Of a DNA stretch of 64,000 nucleotides, positions 1-64,000 are shown in pieces. The stretch is from an uncultured SAR86 cluster bacterium. Its GTDB lineage: Bacteria; Pseudomonadota; Gammaproteobacteria; Magnimaribacterales; D2472. The position numbers and the translations under genes are program-made. The notes beneath the pieces are model-generated. The model ran no database searches and had not been told where the DNA came from. It was given only the letters and a program-made list of their open reading frames with translations. The DNA lies in assembly GCA_902623535.1 (NCBI GenBank), contig CACNUA010000003.1, positions 52,518 through 116,517 of the forward strand. Reading direction: 5' to 3'. Each line of letters begins with the position of its first letter. The stretch's first letter is position 1.

Positions 1-2382
1 GATACATTTATCCAAAGCAGTTTTAGCACTGATTGATCCAATACCATCTTCGACAGTGATATCAAAGTAATCTAAAGTAAGGCTTAACCCAGGAACTGAA
101 TCAGGTGTAAGTACAACACCAATTGTAGTAGATTCAGATTCTTCTGGAGCTACGTTTGGATTACCTCCACCTTTAATATTGTACTGGTCAGCTGGAGAGT
201 TCAAATCAGTATTGTAGTACTGAGGTGCTAAACCAGTTAAAGCACATTGTGCTTGCGTAGCAGTAGCAGGATCTCCGTTTTGCTGAATTGAACAAGGATC
301 GTTATCCAAATCAACCAAGCCATCGCTCACAGCTGAATATAATTCAGAAATATTTGCGTGTCTTTGTGCTGTTTGAAAAGATGCTCTAAGTGAAACACTA
401 TCATTAATTGTCCAATATGCTCCTACTTTAGTAGAGTCGGTATCAGCACCTGTTGAATATTCAGCAGTTCTATAACCTAAATCAACGCTAAGACCATCTG
501 CTACAGGAATACCCATTTCAAAGTAGTATTCATCAACATCATACTCACCAGCAATTGGAAGTGTTGCTCCACCTGAACCAGATCTATCACCTGTTCTACT
601 TGGTAAGTCAGGTCTAAAGTCTGCATCTAGTTCCTTGGTTTCAAAACCAACTACTAAGGATACTGAACCCGGTGCGCCTGGAATGGTCCAGCCAGTATCA
701 CCAGTTATATAACCAGAAAAAATCTTTTGCTTACCATCTCCATGAATATATGTAGCATTAGCGACATAATTTTGAAGTGCTTGACCACCGTCAATAACTC
801 CTTGAATACCTTGATCGCCAGGTAGTCCACCCTGGAATAAATTGTAAGGTATACATGAGGCATCAGTTCCATTGATTGCAGATACACAAGTTGGGACTCC
901 GTTAACACTAATCACATCAACACCTCGATTGATTGCTATAACAGAAAGGTCGTTTCTGTACTCATTGCTATAATCAACAGTCGAGTCTTGGTAGTAAACA
1001 TCGTAAGACCAATCATCGTTTATGTCTCCTCTTAAACCAATGGTTGTATTGTATTGCTTAATCATGAAAATTGACTGACGAGGATTACCTTCTACGTTTC
1101 TTTTAAGAGAATATAAAGGCGCACTGTAATCAATAATATCACCATTACCTTTTGCGATTTCTAAACCAGAAATATATGCAAGAGCAGCAGCATTAGAAGC
1201 AAAATCTGGTGCATGATCACCACCCATTCCAGTCCAATTACCACAGATTGTTGCATATTGCTGTGCAGACAATAATGGGTTGTAACAAGGGAGGGAGGTA
1301 ATGTTTCCAAATGTTCCTGAGAAAGCAATCTGAGCATTGGATTCTGACTTCATAAAAGTAGCATCCATATAAAGCTCAGCATTATCAGTTAAAGTATATT
1401 TTCCAAAGAATCCAGCATTAATCCTGTCATCAGGTCTTTGGAAGAAATTCGTTGGATTATAGTTAAATGTTTGTCCAGCTCTTGGCACAAATTCATTACC
1501 TTGGACTTTAAGGTCAACTCCAGTAACTGACGGATCTATGTTTACAAAACCAGCGGCACCATAACCACCAAAATCTGCCCATCTACCGGGAGGAATTGTT
1601 GATGAGCCACCACACCTAGAAGTACCGCCACTTAGTGCACAAGCACTTATGTCAAATTCACCCTGAAGAATTGGTTTCGTATCAGTATGCTCAAAAAATG
1701 CAGTAATGTGACCTTTACCACCATCAATATCTCCACCGAATGCAAGTGAAACTTTATTAGTATCACCAGTTTGCACATCACTTGGAGCTTTTTCATAGTT
1801 GTAACTATCAACTAGAGCTCTAAGAGAACTATTATCATTTTCATGATTATAAAAACCGTACTGATAGGACGCCTTAAAGCCTTCAAATTCATCATCGAGA
1901 ATAAAGTTAACAACACCAGCAACGGCATCAGATCCATATATGGATGATGCGCCACCTGTGAGGACTTCGACGCGATCCAGAAGAAGAGTTGGAATTGTAT
2001 TCAAGTCAGCACAATTGCCGCCTGAAGTAGTACCCGGAGGCATACGTCTTCCGTTTAAAAGAACTAATGTCCTTCCGCAACCAAGGTTTCTAAGATTAAC
2101 CGTTGCAGCACCACTAGCACCATTTGAGTTTGTTATAGACTGTCCAGGTGATATTTGAGGCATGTCGTTAAGGTAGTCTTCTACCCTTGTGACACCTGCG
2201 TCAACTATATCTTGACCGTCAACTACTGCTATTTGCGATGAGCTAACAATATTTGGGTCAGTGATCCTTGAACCTGTAACTACTACTTCTTCAACGTCAG
2301 CACCATCAGCTTGAGCATACAGTGTGGTTGGAAGTGTAGCAACAAAAAATAAGCCTAAAATAAGCTTGCTTAAATTTTTCAT
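1..2382 (-). CDS. TonB-dependent outer-membrane receptor, C-terminus beyond the left edge
   Basis: The minus-strand frame is open from an ATG at 2382 to the window edge, giving 794 residues without a stop. It is missing from the ORF track only because it runs off the end. The N-terminus is a signal peptide (MKNLSKLILGLFFVATLP...YA), followed by a TonB-box-like stretch (EEVVVTGSRI) and a plug domain with the typical 'VEDYLNDMP', 'NLRNLG', 'LLNGRR' and 'GGASSIYGSDAVAGVVNF' motifs. The rest looks like barrel, rich in aromatic and Gly/Asn strands, and includes the 'RASFQTAQRHANISELY' region usual near the last third. Such receptors import large or scarce substrates with energy from TonB-ExbBD. 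The substrate cannot be told from the sequence. It reads away from fabI across a 158-base divergent spacer. Family assignment is firm; specificity is unknown. Confidence 0.93.
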   Translation of the reverse strand, partial: MKNLSKLILGLFFVATLPTTLYAQADGADVEEVVVTGSRITDPNIVSSSQIAVVDGQDIVDAGVTRVEDYLNDMPQISPGQSITNSNGASGAATVNLRNLGCGRTLVLLNGRRMPPGTTSGGNCADLNTIPTLLLDRVEVLTGGASSIYGSDAVAGVVNFILDDEFEGFKASYQYGFYNHENDNSSLRALVDSYNYEKAPSDVQTGDTNKVSLAFGGDIDGGKGHITAFFEHTDTKPILQGEFDISACALSGGTSRCGGSSTIPPGRWADFGGYGAAGFVNIDPSVTGVDLKVQGNEFVPRAGQTFNYNPTNFFQRPDDRINAGFFGKYTLTDNAELYMDATFMKSESNAQIAFSGTFGNITSLPCYNPLLSAQQYATICGNWTGMGGDHAPDFASNAAALAYISGLEIAKGNGDIIDYSAPLYSLKRNVEGNPRQSIFMIKQYNTTIGLRGDINDDWSYDVYYQDSTVDYSNEYRNDLSVIAINRGVDVISVNGVPTCVSAINGTDASCIPYNLFQGGLPGDQGIQGVIDGGQALQNYVANATYIHGDGKQKIFSGYITGDTGWTIPGAPGSVSLVVGFETKELDADFRPDLPSRTGDRSGSGGATLPIAGEYDVDEYYFEMGIPVADGLSVDLGYRTAEYSTGADTDSTKVGAYWTINDSVSLRASFQTAQRHANISELYSAVSDGLVDLDNDPCSIQQNGDPATATQAQCALTGLAPQYYNTDLNSPADQYNIKGGGNPNVAPEESESTTIGVVLTPDSVPGLSLTLDYFDITVEDGIGSISAKTALDKCI

Positions 2383-2527
2383 AATATTCCCTTTATAAAA
2401 ATAAATTAGACTTTTATTTAAGCACAATTACCTAAAAAGTACATAACTTTCAGGCTTTTTATTTTTGTGAATTTGTAGACTAGTATTATTTAATTGTCTT
2501 TAGTTTTTAAAAATTCCAAACTTGTTA

Positions 2528-2533
2528 TATTAT
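2528..2533 (+). promoter_or_regulatory. Candidate -10 element of fabI (leaderless-type)
   Basis: TATTAT lies seven bases before the fabI ATG and no Shine-Dalgarno sequence is visible. A start site at the usual distance from this hexamer would fall on or next to the ATG. The rest of the 2383-2540 spacer is AT-rich, and I see no other element in it. Confidence 0.4.
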
Positions 2534-2540
2534 TCGCGAA

Positions 2541-3332
2541 ATGTTTCTAGAGAATAAAAAAATCCTAATCGCTGGTCTTGCAAATAAACACTCAATAGCT
2601 GCTGGAATAGCACGCTCAATGACAGAGCAAGGCGCAAAGCTTGCTTTCACCTATCAAAGTGAAAGATTAAAAAGAAATGTTGAGAAAATAGCCCATGAGC
2701 TTGGCCATGATGTCCTAATAGAATGCGATGTTAGTAAGGATGAAAGCATTCATTCAATGTATCAAGAGCTTAGTAAAACATGGGAAAACTTTGATGGATT
2801 AGTCCATTCCATAGGTTTTGCACCGGCAAATGAACTTGATGGAAATTTTGTTGATGTTGCAACCAGAGAGGGTTTTCAAATTGCGCATGATATTAGCTCG
2901 TTCAGCTTTACCGCGCTTGCTAAGGGTGCAAAGCCATTGCTAAATAAAAATAGTTCCCTGTTAACTCTTACCTATCTCGGAGCAGTGCAGTCTCTTCCTA
3001 ATTACAATGTTATGGGTCTTGCTAAAGCAAGCCTAGAGGCGAACGTAAGATTTATGGCTTCCTCGCTTGGTAAGGATGAAATTAGAGTCAACGGTATTTC
3101 TGCAGGCCCTATCAAGACATTGGCAGCATCAGGAGTAAAGAACTTCAGAAAAATGCTTACGAGTTATGCAAAAAGAGCTCCATTAGGAAGAACGGTTACA
3201 ACTGACGAAGTGGGAAATGTTGCTGCTTTCTTATGCTCTGATCTAGCAAGCGGAATTACTGGTGAGATTACGTACGTCGATGGAGGGTTCAGTACCTCTG
3301 CCCTATCAATAGATGAATATTTAGAATCCTAA
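2541..3332 (+). CDS. fabI: Enoyl-[acyl-carrier-protein] reductase (NADH)
   Basis: FabI catalyses the last reduction of each fatty-acid elongation cycle, trans-2-enoyl-ACP to acyl-ACP, in the cytoplasm. At 263 residues it has the normal length. The N-terminal cofactor site is '[15 protein letters not shown]', the FabI form of the SDR glycine motif. The active-site region is '[19 protein letters not shown]', with the FabI-type Tyr-x6-Lys pair, and the substrate-loop region '[12 protein letters not shown]' follows. The ATG at 2541 is the first possible start and sits directly behind a -10-like hexamer. The gene ends one base before ppiD, which points at it from the other strand. It is the triclosan/isoniazid-type target family, and nothing in the sequence is odd. 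Confidence 0.97.
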
Positions 3333-5195
3333 TCAAGCTTGAGGCTGAAGATTTTTTAAATCAACTCTCAAACCTTCTCTGATTTTTTGGTCAACCAAGG
3401 AAGAGTTTTTCTGTGTGATGTATTGAATGAAATAAGATCTGTAATCATCAACCTTTGCATTAATTTCTTCATCGGTTGGCATGTTCTCTGATTGTATTTT
3501 GATCCAATAATTATTTCCATCACTTCCAACAGTGATGATATTTTCATTGATACTGCTTGAGAAAATCTGTGAGACAACATCCATTGGTAATAAAGATGAG
3601 AATTTATTTATTGCCTTATATTCTTCTATTTCAAAACCACTAGGTATGTCAATGCCTTGATCATCAATAAGTGAAAACGCATCTTCATTCATTGACTGTA
3701 TGAGAGCATTAGCTTTCTCTTTGCGAACTTCTTGAAGCGCGAGTTCTACAGAGCTATCAAAGGTCATCAAGCTGGGTGCATTAATTTCAGCTAATCCGAT
3801 GATATAAAAACCGTCTTCCGTTTCAATGATGTCATTGTCACCAACCAACAGAGATCTATCAAAAAATCTTAATCCATCAATACCTGCTAATAAAGATTCA
3901 AACTCATCTTGAGCAATTAAATTAGTATCTTGCTGTTCTAGATTAATAGTTGTGGCAATTTCTTCAAAATTAGCACCACTAATAATTAGCTCTTCTGCTA
4001 TTCCGATGTCATCGTTCATAAGTGAAGCTGATTCAGAAAGAATAATTTCTTCTCTAAGCTCAGAGATAATTTCAGACTTAGATCTTATCTCTGGCTTTAA
4101 AACCTCTGTAAGTTTTATCAGATGGAGGGTATCTCCTAAATCAATCGGTGAAGATACTTCATTTAATTTAAGTTTTGCAATTACGCTTTCAAACTCGTCA
4201 GGAAATGCATCTCCAGACGAGTAGCCTAAATCACCTGACTCTTCAATTGATGCCTCATCTTCACTGAATTCAGTTACTGCGGTTACGAAATCAATCTTAC
4301 TTGTATTAATATCATTAAAAATTTCATTAATTAAATCACTAGCTTCACTTTCAGAGGCATAATTAGATTTATCAATCATGATATGAGAAATTCTATTTTG
4401 GAGTGAATTGTTAGCCTCATTTAAATAGTCTTGATAAGAGTCTTCAAGCAAATCATCTGAAATATCAATACCCTCAGCGTAGTTTTCTATGCTTGCTTTA
4501 ATGAATTTAAATCTTCTTGTTTCATCTGAAAGAAAAAGCAGATTGTTGTCATTGTAGAAAACTTCTGCTTCTACCAGTGTAGCCGGTTGAGAGTCTAAAA
4601 TTTTTTCATTATTGGACTTAAGAAATTTTATGTCCCGTGAAACCTCATTAACAGCAATAAAACTCTTTATTTCTTCATCAAGAATAAAAAAAGAGCTACC
4701 TAGCGCTCTAACTAAATTGTCTGAGGCAATACTTGATGCAACTAATTCTATGTACTCATCAGGAATTAAGCCTGCGCCACGGATTGTTGCTTCAAAGATG
4801 GATTGATCAAATTTACCATTTTCATCTTTAAAGCTATCAAGCTTAATAATTTCTTTTTTTGCGTCATCAATACTCACTCCAAGACGATTTTCAATGGCGC
4901 TTGATTCAATCATTTTTTGATTAATAATTTGAGTTTTAAGTAACTCAAAAAGTTCATCCTCATCAAGCTGATCCAAAGAGAAAGATTCCCCAAAAATAGA
5001 TTTATATCTTTGTTCAATTGTTCCTGATGCAGAATTTACATCTACCTGAGAAACTTCAAGACCATTAACAGTCCCATAGTTTGAAAAAATAGTGCCGAAA
5101 GAGGAAACTCCGGTAAAGATAAAAGGTATCGCACAAATACCTACAATCACATATAAGGTTTTACCGGAGAGAAGATTTCTAAATGACTCAAGCAT
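3333..5195 (-). CDS. ppiD: Periplasmic folding chaperone PpiD (SurA_N and parvulin domains)
   Basis: PpiD is an inner-membrane-anchored periplasmic chaperone that associates with the Sec translocon. The 620-residue product starts with a short cytoplasmic tail and one membrane segment (about residues 13-33, 'LYVIVGICAIPFIFTGV'). A SurA_N-like helical region follows (about 35-180). A parvulin-type rotamase segment spans roughly 260-370 ('RISHIMID...', 'GDLGYSSGDAFPDEFE', 'VSSPIDLGDTLHLIKL'). The rest is the helical C-terminal part. It is the last gene of the tig-clpP-clpX-lon-hup-ppiD run, an order known from E. coli and relatives. A terminator lies between it and hup, so it may have its own promoter. 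The parvulin domain of PpiD proteins is often inactive; I cannot decide that here. Confidence 0.93.
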   Translation of the reverse strand: MLESFRNLLSGKTLYVIVGICAIPFIFTGVSSFGTIFSNYGTVNGLEVSQVDVNSASGTIEQRYKSIFGESFSLDQLDEDELFELLKTQIINQKMIESSAIENRLGVSIDDAKKEIIKLDSFKDENGKFDQSIFEATIRGAGLIPDEYIELVASSIASDNLVRALGSSFFILDEEIKSFIAVNEVSRDIKFLKSNNEKILDSQPATLVEAEVFYNDNNLLFLSDETRRFKFIKASIENYAEGIDISDDLLEDSYQDYLNEANNSLQNRISHIMIDKSNYASESEASDLINEIFNDINTSKIDFVTAVTEFSEDEASIEESGDLGYSSGDAFPDEFESVIAKLKLNEVSSPIDLGDTLHLIKLTEVLKPEIRSKSEIISELREEIILSESASLMNDDIGIAEELIISGANFEEIATTINLEQQDTNLIAQDEFESLLAGIDGLRFFDRSLLVGDNDIIETEDGFYIIGLAEINAPSLMTFDSSVELALQEVRKEKANALIQSMNEDAFSLIDDQGIDIPSGFEIEEYKAINKFSSLLPMDVVSQIFSSSINENIITVGSDGNNYWIKIQSENMPTDEEINAKVDDYRSYFIQYITQKNSSLVDQKIREGLRVDLKNLQPQA

Positions 5196-5223
5196 AGCTA
5201 TTTAATATTTGGTGGGAGAATAA

Positions 5224-5258
5224 TAAAAAAAAAGGAGTGCAAAAGCACCCCTTTTTTT
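5224..5258 (-). terminator. Rho-independent terminator after hup
   Basis: On the minus strand GGGGTGC-TTTT-GCACTCC forms a seven-pair stem with one G-U pair and is followed by a long T run. The flanking A run on the other side would allow weak termination in both directions. It lies 18 bases past the hup stop, which fits termination of the hup transcript. Confidence 0.85.
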
Positions 5259-5275
5259 AAATAAAAAAGGTCTAG

Positions 5276-5554
5276 TTATGAAAATTTAACTTTGTCTTTT
5301 AACCCCTTACCTGCTTTGAAGCCAGGTACTTTAGAAGCAGGGATGTGCATGGGAGCTCCAGTTTGGGGGTTTCTACCATCTCTTGCAGCTCTGTGTCTGA
5401 CAGAAAAAGTACCAAAACCAACTAGTGAAACTGAATCACCATTACCAAGTGCACCACCTATTGCATCTAATGTCGCATCGACTGCTCGCGCAGCAGAAGC
5501 TTTTGTTAGATCAGCAGAACTTGCAACTGCGTCAACTAAATCAGATTTATTCAT
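5276..5554 (-). CDS. hupB: DNA-binding protein HU
   Basis: HU is a small nucleoid protein that bends DNA as a dimer. The 92 residues match the family along the whole length: '[11 protein letters not shown]' at the start, then '[25 protein letters not shown]', which is the DNA-binding beta-arm, and '[11 protein letters not shown]' at the end. Its place directly after lon and before ppiD is the hupB position of E. coli. A spacer of about 80 bases separates it from lon, and a strong terminator follows, so it is probably transcribed largely on its own. Confidence 0.96.
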
Positions 5555-5635
5555 ATTATCTCCTCTCGTTAGATATGATTGCTATAACCTATGAAAATCC
5601 ATATGCATAGAAATGTCAAGTTTAAAAACCTATTG

Positions 5636-8047
5636 TTAGTGCGATCTTTGCTTGGGTGTAGCTGGTTTGGAACTAGATTTTACCGGTGCGGGTTTTGATT
5701 TTGATTGCCTTTTTGACGATTTGGCTTTGGGCTCATCAGTAAGCGCAAGGGAAATCACTTCGTCAATCCATTTAACGGGATGTATTTTCAGAGCTTTGGT
5801 AATTTGTTTTGGAAACTCTTTTAACTCAGGAAAATTCTCTTCAGGAATGATCACTTGTTTAATACCCGCACGCTTTGCTGCTAAAAGCTTTTCTTTTAAT
5901 CCTCCGATTTTTAAGACTTGACCATGGAGTGTGATTTCTCCAGTCATGGCTGTATCAGATCTTATGGGAATATCGGTAAGAACAGATATTAGAGCTGTAC
6001 ACATACCAATTCCCGCACTTGGCCCGTCTTTTGGAGTCGCGCCCTCAGGTACATGAATATGAATATCCAATTTTTCGTGAAATGAGGGATTTAGTCCTAA
6101 GATTTTTGACCTTGATCGAACCACAGTAAGTGCAGCTTGGATAGATTCTTGCATCACATCTCCTAGTGAACCTGTCTTAATAATCCTGCCTTTTCCTGGA
6201 ACTTTAGATGCTTCAATAGTAAGAAGTTCACCGCCAACTTCTGTCCAAGCTAATCCTGCAAGCTTTCCAATACTATCTTCTTTATCAGCGGTTCCAAATT
6301 GGAACTTCCTTACACCGTTATACTTTTCTAAGTTTTTGGATGTAACTTTAGTTTGTGAAAGTTTTTTACTACTGAGTTCAATTTCTTTAACAGACTTTCT
6401 TAGAACTTTTGAAATTTGTCTTTCAAGACCCCTAACACCCGCTTCTCGAGTGTAATATCTAATGAGATCTAAGATTGCTTTATCATCAAAATTAACTTCT
6501 TCTGAACCAAGACCATTCCTTTCCAGCTGCTTAGGTATCAAGTACTGCTTGGCGATATTTAATTTCTCATCTTCAATATATCCTGGAATTCTTATGATCT
6601 CCATTCTATCCAGTAATGGGCCTGGGATATTTAAACTATTTGCCGTACAAACAAACATAACTTCTGATAAGTCAAAATCAACCTCAAGATAATGATCTGA
6701 AAACGTAGAGTTTTGTTCAGGGTCTAAAACTTCCAAAAGAGCGGAAGCAGGATCACCACGAAAATCCATACCCATTTTGTCTATTTCATCTAGCAAGAAA
6801 AGGGGGTTCTTTGAATCAGCTTTAGAAATTTTTTGAATAATTTTTCCTGGCATGGAGCCAATATATGTTCTACGGTGACCGCGAATTTCAGCCTCGTCTC
6901 TTACCCCACCCAAGGACATTCTTATAAACTTTCGATTGGTTGCATTTGCAATGGATTGACCTAAAGATGTTTTACCAACTCCAGGAGGGCCAACTAAACA
7001 AAGCACTGGTGCTTTGAGTTTTTTAACTCTTTTTTGAACTGCTAGATACTCTAAAATTCTTTCTTTGATTTCCTCTAATCCATAATGGTCACTATCAAGA
7101 ACAGACAAAGCGTTTTTTATATTTGATTTAATCTTAGTTTTCTTCTTCCAAGGCAGATTTGAGACCCAATCAAGATAAGATCTTACGACCGAAGCTTCTG
7201 CTGACATCGGCGACATTAGCTTAAACTTAGAGAACTCACTCATGGCTTTTTTAAGGGCCTCTTTAGGCATGCCAGATTTTTTTATTTGTATTTCGAGGTG
7301 AGAAATTTCATCACCCTCTTCGGTAATATCACCCAACTCTTTTTGAGCAGCTTTGATCTGTTCATTTAGGTAGTACTCTCTTTGAGATTTCTCCATTTGT
7401 TTTTTAACTCTATCTCTAATTTTTTTATCTACATCAACGGCATCAATTTGTCCTTGTATCAAACTGATGAGCATATCTGCCCTTTTGGATAAATCCTCGC
7501 ATTCTAAAATTGATTGAGCGTCTGAAATTGAAATGGGAAGATGTGATGCAACAGAATCAATAACTCTCGTTACATCATCGAATGCATCGATGCTTGAAAG
7601 AACTTCAGGAGCAACTTTTTTTGTAATTTTTATAAAATCTCCAAATTTGCCTTTGATAAAGTTACATAAGTTTTTATTATCAGCAGGGTCTAACTGAGAT
7701 TCAGGAATAATTTTCACTTGTGCTTTAAGAAAATCTTTTTCTTTTAAGACTTTTAAGGCCGCACATCTGTGATCGCCCTCAACCAATAATTTGACCGTTC
7801 CATCGGGAAGCTTGATCAACTGCAAGATGGTTGCAAGAGTTTGTACTTTGTATATTTCACCAAATGATGGATTATCTATTGAGCCATCGATTTGGGTTCC
7901 TAAAAGGATTTTTTTATTGGCTGCCATTGCTTGATTAAGAGCATTGATTGATGGCTCTCTCCCTACAAACAAGGTTGTAACATTACCAGGAAATACGACA
8001 ACATCCCTTAAGGGCAATAAAGGTAAGTCGTATTTTACTGAGGGCAT
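5636..8047 (-). CDS. lon: ATP-dependent protease Lon
   Basis: Lon degrades damaged and some regulatory proteins in the cytoplasm. Domains in order: the N-terminal substrate domain (residues 1-200), a coiled-coil helical part, the AAA+ module (Walker A 'GPPGVGKTS', Walker B 'LFLLDEID'), and the C-terminal protease with the catalytic serine in 'KDGPSAGIG'. At 803 residues it is slightly longer than E. coli Lon because of a C-terminal tail of about 35 residues, rich in Lys, Ser and Pro ('KAKSSKRQSKSKPAPVKSSS'). Such a basic tail is not usual for Lon. The gene starts four bases after the clpX stop, so the two are surely co-transcribed. The start at 8047 gives the typical 'LPLLPLRDVVVFPG' N-terminus. 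Confidence 0.97.
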   Translation of the reverse strand: MPSVKYDLPLLPLRDVVVFPGNVTTLFVGREPSINALNQAMAANKKILLGTQIDGSIDNPSFGEIYKVQTLATILQLIKLPDGTVKLLVEGDHRCAALKVLKEKDFLKAQVKIIPESQLDPADNKNLCNFIKGKFGDFIKITKKVAPEVLSSIDAFDDVTRVIDSVASHLPISISDAQSILECEDLSKRADMLISLIQGQIDAVDVDKKIRDRVKKQMEKSQREYYLNEQIKAAQKELGDITEEGDEISHLEIQIKKSGMPKEALKKAMSEFSKFKLMSPMSAEASVVRSYLDWVSNLPWKKKTKIKSNIKNALSVLDSDHYGLEEIKERILEYLAVQKRVKKLKAPVLCLVGPPGVGKTSLGQSIANATNRKFIRMSLGGVRDEAEIRGHRRTYIGSMPGKIIQKISKADSKNPLFLLDEIDKMGMDFRGDPASALLEVLDPEQNSTFSDHYLEVDFDLSEVMFVCTANSLNIPGPLLDRMEIIRIPGYIEDEKLNIAKQYLIPKQLERNGLGSEEVNFDDKAILDLIRYYTREAGVRGLERQISKVLRKSVKEIELSSKKLSQTKVTSKNLEKYNGVRKFQFGTADKEDSIGKLAGLAWTEVGGELLTIEASKVPGKGRIIKTGSLGDVMQESIQAALTVVRSRSKILGLNPSFHEKLDIHIHVPEGATPKDGPSAGIGMCTALISVLTDIPIRSDTAMTGEITLHGQVLKIGGLKEKLLAAKRAGIKQVIIPEENFPELKEFPKQITKALKIHPVKWIDEVISLALTDEPKAKSSKRQSKSKPAPVKSSSKPATPKQRSH

Positions 8048-8051
8048 TTAC

Positions 8052-9299
8052 TTAAGATCCTGAAGAGGTTTTCTTTTTAGGTGTTTTGTAAACCTTAATT
8101 GGGTCTGATTGTCTAGAAGCTGCGTTTTCATCAACAACAACTTTTTCAAGCTCTTCATTTGGAAGTTCAAACATCGTATCCATTAAAATTTCTTCCATAA
8201 TTGATCTTAAGCCTCTGGCACCAGTTTTTCTTTTAATCGCTTGTCGGGCAACTTCTTTTAGGGCTGATTCCTTGAAATCCAAATTTACGGAATCCAAATC
8301 AAACAAGTATTTATATTGGTCAACCAAAGCATTTTTAGGTTCTTGTAAAATTCTAACTAACGATTCTTCATCAAGCTCATGAAGTGTTGAGATTACAGGT
8401 AGCCTTCCAACAAACTCAGGAATTAAACCGTACTTTACCAAATCCTCCGGCTCAAGTTGATCAACTAAATTTTGCACTGAAGCATCTGTATCTTTGATGG
8501 CTGCTGAGAATCCAATACCTGATTTATCAGTTCTTTGTTTAACAACCTCGTCAATGCCCGAGAATGCTCCTCCACAAATAAATAGGATGTTAGATGTATC
8601 TATTTGAATGAACTCTTGTTGAGGGTGTTTCCTGCCACCTTGAGGAGGAATGGATGCGACAGTACCTTCAATTAACTTTAATAGCGCCTGCTGAACACCT
8701 TCACCAGATACATCTCTTGTTATTGATGGGTTGTCAGACTTTCTTGCAATCTTGTCAATTTCATCAATGTAAACAATTCCAAGTCGTGCTTTTTCAGGAT
8801 CATAGTCACTTTTTTGAAGGAGTTTTTGAATAATGTTTTCAACATCTTCGCCAACATAGCCTGCCTCAGTAAGCGTTGTTGCATCGGCAATGGTGAATGG
8901 CACATTAAGAATTCTTGCAAGCGTTTGAGCAAGTAGAGTCTTTCCGCTACCAGTCGGCCCCAGTAATAAAACATTACTTTTTTGGAGCTCAACAGCATCC
9001 CTATTTGATTGATTTTTTAATCTTTTGTAATGGTTATAAACGGCAACAGATAAAACTTTCTTAGCTTTTTCTTGACCAATCACATAATCATCTAATTGAC
9101 TAAATATTTCTGCTGGCGAAGGAAGTTCGTTTAGGGTATTTGGGTCATCAGCTTTGATTTCTTCTTCAATAATGTCATTACACAAATCAACACATTCATC
9201 ACAAATGTATACGCTTGGACCCGCTATGAGTTTTTTTACGTCCTCTTGATTTTTACCACAAAAGGAACAAGTTAGTTTTTGATTATCGCTACTTTCCAT
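8052..9299 (-). CDS. clpX: ClpX, ATPase subunit of the ClpXP protease
   Basis: ClpX unfolds tagged proteins and feeds them to ClpP. The 415 residues show the N-terminal four-cysteine zinc domain ('CSFCGK' and 'CDECVDLC'), Walker A 'GPTGSGKT', Walker B '[12 protein letters not shown]', the ClpP-contacting 'IGF' loop ('KSGIGFSA') and the sensor region 'EFVGRLPV'. The length is normal. The start overlaps the end of clpP by 11 bases, so the two are translated as a coupled pair. Confidence 0.97.
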
Positions 9300-9918
9300 C
9301 TTTGGTATCGTCTCTTGAATCTAGGATGTCGTCAATAATCCCATAAGATTTGGCTTCACCAGCATTTAAAAAATTATCTCGATCAGTATCTTGCTCGATC
9401 TTCTTAAGAGTTTTGCCTGTATGCTTAGCCAGAATTTCATTAACTTTTTGCTTCATCACTAAAATTTCTTTGGCATGAATTTCTATATCAGATGCTTGGC
9501 CTTGGAATCCACCTAGCGGCTGATGAATCATCACACGTGAATTAGGTAATGCAAACCTTTTACCTGCTGCTCCACCTGCTAATAATAGAGAACCCATGCT
9601 TGCTGCCTGACCAACACACAAAGTAGCAACCTCTGGCTTAACAAATTGCATGGTGTCGTAAATGGCAAGTCCAGATGAAATGATTCCCCCTGGAGAATTA
9701 ATATAAATACTTATGTCTTTTTCAGGATTTTCTGATTCAAGAAACAATAATTGAGCAATGACTAGGTTCGATATGTAATCATCAATAGGTCCGGTAAGGA
9801 AAATTATTCTTTCCTTGAGAAGTCTTGAATAAATATCAAAAGCTCTCTCGCCTCTTGGAGTTTGCTCAACAACCATTGGTACTAAACCAGAATTAAGAAT
9901 GTCAGTTTTATGGTCCAT
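9289..9918 (-). CDS. clpP: ClpP, proteolytic subunit
   Basis: ClpP is the serine-protease barrel of ClpXP. The 209 residues hold the active-site serine in '[14 protein letters not shown]' and the histidine in '[18 protein letters not shown]'. The N-terminus '[23 protein letters not shown]' is the standard processing and axial-loop region. The gene lies two bases after tig and overlaps clpX, so tig-clpP-clpX-lon reads as one operon. Confidence 0.97.
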
Positions 9919-9920
9919 AA

Positions 9921-11225
9921 TTATTTTATGTTAGCTAAATCTTTGAATTTAATTTCCTTTACCCTTGATTTAAGCTCATTTTTCAATTTTTCAATAAGCA
10001 GTTCCTCTAAAATGATCATTTTATAGTTATCAAGCTGTTTGGGTTGAGATTTGATCCATGTCTTAAATTGATCTGGATCTTTATATTTTTCTGATTCCTT
10101 CTCAACAAACTCATCAACCCTTTCTTGATTAACTTCTAATTTAAAAAACTTTACAAACTCACTAAACAGTAAATCCAATTTAACCCTTTTTTCTGCGTTT
10201 TCTAAAAAAGTATCTAAAGGAAATAAATCCTCCGGCGCTTCATCAGCTTGTTGACCCATTCTCATTAATGAGTCTTTTCTCATTAGATTAGCTTGCTCAT
10301 TAATGACTGAACTAGGCGCAGAAAAATTATTTACCTCAAGCAACAAATCATAGATGGATTCTCTTGTAAGAGAATCTTCTTGCTGTTTGACTTCTTGCTG
10401 CATTCTTTTTTCAATTTCTACCTTGAAGTCATTCTCATTTTTAACTTCCTCCATTGCCAGAGATTTATAGAGTTCTTCATTGATGGATGCATTTTGCTTT
10501 TCTTGAACTTTATTTACTTTGATTAAGAAATTTGCATTTTTTCCAGCAAGATCACTTTTAAAATAATCGTCTGGAAATTTAACTTCTGCATTAAATTCGT
10601 CATTTATTTTCTTACCGATGATTGCATCCTCAAAACCTGGAATCATGGATTTTGATCCTATTACCAGTGCAAAGTCTTTGGATGAATTTCCCTCAAAATC
10701 TTCACCGTCAACGGTGCCTGTGAAGTCAATGATCACTTGATCTTTCTCTAAAGCAGCTCTGTCAACATCCCCCCAAGTACCATAGCGCTCCAAAATATCA
10801 GCTACAGCAAGATCAATATCATCACTTTCAATAGTAATTTTTGATTCTTCAAAAGACTTCCATCTAGTAAGTTTAGGTTTAAATTCTGGAAAAACTTCAA
10901 ATTCTGCTGAATACACAATACCCTTTTTAGGATCCTCAGAATCAATGCTGATGTTGGGTGAAGATGCAGGTTTAATTTCTTTTTCAGCTATTTCAAGGGG
11001 GTAAGTTTCCTGAATTAATTCATTCAACACTTCATAGTGAATTGAAGGTCCATATTTTTGAATTAGCACATCGTTTGGCACTTTGCCCTTTCTAAACCCA
11101 TCAAGCTTTACTGTGGATCTAATCTTACTAAGCTTGGCCTGATATTTTTCGTCGTATTTTTTAGTTTCGACATTTACGGTCAACTTTCGATTTAGATCCT
11201 TGAGTTTTTTTAGTTTACTGGTCAT
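9921..11225 (-). CDS. tig: Trigger factor, ribosome-associated chaperone
   Basis: Trigger factor binds nascent chains at the ribosome exit tunnel. The 434 residues contain the ribosome-binding signature in 'GFRKGKVP' (about residue 43) and a peptidyl-prolyl isomerase domain near 160-245 ('[18 protein letters not shown]', '[12 protein letters not shown]'). The long helical C-terminal arms follow. It is the first protein gene of the tig-clpP-clpX-lon block and starts 25 bases after tRNA-His on the same strand, so it may share that transcript. Confidence 0.96.
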
Positions 11226-11250
11226 AAGTTATTATCTAATCTAATTGATG

Positions 11251-11326
11251 GGGCGAGCGATGGGGTTCGAACCCACGGCCTCCGGAGCCACAATCCAGCG
11301 CTCTAACCAACTGAGCTACGCCCGCC
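11251..11326 (-). tRNA. tRNA-His (anticodon GTG)
   Basis: The minus strand folds as a full cloverleaf. The anticodon stem CTGGA/TCCGG encloses the loop TTGTGGC with anticodon GTG. The acceptor stem GCGGGCG/CGCTCGC carries the extra 5' G opposite a 3' C that marks tRNA-His. The T-arm reads GTGGGTTCGAACCCC. CCA is not encoded. Confidence 0.96.
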
Positions 11327-11390
11327 ACGCAAAAGGATCACATTATAAGAGAAAAATCATATAATCTATACTATTAATGGGGGTGATTGG

Positions 11391-12794
11391 ATGACAAAAC
11401 TTTCTATGCTCGAATCAACAAATCGTTTAATTGATAAAGCGCTTAAGTATTCCGATGTATCGCCAGATGTTGCACATCGAATTAAAGTTCCTAATGCTAC
11501 TTACTCAATTAATTTTGGGGTAAGGCTTCGTAATAAAATTCACACATTTACAGGTTGGCGATGTGTTCATTCAGAACACATGGAGCCGGTGAAAGGTGGA
11601 ATAAGGTATGACCTTGATGCAAATCTTGAAGAAGTAGAAGCATTAGCAGCATTAATGACATATAAAAATGCAATTATTGAAGTTCCTTATGGTGGATCAA
11701 AAGGTGGATTAAAAATTGATCCAAGTCAGTGGACTGAAAATGAGTTAGAAAAAATTACAAGGCGCTTTGCTCAAGAACTAATTAAGCGAGATATGATTGA
11801 TCCGGCGAGAAATGTCCCTGCTCCGGATATGGGAACCGGATCCAGAGAGATGGCCTGGATAGCAGATGAGTACAGAATCATGAGCCCTGCAGACATTAAC
11901 GCTAAGGCTTGCGTAACAGGAAAACCTGTCGGTAAAGGAGGAATAGCAGGCAGGGTCGAAGCAACCGGTAGAGGTGTGCAATTTATTATTAAAGAATTTT
12001 TTAGAAATCCTGATGATTTAAAGAAATTGAAACTCAAAGGCACTCTTAAAAATAAAAAGATCGGTATTCAAGGTTTTGGCAATGTTGGCTATCATGCCGC
12101 TAAATTTTTGCAAGAAGATGATGAAGCAAAAATTACTGCAATTATTGAATTTAATGGAGGACTAATTAACCCTAAGGGGATCAACGTCGAAAAAGCTAAA
12201 TTATTTTTTAGCGAGCATGGAACTTTTAAAAACTGTCCTGAAGGCAAGTTTCAAGAAAAAACAGATGATATGTTAATTGCAGAGTACGATATTCTAATTC
12301 CGGCCGCCAAGGAAAATGTCATCGATCAAAAAAATGCCAAAAAAATTAAATCAAAATTGATTGTTGAGGCTGCCAATGGGCCTATTAGCTTTGAGGCAGA
12401 TGAGATCTTAAATAAACAGGGTGTAATTATTATTCCAGATATTATTGCCAATGCTGGTGGTGTTGCAGTGAGTTATTTTGAGTGGGTAAGGAATCTTCGT
12501 CATATTCGATTTGGAAGATTAGAAAAGCGTAGAAATTTTACTCAACTTCAATCCATGATTGATGCGGTTGAAAGCATGACTGGAAAATCCATGCCCAAAG
12601 CATACAAGGATAAATTTAATAATGGTGTTGAAGAAATTGATCTAATTCGCTCGGGTTTGGATGATATGATGCGTGAGGCATACCAAAAAGTTCGTGCCGC
12701 AATGATTGAATCCAAGATACCAGATCTGAGAACAGCAGCCTACAAAGCAGCCATTGATAAAATTGCAATTTCTTACGAAACAATTGGTCTATAA
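11391..12794 (+). CDS. gdhA: Glutamate dehydrogenase (Glu/Leu/Phe/Val dehydrogenase family)
   Basis: This enzyme interconverts glutamate and 2-oxoglutarate plus ammonium with NAD(P). The 467 residues include the substrate-site motifs 'EPVKGGIRY' and 'VPYGGSKGGLKIDP' with the catalytic lysine, 'PAPDMGTGSREMAWI', and a Rossmann segment 'KKIGIQGFGNVG' near residue 222. 'EAANGPISFEAD' and 'PDIIANAGGVAVSYFEW' follow. Whether it uses NAD or NADP cannot be told by eye. A purine-rich stretch, GGGGGTGATTGG, directly before the ATG serves as ribosome site, and a TATACT hexamer lies about 20 bases further up. Its last six bases overlap the end of the convergent GST gene. Confidence 0.93.
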   Translation: MTKLSMLESTNRLIDKALKYSDVSPDVAHRIKVPNATYSINFGVRLRNKIHTFTGWRCVHSEHMEPVKGGIRYDLDANLEEVEALAALMTYKNAIIEVPYGGSKGGLKIDPSQWTENELEKITRRFAQELIKRDMIDPARNVPAPDMGTGSREMAWIADEYRIMSPADINAKACVTGKPVGKGGIAGRVEATGRGVQFIIKEFFRNPDDLKKLKLKGTLKNKKIGIQGFGNVGYHAAKFLQEDDEAKITAIIEFNGGLINPKGINVEKAKLFFSEHGTFKNCPEGKFQEKTDDMLIAEYDILIPAAKENVIDQKNAKKIKSKLIVEAANGPISFEADEILNKQGVIIIPDIIANAGGVAVSYFEWVRNLRHIRFGRLEKRRNFTQLQSMIDAVESMTGKSMPKAYKDKFNNGVEEIDLIRSGLDDMMREAYQKVRAAMIESKIPDLRTAAYKAAIDKIAISYETIGL

Positions 12795-13436
12795 GGCTGT
12801 TGGGAATAAGACTGAATTATTATCTGACGCATTCCAAACATCGTATTTATTCATGATCTCCTGAAATAATGAGGAATCTTCAAATTGATTAAGTAGCTTT
12901 ATGACTTTTGAGTATTTCTGATTAAAAAAATAATCATTATCGGCAATTTTAAACTGCCTAATAAAAGGTAATATTGAAATATCTAACAAGCTGACTTTGT
13001 CAGAAAAAATCCATTTATTGTTAGAAATATTTTTATCTAATGCAGCTAAAATTTCATCGCAAAAATCACGATGATTTTGAGGGTCTGTATTGTATCTTTG
13101 AGAGTATTTGTATCGATCTAAGTGATGCTTAAAGTCGGTATCAAATTCATGAATTGTTTTTAAAGCAAAATCTTGTTGCTCCGAATTCAAGATCATTAAT
13201 TTTTTTGAGTTCTGAGATAAAGCCCATTGGATAATCTCATTACTCTCCTCGATAACTTGATCATTTAGTTGTAAAACAGGCACTGTGCCTTTGGGAGAAA
13301 TTTCTAGCATTTCAGTGGGTTTATTTTTTAAATAGACCTCCCTTAGCTCACACTCAATACCTGCAAGGTAAATTGCTATACGTGCTCGCATTGCATAGGG
13401 ACATCTTCTGAATGAATAAAGAATTGGATGATTCAT
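12789..13436 (-). CDS. Glutathione S-transferase-like protein
   Basis: The first 75 residues form a thioredoxin-like GST domain with 'FRRCPYAMRARIAI' (a CPYA site, as in Grx2- and omega-like GSTs), the cis-proline region 'GTVPVLQ' and the glutathione-binding 'ESNEIIQW'. The rest is the all-helical C-terminal domain, for a total of 215 residues. A cysteine rather than serine or tyrosine at the active site suggests a thiol-transferase or deglutathionylation role rather than detoxifying conjugation; that is inference. Its start overlaps the stop of trhO by four bases, so the two are co-transcribed. Confidence 0.85.
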   Translation of the reverse strand: MNHPILYSFRRCPYAMRARIAIYLAGIECELREVYLKNKPTEMLEISPKGTVPVLQLNDQVIEESNEIIQWALSQNSKKLMILNSEQQDFALKTIHEFDTDFKHHLDRYKYSQRYNTDPQNHRDFCDEILAALDKNISNNKWIFSDKVSLLDISILPFIRQFKIADNDYFFNQKYSKVIKLLNQFEDSSLFQEIMNKYDVWNASDNNSVLFPTAL

Positions 13437-14371
13437 TTTTGTTCAATTTCTCTTTTTGAACCAATATGTTTTTGATTGCGGCTTTTTGCAAGATCAATTT
13501 GCATTTGTCTTTCCGCATATCTTCTTTTTTGATCCTCAGTCTTATTATCAAAGCAATGGGAGCAACTCACACCATGAATAAAATTAGAAGATAATTTATC
13601 ACCTTCGGTTATTGGCATTCTGCATCCATGACATAAATCATATGAGCCTGGTTCAAGCTTATGATTTAGAGCCACCCTGTCATCAAACACAAAACATTCT
13701 CCATTCCATAGGGATTCCTCAGGCTTAACTTTTTCAAGATAATTCAAGATCCCTCCTTTGAGATGATAAACCTTTTCAAAGCCTTTATCCTTAAGAAGCG
13801 AGCTAGCTTTTTCACATCTAATTCCACCGGTGCAAAACATTGCAATTTTTTTATCTTTGGGTAGTTTTGAGCCTTCAGTTTCAGCCCACTTAGGAAAATC
13901 CCTAAAATTAGTTGTTTCAGGCTGGATGGCTCCTTCAAAACTTCCAATAGAAACTTCATAGGTATTTCTTGTATCCAATACTAGAACATCTTCGTCGGTT
14001 ATAAGTTGGTTCCAATCTAGTGGATCAACATATTCGCCAACTTTTTCACCTGGGTTAATTTCACAGTTTCCAATGGTTACGATTTCTTTTTTTAATTTCA
14101 CCTTAAGTCGAGAAAAAGGCATAAAGTCTGCAGAAGAAACTTTAAAATCACTTTCACTTAGTAAGTCTTTATCAAATAAAAAATTTTTAAACTTAGCAAT
14201 GCTCTCAGATGAGCCTGAAACAGTTCCATTGATACCTTCTTCAGCAATCAGAACCGTGCCTTTAATGCTCAAGTTTTCTAGAAATTTATAAAACTCGATT
14301 TGAAGTTCAGACAGCAAAAAAATCTTTGTAAATTTATAAAATGCTGCTATTAAAAATTTTTGGTCACCCAT
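13433..14371 (-). CDS. trhO: tRNA uridine(34) hydroxylase, rhodanese family
   Basis: TrhO (YceA) hydroxylates C5 of uridine 34 in tRNAs whose first anticodon base becomes mo5U or cmo5U. The protein has the N-terminal acylphosphatase-like fold with 'GTVLIAEEGINGTVSG', then a rhodanese domain with the catalytic cysteine in 'MFCTGGIRCEKAS', and a C-terminal cysteine motif ('CHGCRMP', 'CSHCF'). I place the start at 14371 (MGDQKFLIAAFYKF, 312 residues). The longer ORF reaches back into tRNA-Arg and is not plausible. It lies 10 bases after tRNA-Arg, itself behind tRNA-Pro(UGG), which is a known type of TrhO substrate. Confidence 0.92.
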   Translation of the reverse strand: MGDQKFLIAAFYKFTKIFLLSELQIEFYKFLENLSIKGTVLIAEEGINGTVSGSSESIAKFKNFLFDKDLLSESDFKVSSADFMPFSRLKVKLKKEIVTIGNCEINPGEKVGEYVDPLDWNQLITDEDVLVLDTRNTYEVSIGSFEGAIQPETTNFRDFPKWAETEGSKLPKDKKIAMFCTGGIRCEKASSLLKDKGFEKVYHLKGGILNYLEKVKPEESLWNGECFVFDDRVALNHKLEPGSYDLCHGCRMPITEGDKLSSNFIHGVSCSHCFDNKTEDQKRRYAERQMQIDLAKSRNQKHIGSKREIEQK

Positions 14372-14381
14372 AATAATAAAA

Positions 14382-14458
<77 letters not shown>

Positions 14459-14460
14459 AC

Positions 14461-14537
14461 TGGTCGGGGTAGTAAGATTCGAACTTACGACCACTCGCTC
14501 CCAAAGCGAGTGCGCTACCAGACTGCGCCATACCCCG
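14461..14537 (-). tRNA. tRNA-Pro (anticodon TGG)
   Basis: The minus strand has the acceptor stem CGGGGTA/TACCCCG, the anticodon stem CTCGC/GCGAG around TTTGGGA (anticodon TGG), and an encoded CCA. It is the first gene of a tRNA-Pro, tRNA-Arg, trhO, GST string. U34 of this tRNA is a expected site for the hydroxylase encoded two genes further on. Confidence 0.95.
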
Positions 14538-14616
14538 AGGATTGTGATATTAATGATAATAAAAGAAATAATCAATCTTCATTGCATATTAAATTTATGA
14601 TGAGAAAATATCACTA

Positions 14617-15459
14617 ATGTCAGCAATTATTCTTAACGGTAAATCTCTTGCTAGCGCTTTTGAATCTGAAATAAAAAAAGAAACCGAGCAACTGATATCA
14701 AAGGGAATTACTCCTACTCTAGCTACCATTTTGGTGGGTTTAGACCCGGCATCTGCTACCTACGTGAAAATGAAACAAAGCACTTGTCAGCGGTTAGGCA
14801 TGAAATCTATTGCTGTTGAGCTAGATGAAAAAACGACTACCGATGAATTATTAAATAAAATTCATGAGCTAAATAAAGATGATTCAGTTCATGGGATTCT
14901 GTTACAACACCCAGTCCCATCTCACATTGATGAGCGCAAATGCTTTGATGCTATCGAATTAAATAAAGATGTTGATGGCGTTACCTGCTTAGGATTTGGT
15001 TCAATGACGATGCAAGAACCGGCCTATGGATCGTGCACTCCAGCTGGCATTATGCGAATGCTTGAGCATTACGATATCCCAATCGAAGGCAAGCATGCAG
15101 TGGTAGTTGGAAGAAGTCCTATTCTAGGAAAACCTATGGCAATGATGCTTCTGAACGAAAATGCTACTGTCACAATTTGTCATTCCAGAACAAAAAACTT
15201 AAAAGCAATTATTAAAGAGGCGGATATTTTGGTGGGCGCTGTTGGAGTTCCAAAACTCATAAAATCTGTCTGGATAAAATCTGGAGCTGTTGTCATCGAT
15301 GCGGGCTATCACCCTCAAGAAAAATGTGGTGATATTGATTTAGAGGGAATCGAATCCTCAGCCTATGCTTTTACACCTGTGCCTGGCGGTGTTGGTCCTA
15401 TGACCATTAATACACTTATCTATCAAACCCTCCTTTCAGCAAAAAAATTAGTCAAGTGA
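14617..15459 (+). CDS. folD: FolD: methylene-THF dehydrogenase and methenyl-THF cyclohydrolase
   Basis: FolD links 5,10-methylene-THF to 10-formyl-THF, feeding purine and formyl-Met synthesis. The 280 residues include '[23 protein letters not shown]' with the catalytic lysine and '[14 protein letters not shown]'. '[13 protein letters not shown]', the cofactor motif '[17 protein letters not shown]' and the C-terminal '[11 protein letters not shown]' follow. All are standard. No clear ribosome site precedes the ATG. Its stop overlaps the GTG start of the next gene, so the two are translationally coupled. Confidence 0.97.
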
Positions 15460-17141
15460 GCGTCCTTCCAGTAATTGTAGGTTACGGCGGGATTAATGCT
15501 GCTGGAAGGTCTGCAGGAGATTATGCGCTTAAGCGGATGGTTTATGAAAATTTATCCAACACCGAAAAGATTAAAACCATCGAATCGTTAGCCCAATTAA
15601 CGAGCAATCCTGATGAAAAATATAATTTAGATAATTCACTTATCAGAAAACTTTCAAAAAATTTCTTTGAAGAGGTTTCTCACAGAAACCCAAGCCTTCC
15701 TGGTTTAGCAGCTGGACAGCTGCCAACAGGATTTAACCCAAGCGAAACATACAATGCAAGACAACACCCAAGATCCTTAGCAATGTCAATTTTTGCTGCC
15801 TCTGATGCACTAAAAAGCATCGGTCTTAATTGGGATGAAGTTTCTGCAAAGGTGGGTCCAGAAAATGTTTCGTGCGTATCAGGGTGCGCAATTTCAACCG
15901 CTGATAAATTTGGTATGGGGGGTTTTTACCAAGCACAACTGTCCGGAGCAAGAACAACCAGCAAACACCTTGCTATGTCTCTAGGAGAAATGAGCGCAGA
16001 TTTTGTTCATGCATATGTCCTTGGCTCCATGGGTGTCACTGGAAATCACACCGGTGCTTGCGCTACCTTTCAATATAACCTCAGCATGGGTATTGATTTA
16101 ATTAATTCTGGGCAATCAAAAATATGTTTTGTTGGCGCCGCTGAGAGTGGCCTGGTACCTGAGGTATACGAGGGTTTTGCAGCAGCTAAGGGGTTGGCAG
16201 AAGATAAGAATCTTATCAACTTGCAGGCGCAGCTAGGTGAAGGTACTGAGGAAGTGAATTATCGAAAAGCATGTCGACCTTTTGGTGAGAATGTTGGAAT
16301 GTCTATTGGTGAGTCTGCTCAATTTGTTGTTCTAATGGCAGATGATTTGGCGCTTGAGTTAGGCTGCAATATTTACGGTGCTGCTTTGTCGTCTCATATC
16401 CATGCTGATGGATATAAAAAATCTATTTCCGGTCCAGGTGCGGGTAATTACATTACTTTTGGAAGAGCTCTTAACGAAGTCAGTGATGCATTCGGCGAAG
16501 ATGCCCTGAATCGAATTTTGGTGCATGCGCATGGAACAGGTACTCCTCAAAACAGGGTCACTGAATCGCATATTCTTTCAAGTCTAGCCAACGCATTTGG
16601 TATTACAGCTATGCCAGTGACTGCAATTAAGTCGCATTTAGCTCACTCACTGGCAGCGGCCGGAGGAGATCAACTAACCTCAATGCTTGGTTCATGGCAA
16701 CTGGGTATTGTCCCAGGAATTAGTTCCACCCCTGAACTTGCAGAAAATGTTTATAAATCAAATTTAAATTTTTTCCTTAAGAATCAAGAGATAAAAAAAA
16801 CTGAATATGATTTTGCAATTTTAAATGCAAAGGGCTTTGGTGGTAACAATGGTACCTCTCTGATCATGTCACCATCAAAAACCAACGAAATTCTTCAACA
16901 AAAACATACTGAAAAAAAATGGAAATCATTTAAAAAAATCCAAGAAAATATAATCATTGAATTGGAAAATTTTGATAATGAATGTAGGTTGCAACAGCCT
17001 CTTGCAAGATATAAATTTGGAGATAGAGTGATTGATGGTGAGTCAGAGTTTAAGTTCTCGAAAACAGATTTGATAGTTAAATCTACTAATCAAAAAATCA
17101 GTATTAAATCTGAGCTCCCATACAAAAAATTTATTAAATAG
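15456..17141 (+). CDS. fabY: FabY-like beta-ketoacyl-ACP synthase
   Basis: This is a thiolase-fold condensing enzyme with the Cys-His-His triad visible: Cys in '[17 protein letters not shown]', His in '[13 protein letters not shown]', and His in '[17 protein letters not shown]'. At 561 residues it is much longer than FabB/FabF (about 410). It begins '[20 protein letters not shown]', like the Pseudomonas FabY group that starts fatty-acid synthesis from acetyl-CoA and malonyl-ACP. I therefore read it as FabY rather than FabF; this rests on recalled resemblance. The start is GTG, inside the folD stop codon (GTGA). The last 90 residues after '[12 protein letters not shown]' are a charged extension found in this group. 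Confidence 0.82.
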
Positions 17142-17168
17142 GAGGATGAAAAAAAAATATCTAATTCT

Positions 17169-17759
17169 TTAAGTATTTACTGAAACTATTTGATCAAGGC
17201 CTTTGAGAATTTCGTTTAATGGCAATCCATTAATAGCCTCTAAGCTTCCTTTGACCTCATTAAAAAGTCGATGCCCATTTTCTTCATACTTATAAGCTCC
17301 GCATGCAGAAAACGGTTGATCCAAATTTACGTAATTTTGAATTTCGCCTAGGCTTAACTCTCGCATATTCATGGTACAGATAATTTCCACCTCATGAATA
17401 ACCAAATTATCTTTAGAAAAAACATACTGACCAATTAGATGATGTATTTTACCGCTGAGCTCCTGTAACTGATCAATTGCACGATCAGCAGTTTTTGGTT
17501 TTGAAAAGATTTTATTTTCCAATAAGCAAATTTGATCGCATCCTAAAACCAAATGATTGGGAAATTTATGATTGATGCTTAAAGATTTAGCCTTGGCTAA
17601 TTCATAACACAGTTGAGGTGGCTCTAGATCTTGAAGTGTTTTTTTTAAATTATCTTCATCTGTTGCGGGCGAAGAAAATTTTATTGAGCTATCGAACTCT
17701 GATGCTAATTGTCTTCGAATTTTAGATGTGGAGGCTAAAATCAGCGAATGATTTTCCAA
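17169..17759 (-). CDS. Maf-like nucleotide pyrophosphatase (YceF type)
   Basis: Maf proteins cleave non-canonical or modified nucleoside triphosphates to the monophosphate. The 196 residues start with 'LILASTSKIRRQLASEF', the Maf phosphate-binding motif. The conserved 'LGCDQICLLENKIFSKPKT', 'QPFSACGAYKYEENG' and 'GSLEAINGLPL' follow. The last two resemble the YceF branch, which prefers m7GTP. It begins one base before the folE stop codon ends, so it is in one transcript with folE. The 27 bases between its stop and fabY's stop hold no hairpin that I can see. Confidence 0.88.
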   Translation of the reverse strand: MENHSLILASTSKIRRQLASEFDSSIKFSSPATDEDNLKKTLQDLEPPQLCYELAKAKSLSINHKFPNHLVLGCDQICLLENKIFSKPKTADRAIDQLQELSGKIHHLIGQYVFSKDNLVIHEVEIICTMNMRELSLGEIQNYVNLDQPFSACGAYKYEENGHRLFNEVKGSLEAINGLPLNEILKGLDQIVSVNT

Positions 17760-18392
17760 TTAACTTTTTGATAAATTAATAAATGATAAGAATTCGTTTC
17801 TTGTAACCTGATTTTCTTTAAAAACTCCTTTCATAGAGCTTGTTACTGTTGATGATTCTGTTTTATGAACACCTCGCGTAGACATGCATTGGTGGCCGGC
17901 ATCAATGACTACAGCTACACCTTTTGGGTTTAAAACATTTTCAATGGTATTAGCTATTTGCGAAGTCATGGTCTCTTGCGTTTGCAGCCTTTTACCAAAA
18001 ACGTCAACTATGCGCGCTAACTTGCTTATTCCTACAACCCTGTTGTTGGGTATATATCCAATGTGAGCTTTTCCTAAAATTGGAACCATATGATGTTCAC
18101 AATGAGATTCAAGGCGAATATCTTTGACAATAACCATCTCATCATAACCCTCAACCTCTTCAAAGGTTTTCCTTAAAATTTCTTCGGGATCCTGTTCGTA
18201 TCCTTCAAAAAACTGCATATATGCGTTAACAACTCTTTTTGGAGTTTCAATTAAGCCCTCTCTAGAAGGATCATCGCCTGCCCATTCTATTAACGTTTTA
18301 ACTGCATCCATAGCTTTTTCTTTAGATGGTTTTTTTGAAGAAGCCTGATTAGAAACAGCTTTCATGGACTCTTTAACATTAGGTTTATTCAT
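17760..18392 (-). CDS. folE: GTP cyclohydrolase I
   Basis: FolE opens GTP to dihydroneopterin triphosphate, the first step of folate synthesis. The protein has 'ETPKRVVNAYMQFFEGY', the zinc site 'ESHCEHHMVPILGKAHIGYIP' and 'HQCMSTRGVHK', and 'GISKLARIVDVFGKRLQTQE', all diagnostic. I choose the ATG at 18392 (210 residues) over the GTG at 18401. A perfect TATAAT lies just upstream, and the GTG would sit inside the region where transcription should begin. The first 25 residues are a variable charged tail. maf follows without a gap. Confidence 0.96.
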   Translation of the reverse strand: MNKPNVKESMKAVSNQASSKKPSKEKAMDAVKTLIEWAGDDPSREGLIETPKRVVNAYMQFFEGYEQDPEEILRKTFEEVEGYDEMVIVKDIRLESHCEHHMVPILGKAHIGYIPNNRVVGISKLARIVDVFGKRLQTQETMTSQIANTIENVLNPKGVAVVIDAGHQCMSTRGVHKTESSTVTSSMKGVFKENQVTRNEFLSFINLSKS

Positions 18393-18401
18393 AGTGGCCA
18401 C

Positions 18402-18407
18402 ATTATA
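18402..18407 (-). promoter_or_regulatory. Candidate -10 element of folE
   Basis: A perfect TATAAT on the minus strand lies nine bases before the folE ATG, with no Shine-Dalgarno sequence between. The transcript would have a leader of about two bases. It belongs to the leaderless pattern described in the findings. Confidence 0.5.
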
Positions 18408-18444
18408 ACGACTAAAAAGCCAAACTTTAAAGACTAAAGTCTAA

Positions 18445-18804
18445 TTAATTAGATATTTTCGATTCTTCTTCTGAGGATAAATCATCACTGGATTCAGCAA
18501 CAATTTCTTGAATATCATCGTTACTCTCGACTAAATCATCCTGATCAAATGGAAAAGGTTTCTGTTCAGTTTTGTAGGTTAAGTATTCAAAACTCTCTTT
18601 TAAAAAATCAATTAGCCAGTTGGTAATGTTTTTAATTTGATTATTTGGAGAGCCAGAAATTAAATGAAATAAAAACTGCAATACAATCAAGATTAGAATA
18701 AGTGGTAAAGCGATAATTTCTATTATTAATGAATAAACAACCATAAATAGCAGGCGGATCCATTTACTAGGCTTTAACAGTTCTTCTTTTTTTATCTCAT
18801 TCAT
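18445..18804 (-). CDS. DUF4389 membrane protein
   Basis: The 119-residue product has one long or two tight membrane segments near residues 17-48 ('WIRLLFMVVYSLIIEIIALPLILILIVLQFLFHLISG'). It then has the 'WLIDFLKESFEYLTYKTEQKPFPF' motif that defines DUF4389, and a very acidic tail rich in Asp, Glu and Ser. The role of the family is not known. Its start overlaps the gpsA stop by eight bases, so it is translated together with gpsA. Confidence 0.8.
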   Translation of the reverse strand: MNEIKKEELLKPSKWIRLLFMVVYSLIIEIIALPLILILIVLQFLFHLISGSPNNQIKNITNWLIDFLKESFEYLTYKTEQKPFPFDQDDLVESNDDIQEIVAESSDDLSSEEESKISN

Positions 18805-19828
18805 TTACAGTTCCTCCATAAAATTCTACATCAAGATGGTCTGGATGGCTTATTAAATCATCCATTAATATGTTTGGGTTTGCATTTTCAAAAACTATTT
18901 CATGTAAGGCATTAACCAAGGGCATTGCTAGATTGTTATTATTAGCTTCTTCATAAACAACTTCCAGGGTTCTTACACCTTCGGCAACCTGCCCAATTGC
19001 TGCTTTTGCTTCCTCAAGGCTATCACCTTTTGCAAGTCTTCTTCCAAGCGAAAAGTTTCTTGAGAGTTTTGATGTACAAGTGGCGACCAAGTCACCCATT
19101 CCAGCTAAACCTAAAAAGGTTATTGGATTAGCTCCTTTGTGTACAGCAAACTTACTCATCTCTGTCATGCTTCGAGTGATAATTAAACCTATGGCATTTT
19201 CACCAACGTCTAATTTATCTCCTATGCCACAACAAATGGCATAAATATTTTTTAGAGCACCTGCATACTCAACCCCTTTTACGTCAGCACTTTCATAAAT
19301 CTTAAATTTTTGACTCTCAAGCGAATTCTTAATTAATTCTTTTAACTCTTTATTACTGGAGGCAATTACCGAGCCAGCTACCTTTTCATTAGCAATTTCC
19401 TTAGCCAAATTTGGTCCACTTATAACTCCAAATTGATCGCCAATGACTGCGTTCAGTTCATCGGAAATAATTTCTGTCATTGTTCGCATAGGATTTTTTG
19501 CTATTGCTTTTGTACATGAAACAATATGCATATTGTCCTTAACAAGTGGTTTTAAACGTTTAATGATATTTTCAAAGATTGCGCTTGGCGTCGCCACCAA
19601 TATCAGATCAGCACCCGAAATACATTGCTCTAGACTATCGGATGCAATGATTTTCTCAGAAAGTTTCAGCTCCGGATGATAAGTAGTATTTGTTCCCTCG
19701 GCATTAATTCGAAGAGCTTGTTCTGTATCTCTTACCCAAAGAGATGTTTCAAAGCCATTTGAGGCAGATAAATTAGCAAGCACAGTACCAAAACTACCGC
19801 CTCCCAAAACTGCAATTTTTTTATTCAT
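18797..19828 (-). CDS. gpsA: Glycerol-3-phosphate dehydrogenase [NAD(P)+]
   Basis: GpsA makes sn-glycerol-3-phosphate from dihydroxyacetone phosphate for phospholipid synthesis. The 343 residues show the N-terminal Rossmann motif 'AVLGGGSFGTVLANL', 'SGPNLAKEIA', the catalytic-lysine region 'VEYAGALKNIYAICCGIGD' and 'GLAGMGDLVATCTSKLSRN', all typical. It sits five bases after htpG and overlaps the DUF4389 gene, so htpG-gpsA-DUF4389 is a likely operon. Confidence 0.96.
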   Translation of the reverse strand: MNKKIAVLGGGSFGTVLANLSASNGFETSLWVRDTEQALRINAEGTNTTYHPELKLSEKIIASDSLEQCISGADLILVATPSAIFENIIKRLKPLVKDNMHIVSCTKAIAKNPMRTMTEIISDELNAVIGDQFGVISGPNLAKEIANEKVAGSVIASSNKELKELIKNSLESQKFKIYESADVKGVEYAGALKNIYAICCGIGDKLDVGENAIGLIITRSMTEMSKFAVHKGANPITFLGLAGMGDLVATCTSKLSRNFSLGRRLAKGDSLEEAKAAIGQVAEGVRTLEVVYEEANNNNLAMPLVNALHEIVFENANPNILMDDLISHPDHLDVEFYGGTVNE

Positions 19829-19833
19829 GCCAA

Positions 19834-21651
19834 TCAGGTTAGGAATTTATCCAACTGTCTCAGATATTTTGAAGGATCTTTGGGGGTTCCCCCTTCAGCA
19901 ATAATTGCATAATCCAGCAAGAATTTACTGAAATTAGTAAATTCTCTGCCATCGAGCGTATCAAGTTTTTTTATTAATTTATGCTTGAGATTAACTTCAA
20001 GGCTAGGTTTTGAATCTGGAATCTTTTGCCCAGCTGATTCAAGAATTTTACGCATTTGAATTCCTGGATCATGCTTTGCCGTGACTAATCTTGCAGCTGA
20101 ATCAACCAATCTACTGCTTACAACAACCTCTGCAACCTCACCTTTGAGCTTACCTGCAATCCTTTTAATAAGTTTTTCATTATCCTTTGATACTTTAGGT
20201 TTGGATTCAGCATCATCAAAATCTGCTTTTGCAGCATTCACCAACTCTTTGCCACTATATTCCGCAAGAGTTGTCATCAACCATTCATCAATACGATCTG
20301 TAAGCAATAAAACTTCAGTATCGGCCTTTTTTAAGCTTTCAATATGTGGTGAATTTAATGCTGCTTCATATGTTTCTCCGAGACAGTAATAGATTTTATC
20401 CTGGTCTTTATCCATCCTCCCGATGTAACTCTCTAGATCAACATTTATCTCATCATCATCATTGTTACTAGAGGCAAATATAAATAAGCTGGCAATTTCT
20501 TCTTTGTTTTCATAGTCTTCAGCAGGGCCTTCTTTAAGCGCAAGACCAAACTCATACCAAAATTCTTGATAAGCTTTCAAGTCATCTTTTTTGAGCTTTT
20601 TAAGGGCATCCAAGACACGCTTAGTCACAGCTTTTTTAATTGATTCAACCAAGGGATGTTCTTGCAAAATTTCCCTTGAGACATTGAGGGGTAAATCATT
20701 AGAGTCAATGACGCCCTTAACGAATCGCAAATAAATAGGGAGGAAATGTGCTGCATCGTCCATAATAAAGACTCGCTGAATGAAAAGCTTTAAGCCTTTG
20801 GGGGTATCACGATTCCATAAGTCAAAAGGTGATTTTTTTGGTACATAAAGGAGGTTTGAATACTCCTGCTTACCTTCTACTTTATTATGAATCCATAACA
20901 AAGGATCATCAAAGTCATGAGTCAGGTACTTATAAAATTCTTTGTACTCCTCCTCTTTAACTGACCTTTTTGATTTCAGCCAAATTGCTTCATTATCATT
21001 TAATCTTTTTTTCTCCATACCTTCAGCTGATAAATAGATTGGAAAATTAATATATTGTGAGTATTTTGAAATTATGAAACTAACTCTGGATTCATCAATA
21101 AACTCTTTATTTTCATCATTTAGGTGAATCATAATGGTAGTTCCATGATCATCTTTTGATTTTTTTGAAAGTTCGTAGGTGTCTTCTCCAGAACTCTTCC
21201 ATAAGTGCCCTTGATCATCATCATCAACTACAGATTTAGAATGGACTTCAACTTCTTTTGCAACCATAAATACAGAATAAAAACCCACCCCAAATTGGCC
21301 TATCAATTGAGAATCCTTTTGTTTATCACCGGTAATGCTGTTTAAAAAACTTGCGGTTCCGGATTTTGCAATTGTGCCAATGTTTTCTATTAGCTCTGCT
21401 TCTGTCATGCCAATACCGTTATCTGATATAGAAATGATATTATTTTTTGGATCTAGACTAATGTTGATTGCATAATCGCTCTGAAGTGAGGAGTCCTCTA
21501 GTGATTTGAATCTTAACTTATCGAGGGCATCTGATGCGTTTGATATTAATTCTCTTATAAAGATCTCTTTATTTGAATACAAAGAGTGAATCATTAATTG
21601 AAGTAACTGCTTGGTCTCAGTTTGGAAAGCTTTAGTTTTTGGTTTAGCCAT
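19834..21651 (-). CDS. htpG: HtpG, bacterial Hsp90 chaperone
   Basis: HtpG is a dimeric ATP-driven chaperone. The 605 residues include the N-terminal ATP site ('LIHSLYSNKEIFIRELISNASDALDKLR', 'ISDNGIGMT', 'IGQFGVGFYS'), the middle domain ('LYVPKKSPFDLW', 'DSNDLPLNVSREILQ') and the C-terminal dimer domain. It lacks nothing compared with the family and is a little shorter than E. coli HtpG. No sigma-32 promoter is obvious upstream, where the DUF2256 gene ends 37 bases away on the same strand. Confidence 0.97.
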   Translation of the reverse strand: MAKPKTKAFQTETKQLLQLMIHSLYSNKEIFIRELISNASDALDKLRFKSLEDSSLQSDYAINISLDPKNNIISISDNGIGMTEAELIENIGTIAKSGTASFLNSITGDKQKDSQLIGQFGVGFYSVFMVAKEVEVHSKSVVDDDDQGHLWKSSGEDTYELSKKSKDDHGTTIMIHLNDENKEFIDESRVSFIISKYSQYINFPIYLSAEGMEKKRLNDNEAIWLKSKRSVKEEEYKEFYKYLTHDFDDPLLWIHNKVEGKQEYSNLLYVPKKSPFDLWNRDTPKGLKLFIQRVFIMDDAAHFLPIYLRFVKGVIDSNDLPLNVSREILQEHPLVESIKKAVTKRVLDALKKLKKDDLKAYQEFWYEFGLALKEGPAEDYENKEEIASLFIFASSNNDDDEINVDLESYIGRMDKDQDKIYYCLGETYEAALNSPHIESLKKADTEVLLLTDRIDEWLMTTLAEYSGKELVNAAKADFDDAESKPKVSKDNEKLIKRIAGKLKGEVAEVVVSSRLVDSAARLVTAKHDPGIQMRKILESAGQKIPDSKPSLEVNLKHKLIKKLDTLDGREFTNFSKFLLDYAIIAEGGTPKDPSKYLRQLDKFLT

Positions 21652-21688
21652 AAATGTCCCTATGATATTACCTATATAGTGCTTGAAA

Positions 21689-21859
21689 TCATGACTTCAA
21701 CACTTCATTATCCTTACTCGAATCTCTCTGATGCTTATATTTGCACTTTTTGCTGCAAAATTGGACATTATCCCAGTCTCTTTCCCATTTCTTTCTCCAA
21801 TTAAAAGGTTTGCTGCATTGCAAACAAATTTTGGAGGGTAGATTGAGTTTTTTATGCAA
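21689..21859 (-). CDS. DUF2256 small zinc-ribbon-like protein (TTG start)
   Basis: This 56-residue gene is below the ORF-track cutoff. Read from a TTG at 21859 it gives '[24 protein letters not shown]' and '[14 protein letters not shown]', which is the DUF2256 pattern: two cysteine pairs with a Trp-Arg-Lys-Lys core. The family's role is unknown. The cysteine spacing suggests zinc binding. The start lies seven bases after the stop of the DUF4149 gene, consistent with coupled translation, and no in-frame ATG gives the same N-terminus. The reading frame stops at a TGA at 21689, before htpG. Confidence 0.82.
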
Positions 21860-21866
21860 AGTTAAC

Positions 21867-22253
21867 TTATAAGGAGAAAAAGATAAGAATTGATGAAATA
21901 AATATAACTGCTGTGCAATAGACGCTTAAACCATGCAAATAACTGAAAGTTTTAGACCAGTCCCTGTCTCTCGCTGCATTAGTTGCAGGAATTACAATAA
22001 ACCCAATGGCCGCATGGATAGAATTAAAGATTGATAGGTACCAGACGTAAGACGTTGTTTGATTAAATAGGGCGAATATTAGGACTGGAAAAGAGAAAAT
22101 TAATAGTCCTAAATAATACCTTGGAAAGATTTTTCTAAGAAATTTTGAGGATGAATCACTATCCAATAAGCTGAAAATTATAGGGGTGGTTAGAGCAAGA
22201 TGCGTCAACACAATACCTGCTTGAAAAGTTATGGTAAGTTTTAATATCTCCAT
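21867..22253 (-). CDS. DUF4149-like membrane protein
   Basis: The 128-residue product has four predicted membrane segments. It carries family hallmarks: '[18 protein letters not shown]' after the first helix, '[20 protein letters not shown]' and '[14 protein letters not shown]' in the last helix. These match the DUF4149 (TMEM205-like) pattern. The function is not established. It shares a transcript with the DUF2256 gene downstream and lies just after tRNA-Asp on the same strand. Confidence 0.72.
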
Positions 22254-22269
22254 TCTAAACTACATTAAA

Positions 22270-22347
22270 TGGCGGACCGGACGGGACTCGAACCCGCGAC
22301 CTCCTGCGTGACAGGCAGGCATTCTAACCAGACTGAACTACCGGTCC
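22270..22347 (-). tRNA. tRNA-Asp (anticodon GTC)
   Basis: The minus strand gives the acceptor stem GGACCGG/CCGGTCC, the anticodon stem CCTGC/GCAGG around CTGTCAC (anticodon GTC), the T-arm CGCGGGTTCGAGTCCCG and an encoded CCA. It flanks the proteorhodopsin gene on the left. Confidence 0.96.
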
Positions 22348-22476
22348 GCGATAGTTTCCGAATAATATCTATTTAAAAATTTTCTGCAAGTATTCTTTAA
22401 TGTTAAATTTAAAAAAATTGATTTTTTGATAAACATCTGACATCCTTTTGTGTATAAAAACTTCTTTAAGGGGGAG

Positions 22477-22498
22477 TTTTTAGTTTATAAACTAAAAA
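22477..22498. promoter_or_regulatory. Perfect 22-base palindrome upstream of proteorhodopsin
   Basis: TTTTTAGTTTA followed at once by TAAACTAAAAA forms a perfect palindrome, ending three bases before the TAGGAG ribosome site. A TATAAA hexamer lies at 22453-22458, so the palindrome would be in the early leader RNA or just after the transcription start. It could be an operator for a dimeric regulator or a leader hairpin next to the ribosome site. Confidence 0.45.
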
Positions 22499-22512
22499 TA
22501 ATAGGAGTAAAC

Positions 22513-23244
22513 ATGAAATATCTATTAGCTTTAGTCGGTGTCGTTGCAATGCCTAGCTTTGCAGCTGATCTTTCGACTAACGATATGACAGGTATTACTT
22601 TTTGGCTTGTAACTGCTGCAATGTTAGCAGCTACTGTCTTTTTCTTTGCTGAAAGAGATGTAGTCAAAGGTAAATGGAAAACTTCACTTTCAGTAGCTGG
22701 TTTAGTTACTGGTGTGGCGTTTTGGCATTATCTTTATATGAGAGGTGTTTGGGCTGATACTGGCACATCACCAACTGTATATAGATATATTGACTGGTTG
22801 ATAACAGTGCCTCTACAGATAATCGAATTTTATCTGATACTGAGGGTTTGTACTAATGTAGGATCTGGATTGTTCTGGAAACTTCTTGTTGCATCACTTG
22901 TTATGCTAATCGCAGGTTTCTTAGGCGAAATCGGGTCTGCACCAGCATGGCCAGCGTTTATAGTCGGGATGATAGCTTGGTTATACATTATCTATGAGGT
23001 GTTCTCTGGTGAAGCCGGACAACTCAATGCCTCAAGTGGTAATGCTGCCGCTCAAAGCGCTTTTAGTACTATAAGATTAATTGTAACTTTTGGATGGGCT
23101 ATTTATCCATTAGGTTATATCTTAGGTGTTGGAAGTAATCCTGATATGGCAAATGCAAACATAATCTATAACCTTGCTGATTTTATTAATAAAATTGCAT
23201 TTGGTTTAGCGATATATGTTGCTGCTGTAAGCGATTCAGACTAA
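22513..23244 (+). CDS. Proteorhodopsin, light-driven proton pump (blue-tuned)
   Basis: Proteorhodopsin binds retinal and exports protons when lit. I start it at the ATG at 22513, which follows TAGGAG by five bases and gives the signal-like 'MKYLLALVGVVAMPSFAAD' (243 residues). The ORF track runs 21 residues further upstream without need. Seven membrane segments are visible. Functional residues by alignment in mind: His-75 in 'FWHYLYMRG', the proton acceptor Asp-97 in 'RYIDWLITVPL', the donor Glu-108 in 'EFYLIL', and the Schiff-base Lys-231 in 'ADFINKIAFG'. Position 105 is Gln ('VPLQIIEF'), the residue of blue-absorbing forms. It is flanked by two tRNAs on the other strand and followed by a strong terminator. 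No carotenoid or blh gene lies in the window. Confidence 0.97.
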   Translation: MKYLLALVGVVAMPSFAADLSTNDMTGITFWLVTAAMLAATVFFFAERDVVKGKWKTSLSVAGLVTGVAFWHYLYMRGVWADTGTSPTVYRYIDWLITVPLQIIEFYLILRVCTNVGSGLFWKLLVASLVMLIAGFLGEIGSAPAWPAFIVGMIAWLYIIYEVFSGEAGQLNASSGNAAAQSAFSTIRLIVTFGWAIYPLGYILGVGSNPDMANANIIYNLADFINKIAFGLAIYVAAVSDSD

Positions 23245-23261
23245 TTAAAATTTGTTTGAAT

Positions 23262-23289
23262 AAGCCCGGATTTATCCGGGCTTTTTTTT
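23262..23289 (+). terminator. Rho-independent terminator of proteorhodopsin
   Basis: AAGCCCGGA-TTTA-TCCGGGCTT is a perfect nine-pair stem with a four-base loop, followed by a run of T. It lies 17 bases after the proteorhodopsin stop and isolates the gene as a single transcription unit. Confidence 0.95.
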
Positions 23290-23292
23290 GGC

Positions 23293-23368
23293 TGGTGGGT
23301 GATGACAGGCTCGAACTGCCGACCCTCTCGGTGTAAACGAGATGCTCTCCCAACTGAGCTAATCACCC
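23293..23368 (-). tRNA. tRNA-Val (anticodon TAC)
   Basis: The minus strand has the acceptor stem GGGTGAT/ATCACCC, the anticodon stem TCTCG/CGAGA around TTTACAC (anticodon TAC) and an encoded CCA. Its first ten bases carry the end of the upstream NTF2-like gene, including the TAG stop. Confidence 0.95.
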
Positions 23369-23778
23369 GAAAAAAGTTCGTTCATCTGGTTTTCCATTGC
23401 CTGGTAATCCCAGAAAGCACGTAATGATACTATTTTATTATCTGAATTAACACGGTAAATGACGATCATCTTTGTCTTGATCTCAACTCCATTTATTTTA
23501 TTAGTTATGTGCGCAAAGTTGGCACACTCATCTCCGCAAGGAATGGATTCTTTGATTTCAAATATTAAATCTCCATTGGCAATAACGTTATCGTAAAAAG
23601 CCTCAATTGCTTCCAATCCTTTATGCCCCTCTCCAGAGGGATCTAATGGACTAACACCAATAGGGTCTTGCACAACCGCATTTTCTGCAAATAAACCCAA
23701 CCACTTAGCTTTGTCTTTACCGACGGCATATTCTCTTGATAAAAACCCTAATTCTTGCGCTTTAGTTTTTGCTTCCAT
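23359..23778 (-). CDS. SnoaL/NTF2-like protein
   Basis: The 139 residues fit the cone-shaped NTF2-like fold: an N-terminal helix region ('YAVGKDKAKWLGLFAENAVVQDPIG'), 'GLEAIEAFYDNVI', and alternating strands ending 'KIVSLRAFWDYQAM'. Many relatives are annotated as ketosteroid-isomerase-like or nuclear transport factor 2 family, with no single function. The start overlaps the EamA transporter gene by 17 bases. Unusually, the last codons and the TAG stop lie inside the 5' end of tRNA-Val. Confidence 0.78.
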   Translation of the reverse strand: MEAKTKAQELGFLSREYAVGKDKAKWLGLFAENAVVQDPIGVSPLDPSGEGHKGLEAIEAFYDNVIANGDLIFEIKESIPCGDECANFAHITNKINGVEIKTKMIVIYRVNSDNKIVSLRAFWDYQAMENQMNELFSGD

Positions 23779-24652
23779 TTGTTAACTCCAATCTAGCCAA
23801 GTATATTCCAGTCAAAGCAAGTACACCAAACATCGATTGAAAGATCGTAAGCCATTCCATCATGATCAGTGCGCCTAAAATGGTAGCCGTAATAGGCTGC
23901 ATCAGCAATCCAATTGCGGCAAAGGATGCTTTCACTTTTGGCATACCAATAGTAATAAAATATTGCCCCCCTACCTGGCAAAGGACTGCAAGGGCAATTA
24001 AGTTGAGCCATCCATTAATTTCACTTGGCATATACACAGAGGATTCAGTAAATGCTGCAGGCAAAGAAAACAACCCACAGAAGAAAGTCGTATAAAGAAT
24101 GACTTTGGTTGGGCTCTCATAACCTAATCGAGAAATTAAAATCAAATAGGCTGCATAAAAAAAAGCTGCAATTAGTGATATGACATCACCAAAGACAGAG
24201 CTTGGAGTTTGATCGGGTGAACCTATTATCAAACCAAATACGCCCAAGTAAGTAATAAGCATCGCCAGAATTAACTTAATAGTTATAGCTTCTCTGAGGA
24301 CAAAAAAACCAAATAGGGCGACATATATAGGGGCAGTATTTACCATAATCGTAGCATTAGAAATGGATGTAAATTTAAGACTCCAATGCCAGCCGGTCAT
24401 ATCAACACAAAATGCAAGTCCTGCAATTGCAGCAATCAAATAAGTTTTTCGCTCTTTTAAACGAAAAGGATTTTTTGAGTCTAAATGAAAATTTAAAACC
24501 AATAAAAAGGGTAATGCTAAAAACATTCTGTAAAAAAGAACCCAGCTTGGACTTAGCTCGCTGAGTCTTACAAAAATAGGTGCAATCCCAATAAGTGCCG
24601 CACCTAATGCAAGAATTAAAAAAGCAGCAACTGAATGTTTTTGAATTTGCAT
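23762..24652 (-). CDS. EamA-family (DMT) membrane transporter
   Basis: Ten predicted membrane segments are arranged as two EamA repeats (about residues 10-140 and 150-290). 'PIFVRLSELSPSWVLFYRMFLALPFL' lies in the first repeat and 'LSLIAAFFYAAYLILISRL' starts the second. EamA proteins export or import small metabolites, and the substrate is not predictable. I use the ATG at 24652 (MQIQKHSVAAF, 296 residues) rather than the GTG one codon earlier. It runs divergently from xseA with 30 bases between the starts. Confidence 0.88.
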   Translation of the reverse strand: MQIQKHSVAAFLILALGAALIGIAPIFVRLSELSPSWVLFYRMFLALPFLLVLNFHLDSKNPFRLKERKTYLIAAIAGLAFCVDMTGWHWSLKFTSISNATIMVNTAPIYVALFGFFVLREAITIKLILAMLITYLGVFGLIIGSPDQTPSSVFGDVISLIAAFFYAAYLILISRLGYESPTKVILYTTFFCGLFSLPAAFTESSVYMPSEINGWLNLIALAVLCQVGGQYFITIGMPKVKASFAAIGLLMQPITATILGALIMMEWLTIFQSMFGVLALTGIYLARLELTNGSKN

Positions 24653-24682
24653 CACGATATACTAGCTTAGAAAATATCAAAT

Positions 24683-26023
24683 ATGGACGACAACAATAAT
24701 TTTATTTCCGTCGGTGAACTCAATCGTAAAGCCAAGTACCTACTCGAATCTGAGTTAGGAACAGTTCAGGTGGTTGGGGAAGTATCTAACCTTGCAAAGC
24801 CATCTTCTGGGCATATGTATTTTACCCTTAAAGATGAGGATGGAGCCGTGAGGTGTGCGATGTTTAGAAATCAAAATATGCGCCTTAACTTTGCTCCAGA
24901 AAACGGTGACTTATGTGCGGTCGAAGCTCAAGTTAGTCTTTATGCACCCAGGGGTGACTATCAACTCATCGTTAATCGAATGGAGCCCTACGGTGAAGGG
25001 AACTTAGCCAAACAATTTGAATTATTGAAAGCCAAACTTGAAAAAGAAGGTTTATTTGATCATGCTCTGAAACGCGAAATTCCAAAATACCCAATCCATG
25101 TAGCTGTGGTGACCTCCTCCTCTACAGCAGCCTTTCAAGACGTCATGACTACAGTTGAACGAAGAGCAAGAAATACGCAGCTCACCATCGTCGAAGCTAC
25201 TGTTCAAGGCGATACAGCTCCCAGAAGTTTAATCAATGCGCTCGAGCAAATAGAAAAATTTAATGTAAATAATCCAAGCAATGCTTTTGATTTAATTCTT
25301 ATGTGTCGTGGTGGAGGCTCAATTGAAGATTTATGGTGCTTTAACCATGAGGACTTGGCTCGAAAGATCCATCGTTTAGACATTCCACTTATTTCAGCGG
25401 TGGGTCATGAAATTGACTTCACCATTTGCGATTTTGTTGCTGACTTGAGGGCGCCCACGCCCACGGCAGGTGCAGAAATTGTTACCGAATATTATTATCA
25501 ATCACTTGAGCTTTTGAATGACCTGCAAGAAAAAATCAAAAAATCTTTTCAGACCTCCATCAACAATGAACAGCAAAAGATTGCTCTTTTAAAAGCTCAA
25601 CTTAAATCACCTATTTCCATAATCAAAGAGCGAGCTCAGGCCATTGATTCCATGGAATTAAAAATTTTTCAAAATATAAAAAATTTACTTAAAGATAAGC
25701 ATCAAGACATTTCGATTAATCAGATTTCCTTGAATCAGCTAACGCCTTCAAAAAAAATTAAAGAGGTACGTTTACGCTTTATGCAACTAACTAAAGAATT
25801 TAAAGGTAGAATTGCGCGCATACTTGTGGATCGCCTTAATCAACTTAGTGGGATTGAAAAAAGACTCCATGCTGTTAGCCCTTATTCTATTCTCGATCGC
25901 GGTTACTCAATTGTTACTAACTCTAACCAAGAAATTATAAAAAATGTTGATCAAGCTAAACCCTCTGAGAAGCTTTCTGTAAAACTTTCAGATGGCGAAC
26001 TATCCGTAGAAGTATCAAAGTGA
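24683..26023 (+). CDS. xseA: Exodeoxyribonuclease VII large subunit
   Basis: XseA is the catalytic subunit of ExoVII, which digests single-stranded DNA. The 446 residues start with an OB-fold ('ISVGELNRKAKYLLESELGTVQVVGEVSN', 'GHMYFTLKDEDGAVRCAMF'). The catalytic core follows ('HVAVVTSSSTAAFQDVMTTVERR', 'RGGGSIEDLWCFNHEDLAR', 'AVGHEIDFTICDFVADLRAPTPTAGAE'), and then long coiled-coil helices and the short C-terminal beta-domain. The small subunit xseB is not in this window. The gene overlaps the next by four bases (GTGA/ATGA type). Confidence 0.96.
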   Translation: MDDNNNFISVGELNRKAKYLLESELGTVQVVGEVSNLAKPSSGHMYFTLKDEDGAVRCAMFRNQNMRLNFAPENGDLCAVEAQVSLYAPRGDYQLIVNRMEPYGEGNLAKQFELLKAKLEKEGLFDHALKREIPKYPIHVAVVTSSSTAAFQDVMTTVERRARNTQLTIVEATVQGDTAPRSLINALEQIEKFNVNNPSNAFDLILMCRGGGSIEDLWCFNHEDLARKIHRLDIPLISAVGHEIDFTICDFVADLRAPTPTAGAEIVTEYYYQSLELLNDLQEKIKKSFQTSINNEQQKIALLKAQLKSPISIIKERAQAIDSMELKIFQNIKNLLKDKHQDISINQISLNQLTPSKKIKEVRLRFMQLTKEFKGRIARILVDRLNQLSGIEKRLHAVSPYSILDRGYSIVTNSNQEIIKNVDQAKPSEKLSVKLSDGELSVEVSK

Positions 26024-26805
26024 AGTGTTATCTTAAAGTTTTACTCCTGTTGACTTTCATAAATCCAATGAATGCTGAAACCTTAACTTTTAAAAGTGGG
26101 GAGTTGGCTGCTGTAAGCATTGGTGGAGAAGATGGATCTGGAACTCTTATCAAATCAAATAGTCAAATTAAAAAAATTCTAGCTTTCCCGTTTGTTGCAA
26201 ATGATCAAACCGTTACTGATGAAGATATCGAAGGAACAATGAAGATTGAATACATTAATTTCGGCGAATCTCGCATCACCATTGCAGACACCTCCAAGGT
26301 AAATCTAAGTGTATCAGACCAACAACGGGCAAATAGAGAAGCACTATTAATTCGTGAAGCACTATCAAAAAATGATTCGACCCTAACGCCTTCATTTCAA
26401 TTTATAAGACCTGTTGCAGGAATTGTAACTTCACCATACGGTAAACAGCGATACATTAATGGGCAAAAGCGTTCCGTTCACCTAGCACTTGATATGAATG
26501 GTAAAACTGGGGATCCCATCATTGCTCCCTTAAAAGGCAGAGTTGTTTTAGTTGGTGATTTTTTCTACACGGGCAACACGTTGATTTTAAGTCATGGTGA
26601 GGGGCTTTATACATCCTATGCACACATGGATGAAATTAATGCAGAATTAGGAAAAATTATTCAACAAGGCAAGCAAATTGGAACTGTTGGAGCTACCGGA
26701 AGGGTCACTGGCCCACATTTACATTGGACCGTTTATTTTAATGGTAACAAGATTAATCCTGAGTGGTTAATTGAAGAAGATTTTTTAAAAACTCTATTGA
26801 AGTGA
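26020..26805 (+). CDS. M23-family metallopeptidase, exported
   Basis: A signal peptide ('MKCYLKVLLLLTFINPMNAE') leads to a beta-rich N-terminal region resembling the LysM-less M23 N-domain. The LytM/M23 peptidase follows from about residue 125. The zinc ligands are visible as 'HLALD' (His and Asp) and 'HLHW' (His), and 'SHGEGLYTSYAHMDEI' carries the further catalytic His. Such enzymes cut peptidoglycan cross-links or, as cofactors, activate amidases; complete ligands suggest an active enzyme. The start overlaps xseA by four bases. Its end overlaps the convergent TlpA-like gene by 12 bases. Confidence 0.88.
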   Translation: MKCYLKVLLLLTFINPMNAETLTFKSGELAAVSIGGEDGSGTLIKSNSQIKKILAFPFVANDQTVTDEDIEGTMKIEYINFGESRITIADTSKVNLSVSDQQRANREALLIREALSKNDSTLTPSFQFIRPVAGIVTSPYGKQRYINGQKRSVHLALDMNGKTGDPIIAPLKGRVVLVGDFFYTGNTLILSHGEGLYTSYAHMDEINAELGKIIQQGKQIGTVGATGRVTGPHLHWTVYFNGNKINPEWLIEEDFLKTLLK

Positions 26806-27240
26806 AAATAGGATTTCCTCTATAGCTGTCGCATCGATTGGTCTTTTGCTTGCAAATGCAACCTCGCCATTGGGATTAATAAAAAACGTAGCAGGCAGTG
26901 ATTGAGGGGTCTCAATGCCCCAGATGGTTTTAGGGTGAGTTAATAGCGAAGGGTACGTGTGGCCAAATCGATTAAGCTGCTCTTCAAGCTCTTCACCCTC
27001 CAAACGATCAAAATTAAATCCAAAGACTTTGATGTTGGGATTTAAATTTGAAAATTTAGCAAGCTCAGGAATTTCTTTAATGCATGGCGGACACCAGTCT
27101 GCCCAATAGTTCACAATTACCCAATGACCTTTGAGAGATTCTGACGATATTGAGCGGGTATCATGTAAATCAATGTCGCCTTGTGAGCAAGACAGCATCA
27201 CAAGCAAAACAGCACACAAAGATATTTTTTTACCATTCAT
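26794..27240 (-). CDS. TlpA-like thioredoxin-fold protein, probably a lipoprotein
   Basis: The N-terminus has a hydrophobic stretch ending 'VMLSCSQ', a lipoprotein-like cysteine, so the protein is probably anchored on the periplasmic side. The thioredoxin domain has the redox site 'YWADWCPPCIKEIPEL', and the cis-Pro region is 'SLPATFFINPNGEV'. The WCPPC site is that of TlpA/ResA thiol reductases for cytochrome or envelope proteins. I use the ATG at 27240 (148 residues), since the extra residue in the track is a TTG. It faces wrbA across a 25-base divergent spacer. Confidence 0.85.
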   Translation of the reverse strand: MNGKKISLCAVLLVMLSCSQGDIDLHDTRSISSESLKGHWVIVNYWADWCPPCIKEIPELAKFSNLNPNIKVFGFNFDRLEGEELEEQLNRFGHTYPSLLTHPKTIWGIETPQSLPATFFINPNGEVAFASKRPIDATAIEEILFSLQ

Positions 27241-27253
27241 CAATGATGCATTG

Positions 27254-27259
27254 TAAGAT
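27254..27259 (+). promoter_or_regulatory. Candidate -10 element of wrbA
   Basis: TAAGAT lies six bases before the wrbA ATG in a 25-base divergent spacer, with no ribosome-binding sequence. It implies a leaderless transcript. Confidence 0.4.
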
Positions 27260-27265
27260 TGTTAC

Positions 27266-27853
27266 ATGAATGATCAATACCTATTGATACTTTTTTATTC
27301 AGCATCTGGGAGTGTAAAAAATCTTGCGCATGCCATTGCCGATGGTGCTGAAGCCTCTGGGATGCCAACCAAAATTAGGACTGTTCCCAGAGTATCACCT
27401 AACTCAAAGGCAACTGAGCCTGAAGAGCCTGTTGAAGGTGAAATCTATTGCACAAAAGAAGAGCTCCAACATTGTTCAGGTCTTGCCATAGGCTCGCCCA
27501 CAAGATTTGGTTCCATGGCATCTCCAATGAAGCATTTTCTTGATTCGACCGGTGATTTATGGGCTGCGAATGCTTTGGAAAATAAACCAGGAATGGCATT
27601 TACATCAACAAGCTCGATGCATGGTGGGCAAGAGGTTACTTTATGGAATATCCTAACTTACATGCTGCATCAAGGGATGATGATTATTGGTGCACCCTAC
27701 TCGATTGATGCGCTGCATCAAACGAAAAGTGGTGGCACACCCTATGGAGCAAGTCATGTAAATACGGCAGGTCCAGTGCTAACTGATGATGAGCGTGCTA
27801 TAGCCGAAGCGGCTGGTAAAAGATTGGCGCATACGATAATGCAGGTGGCTTAG
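27266..27853 (+). CDS. wrbA: WrbA-type NAD(P)H:quinone oxidoreductase (flavodoxin fold)
   Basis: WrbA reduces quinones by two electrons with FMN. The 195 residues show the FMN phosphate loop 'LFYSASGSVKNLAHAIADG', the central 'CSGLAIGSPTRFGSMASPMKHFLDST' and 'AFTSTSSMHGGQEVT', with 'GTPYGASHV' near the end. All are hallmarks of the family. The DUF2069 gene follows without a gap, an order seen in other gammaproteobacteria. Confidence 0.93.
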   Translation: MNDQYLLILFYSASGSVKNLAHAIADGAEASGMPTKIRTVPRVSPNSKATEPEEPVEGEIYCTKEELQHCSGLAIGSPTRFGSMASPMKHFLDSTGDLWAANALENKPGMAFTSTSSMHGGQEVTLWNILTYMLHQGMMIIGAPYSIDALHQTKSGGTPYGASHVNTAGPVLTDDERAIAEAAGKRLAHTIMQVA

Positions 27854-28183
27854 ATGATGCTTTCCAATTTGAAGTTGTTTAGATTTGGAATGCTCTTTTT
27901 TATTCTTTTTGCATTAATCAAAACCATTATTATTAGTCAATTGAGTCCACTTTTTTGGATCTGGGTTACCCCCTTACTTATTATTGAGCTCATCTCATGG
28001 ATTTATCCCTCTAAAAAATTTTTTCAATCTGTTGGGTTTGTTTTGTTGATGTATTTTATGTTTGATTCGTTATCTGTTTTTGGTGTTCCAAATGTTTCAG
28101 TTTTTGAGATTATTGAAGTCTCGATGATTATTATCCTCTTTGTTAACAGTGTCTTTATTGCATCGACGCTAAAGGTAAAGTAA
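27854..28183 (+). CDS. DUF2069 membrane protein
   Basis: The 109-residue product consists mostly of four membrane helices. The short size, four-helix plan and position directly behind wrbA fit DUF2069, a family of unknown role. The sequence alone is poor in conserved motifs ('LFWIWVTPLLIIELISWIYPSKKF'), so the family call leans on context. The two ATG codons in a row at the start cannot be separated. Confidence 0.62.
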   Translation: MMLSNLKLFRFGMLFFILFALIKTIIISQLSPLFWIWVTPLLIIELISWIYPSKKFFQSVGFVLLMYFMFDSLSVFGVPNVSVFEIIEVSMIIILFVNSVFIASTLKVK

Positions 28184-28223
28184 ATTAATCAGCCTTTTTA
28201 AAAAAAATTAGAATATTTTTATT

Positions 28224-30356
28224 ATGCAAAAATTATCACTTTCACTTTTCCTAATATTTGTTGTAAGTCTCTCTGCTGATCCACTTATTATTCAGCCAGG
28301 ACTCCCTGGGACTGTATCCAAAGAAATTAATTCTGAAGAAGCTATAAATATTGCTAATACTGGGTTTACTAAAGACGATACGGTTTTCATGAATCACATG
28401 ATCGTTCATCATGAACAGGCGCTTACACTTTCAAGACTTGCACCGAATCGAACCAATACCCAAGAAATTTTAGATTTAGCTGGAAGAATTGACGTTTCTC
28501 AGGAGGATGAGATTTCATTCATGCAAGGCTGGCTTGAAGAACGAAATATTGAAGTTAATGCTCACATGTCGATGTATCACATGAAAATGATGGGTATGGC
28601 CAGCGATCAAGATATAGCAAAGCTTTCAAACAGCAAAGGCATGGAATTTGATGCATTGTTTTTAAGATTAATGATTGCTCATCATGAAGGTGCATTGGAT
28701 ATGGTAAAGGAACTTAAAAGACAACCTGGCTCTGCTTATGATCCTTTAATGTTTGAGTTTGTTTCAGATTTATCCAACGACCAAGGCGTTGAAATTGAGA
28801 GAATGAATACACTTTTAACCGGTCTTTCAAGAGATCCAAGGGCATCTCTTAAAGGCGGCCTGTACCATGCCGAGGAAGCCATTCTGAATTTAGACCTTGT
28901 TCAGTCTTTAAAAAAACCTGCAGGCTTTTTTGACCCATCCAACCCATTAAATGAAAGGTTGTCTAATGAGGACAAAGAGGATGAAGAAGAAAAGCCGCTT
29001 GCTGAACGCTCAAGAAACAGTCGATCCCCAATGCTAAGTTTCTCTAACACAGACATGGCTTTTAGCGGTAACGTCATGGTTGCTGGAAGTTATCATGGAT
29101 TTAATATCTACAATTTAGATAATCAAGGTCATGCCGAATTGGTCTCTTCAGTCATTTGCCCAGGAGGTCAAGGCGATGTTTCGATTGTAGGTAATCTTTT
29201 GATAATGTCGGTTGAGCAAAATCGTGGAAGAATCGATTGCGGTCTTCAAGGAGCAGGTACGGAACCAAATCCAGAAAGGTTTAGAGGCATTAGAATTTTT
29301 GATATTTCAGATTTAAAAAGACCCCAACAAGTTGGTGCAGTCCAAACATGTCGTGGGTCGCATACGCATTCAGTTGTCAGTGGTCCCGCAGAAAATGGCA
29401 TCATTATTGTTTATAACTCAGGAACTTCAAGCGTTAGAGATCAAGAAGAGCTTGAAAGCTGCTTTGAAGCCATCCCGGGTGACAATCGCACCGCCCTCTT
29501 TCGAATCGATGTCATAGAGATTCCTATTGCCAATCCATCGCAAGCAAAAATTGTAAAAAGCCCAACCGTGTTTGCAGATCCTGAAACAGGTGCATTGGCA
29601 GGCTTATGGAGAGGAGGAGATCATGGAGATGATACACAAGACACTTCTAGAACCGATGAGTGTCATGACATAACGGTTTTCCCGTCAAAAAATCTTGCAG
29701 CCGGAGCCTGCTCTGGCAATGGAATTTTATTTGATATTGCAGATCCTTATAATCCTAGGCGCTTGGATGTAGTAACGGATGTGGGTTTTGCTTATTGGCA
29801 TTCTGCTACCTTTAACAATGCTGGAGATAAGATTGTCTTCACTGATGAATGGGGTGGCGGTGGCAGACCACGTTGTAGAGCTTGGGATCCAATGGATTGG
29901 GGTGCAAATGCTATCTACGATATTGTTGACAATAAACTGGTTTTTAAAAGTCATTACAAAATGCCTGCGCCACAAACTGAAACAGAAAACTGCGTTGCTC
30001 ATAACGGCTCCATCATACCCATCCCTAACCGTGATATTTTTGTCCAAGCTTGGTATCAAGGCGGTCTTTCTGTTATGGATTTTACCGATTCTGAAAATCC
30101 GATAGAGATAGGTTATTTTGATCGAGGACCCATCTCTGAGGAACAACTAATCAGTGGAGGTTATTGGTCAACGTATTATTACGAGGGCAAAATTTACGGG
30201 ACAGAAATTGCTCGAGGTATTGATGTTTTTGAGATGATGCCAAGTCAATTCATTACCCAAAAAGAAATTGATATAGCTGCTAAAGCCTATCCTGCAGTAG
30301 GTGACAAAAGATTGTTCAACCCGCAACAACAATTCCCACTTACCTGGCCTAAGTAA
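28224..30356 (+). CDS. Exported DUF305 plus LVIVD beta-propeller protein
   Basis: A signal peptide ('MQKLSLSLFLIFVVSLSAD') precedes a four-helix DUF305 domain (about residues 45-195). That domain has two His-rich motifs, 'FMNHMIVHHEQAL' and 'LRLMIAHHEGALDM', typical of metal- or copper-binding DUF305 proteins. After a charged linker (about 240-265) comes a long beta-rich region with repeats like 'RGIRIFDISDLKRPQQVG' and 'GLSVMDFTDSENPIEIGYF'. These match LVIVD repeats that fold as a seven-bladed propeller. The role is not known. A periplasmic metal-handling or binding protein is a reasonable guess. A TAGAAT hexamer nine bases before the ATG suggests a near-leaderless transcript. Confidence 0.82.
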   Translation: MQKLSLSLFLIFVVSLSADPLIIQPGLPGTVSKEINSEEAINIANTGFTKDDTVFMNHMIVHHEQALTLSRLAPNRTNTQEILDLAGRIDVSQEDEISFMQGWLEERNIEVNAHMSMYHMKMMGMASDQDIAKLSNSKGMEFDALFLRLMIAHHEGALDMVKELKRQPGSAYDPLMFEFVSDLSNDQGVEIERMNTLLTGLSRDPRASLKGGLYHAEEAILNLDLVQSLKKPAGFFDPSNPLNERLSNEDKEDEEEKPLAERSRNSRSPMLSFSNTDMAFSGNVMVAGSYHGFNIYNLDNQGHAELVSSVICPGGQGDVSIVGNLLIMSVEQNRGRIDCGLQGAGTEPNPERFRGIRIFDISDLKRPQQVGAVQTCRGSHTHSVVSGPAENGIIIVYNSGTSSVRDQEELESCFEAIPGDNRTALFRIDVIEIPIANPSQAKIVKSPTVFADPETGALAGLWRGGDHGDDTQDTSRTDECHDITVFPSKNLAAGACSGNGILFDIADPYNPRRLDVVTDVGFAYWHSATFNNAGDKIVFTDEWGGGGRPRCRAWDPMDWGANAIYDIVDNKLVFKSHYKMPAPQTETENCVAHNGSIIPIPNRDIFVQAWYQGGLSVMDFTDSENPIEIGYFDRGPISEEQLISGGYWSTYYYEGKIYGTEIARGIDVFEMMPSQFITQKEIDIAAKAYPAVGDKRLFNPQQQFPLTWPK

Positions 30357-30379
30357 ATAGTAGGAAATTTATTGACAAC

Positions 30380-30429
30380 TTTATAATGTAAAGTAAACTT
30401 TACATGTCAAATAAACTTTACATTATAAA
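30380..30429. promoter_or_regulatory. Large palindromic operator in front of the HTH operon
   Basis: A perfect 15-base inverted repeat, TTTATAATGTAAAGT and ACTTTACATTATAAA, is separated by 20 bases and ends two bases before the ATG of the membrane-protein gene. A third half-site, CTTTACAT at 30398-30405, lies inside and makes a second tight palindrome with the left arm (ATGTAAAG-TAAA-CTTTACAT). TTGACA at 30372 and TATA-rich arms place it in the promoter. The small HTH protein encoded downstream is the natural candidate to bind it. Confidence 0.7.
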
Positions 30430-30431
30430 TT

Positions 30432-30884
30432 ATGGCTAAAATTACTCACCGTGGAACCTGGCTCAAGATTAGTTCACTTAATCCTGAGGATAAAAAAAAC
30501 TACTTAACGTCAATGGCTCTTTTTTTGATTGGTGCCTTTGCATGGGGTATCCACCTTGCATCTGTGGGTGTTTTTAATGATGTGCCTGATACTGAAAATG
30601 CAACCTCTTCAATCTATAACTTTGCAAGGTTAATAGTGGTTATCTCGTGGGCAATCGCAACCTTTTTTTACATTAAATTTTTAAAAAATCAAGATGAGCT
30701 AATTATTAAATGGCATGAATTTATTGGTAGTTGGGGTGCCATAGGTTTTATTAGCTTTGGAATGATGATGTCACTTTTATCGCCTTATCTAAACTTTAAA
30801 CCTGGATTTTATGAACTTTTCCTAGCTTTTTGTATAGGAACAGTGATTGGCGGTCTAAGGTTTCACAGCAAGTTTTTAAGTTAA
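30432..30884 (+). CDS. Four-helix membrane protein, partner of a small HTH regulator
   Basis: I do not recognise a named family. The 150 residues show four membrane segments (about residues 27-48, 65-88, 97-120 and 125-145) and a short cytoplasmic start. The gene is translated together with a small Xre-type regulator: its TAA stop overlaps the regulator's ATG. Pairs of a small membrane protein and a YozG-like regulator occur widely with unknown roles. The operator palindrome upstream suggests tight control by the partner. Confidence 0.72.
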   Translation: MAKITHRGTWLKISSLNPEDKKNYLTSMALFLIGAFAWGIHLASVGVFNDVPDTENATSSIYNFARLIVVISWAIATFFYIKFLKNQDELIIKWHEFIGSWGAIGFISFGMMMSLLSPYLNFKPGFYELFLAFCIGTVIGGLRFHSKFLS

Positions 30885-31078
30885 TGAAAAATAACATTCA
30901 ACAACTAAGAAAAGCCATGCATCTTAGTCAGGAAGATTTGGCTGCCAAGACAGATGTCAGTCGCCAGACCATCAATTCGATTGAGACTGGCAAGTTTGAC
31001 CCATCACTTCCCCTAGTTTTTAAACTTTTAAAAACTCTAGATGTGTCACTTGAAGAGTTATTTATTTTTGAGGAATGA
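30884..31078 (+). CDS. Small Xre/Cro-type HTH regulator (YozG-like)
   Basis: The real start is the ATG at 30884 inside the upstream gene's TAA, giving 64 residues (MKNNIQQLRKAMHLSQ...). The ORF-track extension reads through the upstream gene. Nearly the whole protein is a helix-turn-helix: 'LRKAMHLSQEDLAAKTDVSRQTINSIETGKFDPSL'. It ends with the 'LEELFIFEE' tail common in these single-domain regulators. It probably binds the palindrome in front of the operon and regulates itself. Confidence 0.88.
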   Translation: MKNNIQQLRKAMHLSQEDLAAKTDVSRQTINSIETGKFDPSLPLVFKLLKTLDVSLEELFIFEE

Positions 31079-31105
31079 AACTATTTTTAAGTTAAGGAAA
31101 AAGAT

Positions 31106-31315
31106 ATGGGAATAATTATTGGCGTTTTAATGCTGACTTTAGGAATTTTGTTTATGCATGAAATTATCCTAAGCGTTTTTGGTTTAATGTTTGGACTTTT
31201 GATTGCCTTCTTTGCAATCCTTATTAGTATTGTGAGTTTCACTTTTGCGCTGGCTACGATGGTGATTGTTGGAGTCTTATGTTTGATGGGTTTAATTATT
31301 GGTATTTTAATTTAA
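31106..31315 (+). CDS. Small hydrophobic membrane protein
   Basis: The 69 residues are almost entirely hydrophobic, with two or three membrane helices. AAGGA stands before the ATG at 31106, so translation is credible. It starts 27 bases after the regulator and ends ten bases before sppA, in the same direction. I know of no family. It may be an accessory to either neighbour. Confidence 0.62.
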   Translation: MGIIIGVLMLTLGILFMHEIILSVFGLMFGLLIAFFAILISIVSFTFALATMVIVGVLCLMGLIIGILI

Positions 31316-31325
31316 GGAGAAAAAT

Positions 31326-33146
31326 ATGGATGCACTAAAATCTATTTTTAGCTGGCTTGGAAAGTTTTTAGAAAAAACTCGTGTTGTGCTTCTCAATGTT
31401 GCAACTGCATTTATTTTAATTGTCATTACCGTTGCAATCATAGGCGGTATATTTAGTGGCGATGCTGAGATCGATAAAGAAGGAAAAGTTGTCTTCTTGG
31501 ATCCAGCTGTAGTTATAACGGATGAAGAAGCTTTTGCGGATTCGCTCTTTGCTAATACAGATATCAATCAGATGACTTTTAGAGATTTTGAAGATCTTGT
31601 GAATGAGTTGGCCGATGATGAAGAAATAGCTGCTATCGTCATTGATTTTAGTTCAACTGGATTTGCTGGTATTACTACTCTGTTAAATGTGGCAGGATTA
31701 ATGGAAAAACTTCAAGCCTCAGATATAGAATTGATTGCCTATTCTGACTACTTTGATACTTCAACTTATTTATTAGCTTCCTATGCTGATGAAATATGGG
31801 GTCACTCAAGTGGTTCATTTGGGTTAAGGGGTCCCGGTGGCTATAGAACATACATTAATGAATTGCTTACAAAAAATTTAAAATTTACTATTCATGATTT
31901 TTCTGAAGGTACCTTTAAATCTGCTGCAGAGACTGTTACTCGCTCTAGCATGTCTGATTTTTCTAGAAAACAAAGTGAAGAACTATTAAGTCCACTTTGG
32001 AATGCACTGAAAACTTTGATTGCTGAACAACGAGAGATGAATATTGAAGATATTCAGGATTTTGCTGATAACCACCCTACTGGGTTTTTAGGTGAAGCTA
32101 ACTACATAAATCTTAATGCTGCCACTGAAATTGGATTCATTGACGGAGTTAAATCCTATCCTGAATTTAGAGCACATATGATTGAAAAATTTGGTTTAGA
32201 TGAAGACTCTGAGAGAGAAACATACCCAAATATAAGTTATCAAGAATATATGGATACTTATGAGATAGAAAAAGATTCAGCAGATGATAAGGTTGCTGTT
32301 GTTACTGTGGAAGGAACCATTACTCGCGGAGAAATACAACCAGGTGTAGCTGGGGCAGATGGGCTTGCAAGACTACTTCGAAGTGCTCATGAGGATGAGG
32401 ATGTTAAAGCGCTTGTTGTGAGAGTTAACAGCGGTGGTGGTGGTGTAATGGCAAGTGAAATTATTAGAGACGAAATACAACGCGCCCAATCCAAAGGGAT
32501 TAATGTTGTGGTATCTATGGGAGATGTTGCCGCTTCAGGAGGTGTCTGGATATCAACTCCTGCAGAGTATATCTTTGCTCAACCAACTACTATTACTGGT
32601 TCAATAGGTGTAGCGATTGCCGTGCCTACTTTTGAAAATACTATGGATGAAATAGGCATTAATTCTGATGGAGTAGTAACCACTAAAAATGCAGGATGGG
32701 ATCTTAATCAAGCCATGCCACCTGAAATTAAAGCAGCCATTCAAGATGATACCGTGAAAGTCTATAACCGTTTTGTTTCATTGGTGGCAGAATCTAGAGA
32801 AGAATCTGAGGATTACATTCGAACCATAGCTGAAGGACGCGTTTGGATTGGAACCAAAGCTCTAGAACTAAATTTAATTGATGAAATTGGTAATTTTGAT
32901 GATGCTGTTGCTAAAGCGGCTGAACTTGCCGGTCTTGAGGAATATGAAGTTGATTTCTTTAAAGAAACACTTGATCCTGAGATTCAGGTTCTGCTTGAAC
33001 TAACTGAAGGTTTTGATATTAATTTAATTGACCAGCAAACTTTGAATTCATTTAAAAGCATGACGGAGATACTCAATGAAGTCATCCAAGTCAGTAAACC
33101 AACAACGCTGATAGCATGTCAAACTTGCGAGGTTACTTTGCAATAA
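31326..33146 (+). CDS. sppA: Signal peptide peptidase SppA, 67K type
   Basis: SppA digests leftover signal peptides in the membrane. The 606 residues have one N-terminal membrane helix (about 20-45) and two tandem ClpP-like domains, as in E. coli SppA. The catalytic lysine lies in the first domain ('EGTFKSAAETVT') and the nucleophilic serine in the second ('GDVAASGGVWISTPAEYIFA'). 'VVRVNSGGGGVMASEIIRDEI' and 'TITGSIGV' are also conserved. An AAGGAG ribosome site precedes the ATG. Confidence 0.94.
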   Translation: MDALKSIFSWLGKFLEKTRVVLLNVATAFILIVITVAIIGGIFSGDAEIDKEGKVVFLDPAVVITDEEAFADSLFANTDINQMTFRDFEDLVNELADDEEIAAIVIDFSSTGFAGITTLLNVAGLMEKLQASDIELIAYSDYFDTSTYLLASYADEIWGHSSGSFGLRGPGGYRTYINELLTKNLKFTIHDFSEGTFKSAAETVTRSSMSDFSRKQSEELLSPLWNALKTLIAEQREMNIEDIQDFADNHPTGFLGEANYINLNAATEIGFIDGVKSYPEFRAHMIEKFGLDEDSERETYPNISYQEYMDTYEIEKDSADDKVAVVTVEGTITRGEIQPGVAGADGLARLLRSAHEDEDVKALVVRVNSGGGGVMASEIIRDEIQRAQSKGINVVVSMGDVAASGGVWISTPAEYIFAQPTTITGSIGVAIAVPTFENTMDEIGINSDGVVTTKNAGWDLNQAMPPEIKAAIQDDTVKVYNRFVSLVAESREESEDYIRTIAEGRVWIGTKALELNLIDEIGNFDDAVAKAAELAGLEEYEVDFFKETLDPEIQVLLELTEGFDINLIDQQTLNSFKSMTEILNEVIQVSKPTTLIACQTCEVTLQ

Positions 33147-33150
33147 AGCA

Positions 33151-33843
33151 CTAAGAAAGAAGTATCTGCTTAGCAAAAGGAATGGTTATCTTTCTCTTTT
33201 GTTGAGCAGACGCTTGATCTAAATGTTTTAGCAAAGAAAATAAATGTTGAAACTCTCTTTTTTCTCTTTTCAATAAATAATCAATCACCTCATGATCAAG
33301 TGATATTTCAAGTTTGGCTGCACAAAAAATTAAAGCCTCTTTGAGCATTTCATCAGGCACCGATAAAATGTGCAAAGATTCCATCCGCGATAAACGAGAT
33401 AAAAGATCTGGGAGGAGATCTAGTTCTAAAATGCTTTCCTCCGTTCCAAAATAAAGATTGCATTTATTTTCTTTAGATTGATTAATTAGATGAAAAATCA
33501 TCTCTTGCCACTGAGGATGATCGTGCATTAAATGAATATCATCGATACATAGAGCATCGTAAATATCAAAATTCTCTATAAATTCCGGTTTCATATTAAT
33601 GGCAACTTTCATAGGTAAATAAAAAGCTTGCTTATCAATAAGCTTGTATTCATTACAAATAGCTTGCAATAAAAAAGATTTACCAGACCTTTCTATTCCA
33701 GTAATAACGAATTCTGACTCAGTTGCTTCCTGCAGTGATCTCGAGAGACTGAAAATAAGTTGCTGGATATGTGAATGATAAAAGTTTTCAAATCTTGGAT
33801 ATTGATCAATTGCAAAAGGGAAAATGAGTTGTTTAGGATTCAT
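33151..33843 (-). CDS. hda: Hda, DnaA-inactivator protein
   Basis: Hda binds the DNA sliding clamp and makes DnaA hydrolyse its ATP after initiation. I use the inner ATG at 33843, which puts the clamp-binding motif at the very start ('MNPKQLIFPF'), as in other Hda proteins; the ORF track starts five residues earlier. The AAA+ core shows a P-loop 'GIERSGKSFLLQAI', Walker B 'ALCIDDIHLM' and the sensor region 'LLSRLSRMESLHI'. The start overlaps pgsA. Its order with pgsA, DUF2066 and purM is known from pseudomonads. Confidence 0.9.
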   Translation of the reverse strand: MNPKQLIFPFAIDQYPRFENFYHSHIQQLIFSLSRSLQEATESEFVITGIERSGKSFLLQAICNEYKLIDKQAFYLPMKVAINMKPEFIENFDIYDALCIDDIHLMHDHPQWQEMIFHLINQSKENKCNLYFGTEESILELDLLPDLLSRLSRMESLHILSVPDEMLKEALIFCAAKLEISLDHEVIDYLLKREKREFQHLFSLLKHLDQASAQQKRKITIPFAKQILLS

Positions 33844-34390
33844 TCGAATGAAGTTCATTGGTTTGCCTTAACCAATTCATCGTATAAGAAATCAAACTTA
33901 ATAAGCACAAAGTGCAAATAAGCAGGTGATAAATGGGCTGAATTAAGTTTAATGTGAATACGATTTCAACAAGAATGCTTAGAAAATAAATGATCTGCAT
34001 AAATGTGGTGATCTTCCCCAACAAGTTTGGTTTCGGTGAACCAACTTCATAAACGGTCATGTGGAATGCTGCACCAATCAAGATCACAGTATCTCTAAAT
34101 ACTAAAATAAAAAAGACATAACTTGGGATGTATCCATTGATCCAAAAAATAGAGACCATTCCAATTAAAAGAATTTTATCTGCAATAGGATCCAATACTT
34201 TTCCTAAATCCGTTCGCCAGTTAAAAGTTCGTGCGAGAAAGCCATCGAGTGCATCGGTGAGTGCAGCTACAAGAAAAAGACCCAATGAGATTAAGTACTC
34301 CTCAATGTAAAAATACAGCAGGATCGGATAAGCAAGAATAATTCTTATCAGCGACAAAAGATTAGGAATAAAAATTAGATACTGTCGCAC
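33833..34390 (-). CDS. pgsA: CDP-alcohol phosphatidyltransferase, PgsA-like
   Basis: These membrane enzymes transfer a phosphatidyl group from CDP-diacylglycerol, in PgsA to glycerol-3-phosphate. The full signature is present near residue 45: 'DALDGFLARTFNWRTDLGKVLDPIADK', with all the metal-binding aspartates. The 185 residues and five or six membrane helices match PgsA. The start codon is GTG, two bases after the DUF2066 stop. The exact acceptor cannot be proved from sequence. Confidence 0.85.
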   Translation of the reverse strand: MRQYLIFIPNLLSLIRIILAYPILLYFYIEEYLISLGLFLVAALTDALDGFLARTFNWRTDLGKVLDPIADKILLIGMVSIFWINGYIPSYVFFILVFRDTVILIGAAFHMTVYEVGSPKPNLLGKITTFMQIIYFLSILVEIVFTLNLIQPIYHLLICTLCLLSLISYTMNWLRQTNELHSNES

Positions 34391-34392
34391 AG

Positions 34393-35403
34393 CTAATTAA
34401 ACTCCACCTGCAATGATTCGGTATTACTGTCATAAACAGGATTAATAAATTTTCTAGAGCTTTGTAGCTCACGTAGCAGTTCCTGTGGTTCAAACCGAAG
34501 TCTTAAATTCATTTGTGTTTCTCCCCTCATGATCGAAGTAATTTGAAATGTTCTAATAGAAAAAATCTTCTTTACTTCATTCAAAAACATCTCATGCTCT
34601 TTGTAGTTATCAATGCCTGTTATCACAAATCTAAAAGTATTTTGATCTTGTTCTGAAAAATTAATTGCTAGGACTTCATCAATGTAATTATTAATCTGAT
34701 CATCAAGAAATAAAATTAACTGATCTTGTTGCAAATTAACAAGTGATTTAAAGTCACCGTTTATGCTCCATGAGTTAATTCCAGTCTTAAGCAATTCAAT
34801 ATTTAATACTGCCTCCGTATTGCCTTTGGCAAGAAAATATTCAGCTGGATTTTCATAATTGAGTTTATTTTTAAGATTTTGAATGTCTTGAAGATCAAAC
34901 TCAGGAACATCAAGGAAAATCCCTCTTGTTTCAGTTAAATTTTTAAGCAAATTAGATAAGTTTGTTTTTAATTCTGTATCCTCCCCATCAATACCTAAGA
35001 ATTCAGGTTGAGTAATACCATCGTCAATATTAATTAAAAAACTAATGCTGGGTCGATTGAATCCAATAATTGGAAAAGCATTAGCATCGAATAACTTAAT
35101 AACTTCATCTTTTAAAAATTTAACCCTTAGATACCCTTTACCATCAATATCTTCCGTGGTGTAGCTAGCAACATAACTGGTCTTATTGATTTGCTGACGG
35201 TTAATTTCATTTCTAAATTTAAGGCTGGATGAGCCTGAAAGTTTGATCAGTAGCTTATCAAAAGCTCGATTCAAACCATAGTTAACATTGGTGTACTCTT
35301 GAGTACTGATTCGAACTTCAAATAAGGATGAAAATTCACGTGCATTTATCTCAACTGCATTTAAAACTAATATCAAAATAGGTAAGATTAATTTATCTTT
35401 CAT
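34393..35403 (-). CDS. DUF2066 exported protein
   Basis: A signal peptide ('MKDKLILPILILVLNAVEINA') precedes 315 residues of mixed fold, including 'EYTNVNYGLNRAFDKLLIKLSGSS' near the N-terminus, typical of DUF2066. The function is unknown. The location, divergent to purM with 15 bases between starts, is the usual position of this family in gammaproteobacteria. I use the ATG at 35403 in place of the GTG one codon earlier. Confidence 0.82.
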   Translation of the reverse strand: MKDKLILPILILVLNAVEINAREFSSLFEVRISTQEYTNVNYGLNRAFDKLLIKLSGSSSLKFRNEINRQQINKTSYVASYTTEDIDGKGYLRVKFLKDEVIKLFDANAFPIIGFNRPSISFLINIDDGITQPEFLGIDGEDTELKTNLSNLLKNLTETRGIFLDVPEFDLQDIQNLKNKLNYENPAEYFLAKGNTEAVLNIELLKTGINSWSINGDFKSLVNLQQDQLILFLDDQINNYIDEVLAINFSEQDQNTFRFVITGIDNYKEHEMFLNEVKKIFSIRTFQITSIMRGETQMNLRLRFEPQELLRELQSSRKFINPVYDSNTESLQVEFN

Positions 35404-35418
35404 CACTGAATATTGTAA

Positions 35419-36441
35419 ATGACCAATAAATCTAATCCTAATGATCCCTACGCAAAAGCTGGGGTAAATATCGATGATGGAAACGCCTTAGTCAAACTGA
35501 TTAAATCAAGTGTTAATGCTACACATAACAAATCAGTTATAGGCGGTATAGGTGGGTTTGCTGGATTGTATGAATTAAATCATCAACTTAAAAAACCCAC
35601 GTTGGTTGCCTGTACTGATGGTGTTGGCACCAAAGTAACGCTTAGCAAAAAATATAATACTCTTGGAAGCGTTGGGCAGGATCTTGTGGCTATGTGTGTT
35701 AACGATATGGCATCTTGCGGAGCAACACCTCTATTTTTTTTAGATTATTTTGCCAGCTCAAAACTTGAGCTAAAAGAGACAGCAACAATAATTAAGGGGA
35801 TTGCAAAAGCTTGCAAAAAAACAAATATGGCCCTCTTGGGAGGTGAAACTGCTGAAATGCCAGGACACTATACTAAAGGTAATTTTGATTTAGCAGGATT
35901 TGCAGTAGGTGTTGTTGATAAATCAAAAATTATTAGTGGCAAAAAAATAAAAACTAACCATGTAATTCTAGGCGTTGAATCTAGTGGACCGCATTCAAAT
36001 GGGTATACTTTAATTAGAAAGATACTCTCGCGGCATAAGCCCCCATCATCTGTATTAAAGACGCTATTAAAACCAACCTCCCTTTACACTTCCATAGTGA
36101 ATGATGTGGTGAAAAAAAATATTAAAGTTTCTGGCATTGCTCACATTACCGGTGGTGGCATCACTGAAAACATACCTAGAATAATACCCAAACACCTTGC
36201 AGCTGATATTGATCTAAACGGCTGGAAGTTTCCAAAAGCTTTTCAATGGCTTCAAGAAAAAGGCAAGATCAGCAATGAAGATATGTTAAGAATTTTTAAT
36301 TGCGGCATCGGTCTAGCAATAATTCTTCCTCTTTCGGAAGTAAAGTCATTAAAAAATCTTGCTAGTAAATATAAATTTAAAACGCATCGAATTGGGAAAA
36401 TTGTTAAACGAACTCAAGGTGAGTTAACTTACTTAAACTAA
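35419..36441 (+). CDS. purM: Phosphoribosylformylglycinamidine cyclo-ligase
   Basis: PurM closes the imidazole ring to make AIR in purine synthesis. The 340 residues show 'YAKAGVNIDDGNALVKLIK', 'TDGVGTKVTLS', 'GQDLVAMCVNDMASCGATPLFFLDYFA', 'LLGGETAEMPGHY' and 'GIAHITGGGITENIPR', all standard. purN follows directly and uses the 10-formyl-THF that FolD can supply. Confidence 0.97.
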   Translation: MTNKSNPNDPYAKAGVNIDDGNALVKLIKSSVNATHNKSVIGGIGGFAGLYELNHQLKKPTLVACTDGVGTKVTLSKKYNTLGSVGQDLVAMCVNDMASCGATPLFFLDYFASSKLELKETATIIKGIAKACKKTNMALLGGETAEMPGHYTKGNFDLAGFAVGVVDKSKIISGKKIKTNHVILGVESSGPHSNGYTLIRKILSRHKPPSSVLKTLLKPTSLYTSIVNDVVKKNIKVSGIAHITGGGITENIPRIIPKHLAADIDLNGWKFPKAFQWLQEKGKISNEDMLRIFNCGIGLAIILPLSEVKSLKNLASKYKFKTHRIGKIVKRTQGELTYLN

Positions 36442-37086
36442 ATGAAGCGCATCGTTGTACTGATCTCTGGCAGCGGATCAAATCTTGAGGCTATCATTGA
36501 AGCCTGCCTCAACCAGCGCATCAATGGCGAAGTTGTTCATGTGATTTCAAATGTCCCAGATGTCTTTGGTTTAATACGTGCTGCAAACTACAAGATACCC
36601 TCATCAGTGATTAACCATAATGACTTTATAAATCGAGAGAGCTTTGACAGGGAGCTTTATAATCAGGTTAGTGATCTAAATCCTGATGTGGTTGTGCTTG
36701 CCGGTTTTATGAGAATTCTTACTGCAAATTTTACTAATCCGTTAAAGGGCAAGCTTATTAATATTCACCCTTCCCTATTACCAAAATATCCTGGACTAAA
36801 TACCCATCAACAAGCCATCGATAATCAAGATTCATATCACGGCATTTCAATTCATTATGTTACTGAGAAATTGGATGGAGGGCCGATCATCGCTCAAGGA
36901 GCGATGAAACTTGATCTGCACAGCTCTTTGGAAGAGGTGATTGATAAAATTCATCGCATTGAACACGATTTATATCCTAGGGTAGTAGCTGAACTTCTTG
37001 ATATGAAGGTCAGTCTTAAAGATAATAAAGTGCAATTTAGTCATGATTCAGAATTTAAAGATGCTCAACCGCTCCAATTTAATTAG
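36442..37086 (+). CDS. purN: Phosphoribosylglycinamide formyltransferase
   Basis: PurN transfers a formyl group from 10-formyl-THF to GAR. The 214 residues include 'VVLISGSGSNLEAIIEAC', 'LAGFMRILT', the catalytic 'INIHPSLLPKYPGLNTHQQAI' and 'YHGISIHYVTEKLDGGPIIAQ' with the active-site His and Asp. It starts at the base after the purM stop, and its end overlaps the DUF3108 gene, so the three form one operon. Confidence 0.97.
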   Translation: MKRIVVLISGSGSNLEAIIEACLNQRINGEVVHVISNVPDVFGLIRAANYKIPSSVINHNDFINRESFDRELYNQVSDLNPDVVVLAGFMRILTANFTNPLKGKLINIHPSLLPKYPGLNTHQQAIDNQDSYHGISIHYVTEKLDGGPIIAQGAMKLDLHSSLEEVIDKIHRIEHDLYPRVVAELLDMKVSLKDNKVQFSHDSEFKDAQPLQFN

Positions 37087-37759
37087 CTTTGGTTTTAGCT
37101 TTATGCTCCTGTTCAGCCTTGAAGCTGAGGCGGAATCAATGATTCCAGATTTTAGTGCCCGATACATCTTTGAAACTGATCAATTTGATTTTGAAGGTGT
37201 GCGTCAACTTAAAACCTTTACAGATAAGCGAGTCTTCAGTTTTGAAGATAGAGCAAGGTTAATTAAAGCTGAATTTTATTCAGAGTTCATTGATGCAGAT
37301 GAAATCAAATCACTCTCTTACGATGCTATTTTTAGATTTACTTTCTTTCGTAGATTTACAAATTTTGACTTTGATTGGGAGGCCAAAAAATTAATCAGCA
37401 CTGGGCAATATGATTGGCAGGCAACTCTGATGGAAGCTCCGGTCTACGATCCTCTCAATGTTCAAGTGGAGTTAAGAAAACGTTTGATGCTTGGAGAGAC
37501 TGAATTTTCACTGATATTGCCCGAGATCAAGACAGGTGAATTGGTGGAAAATACTTATGCAATTAAAGGTGAGACCATTTTTACCTTAGAGGGCAAAGAG
37601 TATCCTTGTGTAATTTTAGAGCGGGTCAGAACTCAAGATAATCGAATCACGACCTACACCATGGCTAAAGATCTAAACTATTTAATCTTTAAAGTAACGG
37701 ATAATGATCCTGATGGTGATATTGCCTTGACCATCAAGCAACTCTTAAGTTTTGGGTAA
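37061..37759 (+). CDS. DUF3108 exported protein
   Basis: I choose the ATG at 37061, which gives a clean signal peptide ('[24 protein letters not shown]', 232 residues in all). The ORF track starts six codons earlier. The body is beta-rich with '[22 protein letters not shown]' and the late '[37 protein letters not shown]', which fits the DUF3108 pattern of lipocalin- or barrel-like periplasmic proteins. It follows purN in many gammaproteobacteria, for unknown reasons. It overlaps purN by 26 bases and dcd (convergent) by 15. Confidence 0.8.
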
Positions 37760-38314
37760 CGTGACCCCTGTTTGACCTTGGTACTTGCCTTTGCGATCTT
37801 TATAAGACGTCTCGCAATCCTCATCGGATTCCAAGAAGATCATTTGAGCAACGCCCTCACCTGCATAAATTTTTGCCGGTAACGTTGTGGTATTTGAAAA
37901 CTCTAGCGTTACATGACCCTCCCACTCGGGTTCAAGAGGAGTGACATTAACAATAATGCCGCATCGAGCATACGTCGATTTACCAAGACAAATAGTTAAT
38001 ACGTTGCGAGGAATCTTAAAATATTCAACCGTTCTTGCTAGCGCAAATGAATTAGGTGGAATAACACAAACATCTGATTTCACGTCAACAAAACTATCTT
38101 CATCAAAAGATTTAGGATCAACGGTTGCCGAATTAATGTTGGTAAAAACTTTAAACTCATCCGCGCAACGCACGTCATAACCAAAACTAGAAACCCCATA
38201 GGAAATAATTTTATTACCACTGTCTGCATCACGGACTTGATTCTCAGTAAAGGGCTCAATCAACTGGTGCTTTTGAGCCATCATTTTTATCCATTTATCC
38301 GACTTAATTGTCAT
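37745..38314 (-). CDS. dcd: dCTP deaminase
   Basis: Dcd converts dCTP to dUTP for thymidylate synthesis. The 189 residues carry '[18 protein letters not shown]', '[31 protein letters not shown]' with the catalytic glutamate, and '[14 protein letters not shown]' at the end. The start overlaps the recR stop by four bases, so it belongs to the dnaX-recR-dcd operon. Confidence 0.96.
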
Positions 38315-38901
38315 GAAATATCGATCCTCCCTTGAATCGCTCTGGCAATCGTATTGCTATCTACATACTCTAATTCACCGCCGATAGGAATGCCATGAGA
38401 AATTCTTGAAACCTTTACTTCGCTAAGATGATCTTTGATAAAGTATGCTGTTGCATCTCCCTCAACTGTTGAGCTGGTGGCTAGGATAACCTCTTCAATA
38501 TGATCGGTTTTTATGTATTGCAACAAATCCGGGATACCCAAATCTTCAGGAGCGATGCCATCAATTGGGGAGAGTCTGCCCATCAGTATAAAATAACGAC
38601 CTTTAAATCCACCTGTTGATTCTATAGCTAAAACATCTGAAGGACTTTCAACAATACACAAACTGCTCTGATCTCTAGAGGAGTCGGTGCAGATTCGACA
38701 GTATTCGTCACTGGTTAGAATGCGGCATTGCTTACAACGCTGGACATTCTCTAAGGCCTCTTTTAGTGTATCCCCGAGATAAGCTGCGCCATCTTTGTTC
38801 TTATCGAGCAAATATAAAGCCATACGTTGCGCTGATTTTTTACCCACTCCAGGCAAAATTGTAAGTGCCTCAATTAAGTCAAATAAGAGATCTCGTTTCA
38901 T
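38311..38901 (-). CDS. recR: Recombination mediator RecR
   Basis: RecR works with RecF and RecO to load RecA on gapped DNA. The 196 residues include the helix-hairpin-helix '[20 protein letters not shown]', the four-cysteine zinc site '[16 protein letters not shown]', and the Toprim domain ('[28 protein letters not shown]', '[15 protein letters not shown]'). It overlaps dnaX by four bases. The small ybaB gene that normally lies between dnaX and recR is absent. Confidence 0.96.
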
Positions 38902-40508
38902 TCTTTAGTGCTAATGGAATCAGGTTCAATTGTGCCATCAAATGATTTAAGAATCTCTGAAATAATTGGCTGATTTTCAAGCTCTTCAATGGTGGCCTGT
39001 AAATTTTGATTAACAATTTTTTCCTTGATTAATGAGGGTGAGTTAGTAACGTTACCTTCCTCAATCACAACTTCGGGTTTGACTTTGAAATACTCTTTAC
39101 ATCGATCAACAAACTCCTCGAGTAATGCTGATGTTGGAGATGAAAAATTCTTAGGCCTCATTAAAACCAGCTTATTGTCGATGGCTTCTTTGAATTCAAG
39201 TTCACTAAAGAACTGATAGCTAATGCCATTTAGGCCTAATTTTTCAAAATCTTTTGACCATTCACTAATGGAAATTGATTCTACGGAAGCTGATATGCCA
39301 TTGCTTAAAGGAACTTCAGTTTCTTTGTCCGGTTGATGTGCTTCTACTCCCTCTTTTACCTTCCTCTCAGATGGTTTACTCACATCAGCTTTTACCCGGG
39401 GTGTAGGATTTTTTTTTTCGTTTATTTGAGGCTTTGACTCATTTAAAGGATGGAAGGCTAGCATCCTCAGTACGCACATTTCCACAGCCTGATAAGGGCT
39501 AGGATGAACGGAAAATTTTTCTAAAGCATTAATGGCTATTTGATATAAAAGTTGTAGCAATTCACCGTCAACAGAATTTGCGAGCCTTACAAGATCTTCA
39601 TCTTTAGATCCAAGCTGTTGCGTCATGGTTAATTGATGCATTAAATCTATCAATGCCTCAATGACTTTTTGATAATCAACCTGAAGTTCTAGGATGCGCT
39701 GCAATGAATGGTGTGCACCTTCTCCATTGCCTGCAAGAATGTTCTCAACCAACTCAAATAAATAGATATCATCGATGGTGCCCAATAGTTCCTTTACTTG
39801 GCTGATTTCTAATTTTCCTGCTCCATATGCAATTGCTTGATCAAGCAAGGTTAAGCCGTCACGAACCGATCCTTGAGCACTATTTGCAATCAATTGAGTG
39901 GTTTCAGGATCATATTGAATACCTTCTTTTTTTAATATGGTATTTATATGATTAGATATTTGAGTTAGTGCTACCGCCTTAAGGTTAAGTTGCAAACATC
40001 GAGAAAGTACAGTCTTAGGAACTTTATCTAATTCTGTAGTTGCCATTAGAAAAATCATATGCGGAGGTGGTTCCTCCAAAGTTTTTAACAATGCATTAAA
40101 GGAACTTTTTGATAGCATATGCACTTCATCAATCAGATAAATTTTATAATTTGCATTGGCTGGTTTGTAGACTGCAGATTCAAGTAAATCTCGCATATCA
40201 TCAACACCGGTTCTCGAGGCAGCATCAACTTCAATAAATTCTAAATGATGACCTGATTTGATTTCCTTACATGCCGCACAATTATCGCAGGGCTCAGATC
40301 CCTCATCGCGATTATGACAATTAAGTGCCTTGGCAAGGATTCTTGCTATGGTAGTCTTACCAACCCCTCGGGTTCCACTAAAAATGAGAGCCTGATGCAA
40401 GTTTCCGCTTGCCAAACTATTCTGAAGAGCTTGCAAAATATGGTCTTGGCCAACTACTTCTGCAAATAATGCAGGTCTGTATTTTCTTGCTAAAACCTCA
40501 TATGACAT
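38898..40508 (-). CDS. dnaX: DNA polymerase III subunits tau/gamma
   Basis: DnaX is the clamp-loader ATPase. The 536 residues show 'SYEVLARKYRPALFAEVVGQDHI', Walker A 'FSGTRGVGKTTIAR', the zinc-site cysteines ('CHNRDEGSEPCDNCAACKEI'), Walker B 'IYLIDEVHMLSKSSFNALLKTLEEPP' and the collar domain to about residue 350. A low-complexity linker and a C-terminal tau domain follow. At codon 362-365 the coding strand has ten consecutive A, a likely slippage site for a short gamma form. An extended -10 (TGATATCAT) lies eight bases before the ATG. The gene is 14 bases after recX. Confidence 0.96.
   Translation of the reverse strand: MSYEVLARKYRPALFAEVVGQDHILQALQNSLASGNLHQALIFSGTRGVGKTTIARILAKALNCHNRDEGSEPCDNCAACKEIKSGHHLEFIEVDAASRTGVDDMRDLLESAVYKPANANYKIYLIDEVHMLSKSSFNALLKTLEEPPPHMIFLMATTELDKVPKTVLSRCLQLNLKAVALTQISNHINTILKKEGIQYDPETTQLIANSAQGSVRDGLTLLDQAIAYGAGKLEISQVKELLGTIDDIYLFELVENILAGNGEGAHHSLQRILELQVDYQKVIEALIDLMHQLTMTQQLGSKDEDLVRLANSVDGELLQLLYQIAINALEKFSVHPSPYQAVEMCVLRMLAFHPLNESKPQINEKKNPTPRVKADVSKPSERKVKEGVEAHQPDKETEVPLSNGISASVESISISEWSKDFEKLGLNGISYQFFSELEFKEAIDNKLVLMRPKNFSSPTSALLEEFVDRCKEYFKVKPEVVIEEGNVTNSPSLIKEKIVNQNLQATIEELENQPIISEILKSFDGTIEPDSISTKE
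39409..39418 (-). promoter_or_regulatory. A10 slippage site in dnaX (candidate gamma-subunit signal)
   Basis: The dnaX coding strand reads GAA AAA AAA AAT, ten A in a row, right after the collar domain (about residue 364). Either kind of slip meets a stop within about eight codons: one extra A leads to ...SYTPGKS-TGA, and one A less leads to ...ILHPG-TAA. Both give a product of about 370 residues with domains I-III only. Confidence 0.6.
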
Positions 40509-40522
40509 AACATTTTATGATA

Positions 40523-40969
40523 TCACGACTGATCTAAAACTGATTCAATTTGAGCCTGTGAAAACCCTCTATTGTAGAGAAATTGTTTGCGCTTCATGAT
40601 CTCTTTAAAATCTTGTGTAGGTTGTTTATATTTTTTATCTAACTGGTGCCTTAAAATTTCGTCCCAGCCCTCAAAAGCATCAATTGCATCGTTAATTTCA
40701 GCGATTCCAACTTTTTTTTGTTGAAGTTCCATCTTAATACGCTGAGGTCCAAAGCCTTTCTTTGCTCGAGCTATTACATACATCTCGGCAAAACGAGCAT
40801 CGTCCAATAATTTATTGAGATTTAACTTATCGAGCGTTTCATTGATAAGTTCTTGCGCATCAGGATAGCGCTTGATGAGTTTTATATACAACTCACCCCT
40901 TGAGTGCTCACGCCTCGAAATTAAATCAAGGGATTTATTGTAGATAAGCGAACTTAGATCTTCATTCAT
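40523..40969 (-). CDS. recX: RecX regulatory protein
   Basis: RecX limits RecA filament growth. The 148 residues consist of three-helix repeats with the pattern 'ALDLISRREHSRGELYIKL'-like segments; here 'SLDLISRREHSRGELYIKLIKR', 'DDARFAEMYVIARAKKGFGPQRIKMELQQKKV' and 'KRKQFLYNRGFSQAQIESVL' are clear. The gene usually follows recA, but here it lies between an envelope lipoprotein gene and dnaX. It overlaps the lipoprotein gene by four bases. Confidence 0.9.
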   Translation of the reverse strand: MNEDLSSLIYNKSLDLISRREHSRGELYIKLIKRYPDAQELINETLDKLNLNKLLDDARFAEMYVIARAKKGFGPQRIKMELQQKKVGIAEINDAIDAFEGWDEILRHQLDKKYKQPTQDFKEIMKRKQFLYNRGFSQAQIESVLDQS

Positions 40970-41424
40970 TCCAGAGGCAGAACTCTAGATTTTCCTGAAC
41001 TTTTGATAATTTTAACTCTTTGGCCTACCGCAAACATGTACTGACTTTCTTCTTGGATGACGGAGATTATTTTATCGTTATCAAGTTCAAGCAGAAGTTC
41101 TATCGCAACTTTTCGAGTCGCTGTATCACCAATTGCAGAGCCTACAGCAGAGCCCACAAGACCACCTAATACTCCACCAATACCAGATTCAATCTCAGAA
41201 TCACTGACTGATTGGCCGGCAGCAGCTCCAATGACAGCACCTGCAGCAGCACCCACTTCACGATCTCCAGCAATAATCACTCTGTCGATATCCACAACAG
41301 TAGCAAAGGTTACTGATTGTGCTCTTTGTGCTACTGATCGGTCCACTACATCCGGTCGTTGTGAACTGTAAGCGCAACCAGTAATGATTAAAATTGAGAG
41401 AATTAGATAGCTAGCCTGTTTCAT
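40966..41424 (-). CDS. SlyB-like outer-membrane lipoprotein with glycine zipper
   Basis: The signal peptide ends in a lipobox ('ILIITGCAYS'), so the protein is probably lipid-anchored. After residue 55 a long Gly/Ala stretch ('VGAAAGAVIGAAAGQSV', 'GIGGVLGGLVGSAVGSAIGD') forms the glycine-zipper hairpin of the SlyB/Pcp family. A small beta domain ends the protein (152 residues). SlyB-type lipoproteins help keep the outer membrane intact. It overlaps both neighbours in frame-shifted manner, so the three are one operon. Confidence 0.82.
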   Translation of the reverse strand: MKQASYLILSILIITGCAYSSQRPDVVDRSVAQRAQSVTFATVVDIDRVIIAGDREVGAAAGAVIGAAAGQSVSDSEIESGIGGVLGGLVGSAVGSAIGDTATRKVAIELLLELDNDKIISVIQEESQYMFAVGQRVKIIKSSGKSRVLPLE

Positions 41425-41833
41425 TATTTTGCTCCAATTGAGTAAAGTTTTTCAATAAATCTTCAGTGATAATGTAATAGTCTTTATTTTTTCTAGTGCC
41501 AGATAACAATTTAACCTTCAATACGCGATCACTAAATTTAGATTCGAGAAGTTTAATTTGATCGCCTTTAATGAGGTATTCAAGATTTCTTGAATCAATA
41601 ATTGAAAAAGTATCCCACTGTTGATCACGTCTAGCTGTATAGGTATGAAAAGCATCACCGGACATGAAGTATAAAACTTGGCCGTCACCTCGTAACCTGC
41701 TCTGAGAAGCGTTTTGAGTTAGCGTCCAGATACTGTCTTTGATTTCATCAAATTCAATTTTACCTTTTGCAGCAATATCCATAGATCCAGTTAAGCTGAG
41801 GACAAGTAAAGAAAGAAGAGTTTTATTTTTCAT
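41411..41833 (-). CDS. Exported protein of unknown function
   Basis: The 140 residues start with a signal peptide ('MKNKTLLSLLVLSLTGSMDIAAKG') and continue as a mostly beta-stranded small domain ('IWTLTQNASQSRLRGDGQVLYFMSGDAF'). I recognise no family. It overlaps the SlyB-like gene by 14 bases and heads that operon, so a periplasmic or envelope role is likely. Confidence 0.65.
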   Translation of the reverse strand: MKNKTLLSLLVLSLTGSMDIAAKGKIEFDEIKDSIWTLTQNASQSRLRGDGQVLYFMSGDAFHTYTARRDQQWDTFSIIDSRNLEYLIKGDQIKLLESKFSDRVLKVKLLSGTRKNKDYYIITEDLLKNFTQLEQNNETG

Positions 41834-41849
41834 ACTTATAAGACCAAAT

Positions 41850-42242
41850 TTATATTATCGAGTTCAAAATATAATTCACCAATCCATAAACTGACATACC
41901 CGCAATCGAAAACCAAGTAACTAAAATACCAATCAACCTTGGAGGAGTACTTTCGGTTGAAATATACATGCCATAGCTATGAGCAATCCTTGCTAAAAAA
42001 AATAGCGATCCTAACACATGAATTTTCCACAAGGCCGTCCCTTGCATTTCAATTAAAGCCAACAAAATCAAAAAGATAGGCACGTACTCAGTTAAATTTC
42101 CATGCGCTCTAACTTTTTGTAATACCTCAGATTGATTGCCATCTCCTAACAATGTGTTAGTTTTGAGGCGACTGGAACCTACTTTGTAAGCCAAGGCTAT
42201 TTGTAAAATTCCCAATAATGATGCGTAAAATAAAGTAATCAT
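41850..42242 (-). CDS. MAPEG-family membrane protein
   Basis: Four membrane helices and the conserved 'QKVRAHGNLTEYVPIFLILLALIEMQG' segment identify the MAPEG family (glutathione S-transferase and leukotriene-synthase relatives). 'RIAHSYGMYIST' in the third helix also fits. Bacterial members of this 130-residue type often lack a known reaction. It sits between the envelope operon and the nitroreductase, on the same strand. Confidence 0.85.
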   Translation of the reverse strand: MITLFYASLLGILQIALAYKVGSSRLKTNTLLGDGNQSEVLQKVRAHGNLTEYVPIFLILLALIEMQGTALWKIHVLGSLFFLARIAHSYGMYISTESTPPRLIGILVTWFSIAGMSVYGLVNYILNSII

Positions 42243-42283
42243 AATTTTTTGTCCCTAAAATCAGTTCAATCTTATCAAACTAA

Positions 42284-42841
42284 CTAAGACCATTGTTGCA
42301 AATATTCTTCTGGATCAACAACAGGTACTTCCCTTTTTTTTCCATCAGCTGTTCCTATGTATAAATAACCCAAAATTAATTCATCAGTTTCAAGGCCCAT
42401 ATAATGGTTAATGCGTTTATCAAGAGCAAATTTACCAGTCCTCCAGATAGCTCCATAACCTAGTGCATTTAAAGATAACAATATATTTTGTGCAGCAGCT
42501 GCAGTTGATAATTGTTGCTCCAACTCTGGAACTTTAGGATGTTCCTTATGCTTTGAAATTATGACTATAATCATAGGAGCTCTAAATGGAGCGCCTGCAT
42601 ATTTTTCCATTATTTTAATGTCATCAATAGTAAGAACTTCTTTAGCAAAAGTCGTAAAAATATCTGAAAGCTTTTTTAAACCATTTTCCTTAACCTCAAT
42701 GAATCTTGATGGTTTTAATCTAGCATGATCAGGCGCACGGAGGGCTGCCTCAAAAACCTTTTTCATTTCTTCTGGTGATGGTATCGGAGAAACAAGATCT
42801 CGATGAGAACTACGATTAAGAATATTATTTAGTGCATCCAA
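42284..42841 (-). CDS. Nitroreductase-family flavoprotein, YdjA-like
   Basis: The 185 residues match the small YdjA branch: 'NRSSHRDLVSPIPSPEEMKKVFEAALRAPDHARLKPSRF' carries the FMN-binding Arg and Ser, 'AAAAQNILLSLNALGYGAIWRTG' is the central helix, and 'LGYLYIGTADGKKREVP' ends the fold. These enzymes reduce nitro compounds or quinones with NAD(P)H; the natural substrate is unknown. It is divergent from hsp20 across a 148-base regulatory spacer. Confidence 0.9.
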   Translation of the reverse strand: MDALNNILNRSSHRDLVSPIPSPEEMKKVFEAALRAPDHARLKPSRFIEVKENGLKKLSDIFTTFAKEVLTIDDIKIMEKYAGAPFRAPMIIVIISKHKEHPKVPELEQQLSTAAAAQNILLSLNALGYGAIWRTGKFALDKRINHYMGLETDELILGYLYIGTADGKKREVPVVDPEEYLQQWS

Positions 42842-42868
42842 TTTATATATAAACCTTTTTTAAAAATG

Positions 42869-42898
42869 CTTGAAAAATCTATGTTTAATCATACATAA
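42869..42898 (+). promoter_or_regulatory. Candidate promoter of hsp20
   Basis: CTTGAAA at 42869-42875 is followed after 16 bases by TACATA at 42892-42897. The -35 has the sigma-32 consensus form, but the -10 region (AATCATAC) matches sigma-32 only weakly. Read as sigma-70, the pair is TTGAAA-N16-TACATA. Either way transcription would begin near 42904, just before the first leader hairpin. Confidence 0.4.
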
Positions 42899-42902
42899 AT
42901 AA

Positions 42903-42989
42903 TGTAGATGCCAAAAGGGTCTACAATTTTATTAACCCGTGTAAGCCAAATGGTTACACATTTAAATAGTCGCTATAGGAGGACTAATT
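42903..42989 (+). promoter_or_regulatory. ROSE-like RNA thermometer in the hsp20 leader
   Basis: Three hairpins lie in a row: TGTAGA...TCTACA (42903-42925), GTGTAAGCCA-AA-TGGTTACAC with one bulge (42939-42959), and a hairpin over the ribosome site (42967-42986). In the last, TAGTCGCT pairs with AGGACTA, leaving a bulged G. TCGCT thus faces AGGA of the Shine-Dalgarno, which is the U(U/C)GCU pairing known from ROSE elements. The ATG follows three bases after the stem. The position before an hsp20 gene is the classical ROSE setting. Confidence 0.65.
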
Positions 42990-43442
42990 ATGGTACTTAA
43001 TTTTACCGATCCGTTCCTAACCACTCGTGTGTTAGGGTTTGAAAATTTATTCGATAGACTGCAACGTTTATCGGAATCCCAAGACAGATCTTCGTATCCG
43101 CCATACAACATCAGGCGTAATGAAAATCAAATTTTCATTGATGTCGCTGTTGCTGGATTATCGAAGGATGATTTAAGCATTGAGCTGGCCGATGGTGTGC
43201 TAACAGTTGAGCATGCAGGTCCACAAGCTGAAGTGGTAAATGGCTCAAATGAAGTGGTCTATCAAGGGATTGCTCAACGTGCATTTAAGCAGCAGTTTAC
43301 ACTTGCTGAGCATGTTGAAGTTAGAGGTGCAGAACTTGTTAACGGTATGTTAACCATTGAGTTGGAAAAGATCATTCCGGATGAGAAGAAACCAAGAATG
43401 ATTAATATTAAAACTCCTAAGAAATTACTTGGAGGTAGTTAA
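42990..43442 (+). CDS. Small heat-shock protein, Hsp20/IbpA type
   Basis: These ATP-independent chaperones hold unfolding proteins. The 150 residues comprise an N-terminal arm ('FDRLQRLSES'), the alpha-crystallin domain ('PPYNIRRNENQIFIDVAVAGLSKDDLSIELADGVLTVEHAG', 'YQGIAQRAFKQQFTLAEHVEVRGAELVNGMLTIELEK') and the C-terminal I-x-I type tail ('RMINI'). It has a strong AGGAGG ribosome site that a leader hairpin can cover. A clean terminator follows, so it is a single-gene unit. Confidence 0.95.
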   Translation: MVLNFTDPFLTTRVLGFENLFDRLQRLSESQDRSSYPPYNIRRNENQIFIDVAVAGLSKDDLSIELADGVLTVEHAGPQAEVVNGSNEVVYQGIAQRAFKQQFTLAEHVEVRGAELVNGMLTIELEKIIPDEKKPRMINIKTPKKLLGGS

Positions 43443-43458
43443 TCAATTCATCAATATC

Positions 43459-43483
43459 AAAGGGGGCAATGCCCCCTTTTTTT
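43459..43483 (+). terminator. Rho-independent terminator of hsp20
   Basis: AAAGGGGGC-AAT-GCCCCCTTT is a nine-pair stem with a three-base loop followed by T residues. It ends before the -10 element of the next gene. Confidence 0.93.
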
Positions 43484-43489
43484 ATGAAA

Positions 43490-43498
43490 TGTTAAAGT
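43490..43498 (+). promoter_or_regulatory. Extended -10 element of the DsbD-like gene
   Basis: TGTTAAAGT has the TGn extension and a TAAAGT hexamer that ends seven bases before the ATG at 43506. No ribosome site is present, so the transcript would start on the start codon. It directly follows the hsp20 terminator. Confidence 0.5.
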
Positions 43499-43505
43499 AC
43501 GCGCT

Positions 43506-45455
43506 ATGAAAGTCTTGTTGGTTCTTTTGTCTTGCTTCCAGTTATCTCTAGTGGCAGGGGAAAGTGTTAATTCAGGCCATGCTAAGGTGAGGCTGCTTAC
43601 TAATCTTCAATCACAACGAGATGAAACCTTTTTTCTTGGCATTGAGATGGCAATGGATAAGGGATGGCATACTTATTGGCAAAATCCTGGTGATTCTGGA
43701 GGTGCTTTTGATGTTATATGGGAAAGTCCTGAAGGTTTTATTATTGAAAACGTTAGTTGGCCAACACCAGAACTAATTCCCTACCCGCCCTTAATGACCT
43801 ATGGCTATGAGGATTATGTGCTTTTTCCTTTTCAAGTTTTTAGAACAGCCGAATCAAATCTTGGAGTCGTTAAGGCAACGATCAATTTCCTAATTTGTGC
43901 TGATATTTGCGTCCCAGAATCAGCCTCTATTGAAATTGATTTATCCACTGAACAACCCAGCTCGTTAATTGCAGATGGAATTAAGAGCGTTCCAAACAAG
44001 GTGATGCCTGTATCTATAGATGCAAACAATCAAAACCTTAACCTTGGATTTGCTTTCGATGGCACCATCAATGACGCTTATTTTTTTATTGATAATCAAG
44101 GCGATATTAAACATTCTTCCTCACAAAAACTAAGACGGCTAAGTGGTAATAATTATGAGCTTATATTAAAGCAAGCCTCTTTAATCCCAAATCAACTAAG
44201 TGGGATTCTAAAAATTAATGATTCAGGTTTCATTGTGATGCCCACAGTAGTTGATGCATCCGTGCCCACTTCTTTTTCTATTAATCTTTTTCAAGCGGTT
44301 TTATTTGCATTCATAGGAGGTCTGATACTCAACCTCATGCCATGTGTATTCCCGGTTATTGCCCTTAAAGCTCTCAGTTTTATAAAAATTAGTGAGCATG
44401 CTCCACACCAAGCTAAATGGCATGGCTGGAGCTACACTGTTGGTGTGCTCATCAGCTTCGTTACCATTGCTTTAGTTTTGATTGGGTTAAAAGCGGCAGG
44501 AGAATCTTTAGGATGGGGATTTCAACTCCAAGCGCCTGAGATTGTTGGAGGCCTTGCCTTGCTTATGGTTCTGATTGGATTTATCTTGCTTAGCGATATC
44601 AATATAGGTACCTCGCTCACTTCTGTGGGCAGTAAAGTGCAACAAGGTCAATCGTATTCCAATTCATTCGCAACCGGAGTCCTAGCAGTGGTTGTTGCAT
44701 CGCCTTGTACCGCACCTTTTATGGGTGCAGCTCTTGGTTTTGCCCTCGTGCAACCTACAGCAGTAAGTTTATTAATTTTTATCATGTTGGGCCTTGGTTT
44801 TGCCCTTCCTTATTTGATCCTTTCCATTGTTCCAGGATTAGTTGCCTGGCTTCCAAAACCCGGTGCATGGATGGAAACTTTTAAGCAGATTATGGCTTTT
44901 CCAATGTTTGCGACTGCCATCTGGTTAATTTGGGTTTTTGCACAACAAACTTCGCCAACCGATTTAGTTATTTTAATGGGACTAATTTTGGTCATGGGTT
45001 TTGGGCTATGGTTTAGTAGGTCACAAAATCGAACACAAAATATTGGGGTCAGTTTGATAGCTCTTTTAGCAGTAATTATTGGTCTTGCGAATTTAGATAA
45101 AACCGTTGCCCAAAAATTAGCTAAGGATGATTCGCTGACCTGGCAAGCAGGCATTGAAGAACAACTTCAAGCGCAACAGCAAGCCTATTTCATTAACTTT
45201 ACTGCTGCATGGTGTATCACGTGCCAGGCAAATGAACAAATCGCTTTAAGCAGAGACTCTGTGAAAAAGTTCTTTAATGCTAATAATATTGAATACATTA
45301 AAGCCGATTGGACCAACCGCAATGATGATATTGCAAACACGCTAAGCTCTTACAACCGCTCAGGTGTCCCTCTATATATTTTCTGGAAACCCGGAATGCA
45401 ATCGCCAAAAATCTTGCCAGCAATACTTACTGAGGGTTATATTTTAAGTCTATGA
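43506..45455 (+). CDS. DsbD/ScsB-type thiol:disulfide reductase
   Basis: This protein passes electrons from cytoplasmic thioredoxin across the inner membrane to periplasmic thiols. Domains in order: signal peptide (1-20); a periplasmic DsbD-alpha-like domain (about 25-250) with 'LICADICVPES'; eight membrane helices (about 255-540) with the two reactive cysteines in 'LNLMPCVFPVIALKAL' and 'VVASPCTAPFMGAALG'; and a C-terminal thioredoxin-like domain with 'TAAWCITCQANE'. The 649 residues fit the ScsB-like longer form. The stop overlaps the start of the next thioredoxin-fold gene by four bases. Confidence 0.9.
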   Translation: MKVLLVLLSCFQLSLVAGESVNSGHAKVRLLTNLQSQRDETFFLGIEMAMDKGWHTYWQNPGDSGGAFDVIWESPEGFIIENVSWPTPELIPYPPLMTYGYEDYVLFPFQVFRTAESNLGVVKATINFLICADICVPESASIEIDLSTEQPSSLIADGIKSVPNKVMPVSIDANNQNLNLGFAFDGTINDAYFFIDNQGDIKHSSSQKLRRLSGNNYELILKQASLIPNQLSGILKINDSGFIVMPTVVDASVPTSFSINLFQAVLFAFIGGLILNLMPCVFPVIALKALSFIKISEHAPHQAKWHGWSYTVGVLISFVTIALVLIGLKAAGESLGWGFQLQAPEIVGGLALLMVLIGFILLSDINIGTSLTSVGSKVQQGQSYSNSFATGVLAVVVASPCTAPFMGAALGFALVQPTAVSLLIFIMLGLGFALPYLILSIVPGLVAWLPKPGAWMETFKQIMAFPMFATAIWLIWVFAQQTSPTDLVILMGLILVMGFGLWFSRSQNRTQNIGVSLIALLAVIIGLANLDKTVAQKLAKDDSLTWQAGIEEQLQAQQQAYFINFTAAWCITCQANEQIALSRDSVKKFFNANNIEYIKADWTNRNDDIANTLSSYNRSGVPLYIFWKPGMQSPKILPAILTEGYILSL

Positions 45456-46078
45456 AAAACTTGGTTAGCTTAATTTTCTTATTCACACTAAACCTAAATG
45501 CAGTTGAGGTAGTGCTTCAGGACCCTCAACTTAATGAACCTGCGCCTAAATTTAGTGCCCTTGATAGTAATGGCAAAACCATTAGTTTGGATGATTTTAA
45601 AGGCCAGCCCGTGATTTTAGAGTGGACTAATCATGAGTGTCCTTATGTTGTTAGGCACTACAAAGAAGACAACATGCAAAAGGTGCAGCGCATAGCTAAA
45701 GCTGAGGGCTACGTTTGGCTGAGTGTTATTTCTTCAGCACCCGGTGAGCAAGGTTATGTGAGCGCTGATAAAGCTAATGAGTTAACCATATCTAGAAATG
45801 CAGCGAATGATTATGTTTTATTGGATGAATCTGGAGCACTGGGCATGCAATACGGAGCTAAAACCACTCCCCACATGTACATGATTGATGCTGAAGGGAT
45901 TTTAAGGTTTAAGGGCGGAATTGATGATATTGGGGGTGGTGCAAAATTCTTTAGAGCATCACTTACCGATGCGGTTAACTACATTGCAATGAATGACACG
46001 CCAGTGAGTAAGAATCAAAAACCGGATATTCAAGAAAGCGTGCCTTACGGTTGCTCCGTTAAATATAACTACGACTGA
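45452..46078 (+). CDS. Exported thioredoxin-fold (redoxin) protein
   Basis: A signal peptide ('MKNLVSLIFLFTLNLNAVE') is followed by a peroxiredoxin/thioredoxin fold: 'NEPAPKFSALDSNGKTISLDDFKGQPVILEWTNHECPYVVRHY'. The single cysteine in 'HECPYVVRHY' takes the peroxidatic position and no second CxxC is present. The cis-Pro region 'TTPHMYMIDAEGILRFKGG' is intact, and two Cys-containing residues lie at the end. The overlap with the DsbD-like gene suggests that it is reduced by it. The total is 208 residues. Confidence 0.84.
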   Translation: MKNLVSLIFLFTLNLNAVEVVLQDPQLNEPAPKFSALDSNGKTISLDDFKGQPVILEWTNHECPYVVRHYKEDNMQKVQRIAKAEGYVWLSVISSAPGEQGYVSADKANELTISRNAANDYVLLDESGALGMQYGAKTTPHMYMIDAEGILRFKGGIDDIGGGAKFFRASLTDAVNYIAMNDTPVSKNQKPDIQESVPYGCSVKYNYD

Positions 46079-46587
46079 AAGATATATTTTGACCATTCCT
46101 TATCAGGGAATGAATCGCTGTTAAAAGTATAACCATTGAGCAACGAGCTAAAGGAAGGTTTGATGGGTTCCTTGATTGGGATACCAGGTTTATTTGCTTT
46201 TTTAAGATTGCAAGCCTTACACGCTGTCACGACATTCTCCCAATTTGAAGGTCCCTTTTTAGATTTTGGAATGACATGATCTAAAGTTAAATCTTTTTTA
46301 TCAAAAATTTCAGCACAATACTGGCAGGTATACATATCCCTTAACAAAACGTTGGATCTTGAAAACTTAACGTAGTTATGAAATTTATGAAATCTAGGTA
46401 ACATCAAAATGCTTGGAACTTTCATTTCAATAGTCGGTGAATGCACCACAAAATCCTCATGCTCACGCAGCAAAATCACATTCCGTGTCAAAACCAATTT
46501 AATTGCTGTCTTCCAGTTGATAACCGATAAAGGAAAATAGCTCACAGGCTTTCCGTTCCCATTTAACAGCAGGCAATCTTTAGACAT
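46069..46587 (-). CDS. HNH endonuclease-family protein
   Basis: The 172 residues end in an HNH domain with a zinc-type framework: 'CQYC' (about residue 90), 'LTLDHVIPKSKKGPSNWENVVTACKACNLKK'. His, Asn and the two CxxC pairs are all present. The N-terminal half ('LLLNGNGKPVSYFPLSVINWKTAIKLVL') is the usual extension of this stand-alone chromosomal family, whose role is not clear. Its end overlaps the convergent redoxin gene by ten bases. No mobile element surrounds it. Confidence 0.88.
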   Translation of the reverse strand: MSKDCLLLNGNGKPVSYFPLSVINWKTAIKLVLTRNVILLREHEDFVVHSPTIEMKVPSILMLPRFHKFHNYVKFSRSNVLLRDMYTCQYCAEIFDKKDLTLDHVIPKSKKGPSNWENVVTACKACNLKKANKPGIPIKEPIKPSFSSLLNGYTFNSDSFPDKEWSKYIFQS

Positions 46588-46685
46588 TTTAATTAAGTTT
46601 ATTTATTTTTCTTGAAGGGTTAATATAGATTGCAAATTTAGGGGTTACAAGCTGATATTCAGCAATTTACATAAAATTTACATAA

Positions 46686-47393
46686 ATGATGGAATTTACG
46701 CCATTTCAAATGTTCGGGCCGCTGCATATGCTAACGATGTTGGCTACGTTTGGCATTGCTTTAATCGTTCCTTATTACTTTAAAAATAGTGATGAGGAGA
46801 CAAAAAAAATTGCTGGAATTTCGATTTCAGTCATCATTGCCTACCAGCTAATAACACAAGCTTTTACAACCTTCACCTTTAATTTGCCATGGCAAGAAGC
46901 ACTTCCATTACATATGTGCGATATGTCGGCCATGGCGATCATGATCTACTTATTTAATCGTAAAAAGGTATTTTTTAATTGTGCCTTCTTTTGGGGTTTG
47001 GGTGGAGCCAGCATGGCAATAGTAACGCCCGATGTGCTCTTTGAATTCCCTGAACAACAATACCTACCTTTTTTTGTGATCCATGGATCAATTCTTTTGG
47101 GAGTATTTTATGCTTGCATTGTTCTCAATCAGCGCCCATTCCTAGCAGATGTTCATAAAGTAATCTTTATAACGATTATTTGTATGGGAATCATTTATGT
47201 ACTTAATTTGCTTCTCGGTGAAGGTGCAAACTTCTGGTACCTATTGAAAAAACCTGAAGCTGGTTCCATCATGGATTTATTTCCCGAACCTCCCTTCCAC
47301 TTATTGATCACCACGCCTATAGGTATTGTGCTGTTTTATCTAATCTATTCACCGCTCTTGATCAAAGATCTCCTGGCTAAGCGTGCAGCATAA
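46686..47393 (+). CDS. TIGR02206/YwaF-like integral membrane protein
   Basis: The 235 residues form about seven membrane helices. 'FGPLHMLTMLATFGIALIVPYYFK' at the start and 'LPWQEALPLHMCDMSAMAIMIYLFNRKK' in the middle are hallmarks of the YwaF family, as is 'WGLGGASMAIVTPDV'. The function is unknown. A TAAAAT hexamer ends eight bases before the ATG, again without a ribosome site. The next gene overlaps it by 11 bases. Confidence 0.82.
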   Translation: MMEFTPFQMFGPLHMLTMLATFGIALIVPYYFKNSDEETKKIAGISISVIIAYQLITQAFTTFTFNLPWQEALPLHMCDMSAMAIMIYLFNRKKVFFNCAFFWGLGGASMAIVTPDVLFEFPEQQYLPFFVIHGSILLGVFYACIVLNQRPFLADVHKVIFITIICMGIIYVLNLLLGEGANFWYLLKKPEAGSIMDLFPEPPFHLLITTPIGIVLFYLIYSPLLIKDLLAKRAA

Positions 47394-48372
47394 CTTTCAA
47401 TCTTACGCTGCTGAGATTGAAAAAACCTACAGCGTTATTGAACCACACATTCAAAAAACCCCACTGCTAAATTCTAAAGAGCTAGATACAAAACTTGGTA
47501 TGCAAGTCTTTTGTAAAGCTGAAAACCAACAAGTTACTGGATCTTTTAAAATACGCGGAGCCCTCTCAGCGATTTCAAGGCTTACCGATGAGCAGCTTAA
47601 AAAGGGTGTTTTAGCTTATTCTTCGGGCAATCATGCTCAAGGTGTTGCTAAAGCGGCGCAGTGCTATGGCACTGAAGCTACCATCGTTATGCCAAAAGAT
47701 GCTCCTAGCATTAAGATTAAGAAAACTCAGTCCTTAAACCCTAAAATTATTTTTTATGACCGTGAAAGCGAGGTTAGAGAGGAAATTGGAGCTAGAATTG
47801 CTGAAAAAAATGGGCTTACGATTATCAAGCCCTATGACGCTATGGAGACTATATATGGGCAAGGTACTACCGCCCTAGAATCCATCAAGCAAGCACCTAG
47901 TGAATTTGATGTAGCCTTAATTTGTGCCGGGGGTGGAGGTCTAACAGCTGGATGCTCAATTATTTTTAAAAATCACTATCCGAACATTCAAATCTTTACT
48001 TCCGAACCGCTAGAATGGAACGATCAAGAGCGATCTTATGCTTCTGGGAGTATACAAGCTGCTACATTCATTGGAAGTGGGCTGTGCGATGGCTTACTGA
48101 CACCTGAGCCAGGTGAAATTCCCTTTAGTATTAACCTTGCCCTTGGCATTCAAGGTCTTTCATGTGAAGAAAAGTACATTTTTGATGCCATGCAACTGGC
48201 AAAGGATATATTTGCTGTTGAGTTAGAGCCAAGCGGTGCTATAGCACTAGCAAACTTGATCAAGCATAAGGATAAGTTTCAGGGACAAAATGTATTTTTA
48301 ACGTTTTCAGGTGGGAACGTAGATCCTGAAGTATTTAATGGATGTGTTGCTAAAGCTAAGCTTGGTCTTTAG
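47383..48372 (+). CDS. Threonine/serine dehydratase or racemase, PLP fold II
   Basis: The 329 residues belong to the fold-II PLP enzymes: the cofactor lysine lies in 'QQVTGSFKIRGALSAI', 'YSSGNHAQGVAKAAQ' binds substrate, and the glycine phosphate loop is 'ICAGGGGLTAGC'. It lacks the regulatory ACT domain of IlvA. It therefore resembles catabolic threonine dehydratase (TdcB), serine racemase or hydroxyaspartate ammonia-lyase, and I cannot separate these. It overlaps the YwaF-like gene and ends convergently on the ion channel gene with a 17-base overlap. Confidence 0.86.
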   Translation: MQHNFQSYAAEIEKTYSVIEPHIQKTPLLNSKELDTKLGMQVFCKAENQQVTGSFKIRGALSAISRLTDEQLKKGVLAYSSGNHAQGVAKAAQCYGTEATIVMPKDAPSIKIKKTQSLNPKIIFYDRESEVREEIGARIAEKNGLTIIKPYDAMETIYGQGTTALESIKQAPSEFDVALICAGGGGLTAGCSIIFKNHYPNIQIFTSEPLEWNDQERSYASGSIQAATFIGSGLCDGLLTPEPGEIPFSINLALGIQGLSCEEKYIFDAMQLAKDIFAVELEPSGAIALANLIKHKDKFQGQNVFLTFSGGNVDPEVFNGCVAKAKLGL

Positions 48373-49090
48373 ATTTTTCATCGTCAATGAATTCGACACC
48401 AGCACCACCAGTCATCACATCAACAATCACACCAATGACCATGTTTAATAAAACCACTGCATTAACAATAATAAAACTGATGAAGTAAATCCAAGCCCAT
48501 GGATGCACTTCAATAACATCAGCCATAACAGCCGCCCAGTCATCGTAAGTAGCTACCTGTGCTAGGGTAAGTAGAGCAAGACCAATATTACCCCAGTTAT
48601 CAGGATCAGTTTCACTGAATACCATCGTGCCAATCGCACCCCAAATGTAAATAAAGATAAACATTAAAAGCGCAATAAAACCAACTCTTGGAATGGTTTT
48701 AATTAACGAATCAATTATGTGTCTGAAGGCTGGGATCACCGTAATGATTCTGAGTACACGAATGATTCTTAGGAGTCGAGCGACAAACACGCTTGAGCTT
48801 GCACCAATTGGAACCAAGCTTAAAACCACAATTATGGTATCAAATATGTTCCAGCCGTCTTTGAAAAATTTACCGAGATCTCTTTCAGCTACCATGCGAA
48901 TGATTAATTCGATAAGGAAAAAAACGGTGATTGCGTAATCAAAAATTAGAAGGTAGTAAATATATTCAGCCGGTAGGTCATATGAACTGATACCGGCATA
49001 AAGCGCTGAAGCAATAATGACCGCGATGACGAGGCCATTAAAAAACTTACTGTTACGAATTTTTAAAAAGAAACTGATAAATGAGTTCAT
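48356..49090 (-). CDS. Voltage-gated cation channel, NaChBac family with DDW filter
   Basis: Six membrane segments plus a pore make this a single-domain tetrameric channel of the NaChBac/NavAb type. The S4 voltage sensor is 'VARLLRIIRVLRIITVIPAFR', with Arg at every third position. The pore aligns closely with NavAb ('LAQVATYDDWAAVM...EVHPWAWIYFISFIIVNAVVLLNMVIGVIVD'). The selectivity filter is TYDDWAA in place of TLESWSM. Asp-Asp here is the change that, in the engineered channel CavAb, favours calcium over sodium. I use the ATG at 49090; the two residues before it come from a TTG. The total is 244 residues. Confidence 0.9.
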   Translation of the reverse strand: MNSFISFFLKIRNSKFFNGLVIAVIIASALYAGISSYDLPAEYIYYLLIFDYAITVFFLIELIIRMVAERDLGKFFKDGWNIFDTIIVVLSLVPIGASSSVFVARLLRIIRVLRIITVIPAFRHIIDSLIKTIPRVGFIALLMFIFIYIWGAIGTMVFSETDPDNWGNIGLALLTLAQVATYDDWAAVMADVIEVHPWAWIYFISFIIVNAVVLLNMVIGVIVDVMTGGAGVEFIDDEKSKDQA

Positions 49091-49137
49091 ATACAACTAG
49101 CCTAGGATGCAAGCACCTAAATATAAGTTCTTAAGAC

Positions 49138-49551
49138 TTACTGCTTTATGTCAAAGAAACCTTGTCGAGTCACGCACTTATCAATTTGCACGTCTTCTAA
49201 CTCTTCAAGTTCATACTTAAGTAAACGAAGCTCATTTACTTGAGGATCAACGCCCTCGGATTGAAATCCAAGAAAGTTTTTACCAGTGGTTGGATTGTTG
49301 GTGCCCATACCAAGCTGGAAATAATAAGTACTTCTATCGGCTTCTTCGATAGCACCTTCAGCAACTTCGACAAGAAGTTCTTTCATTTTATTTCTTTGTG
49401 CTGAAAGCTCAGTACAATCTAAATCTCTGTAATTAGGAAACTCTGGATGTAAGGTTCCACCCTGAGTAGTTTGGTAAACTCCTTGAGGAATAGCGCAAGA
49501 AAACATTGCAGCGCTAATGATAAGAATTCCGAATGACTTAAAATTTTTCAT
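49138..49551 (-). CDS. Small lipoprotein of unknown function
   Basis: From the ATG at 49551 the protein has 137 residues and a lipoprotein signal ('KSFGILIISAAMFSCAIPQG'). The ORF track adds twelve residues without need. The mature part has a helical segment with 'DCTELSAQRNKMKELLVEVAEGA' and a C-terminal helix. The family is not recognised. It lies downstream of the giant surface-protein gene on the same strand, but the 100-base spacer leaves co-transcription open. Confidence 0.75.
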   Translation of the reverse strand: MKNFKSFGILIISAAMFSCAIPQGVYQTTQGGTLHPEFPNYRDLDCTELSAQRNKMKELLVEVAEGAIEEADRSTYYFQLGMGTNNPTTGKNFLGFQSEGVDPQVNELRLLKYELEELEDVQIDKCVTRQGFFDIKQ

Positions 49552-49654
49552 ACTTGATCCCTGGATTAAGTGACATTTTATCACCATAAGCCTAAATTTG
49601 CTTATATTTTACATATTTTTGCCTAAGTGCCAATATTTTATGTATTTTTATTGA

Positions 49655-52600
49655 TTAGTCCAGCAAATAAATACCTTCAGCCATATAAAAATCATTTGCC
49701 CCAGCAGTACCTGTATCGCCTGATTTATACAAATTCACATTAATTCGTCCCCCACTCTCATCGGGTGAGGTATCTCCATATAAAGCACCTGCCACCGAAG
49801 CCCCACCGAGCCAATCGTTTTGCAGGCTGGTGGTCGAGTTTCCACTATATGTATGATCGGTGCCAGTAATAGCTACAGTGAATGAAGTAAAGCCAGCATT
49901 GGAAACAATTGCGTTCTTATCATCAAAGTTTGTAAAATCAAGTGATCCTGAATAACCACTAGACCCCCAAGTAAATGAGGCTGCAACATCCGCAGTGGTG
50001 GTGTATTTATGAACGTCATAGTTGGTGCCCGTCTGATTGTAACGATAGGCCACATTCATCACTGCTGCGCCACTCATCGAAGCAGCTCCTGCAGTTGGGA
50101 TCTCACTTTGCGCTAAAGTTTCTCCGCCCACCCAAGTACCTAAGTGAACAGAAGCATTTTGAGCCCCAGTATTAGGCGAGATATCCACTGAACTCATGGC
50201 CCAAAACCCCCACGTCGAATAAGCAGTATCAGGCATCGAATCATTGCCACCTGAATGAAATAAATCGGAATCCTCAGTATCTAGGGTATTGTAAGAAACC
50301 ATCACTCCAGCTAAATTATTGGAACCCCCTGAAGTGCCATCAATTTGAGCACCGTCGTCTTGAATTTCTGCACCAAAAACTTCACTGGAAAGATAGGCTG
50401 ATTTTGCTTCATCGTTAGTCGCATCACCGAATTTAAGGGTCATGGAACCTGTATCAACAGTCGTCCAATTAGCTGTGTAATTGTTAGCAGGCGCCACACC
50501 GATGGTCATGGGTGCCACCACTTGCACGTCATCGTTGGTGGTATCAAAAGTGAAGCTTGCCAGAGTACTGCTTGAACGCATGGAAGCAAGTTGTGAATTA
50601 CCTGAACCGCTGACATCAAACTCTAAAATACCACTGAAAAATCCACTGTAAGTTGAAGCGCTGGAGGTATAGAAACTACTTTTTCTAAAGTTAGCGATCG
50701 TTTGTGAAGGATAAGTTCCACTAGGATTTGCTCTCGTAATGTTCTGTTGGATGATTGCAGCATTAAAAGAGCCTGTACTGAAGGTATCGGTATTAGAATT
50801 GTAATTGACGCTTAGACTCATGTTGCCTGATTTGTATGGATCGGAAGAGGTGACCATGGCTGCACGAGGATGATCAGTTCCAGCATCAGCCCAAAAACAA
50901 CCACTGTCATTAGAACTTGCGCACTCAATAGACGAAGTTCCGTAATTAATGCCCAAACCATCATTATCTGCATTGGTCGCACCTTGATAGGACCAGTAAT
51001 GATAACCATCCATGCCCAAGCCAGTATCTCCTGCTGAATATCGAGTCGTGTCATTCTTTCGGTAATCGACGTTAGAGATAACCACGTTCAGCAAACTTTC
51101 TTGATCATCACGGGTGGTGCTGCCCGAGGCTCCGTCGTAAGAGTCTTTGAAGGAAATCTGTGCCCAAAGACCGACACCCACACCGCTTGTATTAATTACT
51201 TGCCACCAAAGAGATTGTCCCTCTGGAATATAATTTGCGCAATTAACAAACCTGTTGGTACATAGGGTCAAATTACTGTCTAAAGCATAAGACGCCCACT
51301 CGTAAGCTAACCAGTAATTTGAGGAGCAGCTATTTTGGTTAGTGGCTGCACAATAGTCCACACCCACATCACCATAAGACCATACATTGGTTGGAATAAA
51401 ATTAGGATAAAAGTAATCGTTGGTCGTTCCGGAGGCTGCGAAATACTCGATTGGGATGATCGCAAAAGCAAAGATCTGCTTTGGACCTAAGGCGTAGGTG
51501 GTGTAGTAGTCTGAAAGCATGGTGTCGGTATACACACGCCCTGCTAGGGTGACTTGGTCCTGAAAAAGATTATAGCTGGATGTAGTAGCAGTTCCGGTCC
51601 CCAAACCGGTAACCCAATTCATGATGTCTCGGTTCTCACTTCCACCATCACTGGAAGATCCGAGTTGAAATGAATTTACATCAGCAACCCCAACAAATGT
51701 TCCGGCTGAACCTGTTCTTCCTGGATCACAAACAAAAAATACTGAGTTACCACTACCGCCGCCATTAGCCAATGAATTACATACCGAAGGAATGTTTATA
51801 CCACCACTCGCATTAGTGTAGTATTTTTTTCCGCTAAGACCGCTGTAATCCAATGTGGTGCCTGATACTAAGCTTAAATCAGCAAACGTATGTAAGACTC
51901 GTCCCTCATATCCATTTACTCCTGCTAGACCATGACCAGTTCCTAACCATGTATTAAATAGCGGTTGTATTTGAGTCATAGTAGTACTGCCGCCACAGCA
52001 ACCATTAGTGTGCTCCCAGATGACATGATACAAAACACCACCTCCATCCAGCCAAGCTTCTAAGTCTTCGAAATTATTGTCCTCGTATGTGCCCCATTGC
52101 TGCGTGCCTATGTGTTGGCCAATAATTATCCCAACATCATCAATATCGATACTAGCACCCGTTAAGCAATCGGAAAGGGAACCACTAAGACAACTTTGAA
52201 CGCTGTAACCTCTTTGATCAAGATAATAAGGCCAAGTTCCACTAGTAGAGCTAGAAACACTATTAACACCACCAAACCAACTTGAATTTCCCAAAATTAC
52301 AGCATGATTTCTTTGCCCATTGTCAGATTGATAACTTATACTTTGAGCTGCCTTGTCGGTGGCCATAAACCAAAAGTTACCGCCGCTCAACCGTCCTGCG
52401 GTAATGACTTCTGAATTACTAATGGTAGTGGTGACACTGGTGCCTAGTAAGCTTTTGTATTTAGCATCAAGGGCAACGCTGTTGGGAGCAAAGGCAAACT
52501 GTCCAGCACCTGTGGTATCAATAGGGAAAAAATAACGCCAGTTAAGCAAGGTGCCTCCAGCAATTTCCACTGGCACTGAATCATTATTTGTATTGTCTAC

Positions 52601-55600
52601 GGTAGTAATGATTGTTGAAGCGGTTTCTCCAATTTGTTCTAGATAATAAGCAGGTAAACTCGATCCTGAAGATCCTCGCGTTGCGGTTGCACTAAAGCCA
52701 GTGCGGGATGCTGAATTGTAAGCTGCTGAATAACGCAAGACTGCTGAATTAAGCTCTTCAACATTCCCTACATTGACGGTAAAGGTATCGGTCACTGAGG
52801 TGCCGCCTACGGTAGCGGTTAAAGTAAGGGCATAACTTTGAGTTGTTTCATAGTCTAGCGTTGCGTTGGTGGTCACATTTCCTGATGAATCAACACTAAA
52901 GTTACTGCTGCCCGTTCCACTAAGCGTATAAGTAATGCTGTCACTGTCGGGATTATTAATACTGGAGCTAGCCACAGCTGTGCCAGAACTAGATGATTCT
53001 GCTAACGCGGCCCCACTGTTAGCAAGCGTGGTTGCTAGAGTATTAATGGTAATGTCATTAATGCTTATGTTAATCGTTTCAGTATCGGTGTTGGTGCCAT
53101 CGGTCACGGTAACAGTAAGTGAGTATGAAGAGGTAGTTTCATAATCCATCGCTGCTGCCGTGGTGATCACCCCGCTGCTGGAAATGGCAAACTTATCGCT
53201 GCCAGTACCTGATAGTGTATAGGTCACTGAAGCACTGTCTTGTTGCGTTAAAGTTGAGGTTGCGACTTGGGTTCCGGTGCTTACTCCTTCGTTAATGGCA
53301 GGTGAGGTACTTGAGAGTGCTAAGGCAAATTCATCCACGTCACTGACATTAATGGTGATGGTTTCTTGCGTTGAATTGGTTCCATCGCTGGCGGTTAAAG
53401 TAATCGTATAGGAAGTAGTTGTTTCATAATCTAAGCTACTGGCCACAGTAACATTACCGTTGGCATCAACGCTAAAGTTGTCGCTGCCGGTGCCACTTAA
53501 AGAGTAGCTAATGGAACTCGATTCTGGATCACTCGCTGAGCTGGTCGCAACGGTAGTTCCGGTGGCTGCATCTTCTGCAACACTTGAGGCTGCTAAGGTT
53601 GTGGTAACGGTTGGCGCTTCATTGATATCCCCCACATTGATGGTGAGGGTTTCAGAAACGGTATTATCGCCATCGGATGCAGTTAAAGTAATTTCGTATG
53701 CAGTTGCGGTTTCATAATCCAGTGCACTCGCTAGAGTCACCGTACCATCAGAACTGACTGAAAAATTTTCACTGCCGGTACCAGATAGACTATAGGTGAT
53801 TGCTCCTGCTTCAGGGTCGGTTACTGAACTGGTAGCAATCGTAGTGCCAGTGGCCGTATTTTCTTGGAAGGCATTGAAAGCAACGGTCGCACTTAGAGAT
53901 GGCGCTTCATTGACGTCGGCAACACTCACAGTAATGACTTCAGTAGAAGCATAAGTGCCATCATCGACAACGACGGTTAGTTCATAAGAGGTTGTCGTTT
54001 CATAATCCAAAGCACTGGCAAGAGTAATGTTACCGCTGGTATCAATACTAAAGTTATCGCTCCCAGTTCCGCTGAGTGTATAAGTCACCGCACTACCCTC
54101 AGGATCGGCGGCATTAACCGATGCAATGGCAGCCCCAACAGCAGAATTTTCAGCAAACGAAGCAGCACTTAAAGTTGCTGCAATGGTGGCAGGCTCATCA
54201 TCATTAATTACATTAATAGTAATCTCTTCGGTGGTGATATTGGTACCATCAGATACTTCCAATGTCATGACTATAGTTGAGTTAGTCTCAAAATCTAAAT
54301 TGCCAGTAAGGGTTACCTCGCCAGTTTCAGAGACCGTCATCAGTTCACTGCCGGCACCACTTAGTGAATAAGTTAAAGCATTGCCTTCTGGATCGGTGGC
54401 ACTAAAGGTTGCCACCACGGTTCCTGCTGGAACAGTTTCAGAGACATTGACCTGATTAGCAACGAGATCTGCACTGATGGCAGCCTCACTAATCGTGTTG
54501 ACCGGTTCAACAGAAAGCTCCGCCGCTTCATCCACATCGGCGACGTTTAAAGCTAGGGCAACTTCTTGGACATCACCGTTATCGCTGGTAAAAGTCACGG
54601 TCAGTTCAACCGCTTCTTGGCTTTCATGATCTAAAGCTTCGGTAATTTCTAAGGAGTTGGTTTCTTCGTTGTAAGTAAAGGCCTCACTGCCCTCACCTTC
54701 AACAGTTACGGTGTAATTTTGGTCGCCGGGGTTAACCACAGCGAATGAGACTAAACTAATCTCAGTCGTGTTTTCATCCACAATTTCAACCACTTCAGAA
54801 GTTTCCACTTCAAAAATGGGTGCGACTTCTGCAGTCGTTTCTTGGGTGGTTTGCGCAACTTCTTCGGTGACTTCCTCGGTGGAGCTCTCATCCACATCAA
54901 CTAAATCAACTTCGGTTTCAACTTCAAACGCATCAGCCGTGCCCAGTTCATCAGGCGCAACATCAGAGGAAACATCCGAGACTCCTGAGCTATCTAAAAG
55001 TCCCTCATCAACTTCAACTTCAGTTGTTCCGCTATCACCTCCAGTATCAGCAACTTCAGTGGTGACTTCAGTATCCGATTCATTCTCTTGCGCGACTTCC
55101 GTGGTGGGTTCATCGCTTGATGAATCCGAAGATGCGTCATCGGATGAACTGTCACTAGCCACTGAATCATCAGCAGAAGATTCATCACTTGAGGATTCTT
55201 CAGAAGAAGACTCATCATTGGATGAATCATCAGAGCTTGAATCGTCAGAGCTTTCTTCGCTTGAGGATTCCTCTGAGCTAGATTCATCTGAACTTTCTTC
55301 GCTGGATTCTTCAGAACTTGATTCATCTGAGCTTTCTTCTGAAGAAGACTCATCTGAACTTTCTTCACTAGAAGATTCATCACTGGAAGATTCTTCTTCG
55401 GCTGGCTCTTCTTCGCTAGCTTCAAGTTCATCTTGAACGGCTTCGAGACTTTCTTCAGTTACCGGTTCAGGTTCGGAGGGTTCAGAGTCGGCTGATTCCA
55501 CTGTCACAGAAAAGCCTGGCTCAGTAATGGTCGTAATAAAATCACTGCCGCACTGATCGCCAAACGTATCTAAGTCGACACAGTTGGGTGTGACTGTCAT

Positions 55601-56065
55601 CTCCTCGCCATACAAGAAGGTTGCATTCACTTGCGAACCATCAGTCTGGACAATGCCAATTCCCCCTCTGATACCTACGGTGGCGGAGTTAGTTCTTATG
55701 AGCGCGGGCTGTTTTTTAGTAACCTTACCGCCAACAATTCTTAGAAGACCTCGTGCGGTTACTTCTAATGATCCTTCAGCCGTTTCAGGATTATAAATAA
55801 ATCGATCAAGGACCACACTTGAGTTCGGCCCAACTGAAAAGGCGGTACCATCGAGGAGCAACATTTGAGCTTTTCCAATTTCATCGGTTTCAATGGTGTG
55901 ATTTTGAATGATTTGGTAGCCGGCCTCAACTAACTTGCGTTCTTGTTCAAGCGTTAAATCAGTTGTATTACGATTAACTGCAGCAGCCACACCAATTTGA
56001 TCTTGAGCAAAGATGAATGATGAAAAGGTTACTAAAAATAAAAAATGTAATCTAATTGTCTGCAA
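49655..56065 (-). CDS. Giant FecR-cadherin surface protein with TbpB-like C-terminal barrel
   Basis: At 2136 residues this is by far the largest gene here. Order of parts: signal peptide (1-20, '...FIFAQDQ'); FecR-like domain (about 35-160, 'KAQMLLLDGTAFSVGPNSSVVLDRF', 'RTNSATVGIRGG'); Ser/Asp/Glu-rich stretch (about 205-320); about seven cadherin-like repeats of 90 residues (about 440-1105) sharing 'YTLSGTGSDNFSID..G..TLASALDYET'; a Rossmann-like segment (about 1255-1400) with 'EDLEAWLDGGGVLYHVIW'; a Tyr/Trp/Cys-rich part; and a final barrel (about 1959-2136) with 'GASVAGALYGDTSPDESGG', like TbpB-type lipoprotein barrels. Such barrels mark cargo of Slam/type XI secretion, and a Slam-like protein is encoded just upstream. 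The start is TTG, backed by an AGGGAG ribosome site. Adhesion or binding at the cell surface is the likely role. Confidence 0.85.
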   Translation of the reverse strand: MQTIRLHFLFLVTFSSFIFAQDQIGVAAAVNRNTTDLTLEQERKLVEAGYQIIQNHTIETDEIGKAQMLLLDGTAFSVGPNSSVVLDRFIYNPETAEGSLEVTARGLLRIVGGKVTKKQPALIRTNSATVGIRGGIGIVQTDGSQVNATFLYGEEMTVTPNCVDLDTFGDQCGSDFITTITEPGFSVTVESADSEPSEPEPVTEESLEAVQDELEASEEEPAEEESSSDESSSEESSDESSSEESSDESSSEESSEESSDESSSEESSSEESSDDSSSDDSSNDESSSEESSSDESSADDSVASDSSSDDASSDSSSDEPTTEVAQENESDTEVTTEVADTGGDSGTTEVEVDEGLLDSSGVSDVSSDVAPDELGTADAFEVETEVDLVDVDESSTEEVTEEVAQTTQETTAEVAPIFEVETSEVVEIVDENTTEISLVSFAVVNPGDQNYTVTVEGEGSEAFTYNEETNSLEITEALDHESQEAVELTVTFTSDNGDVQEVALALNVADVDEAAELSVEPVNTISEAAISADLVANQVNVSETVPAGTVVATFSATDPEGNALTYSLSGAGSELMTVSETGEVTLTGNLDFETNSTIVMTLEVSDGTNITTEEITINVINDDEPATIAATLSAASFAENSAVGAAIASVNAADPEGSAVTYTLSGTGSDNFSIDTSGNITLASALDYETTTSYELTVVVDDGTYASTEVITVSVADVNEAPSLSATVAFNAFQENTATGTTIATSSVTDPEAGAITYSLSGTGSENFSVSSDGTVTLASALDYETATAYEITLTASDGDNTVSETLTINVGDINEAPTVTTTLAASSVAEDAATGTTVATSSASDPESSSISYSLSGTGSDNFSVDANGNVTVASSLDYETTTSYTITLTASDGTNSTQETITINVSDVDEFALALSSTSPAINEGVSTGTQVATSTLTQQDSASVTYTLSGTGSDKFAISSSGVITTAAAMDYETTSSYSLTVTVTDGTNTDTETINISINDITINTLATTLANSGAALAESSSSGTAVASSSINNPDSDSITYTLSGTGSSNFSVDSSGNVTTNATLDYETTQSYALTLTATVGGTSVTDTFTVNVGNVEELNSAVLRYSAAYNSASRTGFSATATRGSSGSSLPAYYLEQIGETASTIITTVDNTNNDSVPVEIAGGTLLNWRYFFPIDTTGAGQFAFAPNSVALDAKYKSLLGTSVTTTISNSEVITAGRLSGGNFWFMATDKAAQSISYQSDNGQRNHAVILGNSSWFGGVNSVSSSTSGTWPYYLDQRGYSVQSCLSGSLSDCLTGASIDIDDVGIIIGQHIGTQQWGTYEDNNFEDLEAWLDGGGVLYHVIWEHTNGCCGGSTTMTQIQPLFNTWLGTGHGLAGVNGYEGRVLHTFADLSLVSGTTLDYSGLSGKKYYTNASGGINIPSVCNSLANGGGSGNSVFFVCDPGRTGSAGTFVGVADVNSFQLGSSSDGGSENRDIMNWVTGLGTGTATTSSYNLFQDQVTLAGRVYTDTMLSDYYTTYALGPKQIFAFAIIPIEYFAASGTTNDYFYPNFIPTNVWSYGDVGVDYCAATNQNSCSSNYWLAYEWASYALDSNLTLCTNRFVNCANYIPEGQSLWWQVINTSGVGVGLWAQISFKDSYDGASGSTTRDDQESLLNVVISNVDYRKNDTTRYSAGDTGLGMDGYHYWSYQGATNADNDGLGINYGTSSIECASSNDSGCFWADAGTDHPRAAMVTSSDPYKSGNMSLSVNYNSNTDTFSTGSFNAAIIQQNITRANPSGTYPSQTIANFRKSSFYTSSASTYSGFFSGILEFDVSGSGNSQLASMRSSSTLASFTFDTTNDDVQVVAPMTIGVAPANNYTANWTTVDTGSMTLKFGDATNDEAKSAYLSSEVFGAEIQDDGAQIDGTSGGSNNLAGVMVSYNTLDTEDSDLFHSGGNDSMPDTAYSTWGFWAMSSVDISPNTGAQNASVHLGTWVGGETLAQSEIPTAGAASMSGAAVMNVAYRYNQTGTNYDVHKYTTTADVAASFTWGSSGYSGSLDFTNFDDKNAIVSNAGFTSFTVAITGTDHTYSGNSTTSLQNDWLGGASVAGALYGDTSPDESGGRINVNLYKSGDTGTAGANDFYMAEGIYLLD
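52751..54748 (-). repeat. About seven cadherin-like protein repeats
   Basis: Residues 440-1105 of the giant protein repeat every 85-95 residues. Each unit has 'T..ATS...DPE...ITY.LSG.GS..F.V...G.VT....LDYET...Y.LT....DGTN...E..TINV.D..E'. The conserved DPE, LDYET and DGTN acidic spots are calcium-site-like, as in cadherin or VCBS repeats. The fourth, fifth and seventh repeats are closest; the first is diverged. The DNA itself is not identical between units. Confidence 0.85.
55106..55453 (-). repeat. Ser/Asp/Glu-rich low-complexity stretch
   Basis: Residues 205-320 of the giant protein are almost only Ser, Glu and Asp, in units such as ESSDESS and SEESS. The composition is highly acidic, so it should be an extended, flexible spacer between the FecR domain and the repeats. 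DNA repeats of GAA/GAT/TCT type could vary in number by slippage. Confidence 0.85.
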
Positions 56066-56132
56066 AAATTAATTCTCCCTTAAAATTTTTTAAGGCTTAG
56101 TTATATGAATTCAGCACATTCTATTAAAAAAA

Positions 56133-56145
56133 TGACAATTTGTCA
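56133..56145. promoter_or_regulatory. Operator-like palindrome before the giant gene
   Basis: TGACAATTTGTCA lies in the 85-base spacer between the Slam-like gene and the giant gene. It differs in only two bases from the palindrome at 57528-57540 beside the TetR gene, giving TGACAATnnGTCA in both. Confidence 0.6.
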
Positions 56146-56150
56146 CTTTT

Positions 56151-57509
56151 TTATTTAAAACATTGATAATTTAATGTTGCTGAATAGTTATTAGCACTTC
56201 GTTTGTAAATATTGATGGTGCTTCTTGAGTCACTGAAAACAGCCCCAAGATTAGTTGACCAACACAAACCAATGGATCGAGTCAGATTAATTCTTAAGGT
56301 CTCAAGACGATCAACACGTTTACCAAAGAGTGGAAAGTCAGCGTCGTGCGCCTTATCTGCATAACTGTACTTGGATGAGAGCTGCCAACCAGTTTCCAGC
56401 GGTTTTGAATAGGTCAATTCAAAACCTAAATTTTCAAAAAATTCATAATCAACCCCACCACGGAAATTTTCTATGATGGCTTTGTAGCCAACAATTCCTT
56501 GACCACCTGGGATGGAAAAAGTTTGACCGAAGGCAAAGCCATTAATGCGTCCACTTTTCATGGGCGAGGTAGCAAAAGATTTTTCATCTCGGTAATAAGA
56601 TAACAAAATTGACGAACCATTGGATAATAGGCCTGAGTAATCAAGGCTAATGCGCCCACTTCTGAGGATTTCCTCTCGATTAAGAACCACCCTGACTAAA
56701 TTAATACTTGGAGAAAAAACAGCATCTTCGATATCTAGAAAACTTAGTAAATCGCAACATCCGTGTTGGGTTACCCTGAAGAAGTTTTCATCCAAATTAA
56801 AATTACGTCTAACTGAGATCACATTGCTTTGCACATTGAACTGTTTGTAAGTATTAAAAACATCACTTCCATAGCTAAAGAAATATTGAATGTTGTCACC
56901 TCTTGGATGATTAAGGTCTTGATCAAGGCTTAGGGAATAATTAAGCAAGGTGCTTTTATCGGATGCCCTTTTTGAGTCATCATCCACATCTAATAAAAAA
57001 TCACCAATCTCAATAAAGTCTGCATTGATACCAGAATTACCGTTAGTGGTGTGCTTAAAGCCCATGCTTATAGTTTGTTGAAACTTGATGGGCTCCTGAG
57101 CTTCTTCAATGGCCTCTAAAAATTGATTTACTCGATTGAGAACTTCCGGTGGTGGATTAAATTCTTTAACGCTTTTTAGATAAGTATTTGCTAATGCAAA
57201 AGCTCCTAACCTGAAGTACAAAACCCCTAGCTCAAGCCTGATTCGGGGAAGTTCATTATCGTAGATTAGCATCTGCTCAAACACCCCAATAGCGGCCTCA
57301 AGATCACCTACTAAAATGGATAAATTGGCATATTCAAACAAGAGTGTTAGGTTTGTGGGATCGGCAAACATCTTTTTAAAAACTGCATCCCTCTGCTCTT
57401 GAACTTTTGCCAATGCAGCAGGATCAGTAATCGCCGGCGCCACGTTTTGTGCCTGAAGGGAATCGATGTATAAGGTTGATGCAATTAAAAGCGCAATAAT
57501 TTTTTTCAA
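56151..57509 (-). CDS. Slam-like (type XI secretion) outer-membrane protein: TPR plus beta-barrel
   Basis: After a signal peptide ('KKIIALLIASTLYIDSLQAQ') come TPR-like helices (about residues 35-140, 'FEYANLSILVGDLEAAIGVFEQML', 'RLELGVLYFRLGAFALANTYL'). Some 300 residues of beta-barrel strands follow, ending in an aromatic C-terminus ('YSATLNYQCF'). This two-part plan is that of Slam/DUF560 proteins, which move lipoproteins and TbpB-type barrel proteins to the cell surface. The next gene encodes a protein with such a barrel. I choose the TTG at 57509 because it puts the lysines of the signal peptide first; the ORF track starts at another TTG, at 57533, inside an operator palindrome. The DUF560 call rests on architecture and context more than on single motifs. 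Confidence 0.7.
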   Translation of the reverse strand: MKKIIALLIASTLYIDSLQAQNVAPAITDPAALAKVQEQRDAVFKKMFADPTNLTLLFEYANLSILVGDLEAAIGVFEQMLIYDNELPRIRLELGVLYFRLGAFALANTYLKSVKEFNPPPEVLNRVNQFLEAIEEAQEPIKFQQTISMGFKHTTNGNSGINADFIEIGDFLLDVDDDSKRASDKSTLLNYSLSLDQDLNHPRGDNIQYFFSYGSDVFNTYKQFNVQSNVISVRRNFNLDENFFRVTQHGCCDLLSFLDIEDAVFSPSINLVRVVLNREEILRSGRISLDYSGLLSNGSSILLSYYRDEKSFATSPMKSGRINGFAFGQTFSIPGGQGIVGYKAIIENFRGGVDYEFFENLGFELTYSKPLETGWQLSSKYSYADKAHDADFPLFGKRVDRLETLRINLTRSIGLCWSTNLGAVFSDSRSTINIYKRSANNYSATLNYQCFK

Positions 57510-57523
57510 GATATATGATTCCC

Positions 57524-57544
57524 AAAATGACAATGCGTCATTTT
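57524..57544. promoter_or_regulatory. Operator palindrome in the Slam/TetR divergent promoter
   Basis: AAAATGAC-AATGC-GTCATTTT is a perfect eight-base inverted repeat with a five-base spacer. It lies between the Slam-like gene and the TetR gene. Its core TGACAATGCGTCA recurs nearly unchanged before the giant gene. Size and symmetry suit a TetR dimer. Confidence 0.68.
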
Positions 57545-57585
57545 ACTACTAAGATGCGAGTTTTTAAATTATTATTTGTATCATA

Positions 57586-58224
57586 ATGGCAAAAAAAATA
57601 AAGAAGTCAGATCTCACCAAAGCTAGGCTAATGCAGGCTATGTGGGAGCTTATCTTAGAAGGTGATAAAGTTATTTCGGTTAAGACCATCACTGACAAGG
57701 CAGAAACAGCATATGGATCATTTTATCGCTATTACAAAAATTTAGATCAAGTTCATAAGGAATTAATTGAACATCGAGCCACCATTCTAGCTGAATTTGC
57801 TGAAACAGAATTATTAAATATTGAATCGCCATTATTGCGCTTATATGTGGGTTATTACTTTGCCATGGGAATTTTCCAGCAAGAAAATGTTTATCAGTGG
57901 CTAAGGCAGCACCCTAATTTTATGAATCAAACATGGGCAAACTTCACACATGCAACGGCTGAGGCATTTTTAAAAGAGTCCCTTGAGGTGAAAGATGTTC
58001 CTGAATTTACGCAGGAAAATTATGAACACTACCTTCGTGTGAGAGAATACATTTATTGGACCTATCAGCATATTATTCGACAACTCAATGAGGGCAAAAA
58101 ACTGGATGTCATCTACTTAGAATTTATGGATGCAGTGAATTTGTTTAATTTACCTCCTCAGATTCATCAAAAACTAACCAAAGAAGCAGTTACTCTAGCA
58201 GTCAAATATACCCTGCCAACATAG
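57586..58224 (+). CDS. TetR-family transcriptional regulator
   Basis: The 212-residue protein has an N-terminal TetR helix-turn-helix ('VKTITDKAETAYGSFYRYYKNLDQVHKELI') and an all-helical ligand domain rich in aromatic residues. The ligand is not predictable. It stands head-to-head with the Slam-like gene, and a palindrome lies in the shared promoter. The CHASE2 cyclase gene follows 17 bases after it, so both the secretion genes and the cyclase operon may be under its control. Confidence 0.9.
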   Translation: MAKKIKKSDLTKARLMQAMWELILEGDKVISVKTITDKAETAYGSFYRYYKNLDQVHKELIEHRATILAEFAETELLNIESPLLRLYVGYYFAMGIFQQENVYQWLRQHPNFMNQTWANFTHATAEAFLKESLEVKDVPEFTQENYEHYLRVREYIYWTYQHIIRQLNEGKKLDVIYLEFMDAVNLFNLPPQIHQKLTKEAVTLAVKYTLPT

Positions 58225-58241
58225 CTTAAACCTATCCATTC

Positions 58242-60431
58242 ATGCAATTTTCAATTAAACAGATTATTAAAGTAGGACTTTATGGATTGGCTGTCTTGGT
58301 TAGCTTGCTGCCGATTCTTAATCCCTTTAGCATCTTTACGAATTTACAAAACTATTCGTTTGATACCTTTCAGCAACTTTTTCCGAGACAAGTTTATGAA
58401 GACGATCCGGTGGTAATTGTTGATATTGATGATCGCTCTTTAGAGCTAGCAGGACAATGGCCTTGGTCACGAACCACACTTGCAAGATTAACGGATCAAA
58501 CTTACACAGCAGCTGCTTTGGGTTTTGATATCGTCTTCGCTGAGCCTGATCGAACTAACCCCCGTAATCTTATTACTCAGTTTCCTAATAATCTTGCCCT
58601 GAAGCAACAGGTAGAATTACTGCCAGATAATGATGAGATATTTGCTCGAGCTATAGCCAATCATGGCACGGTGGTACTGGGTGTTGCGGTTAATAACTCT
58701 GAAGAAAATTTACCCCTGACTAAGCCAAAATTTGGCCTGGTAACTCAAGGAGATAATCCTAACCAGTTCTTACCTGCCTACACCGGATTAAAAGCAAATA
58801 TTTCCTTACTTGAGGAAAATGCAGCTGGACTTGGAACGATGAGCATTGGTAATAATGATTCGGTGGTGAGAAGCTTACCGACTTTTGATCGTGTTGGAGA
58901 AACCGTGATCCCAAGTTTAGGACTTGAGCTTGCTCGAGTTGCCATTGGTGCTTCAACTTTTCAAATTAAAGCTTCCAATGCATCTAGCGAAGAGGCCTTT
59001 GGCGCCCAAACGGGAATTAATAACATCAAACTTGGACCACTAACCATGCCCACTACACCAGATGGACAATCATGGATTTACTTTGCACCCTCTGCAGACT
59101 TAGTAACTGTATCAGCCTGGGATGTTTTATCTGGATCAATTGATCCTGATTTTTTTTCTGGGAAAGTAGTTTTGGTGGGGACTTCTGCTGCGGGTTTATT
59201 TGATCTTAGATCTACACCAATTGAAAAAAATATTCCTGGTGTCACAATAATTGGTCAATTTGTCCAACAAATTTTTGCTAATGAGTTCTTACAACGTCCC
59301 GATTGGTTGTTTGGTGCTGAATTTATTGCTGGATTAGTTTTATCTTTATTAATAACTTTCATGATTCAAGCTCTTGGCCCGATCGGAGGCTTAACGGTTC
59401 TGGGTGTGGGCTCAGGAGGCATTATTGGTGGCAGCTGGTATTTTTTTAAATCCAAACTATTTTTAGTCGATCCCATTTCACCATTAGTTATAATCCTAAC
59501 TGTCTATGTAGCTGTAACATTCTTTAACTTTCTCTTCACAGAACTCGAAAGAAGTCGAGTGCGCGGTGCTTTTGCACAGTACATGTCACCGGAAATGGTG
59601 AACCGTTTGGCTGAATCCAATGAGTCCTTGAAACTTGGAGGTGAGCGCAAGGATATGACCATGCTATTTTCAGATATTCGTGGTTTTACTAAAATCTCTG
59701 AACAGTATAAACAAGATCCTGAAGCACTCACAGACCTTATTAATCGCCTACTCACAACTTTATCCAATGAAATTTTAGAATGTGAGGGAACTATTGATAA
59801 ATACATGGGAGACTGCATTATGGCTTTCTGGAATGCGCCTGCCTCTCAAGAAAATCATGCTGAGCTAGCTATCAAAGCGGGTGTGAAAATGCGCAAGGCG
59901 CTCAAAGAACTCAATGACGAATTTATTGGTGAGGGAAAGCTTGCTATGGAGATTGGCATTGGTATCAATACAGGTGATTGCATTGTAGGGAATATGGGTT
60001 CCGATAAACGCTTTGACTATACAGTATTGGGCGATGCAGTTAATTTAGCAGCTCGACTTGAGGGCCAATCAGGAACGTATGGTGTCAACATTGTTTTAGG
60101 TGAGGAAACAGCTAAACAAATGCCGGATTTCAAGCTGATTGAATTAGATCTAATAGCGGTAAAAGGTAAAAGTGAGCCGGTTAAAATTTATACCTATTTA
60201 AGTGATTTACATATTGATGAGGCTGCTAAATTAAAAGAACCTCAAAACGCAATGCTGGCAAGTTACAGAGAGCAAAATTGGGATGCAGCAGAACGCTATT
60301 TATTGATGGCAAAAGTGCAGGCTCCTGAATTAGAAAAATACTATCAATACTTTCAAGAAAGGATAAATCAATTTAGAATACACCCCCCAAGTCATGATTG
60401 GAGTGGTGTAAATGTTGCAACAACTAAATAA
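58242..60431 (+). CDS. CHASE2-domain adenylate cyclase (class III)
   Basis: The 729 residues form a membrane sensor enzyme that makes cAMP. After one N-terminal membrane helix comes a periplasmic CHASE2 domain (about 35-330, 'DDPVVIVDIDDRSLELAGQWPWSRTTLARL', 'GKVVLVGTSAAGLFDLRSTP'). Three membrane helices follow (about 350-430), then a class III cyclase domain (about 465-650). Catalytic residues are visible: metal aspartates in 'LFSDIRGFT' and 'KYMGDCIMAFW', the adenine-selecting Lys in 'DKYMGD', and the transition-state Asn and Arg in 'GDAVNLAARLEG'. This pattern favours cAMP over cGMP. A helical tail ends the protein. It overlaps the DUF481 gene by 20 bases. Confidence 0.94.
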   Translation: MQFSIKQIIKVGLYGLAVLVSLLPILNPFSIFTNLQNYSFDTFQQLFPRQVYEDDPVVIVDIDDRSLELAGQWPWSRTTLARLTDQTYTAAALGFDIVFAEPDRTNPRNLITQFPNNLALKQQVELLPDNDEIFARAIANHGTVVLGVAVNNSEENLPLTKPKFGLVTQGDNPNQFLPAYTGLKANISLLEENAAGLGTMSIGNNDSVVRSLPTFDRVGETVIPSLGLELARVAIGASTFQIKASNASSEEAFGAQTGINNIKLGPLTMPTTPDGQSWIYFAPSADLVTVSAWDVLSGSIDPDFFSGKVVLVGTSAAGLFDLRSTPIEKNIPGVTIIGQFVQQIFANEFLQRPDWLFGAEFIAGLVLSLLITFMIQALGPIGGLTVLGVGSGGIIGGSWYFFKSKLFLVDPISPLVIILTVYVAVTFFNFLFTELERSRVRGAFAQYMSPEMVNRLAESNESLKLGGERKDMTMLFSDIRGFTKISEQYKQDPEALTDLINRLLTTLSNEILECEGTIDKYMGDCIMAFWNAPASQENHAELAIKAGVKMRKALKELNDEFIGEGKLAMEIGIGINTGDCIVGNMGSDKRFDYTVLGDAVNLAARLEGQSGTYGVNIVLGEETAKQMPDFKLIELDLIAVKGKSEPVKIYTYLSDLHIDEAAKLKEPQNAMLASYREQNWDAAERYLLMAKVQAPELEKYYQYFQERINQFRIHPPSHDWSGVNVATTK

Positions 60432-61158
60432 GGCCTTTGTTATAGCTATCGCGACGATCGGCATGCAATCCTATGCCTCTGCAATTATTAATATTGAGGA
60501 CTTACGTCAAGAAGGTGAAGTAGGATTATTTCAATCAATATCTGGTAGCTTTGATGCTTCAAGAGGAAACCGTGATAGAGACTTTTATACATTTACTTAC
60601 AGAATTGATAACAATTCAGAAGCCGTTGATTCTTTCTTAGTACTCAGTCAGTCAGAGAGAAAATATGTTGGTACTGTTATCGATGAATCAAATTTTTTTC
60701 ATGGGCGCTTAATCTTTAAAAATAAATCTAAGTTGCATTATGAGTTATTTGCACAACGCTCAGAAAATCCTTTCAGAAACTATAGAAAAAGAGAGGTCAC
60801 TGGTTTGGGCTTTAGATACCTAATTAATGATCATGCAAGATTAGGTATGGCATTTATAAATGAAGATGAAGAGGATCTAAATATGGTCAATACCAAAACT
60901 GATCGTTTAAATATCTATTTTCATGATGATTTTGAAGTGGGTGAGAATATTTATTTTAATACTACCATCTATGTTCAGCCCTCTATTGACGACTTCAGCG
61001 ATGATGTTAAATCAAGTGCTATTTTTGCTCTTGATTTTGAAGTTAATGAACAAGTTACGATTTCATTTCAATACTCAAGGTTTAACGATAATGCACCACC
61101 GCTTAATGCTGATAAAATGGATGAAAGCATTAGTACAAAATTTTCATGGAATTTCTAG
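60412..61158 (+). CDS. DUF481/YdiY-like outer-membrane barrel protein
   Basis: A signal peptide ('FVIAIATIGMQSYASA') precedes about 225 residues of alternating strands ending in Phe ('STKFSWNF'), which is typical of outer-membrane barrels. 'FYTFTYRIDNNSEAVDSFLVLSQSERKYVGTVIDESNFFHGRL' and 'REVTGLGFRYLINDHARLGMAF' resemble DUF481 proteins. The role is unknown. Translation is coupled to the cyclase gene by a 20-base overlap, so the two likely act in one envelope-sensing unit. Confidence 0.75.
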   Translation: MLQQLNKAFVIAIATIGMQSYASAIINIEDLRQEGEVGLFQSISGSFDASRGNRDRDFYTFTYRIDNNSEAVDSFLVLSQSERKYVGTVIDESNFFHGRLIFKNKSKLHYELFAQRSENPFRNYRKREVTGLGFRYLINDHARLGMAFINEDEEDLNMVNTKTDRLNIYFHDDFEVGENIYFNTTIYVQPSIDDFSDDVKSSAIFALDFEVNEQVTISFQYSRFNDNAPPLNADKMDESISTKFSWNF

Positions 61159-61167
61159 GAGAACAAA

Positions 61168-62151
61168 ATGTTGGATAGTTTTTTAAACGTAGTCAATCAG
61201 GTCTGGAACGATGGTCTGTATGGCATTGGAATAACAGAACTTATTGTATCTATCGTTATTCTTTTTAGTGGATTTATTGTGCGAGGTGTATTCATAGCAC
61301 GTGTCTTTAAATGGCTTGAAAAGCTTTCTGACCAGACAGAATCTGAAGCCGACGATGCTCTTTTAGAAACGCTGAAAAAACCTTTGGGCTATCTTCCTAT
61401 CACAATTGCTTTGTATGTGATTACTTTGTATCTACCTTTAAGTGGCACTCCTGAATTAGTCGCACAAAACATAGTGAAGGCCGCCATTGCTTTTACAATT
61501 TTTAGCACCTTATCCAACTCTGTCCAGCCTATTTTTGGCATGTTTTCAGCAACTAGTCTCTTAACAGCGTCCATGACTATGTGGCTAGAAAGAGCAGCTA
61601 GGGTATTGATTTGGGTTATAGGTATTGGGGTAATACTTGATATCTTTGGCATTCAAATCGGGCCACTTGTAGCTGGTTTAGGTTTATTTTCAGTTGCTGT
61701 AGCTTTAGGAGCTCAAGATTTATTTAAAAATTTAATTGCGGGAATTCTTATTATAGGTGAAAACCGATTCCAACCCGGCGATAGAATTGAAATCGAAGGT
61801 GAACTTCACGGCGTTGTTGAGAACATTGGCTTCAGATCTACACTGGTAAGACTTTTTAGTACCGCACCTATGTTGGTCCCAAATAAAGATCTAGCTGATT
61901 TTAAAGTTATTAATCATGGTGCCATGCAATATCGAAGAATTAGCTGGACCATTAATTTGATTTATTCAACTACTCAAGATCAACTTGCTAAAATTTGCGA
62001 GGAGATTGAAACCTTTATTAAAGGCTCAGATCAGTTTGCTGAAAATCCTCGACAGGACTCCTTTGTGAAAACTGATGAATTTGGAGCTAGTTCAATTGAT
62101 ATACGAATACTCTGTTATACCGAGCCTCTAGACCTTACTGACAGCACCTGA
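61168..62151 (+). CDS. MscS-family mechanosensitive channel, C-terminally cut
   Basis: Four or five membrane segments lead to the pore helix 'AGLGLFSVAVALGAQDLFKNLIAGILII', then the beta domain ('FQPGDRIEIEGELHGVVENIGFRSTLVRLFSTAPMLVPNKDLADF'). The protein stops at residue 327 after 'SSIDIRILCYTEP', just where relatives continue with a further helical segment of roughly 40 residues. The final residues LDLTDST look foreign. Together with the equally shortened neighbour this points to a joint at about 62115-62150. An AGGAG ribosome site precedes the ATG. Confidence 0.85.
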   Translation: MLDSFLNVVNQVWNDGLYGIGITELIVSIVILFSGFIVRGVFIARVFKWLEKLSDQTESEADDALLETLKKPLGYLPITIALYVITLYLPLSGTPELVAQNIVKAAIAFTIFSTLSNSVQPIFGMFSATSLLTASMTMWLERAARVLIWVIGIGVILDIFGIQIGPLVAGLGLFSVAVALGAQDLFKNLIAGILIIGENRFQPGDRIEIEGELHGVVENIGFRSTLVRLFSTAPMLVPNKDLADFKVINHGAMQYRRISWTINLIYSTTQDQLAKICEEIETFIKGSDQFAENPRQDSFVKTDEFGASSIDIRILCYTEPLDLTDST

Positions 62152-62913
62152 TTCATTAACAATGCCCAACACTTCAGTTTCTGAGCCTGCTATTTTTTTT
62201 ATCTCAGATAATCTTTTACCGATAGCTTTACTGTCTTTTTTTACTCTTACTTCAAACAAATAGTTTTTTAGATCAATCAACTTAATTTCATCTCCAGCTT
62301 CTTGCCTGACTTTGACCAAGCGATAACCAAGTAAAGCAATGAAGATCACACCTAACAGACTCACAGCAACTCCCACAAATGAAAAATCAAAGAAATTAAA
62401 GCTGGTCCCTGTATAGGTTTCTCTGTATTGAGAAATAATAATATTGGGCGGTGTTCCAATCATGGTATTCATTCCTCCCAAAATACTTGCAAAAGCAAGC
62501 GGCATTAAGAATTTTGGTGGATTCCAATTGTTTTGTTGGCATACTGCAATAGTTACTGGCAACAAAATTGCCATAGCTCCGATGTTATTCATAAAAGATG
62601 ACAATGCGGCAGCAGTAACTAGAATAACTAACAAAAACTGGTTCTCGCTCAAAGGTATTTTGGAAAGTTGTCCACCAATTAGTCCAACAAATCCAGATTC
62701 TTGTAGGCCTCTACTGATTAGAAGCACCAGAGCCACGATAATAACTGCAGGATGCCCAAATCCTGAAAAAGCACTATTGATTGGAATGACTTCAAAGAGA
62801 ACAAGTGCAGCTAGCGCAACTAAAGTTACGGCGTCATAACGCCAGCGACCCCATATCAATAGACCGACCAAAACACATATAGTTACAACTAATACATTTT
62901 GGTCACTCAACAT
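62128..62913 (-). CDS. SLC13/ArsB-type anion permease, C-terminal half missing
   Basis: The 261 residues are the N-terminal half of a DASS/SLC13-like permease: 'FSGFGHPAVIIVALVLLISRGL', 'SSFMNNIGAMAILLPVTIAVC' and 'ILGGMNTMIGTPPNIIIS' are the conserved hairpin and helix motifs. They are followed by the beginning of a TrkA-C (RCK) domain ('LFEVRVKKDSKAIGKRLSEI'). Full-length relatives have about 590 residues with a second set of helices. Here the frame ends at 'ESGAVSKV', overlapping the cut MscS gene by 24 bases. It is probably not functional, so it could also be called a pseudogene. Confidence 0.82.
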   Translation of the reverse strand: MLSDQNVLVVTICVLVGLLIWGRWRYDAVTLVALAALVLFEVIPINSAFSGFGHPAVIIVALVLLISRGLQESGFVGLIGGQLSKIPLSENQFLLVILVTAAALSSFMNNIGAMAILLPVTIAVCQQNNWNPPKFLMPLAFASILGGMNTMIGTPPNIIISQYRETYTGTSFNFFDFSFVGVAVSLLGVIFIALLGYRLVKVRQEAGDEIKLIDLKNYLFEVRVKKDSKAIGKRLSEIKKIAGSETEVLGIVNESGAVSKV

Positions 62914-62922
62914 AAGAGGGAC

Positions 62923-63237
62923 TTATGAGATTTTTAACTTTGGCGCATTAGTCATTACGCTTTTAATGCCTTTATTCAAAGATGACCTATCAGCATAGCT
63001 TTGTGATGTTGCAACTACTTTATTGTTTCCAGCTACTAGATTAAAACTCCATTTACCACCGCGAGTTTCCTTAGTTTTAAAGTTATCTTTTGAAGCAGCA
63101 TGTTTGGCAACTGATTTAATGCCTTTCAAGCATGTTGCACGGGATGCATAAGCTTGAGATGCAATAATATTTTCTCCATTCTTAGCTTTCAGTCTAAAAC
63201 GATGTTTACCACCTCTATCTTTATAAATTTCGAACAT
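62923..63237 (-). CDS. YegP/DUF1508 tandem-repeat protein
   Basis: The 104 residues consist of two DUF1508 repeats: 'FEIYKDRGGKHRFRLKAKNGENIIASQAYASRATCLKGIKSV' and 'KETRGGKWSFNLVAGNNKVVATSQSYADRSSLNKGIKSV'. This is the YegP architecture. The function is unknown. A strong AGGAGGAA ribosome site precedes the ATG. It lies ten bases upstream of the cut permease gene on the same strand. Confidence 0.92.
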   Translation of the reverse strand: MFEIYKDRGGKHRFRLKAKNGENIIASQAYASRATCLKGIKSVAKHAASKDNFKTKETRGGKWSFNLVAGNNKVVATSQSYADRSSLNKGIKSVMTNAPKLKIS

Positions 63238-63304
63238 TTTTCCTCCTTATCTGCAGAGTTCAAATACTACCAAACTTACTCAGTAAAAACACATTTTTTT
63301 TTAT

Positions 63305-63329
63305 GCGCTCGAGCGCTCTAGGCTATAAT
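63305..63329 (+). promoter_or_regulatory. Promoter of the K+ channel gene with a GCGCTCGAGCGC palindrome
   Basis: A perfect TATAAT (63324-63329) ends six bases before the channel ATG, with no ribosome site. A perfect 12-base palindrome, GCGCTCGAGCGC (63305-63316), occupies the -35/spacer region and is strikingly GC-rich for its surroundings. It may be an operator. Confidence 0.55.
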
Positions 63330-63335
63330 CCGCTT

Positions 63336-64000
63336 ATGGAAAATCTCAAAAGTTTCTTCAAAGGAACCTTTTCTAAAATTATTGGCATCCTCATAATTCT
63401 TTCTATTGCTGATCAAGTTCTGACTTCAATGGAACTCACTCGTACCGTGGAGAGAATTTTTGATGTTTTTTATTTTCTTACCATAACCTTATTTAGTCTT
63501 GAGTTTTTAATTCGTGTCATTGTTATTAAGAAGTTTGATTTTCTATTGGCTGTTGATGCCATTGTTCTGATCAATGCACTTTTTGTTGGGTTAGTTGATT
63601 TAAGAATGTTGAGGTTATTTCGATTGTTTCAAATCTTTAGGGCTTCAAAATTTTTAGTACCTACCAATACTTTAATAAAGACAATTGTTATGCAGCGTAA
63701 TGCATTACTTGGCTCACAAATGATGGTGATATCCATACTGTTAGTTGTTTCGACACTCATTTATTTTCTTGAATCAGAGGCACAACCAGAAATATTTGGT
63801 AGCATTCCCGCAGCCATGTGGTGGGGGATAGCAACGCTTACCACGGTGGGCTATGGTGATGTAGTACCAAGCACAGAGGTGGGTAAAATACTTGCAAGCA
63901 TTACTATGTTCATCGGTATTGGGATGTTTGCATTGCCAGCAGCCATTTTAGCATCGGCATACTATGAAGAGATTCAAAAACGGAATTTCTTAATTACTTT
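63336..64000 (+). CDS. Voltage-sensor K+ channel, probably cyclic-nucleotide-gated, cut by the right edge
   Basis: The frame is open from the ATG at 63336 to the end of the window (221 residues) and is not in the ORF track. It shows six membrane segments, an S4-like 'DLRMLRLFRLFQIFRASKF', and the potassium filter 'TTVGYGD' in 'WWGIATLTTVGYGDVVPSTEVGK'. After S6 it reads 'ALPAAILASAYYEEIQKRNFLIT'. This junction resembles the MloK1-type channels, in which a cyclic-nucleotide-binding domain comes next. That domain would lie beyond the edge, so gating by cAMP is inference. Its leaderless promoter is the clearest of the window. Confidence 0.88.
   Translation, partial: MENLKSFFKGTFSKIIGILIILSIADQVLTSMELTRTVERIFDVFYFLTITLFSLEFLIRVIVIKKFDFLLAVDAIVLINALFVGLVDLRMLRLFRLFQIFRASKFLVPTNTLIKTIVMQRNALLGSQMMVISILLVVSTLIYFLESEAQPEIFGSIPAAMWWGIATLTTVGYGDVVPSTEVGKILASITMFIGIGMFALPAAILASAYYEEIQKRNFLIT

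Follow-up and report, generated by a model that had tools for sequence, protein, structure and literature searches.

In autoregulated repressors of the TetR/tetA type, the TetR-family regulator is encoded divergently from its target, and the two genes share a palindromic operator over the core promoter. Bacteria of the SAR86 cluster are abundant in surface oceans. Their cultivation is recent (PMC11582366), and so almost nothing is known of how they regulate their genes. A fatty-acid desaturase is among the targets of the regulators DesT and MadR (PMC4273635, PMC8872791). A Burkholderia biofilm operon encodes a FecR-domain protein together with a CHASE2 sensor and a regulator (PMC5192318), and the cargo of type 11 secretion systems has been surveyed for cluster 1 and the Rhodobacterales cluster 3, in an account that makes no mention of SAR86, TetR or cadherin (PMC12282271). 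Here we describe a SAR86 locus in which a palindrome is very probably the operator of the adjacent TetR, an autorepressor of a regulon for Slam-like export and giant proteins.

The window, which is the whole stretch of 64,000 nucleotides that was analysed, covers positions 52518-116517 of contig C3 of a 71%-complete genome of 1.2 Mb (1,197,454 bases; G000). Its named relatives are SAR86 cluster MAGs and one Gammaproteobacteria MAG (TMED104). The plus strand encodes a TetR-family regulator of 212 aa (tetR, 57586-58224), followed by tightly packed CHASE2-cyclase, DUF481 and MscS genes (58242-62151) that are probably co-transcribed with it. On the minus strand are the genes for a Slam-like outer-membrane protein of 452 aa with TPR and a predicted 14-stranded barrel (slam, 56151-57509), a giant surface protein of 2136 aa with signal peptide, FecR domain, acidic/Ser-rich linker and cadherin repeats (49655-56065), and, 3' of the giant gene, a small putative lipoprotein (49138-49551, re-started at an internal ATG). 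TTG is the apparent start codon of both the giant (56065) and slam (57509) genes.

The Pfam TetR_N model, for the N-terminal helix-turn-helix, scored 13.4 bits on the single TetR sequence, below the cut-off of 24. A profile of the family matched 81 PDB chains (best E 2.7e-11), and among the matches listed most were TetR regulators. The AlphaFold2 model was composed entirely of helices in a two-domain fold (pLDDT 90); its closest folds were the TetR regulators RolR and FadR, and matches by fold and profile included FadR, SaFadR and DesT. By profile and predicted fold, the regulator belongs to the TetR family. The NCBIfam FabR model gave 13.4 bits for a cut-off of 151, which does not place the protein in FabR, and neither the fold nor the profile matches fixed a ligand class. 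The Slam-like protein had TPR matches and a model with 14 long strands (pLDDT 69), and 14-strand barrels were among its top folds. SlipAM (PF04575) matched 2 of 13 slam orthologues below threshold (E 0.0017 or weaker) and did not match the window protein. Because TPR and 14 strands are joined only by sub-threshold Pfam matches of some orthologues, "Slam-like" is the safe word, and the predicted structure warrants it. A TbpB-type barrel suspected by eye at the C-terminus of the giant protein had no Pfam match. To judge from linkage, the giant protein may be the cargo of the Slam-like protein.

The palindromes TGACAATTTGTCA (56133-56145) and TGACAATGCGTCA (57528-57540) are identical at 11 of 13 positions. 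The first is the core of operator 2 (site 2) in the slam/giant spacer, before the giant gene, where it is flanked by an A-tract and a T-tract (56126-56152); the edge of this element overlaps the slam stop codon. The second is the core of operator 1 (site 1, AAAATGACAATGCGTCATTTT) in the divergent tetR/slam spacer, where it sits in a perfect AAAATGAC/GTCATTTT repeat (57524-57544). An earlier note on this DNA had reported the pair, one copy of it inside the perfect repeat, and had placed the copies exactly at two promoters; both observations were confirmed. Exact matches to its motif, TGACAATNNGTCA, numbered 2 in the window versus 0.07 expected, a count reached by 0 of 100 shuffles, and in a scan of the 1,197,454-base genome, one of the checks proposed in the earlier note, these two sites were the only exact matches. 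The bare skeleton TGAC-N5-GTCA occurred genome-wide at chance (13 versus 9 for the reversed control) and is uninformative by itself, and the window was not enriched in the motif when two mismatches were allowed. Since the loose patterns are at chance, the signal consists of the exact motif and its placement.

The TetR proteins of G001, G002 and G004 are 92%, 92% and 69% identical to the window protein, and both sites are kept in these genomes with variation in the central bases (TGACAATACGTCA, TGACAATGAGTCA, TGACAAAATGTCA, TGACAAGTTGTCA). TetR of the sister genus (g9) is mostly 34-41% identical. There slam and the giant gene are adjacent or overlapping and the second spacer is therefore absent, and the tetR/slam spacer retains one site, for example TGACAATTTATCA or TGACAAAATATCA. 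Over the two SAR86 genera, TGAY-N5-RTCA was present in 16 of 16 spacers in which a TetR gene with the helix AYG[ST]FYRY[FY] adjoins slam, so the motif held up in the comparison of relatives that the earlier note had proposed. Two tetR genes of this helix type lack the site (G006 and G058), and both are separated from slam. The site is retained in the slam spacer of G058 and in the slam/giant spacer of G006, where the tetR promoter has lost it. In G006 (L033, L070), tetR lies apart from slam and the giant gene, and the slam promoter keeps only a half-like TGACCCCGAATCA.

The predicted giant-gene promoter (GTGACA-17-TAGAAT, 10/12; 56118-56146, minus strand) has its -35 inside operator 2, and the predicted tetR promoter (ATGACA-17-TAAGAT; 57527-57555, plus strand) has its -35 inside operator 1. 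The predicted slam promoter (TTTAAA-17-TAAAAT; 57540-57568, minus strand) has its -10/start region where operator 1 begins. Site 1 overlaps the tetR -35 and abuts the slam -10 (TAAAAT). Such promoter-like matches were no commoner at the locus than in shuffles. The giant-gene arrangement, by contrast, was conserved in 11 of 11 copies: at every giant-gene start found in the genus (five genomes, different contigs, after unrelated genes) a site lies over the -35, and RTGAYA is exactly 17 bp from the -10. Second or tandem giant-gene paralogues (L074, which is C23 of the own genome, L078, L079 and L081) are nearly identical in their FecR domains and carry this promoter site as well.

A blind profile trained solely on sites of the sister genus was scanned against genomes of the window's own genus. 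In the own genome the two giant-gene sites headed the ranking (E 0.006 and 0.011), the giant-gene sites were likewise top-ranked in G001 and G002, and no match was better than E 0.4 in G005, which has no TetR. The profile did not single out the own tetR/slam site (8.3 bits, E about 7), and this site therefore rests on its own conservation rather than on that test. When the sister genus was scanned with the reverse profile, built from own-genus sites, it picked out a second giant gene in tandem, a gene for a fatty-acid desaturase and a small HTH_25 gene. The top match of the sister-genus profile in G006, TGATACTTTGTCA (L097:1501; C2:124218), precedes an apparent TonB-dependent receptor gene.

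The desaturase gene (PF00487) is preceded by a site in both genera, some 210-240 nt ahead of the likely start; in the own genome this conserved site lies beside a tRNA on contig C2 (L072:1227). It was found in 7 of 8 TetR-bearing genomes versus 1 of 13 without detected TetR (Fisher p 5e-4, with kinship ignored among related genomes and the comparison confounded with genus). The exceptions were G021, which has TetR and no site, and G028, an 88%-complete MAG with the site and no TetR found. A third candidate operator in the window, GTGATAAAATGTCAC (core 49571-49583, minus strand), lies just upstream of the small lipoprotein gene, and G000, G001, G002 and G004 all retain it. As a profile match it is weak (E 0.4). 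Another copy, TGACTTTTTGTCA, precedes a phasin/apolipoprotein-like gene (the set L073:1218, L071:1237 and L030:19972); at the equivalent place in the sister genus, beside exonuclease I, a site precedes an HTH_25 gene. The regulon therefore probably extends beyond two promoters to the giant paralogues, the desaturase, the lipoprotein and further members, as predicted from the distribution of sites. The TetR regulon claimed by the earlier note is supported by these computations, but its two promoters were too few and its motif was too narrow, being better written as about AAAnTGAYAnnnTRTCAnTTT.

The arrangement, with sites on -35 hexamers and in the gap separating divergent promoters, fits an autoregulated repressor. 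A TetR dimer would bind the extended palindrome. Bound to site 1, the dimer would lie across the tetR -35, giving autorepression, and across the slam start region, and the autorepression would probably extend to the whole tetR-CHASE2 cyclase-DUF481-MscS run, since the gene spacing suggests a shared autoregulated promoter. At site 2 and its equivalents before every giant paralogue the dimer would cover the giant-gene -35, and the copies before the desaturase and lipoprotein genes would serve as further operators. TetR would be released by a ligand, which may be a lipid or an acyl compound, and the Slam-like exporter would then be switched on jointly with the giant protein, its presumed cargo. 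The sign of control is not readable from sequence, and the distance of the desaturase site from its gene is greater than usual for simple repression, both of which leave some room for TetR as an activator or dual regulator. We consider this improbable, as at both the giant-gene promoter and the tetR promoter the site overlaps the -35 hexamer. A position over the -35 is the usual one for repressors among TetR regulators.

The assignment of the sites to this TetR draws on co-occurrence and on paralogues. The tetR, slam, giant and CHASE2 genes are together present or together absent; the CHASE2 gene, tried as a marker for an empty site in TetR-less genomes, was missing there too. Two genomes (G050 and G102) have two tetR genes apiece. 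Their ordinary TetR (helix AYGxFYRYF) has TGACAATTTATCA adjoining, and the other TetR (GYGTFYEHF), whose gene adjoins a second copy of slam, is accompanied by CCGACATTTTATCGG and TTGATATTTTATCGG. Within one genome, the change of helix from AYGxFYRY to GYGTFYEH is thus paralleled by a change of the adjacent palindrome from TGACAnnnTATCA to CCGACATTTTATCGG. In family f3, TetRs with GYGTFYNHF adjoin giant genes that bear another palindrome, ATGAGATAAAAA-N5-TTTTTATCTTCAT. The operators thus change with the recognition helix. Of the computational evidence, we consider this the strongest in favour of direct binding, and the paired change between paralogues would represent a natural specificity switch. 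In this family (L048:10560-10800, L050, L051 and L046), distant tetR genes and giant genes are divergently oriented, with the long palindrome ATGArGATAAAAA-N5-TTTTTATCTTCAT, and in genus g14 (L047 and L049) tandem palindromes TGACATTATGTCA/TGACATTTCGTCA lie upstream of a distant tetR.

A real regulon bound by a regulator other than this TetR would account for the desaturase sites without detected TetR in G028 and G003 and for the loss of the site at the G006 tetR gene itself. This explanation is decidedly improbable: both G028 (88%) and G003 (59%) are incomplete genomes, and elsewhere the site tracks the presence of TetR and the helix and operator change together in the paralogues of one genome.

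The palindromes might also be hairpin terminators of the rho-independent type, or RNA elements, with site 2 ending the slam transcripts. Site 2 comes directly after the slam stop codon with A and T tracts on its flanks, and own-genus copies of it fold at -11 to -15 kcal/mol, which no shuffle equals. A stable hairpin was absent in the one sister-genus site that was folded (-1.9), however, and the sister-genus sites are asymmetric, with the TGAC/RTCA letters themselves kept and not pairing alone. Site 1 lies between divergent promoters, the copies before giant paralogues follow unrelated genes at a fixed 17-bp spacer to the -10, and neither site was listed by a simple terminator scan. With a stable hairpin in the own genus but not in the sister-genus site that was folded, we rejected termination as a sufficient explanation and regard it as very improbable, while the own-genus hairpin after the slam stop codon would permit a secondary terminator role for site 2. 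That the conserved letters are a mere -35 box (TGACA resembling TTGACA) of similar promoters is scarcely credible and was likewise rejected as sufficient. The left arm does give 5 of 6 -35 letters at the promoters of tetR and the giant genes. But TRTCA, the right arm, is conserved to the same degree, as are the A/T tracts on the flanks, and these letters fall within the spacer, for which a promoter requires no particular sequence. Moreover, the site at slam falls in the start region instead of the -35, and the sites co-vary with the TetR helix.

With TetR as the predicted autorepressor, it is reasonable, though unproven, to guess at a lipid as the signal, given the candidate desaturase target and the matches in fold with FadR, SaFadR and DesT. 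On the wider and doubtful conjecture, a TetR responsive to membrane lipids would couple the desaturation of fatty acids to the display, through the Slam-like exporter, of giant FecR/cadherin surface proteins, with a CHASE2 cyclase encoded in the same autoregulated operon. If true, an abundant bacterium of the ocean would switch its surface coat according to the state of its membrane. With an operator, a regulator and a target list, control of the giant surface proteins becomes testable in vitro using synthetic DNA and one purified protein.

The literature searched contained no account of this regulon, and the words TetR, cadherin, desaturase and secretion are all absent from the SAR86 isolate paper (PMC11582366). 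The circuit is of an ordinary type, and this particular regulon appears to be undescribed. As in the TetR/tetA type, regulator and target are divergent with a common palindromic operator over core promoter elements; unlike that type, the circuit would act on genes for a Slam-like exporter, for giant surface proteins and for a desaturase, and it has several operators dispersed in the genome. The regulator shares the predicted TetR fold with the fatty-acid regulators FabR, DesT, FadR (Bacillus, Sulfolobus) and MadR, and a desaturase candidate target with DesT and MadR, but it is not orthologous to them and its main candidate targets are surface-protein genes. The locus resembles the type 11 secretion system (Slam, DUF560/PF04575) in having a TPR and 14-strand outer-membrane protein beside a large, presumably exported protein and a small lipoprotein gene; it differs in that PF04575 matches are only sub-threshold and the giant C-terminus is without a Pfam match. 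As in the Burkholderia biofilm operon, a FecR-domain protein is found alongside CHASE2 and a regulator, but there the CHASE2 protein is the histidine kinase of a two-component system, whereas the SAR86 locus combines TetR with a CHASE2 nucleotide cyclase.
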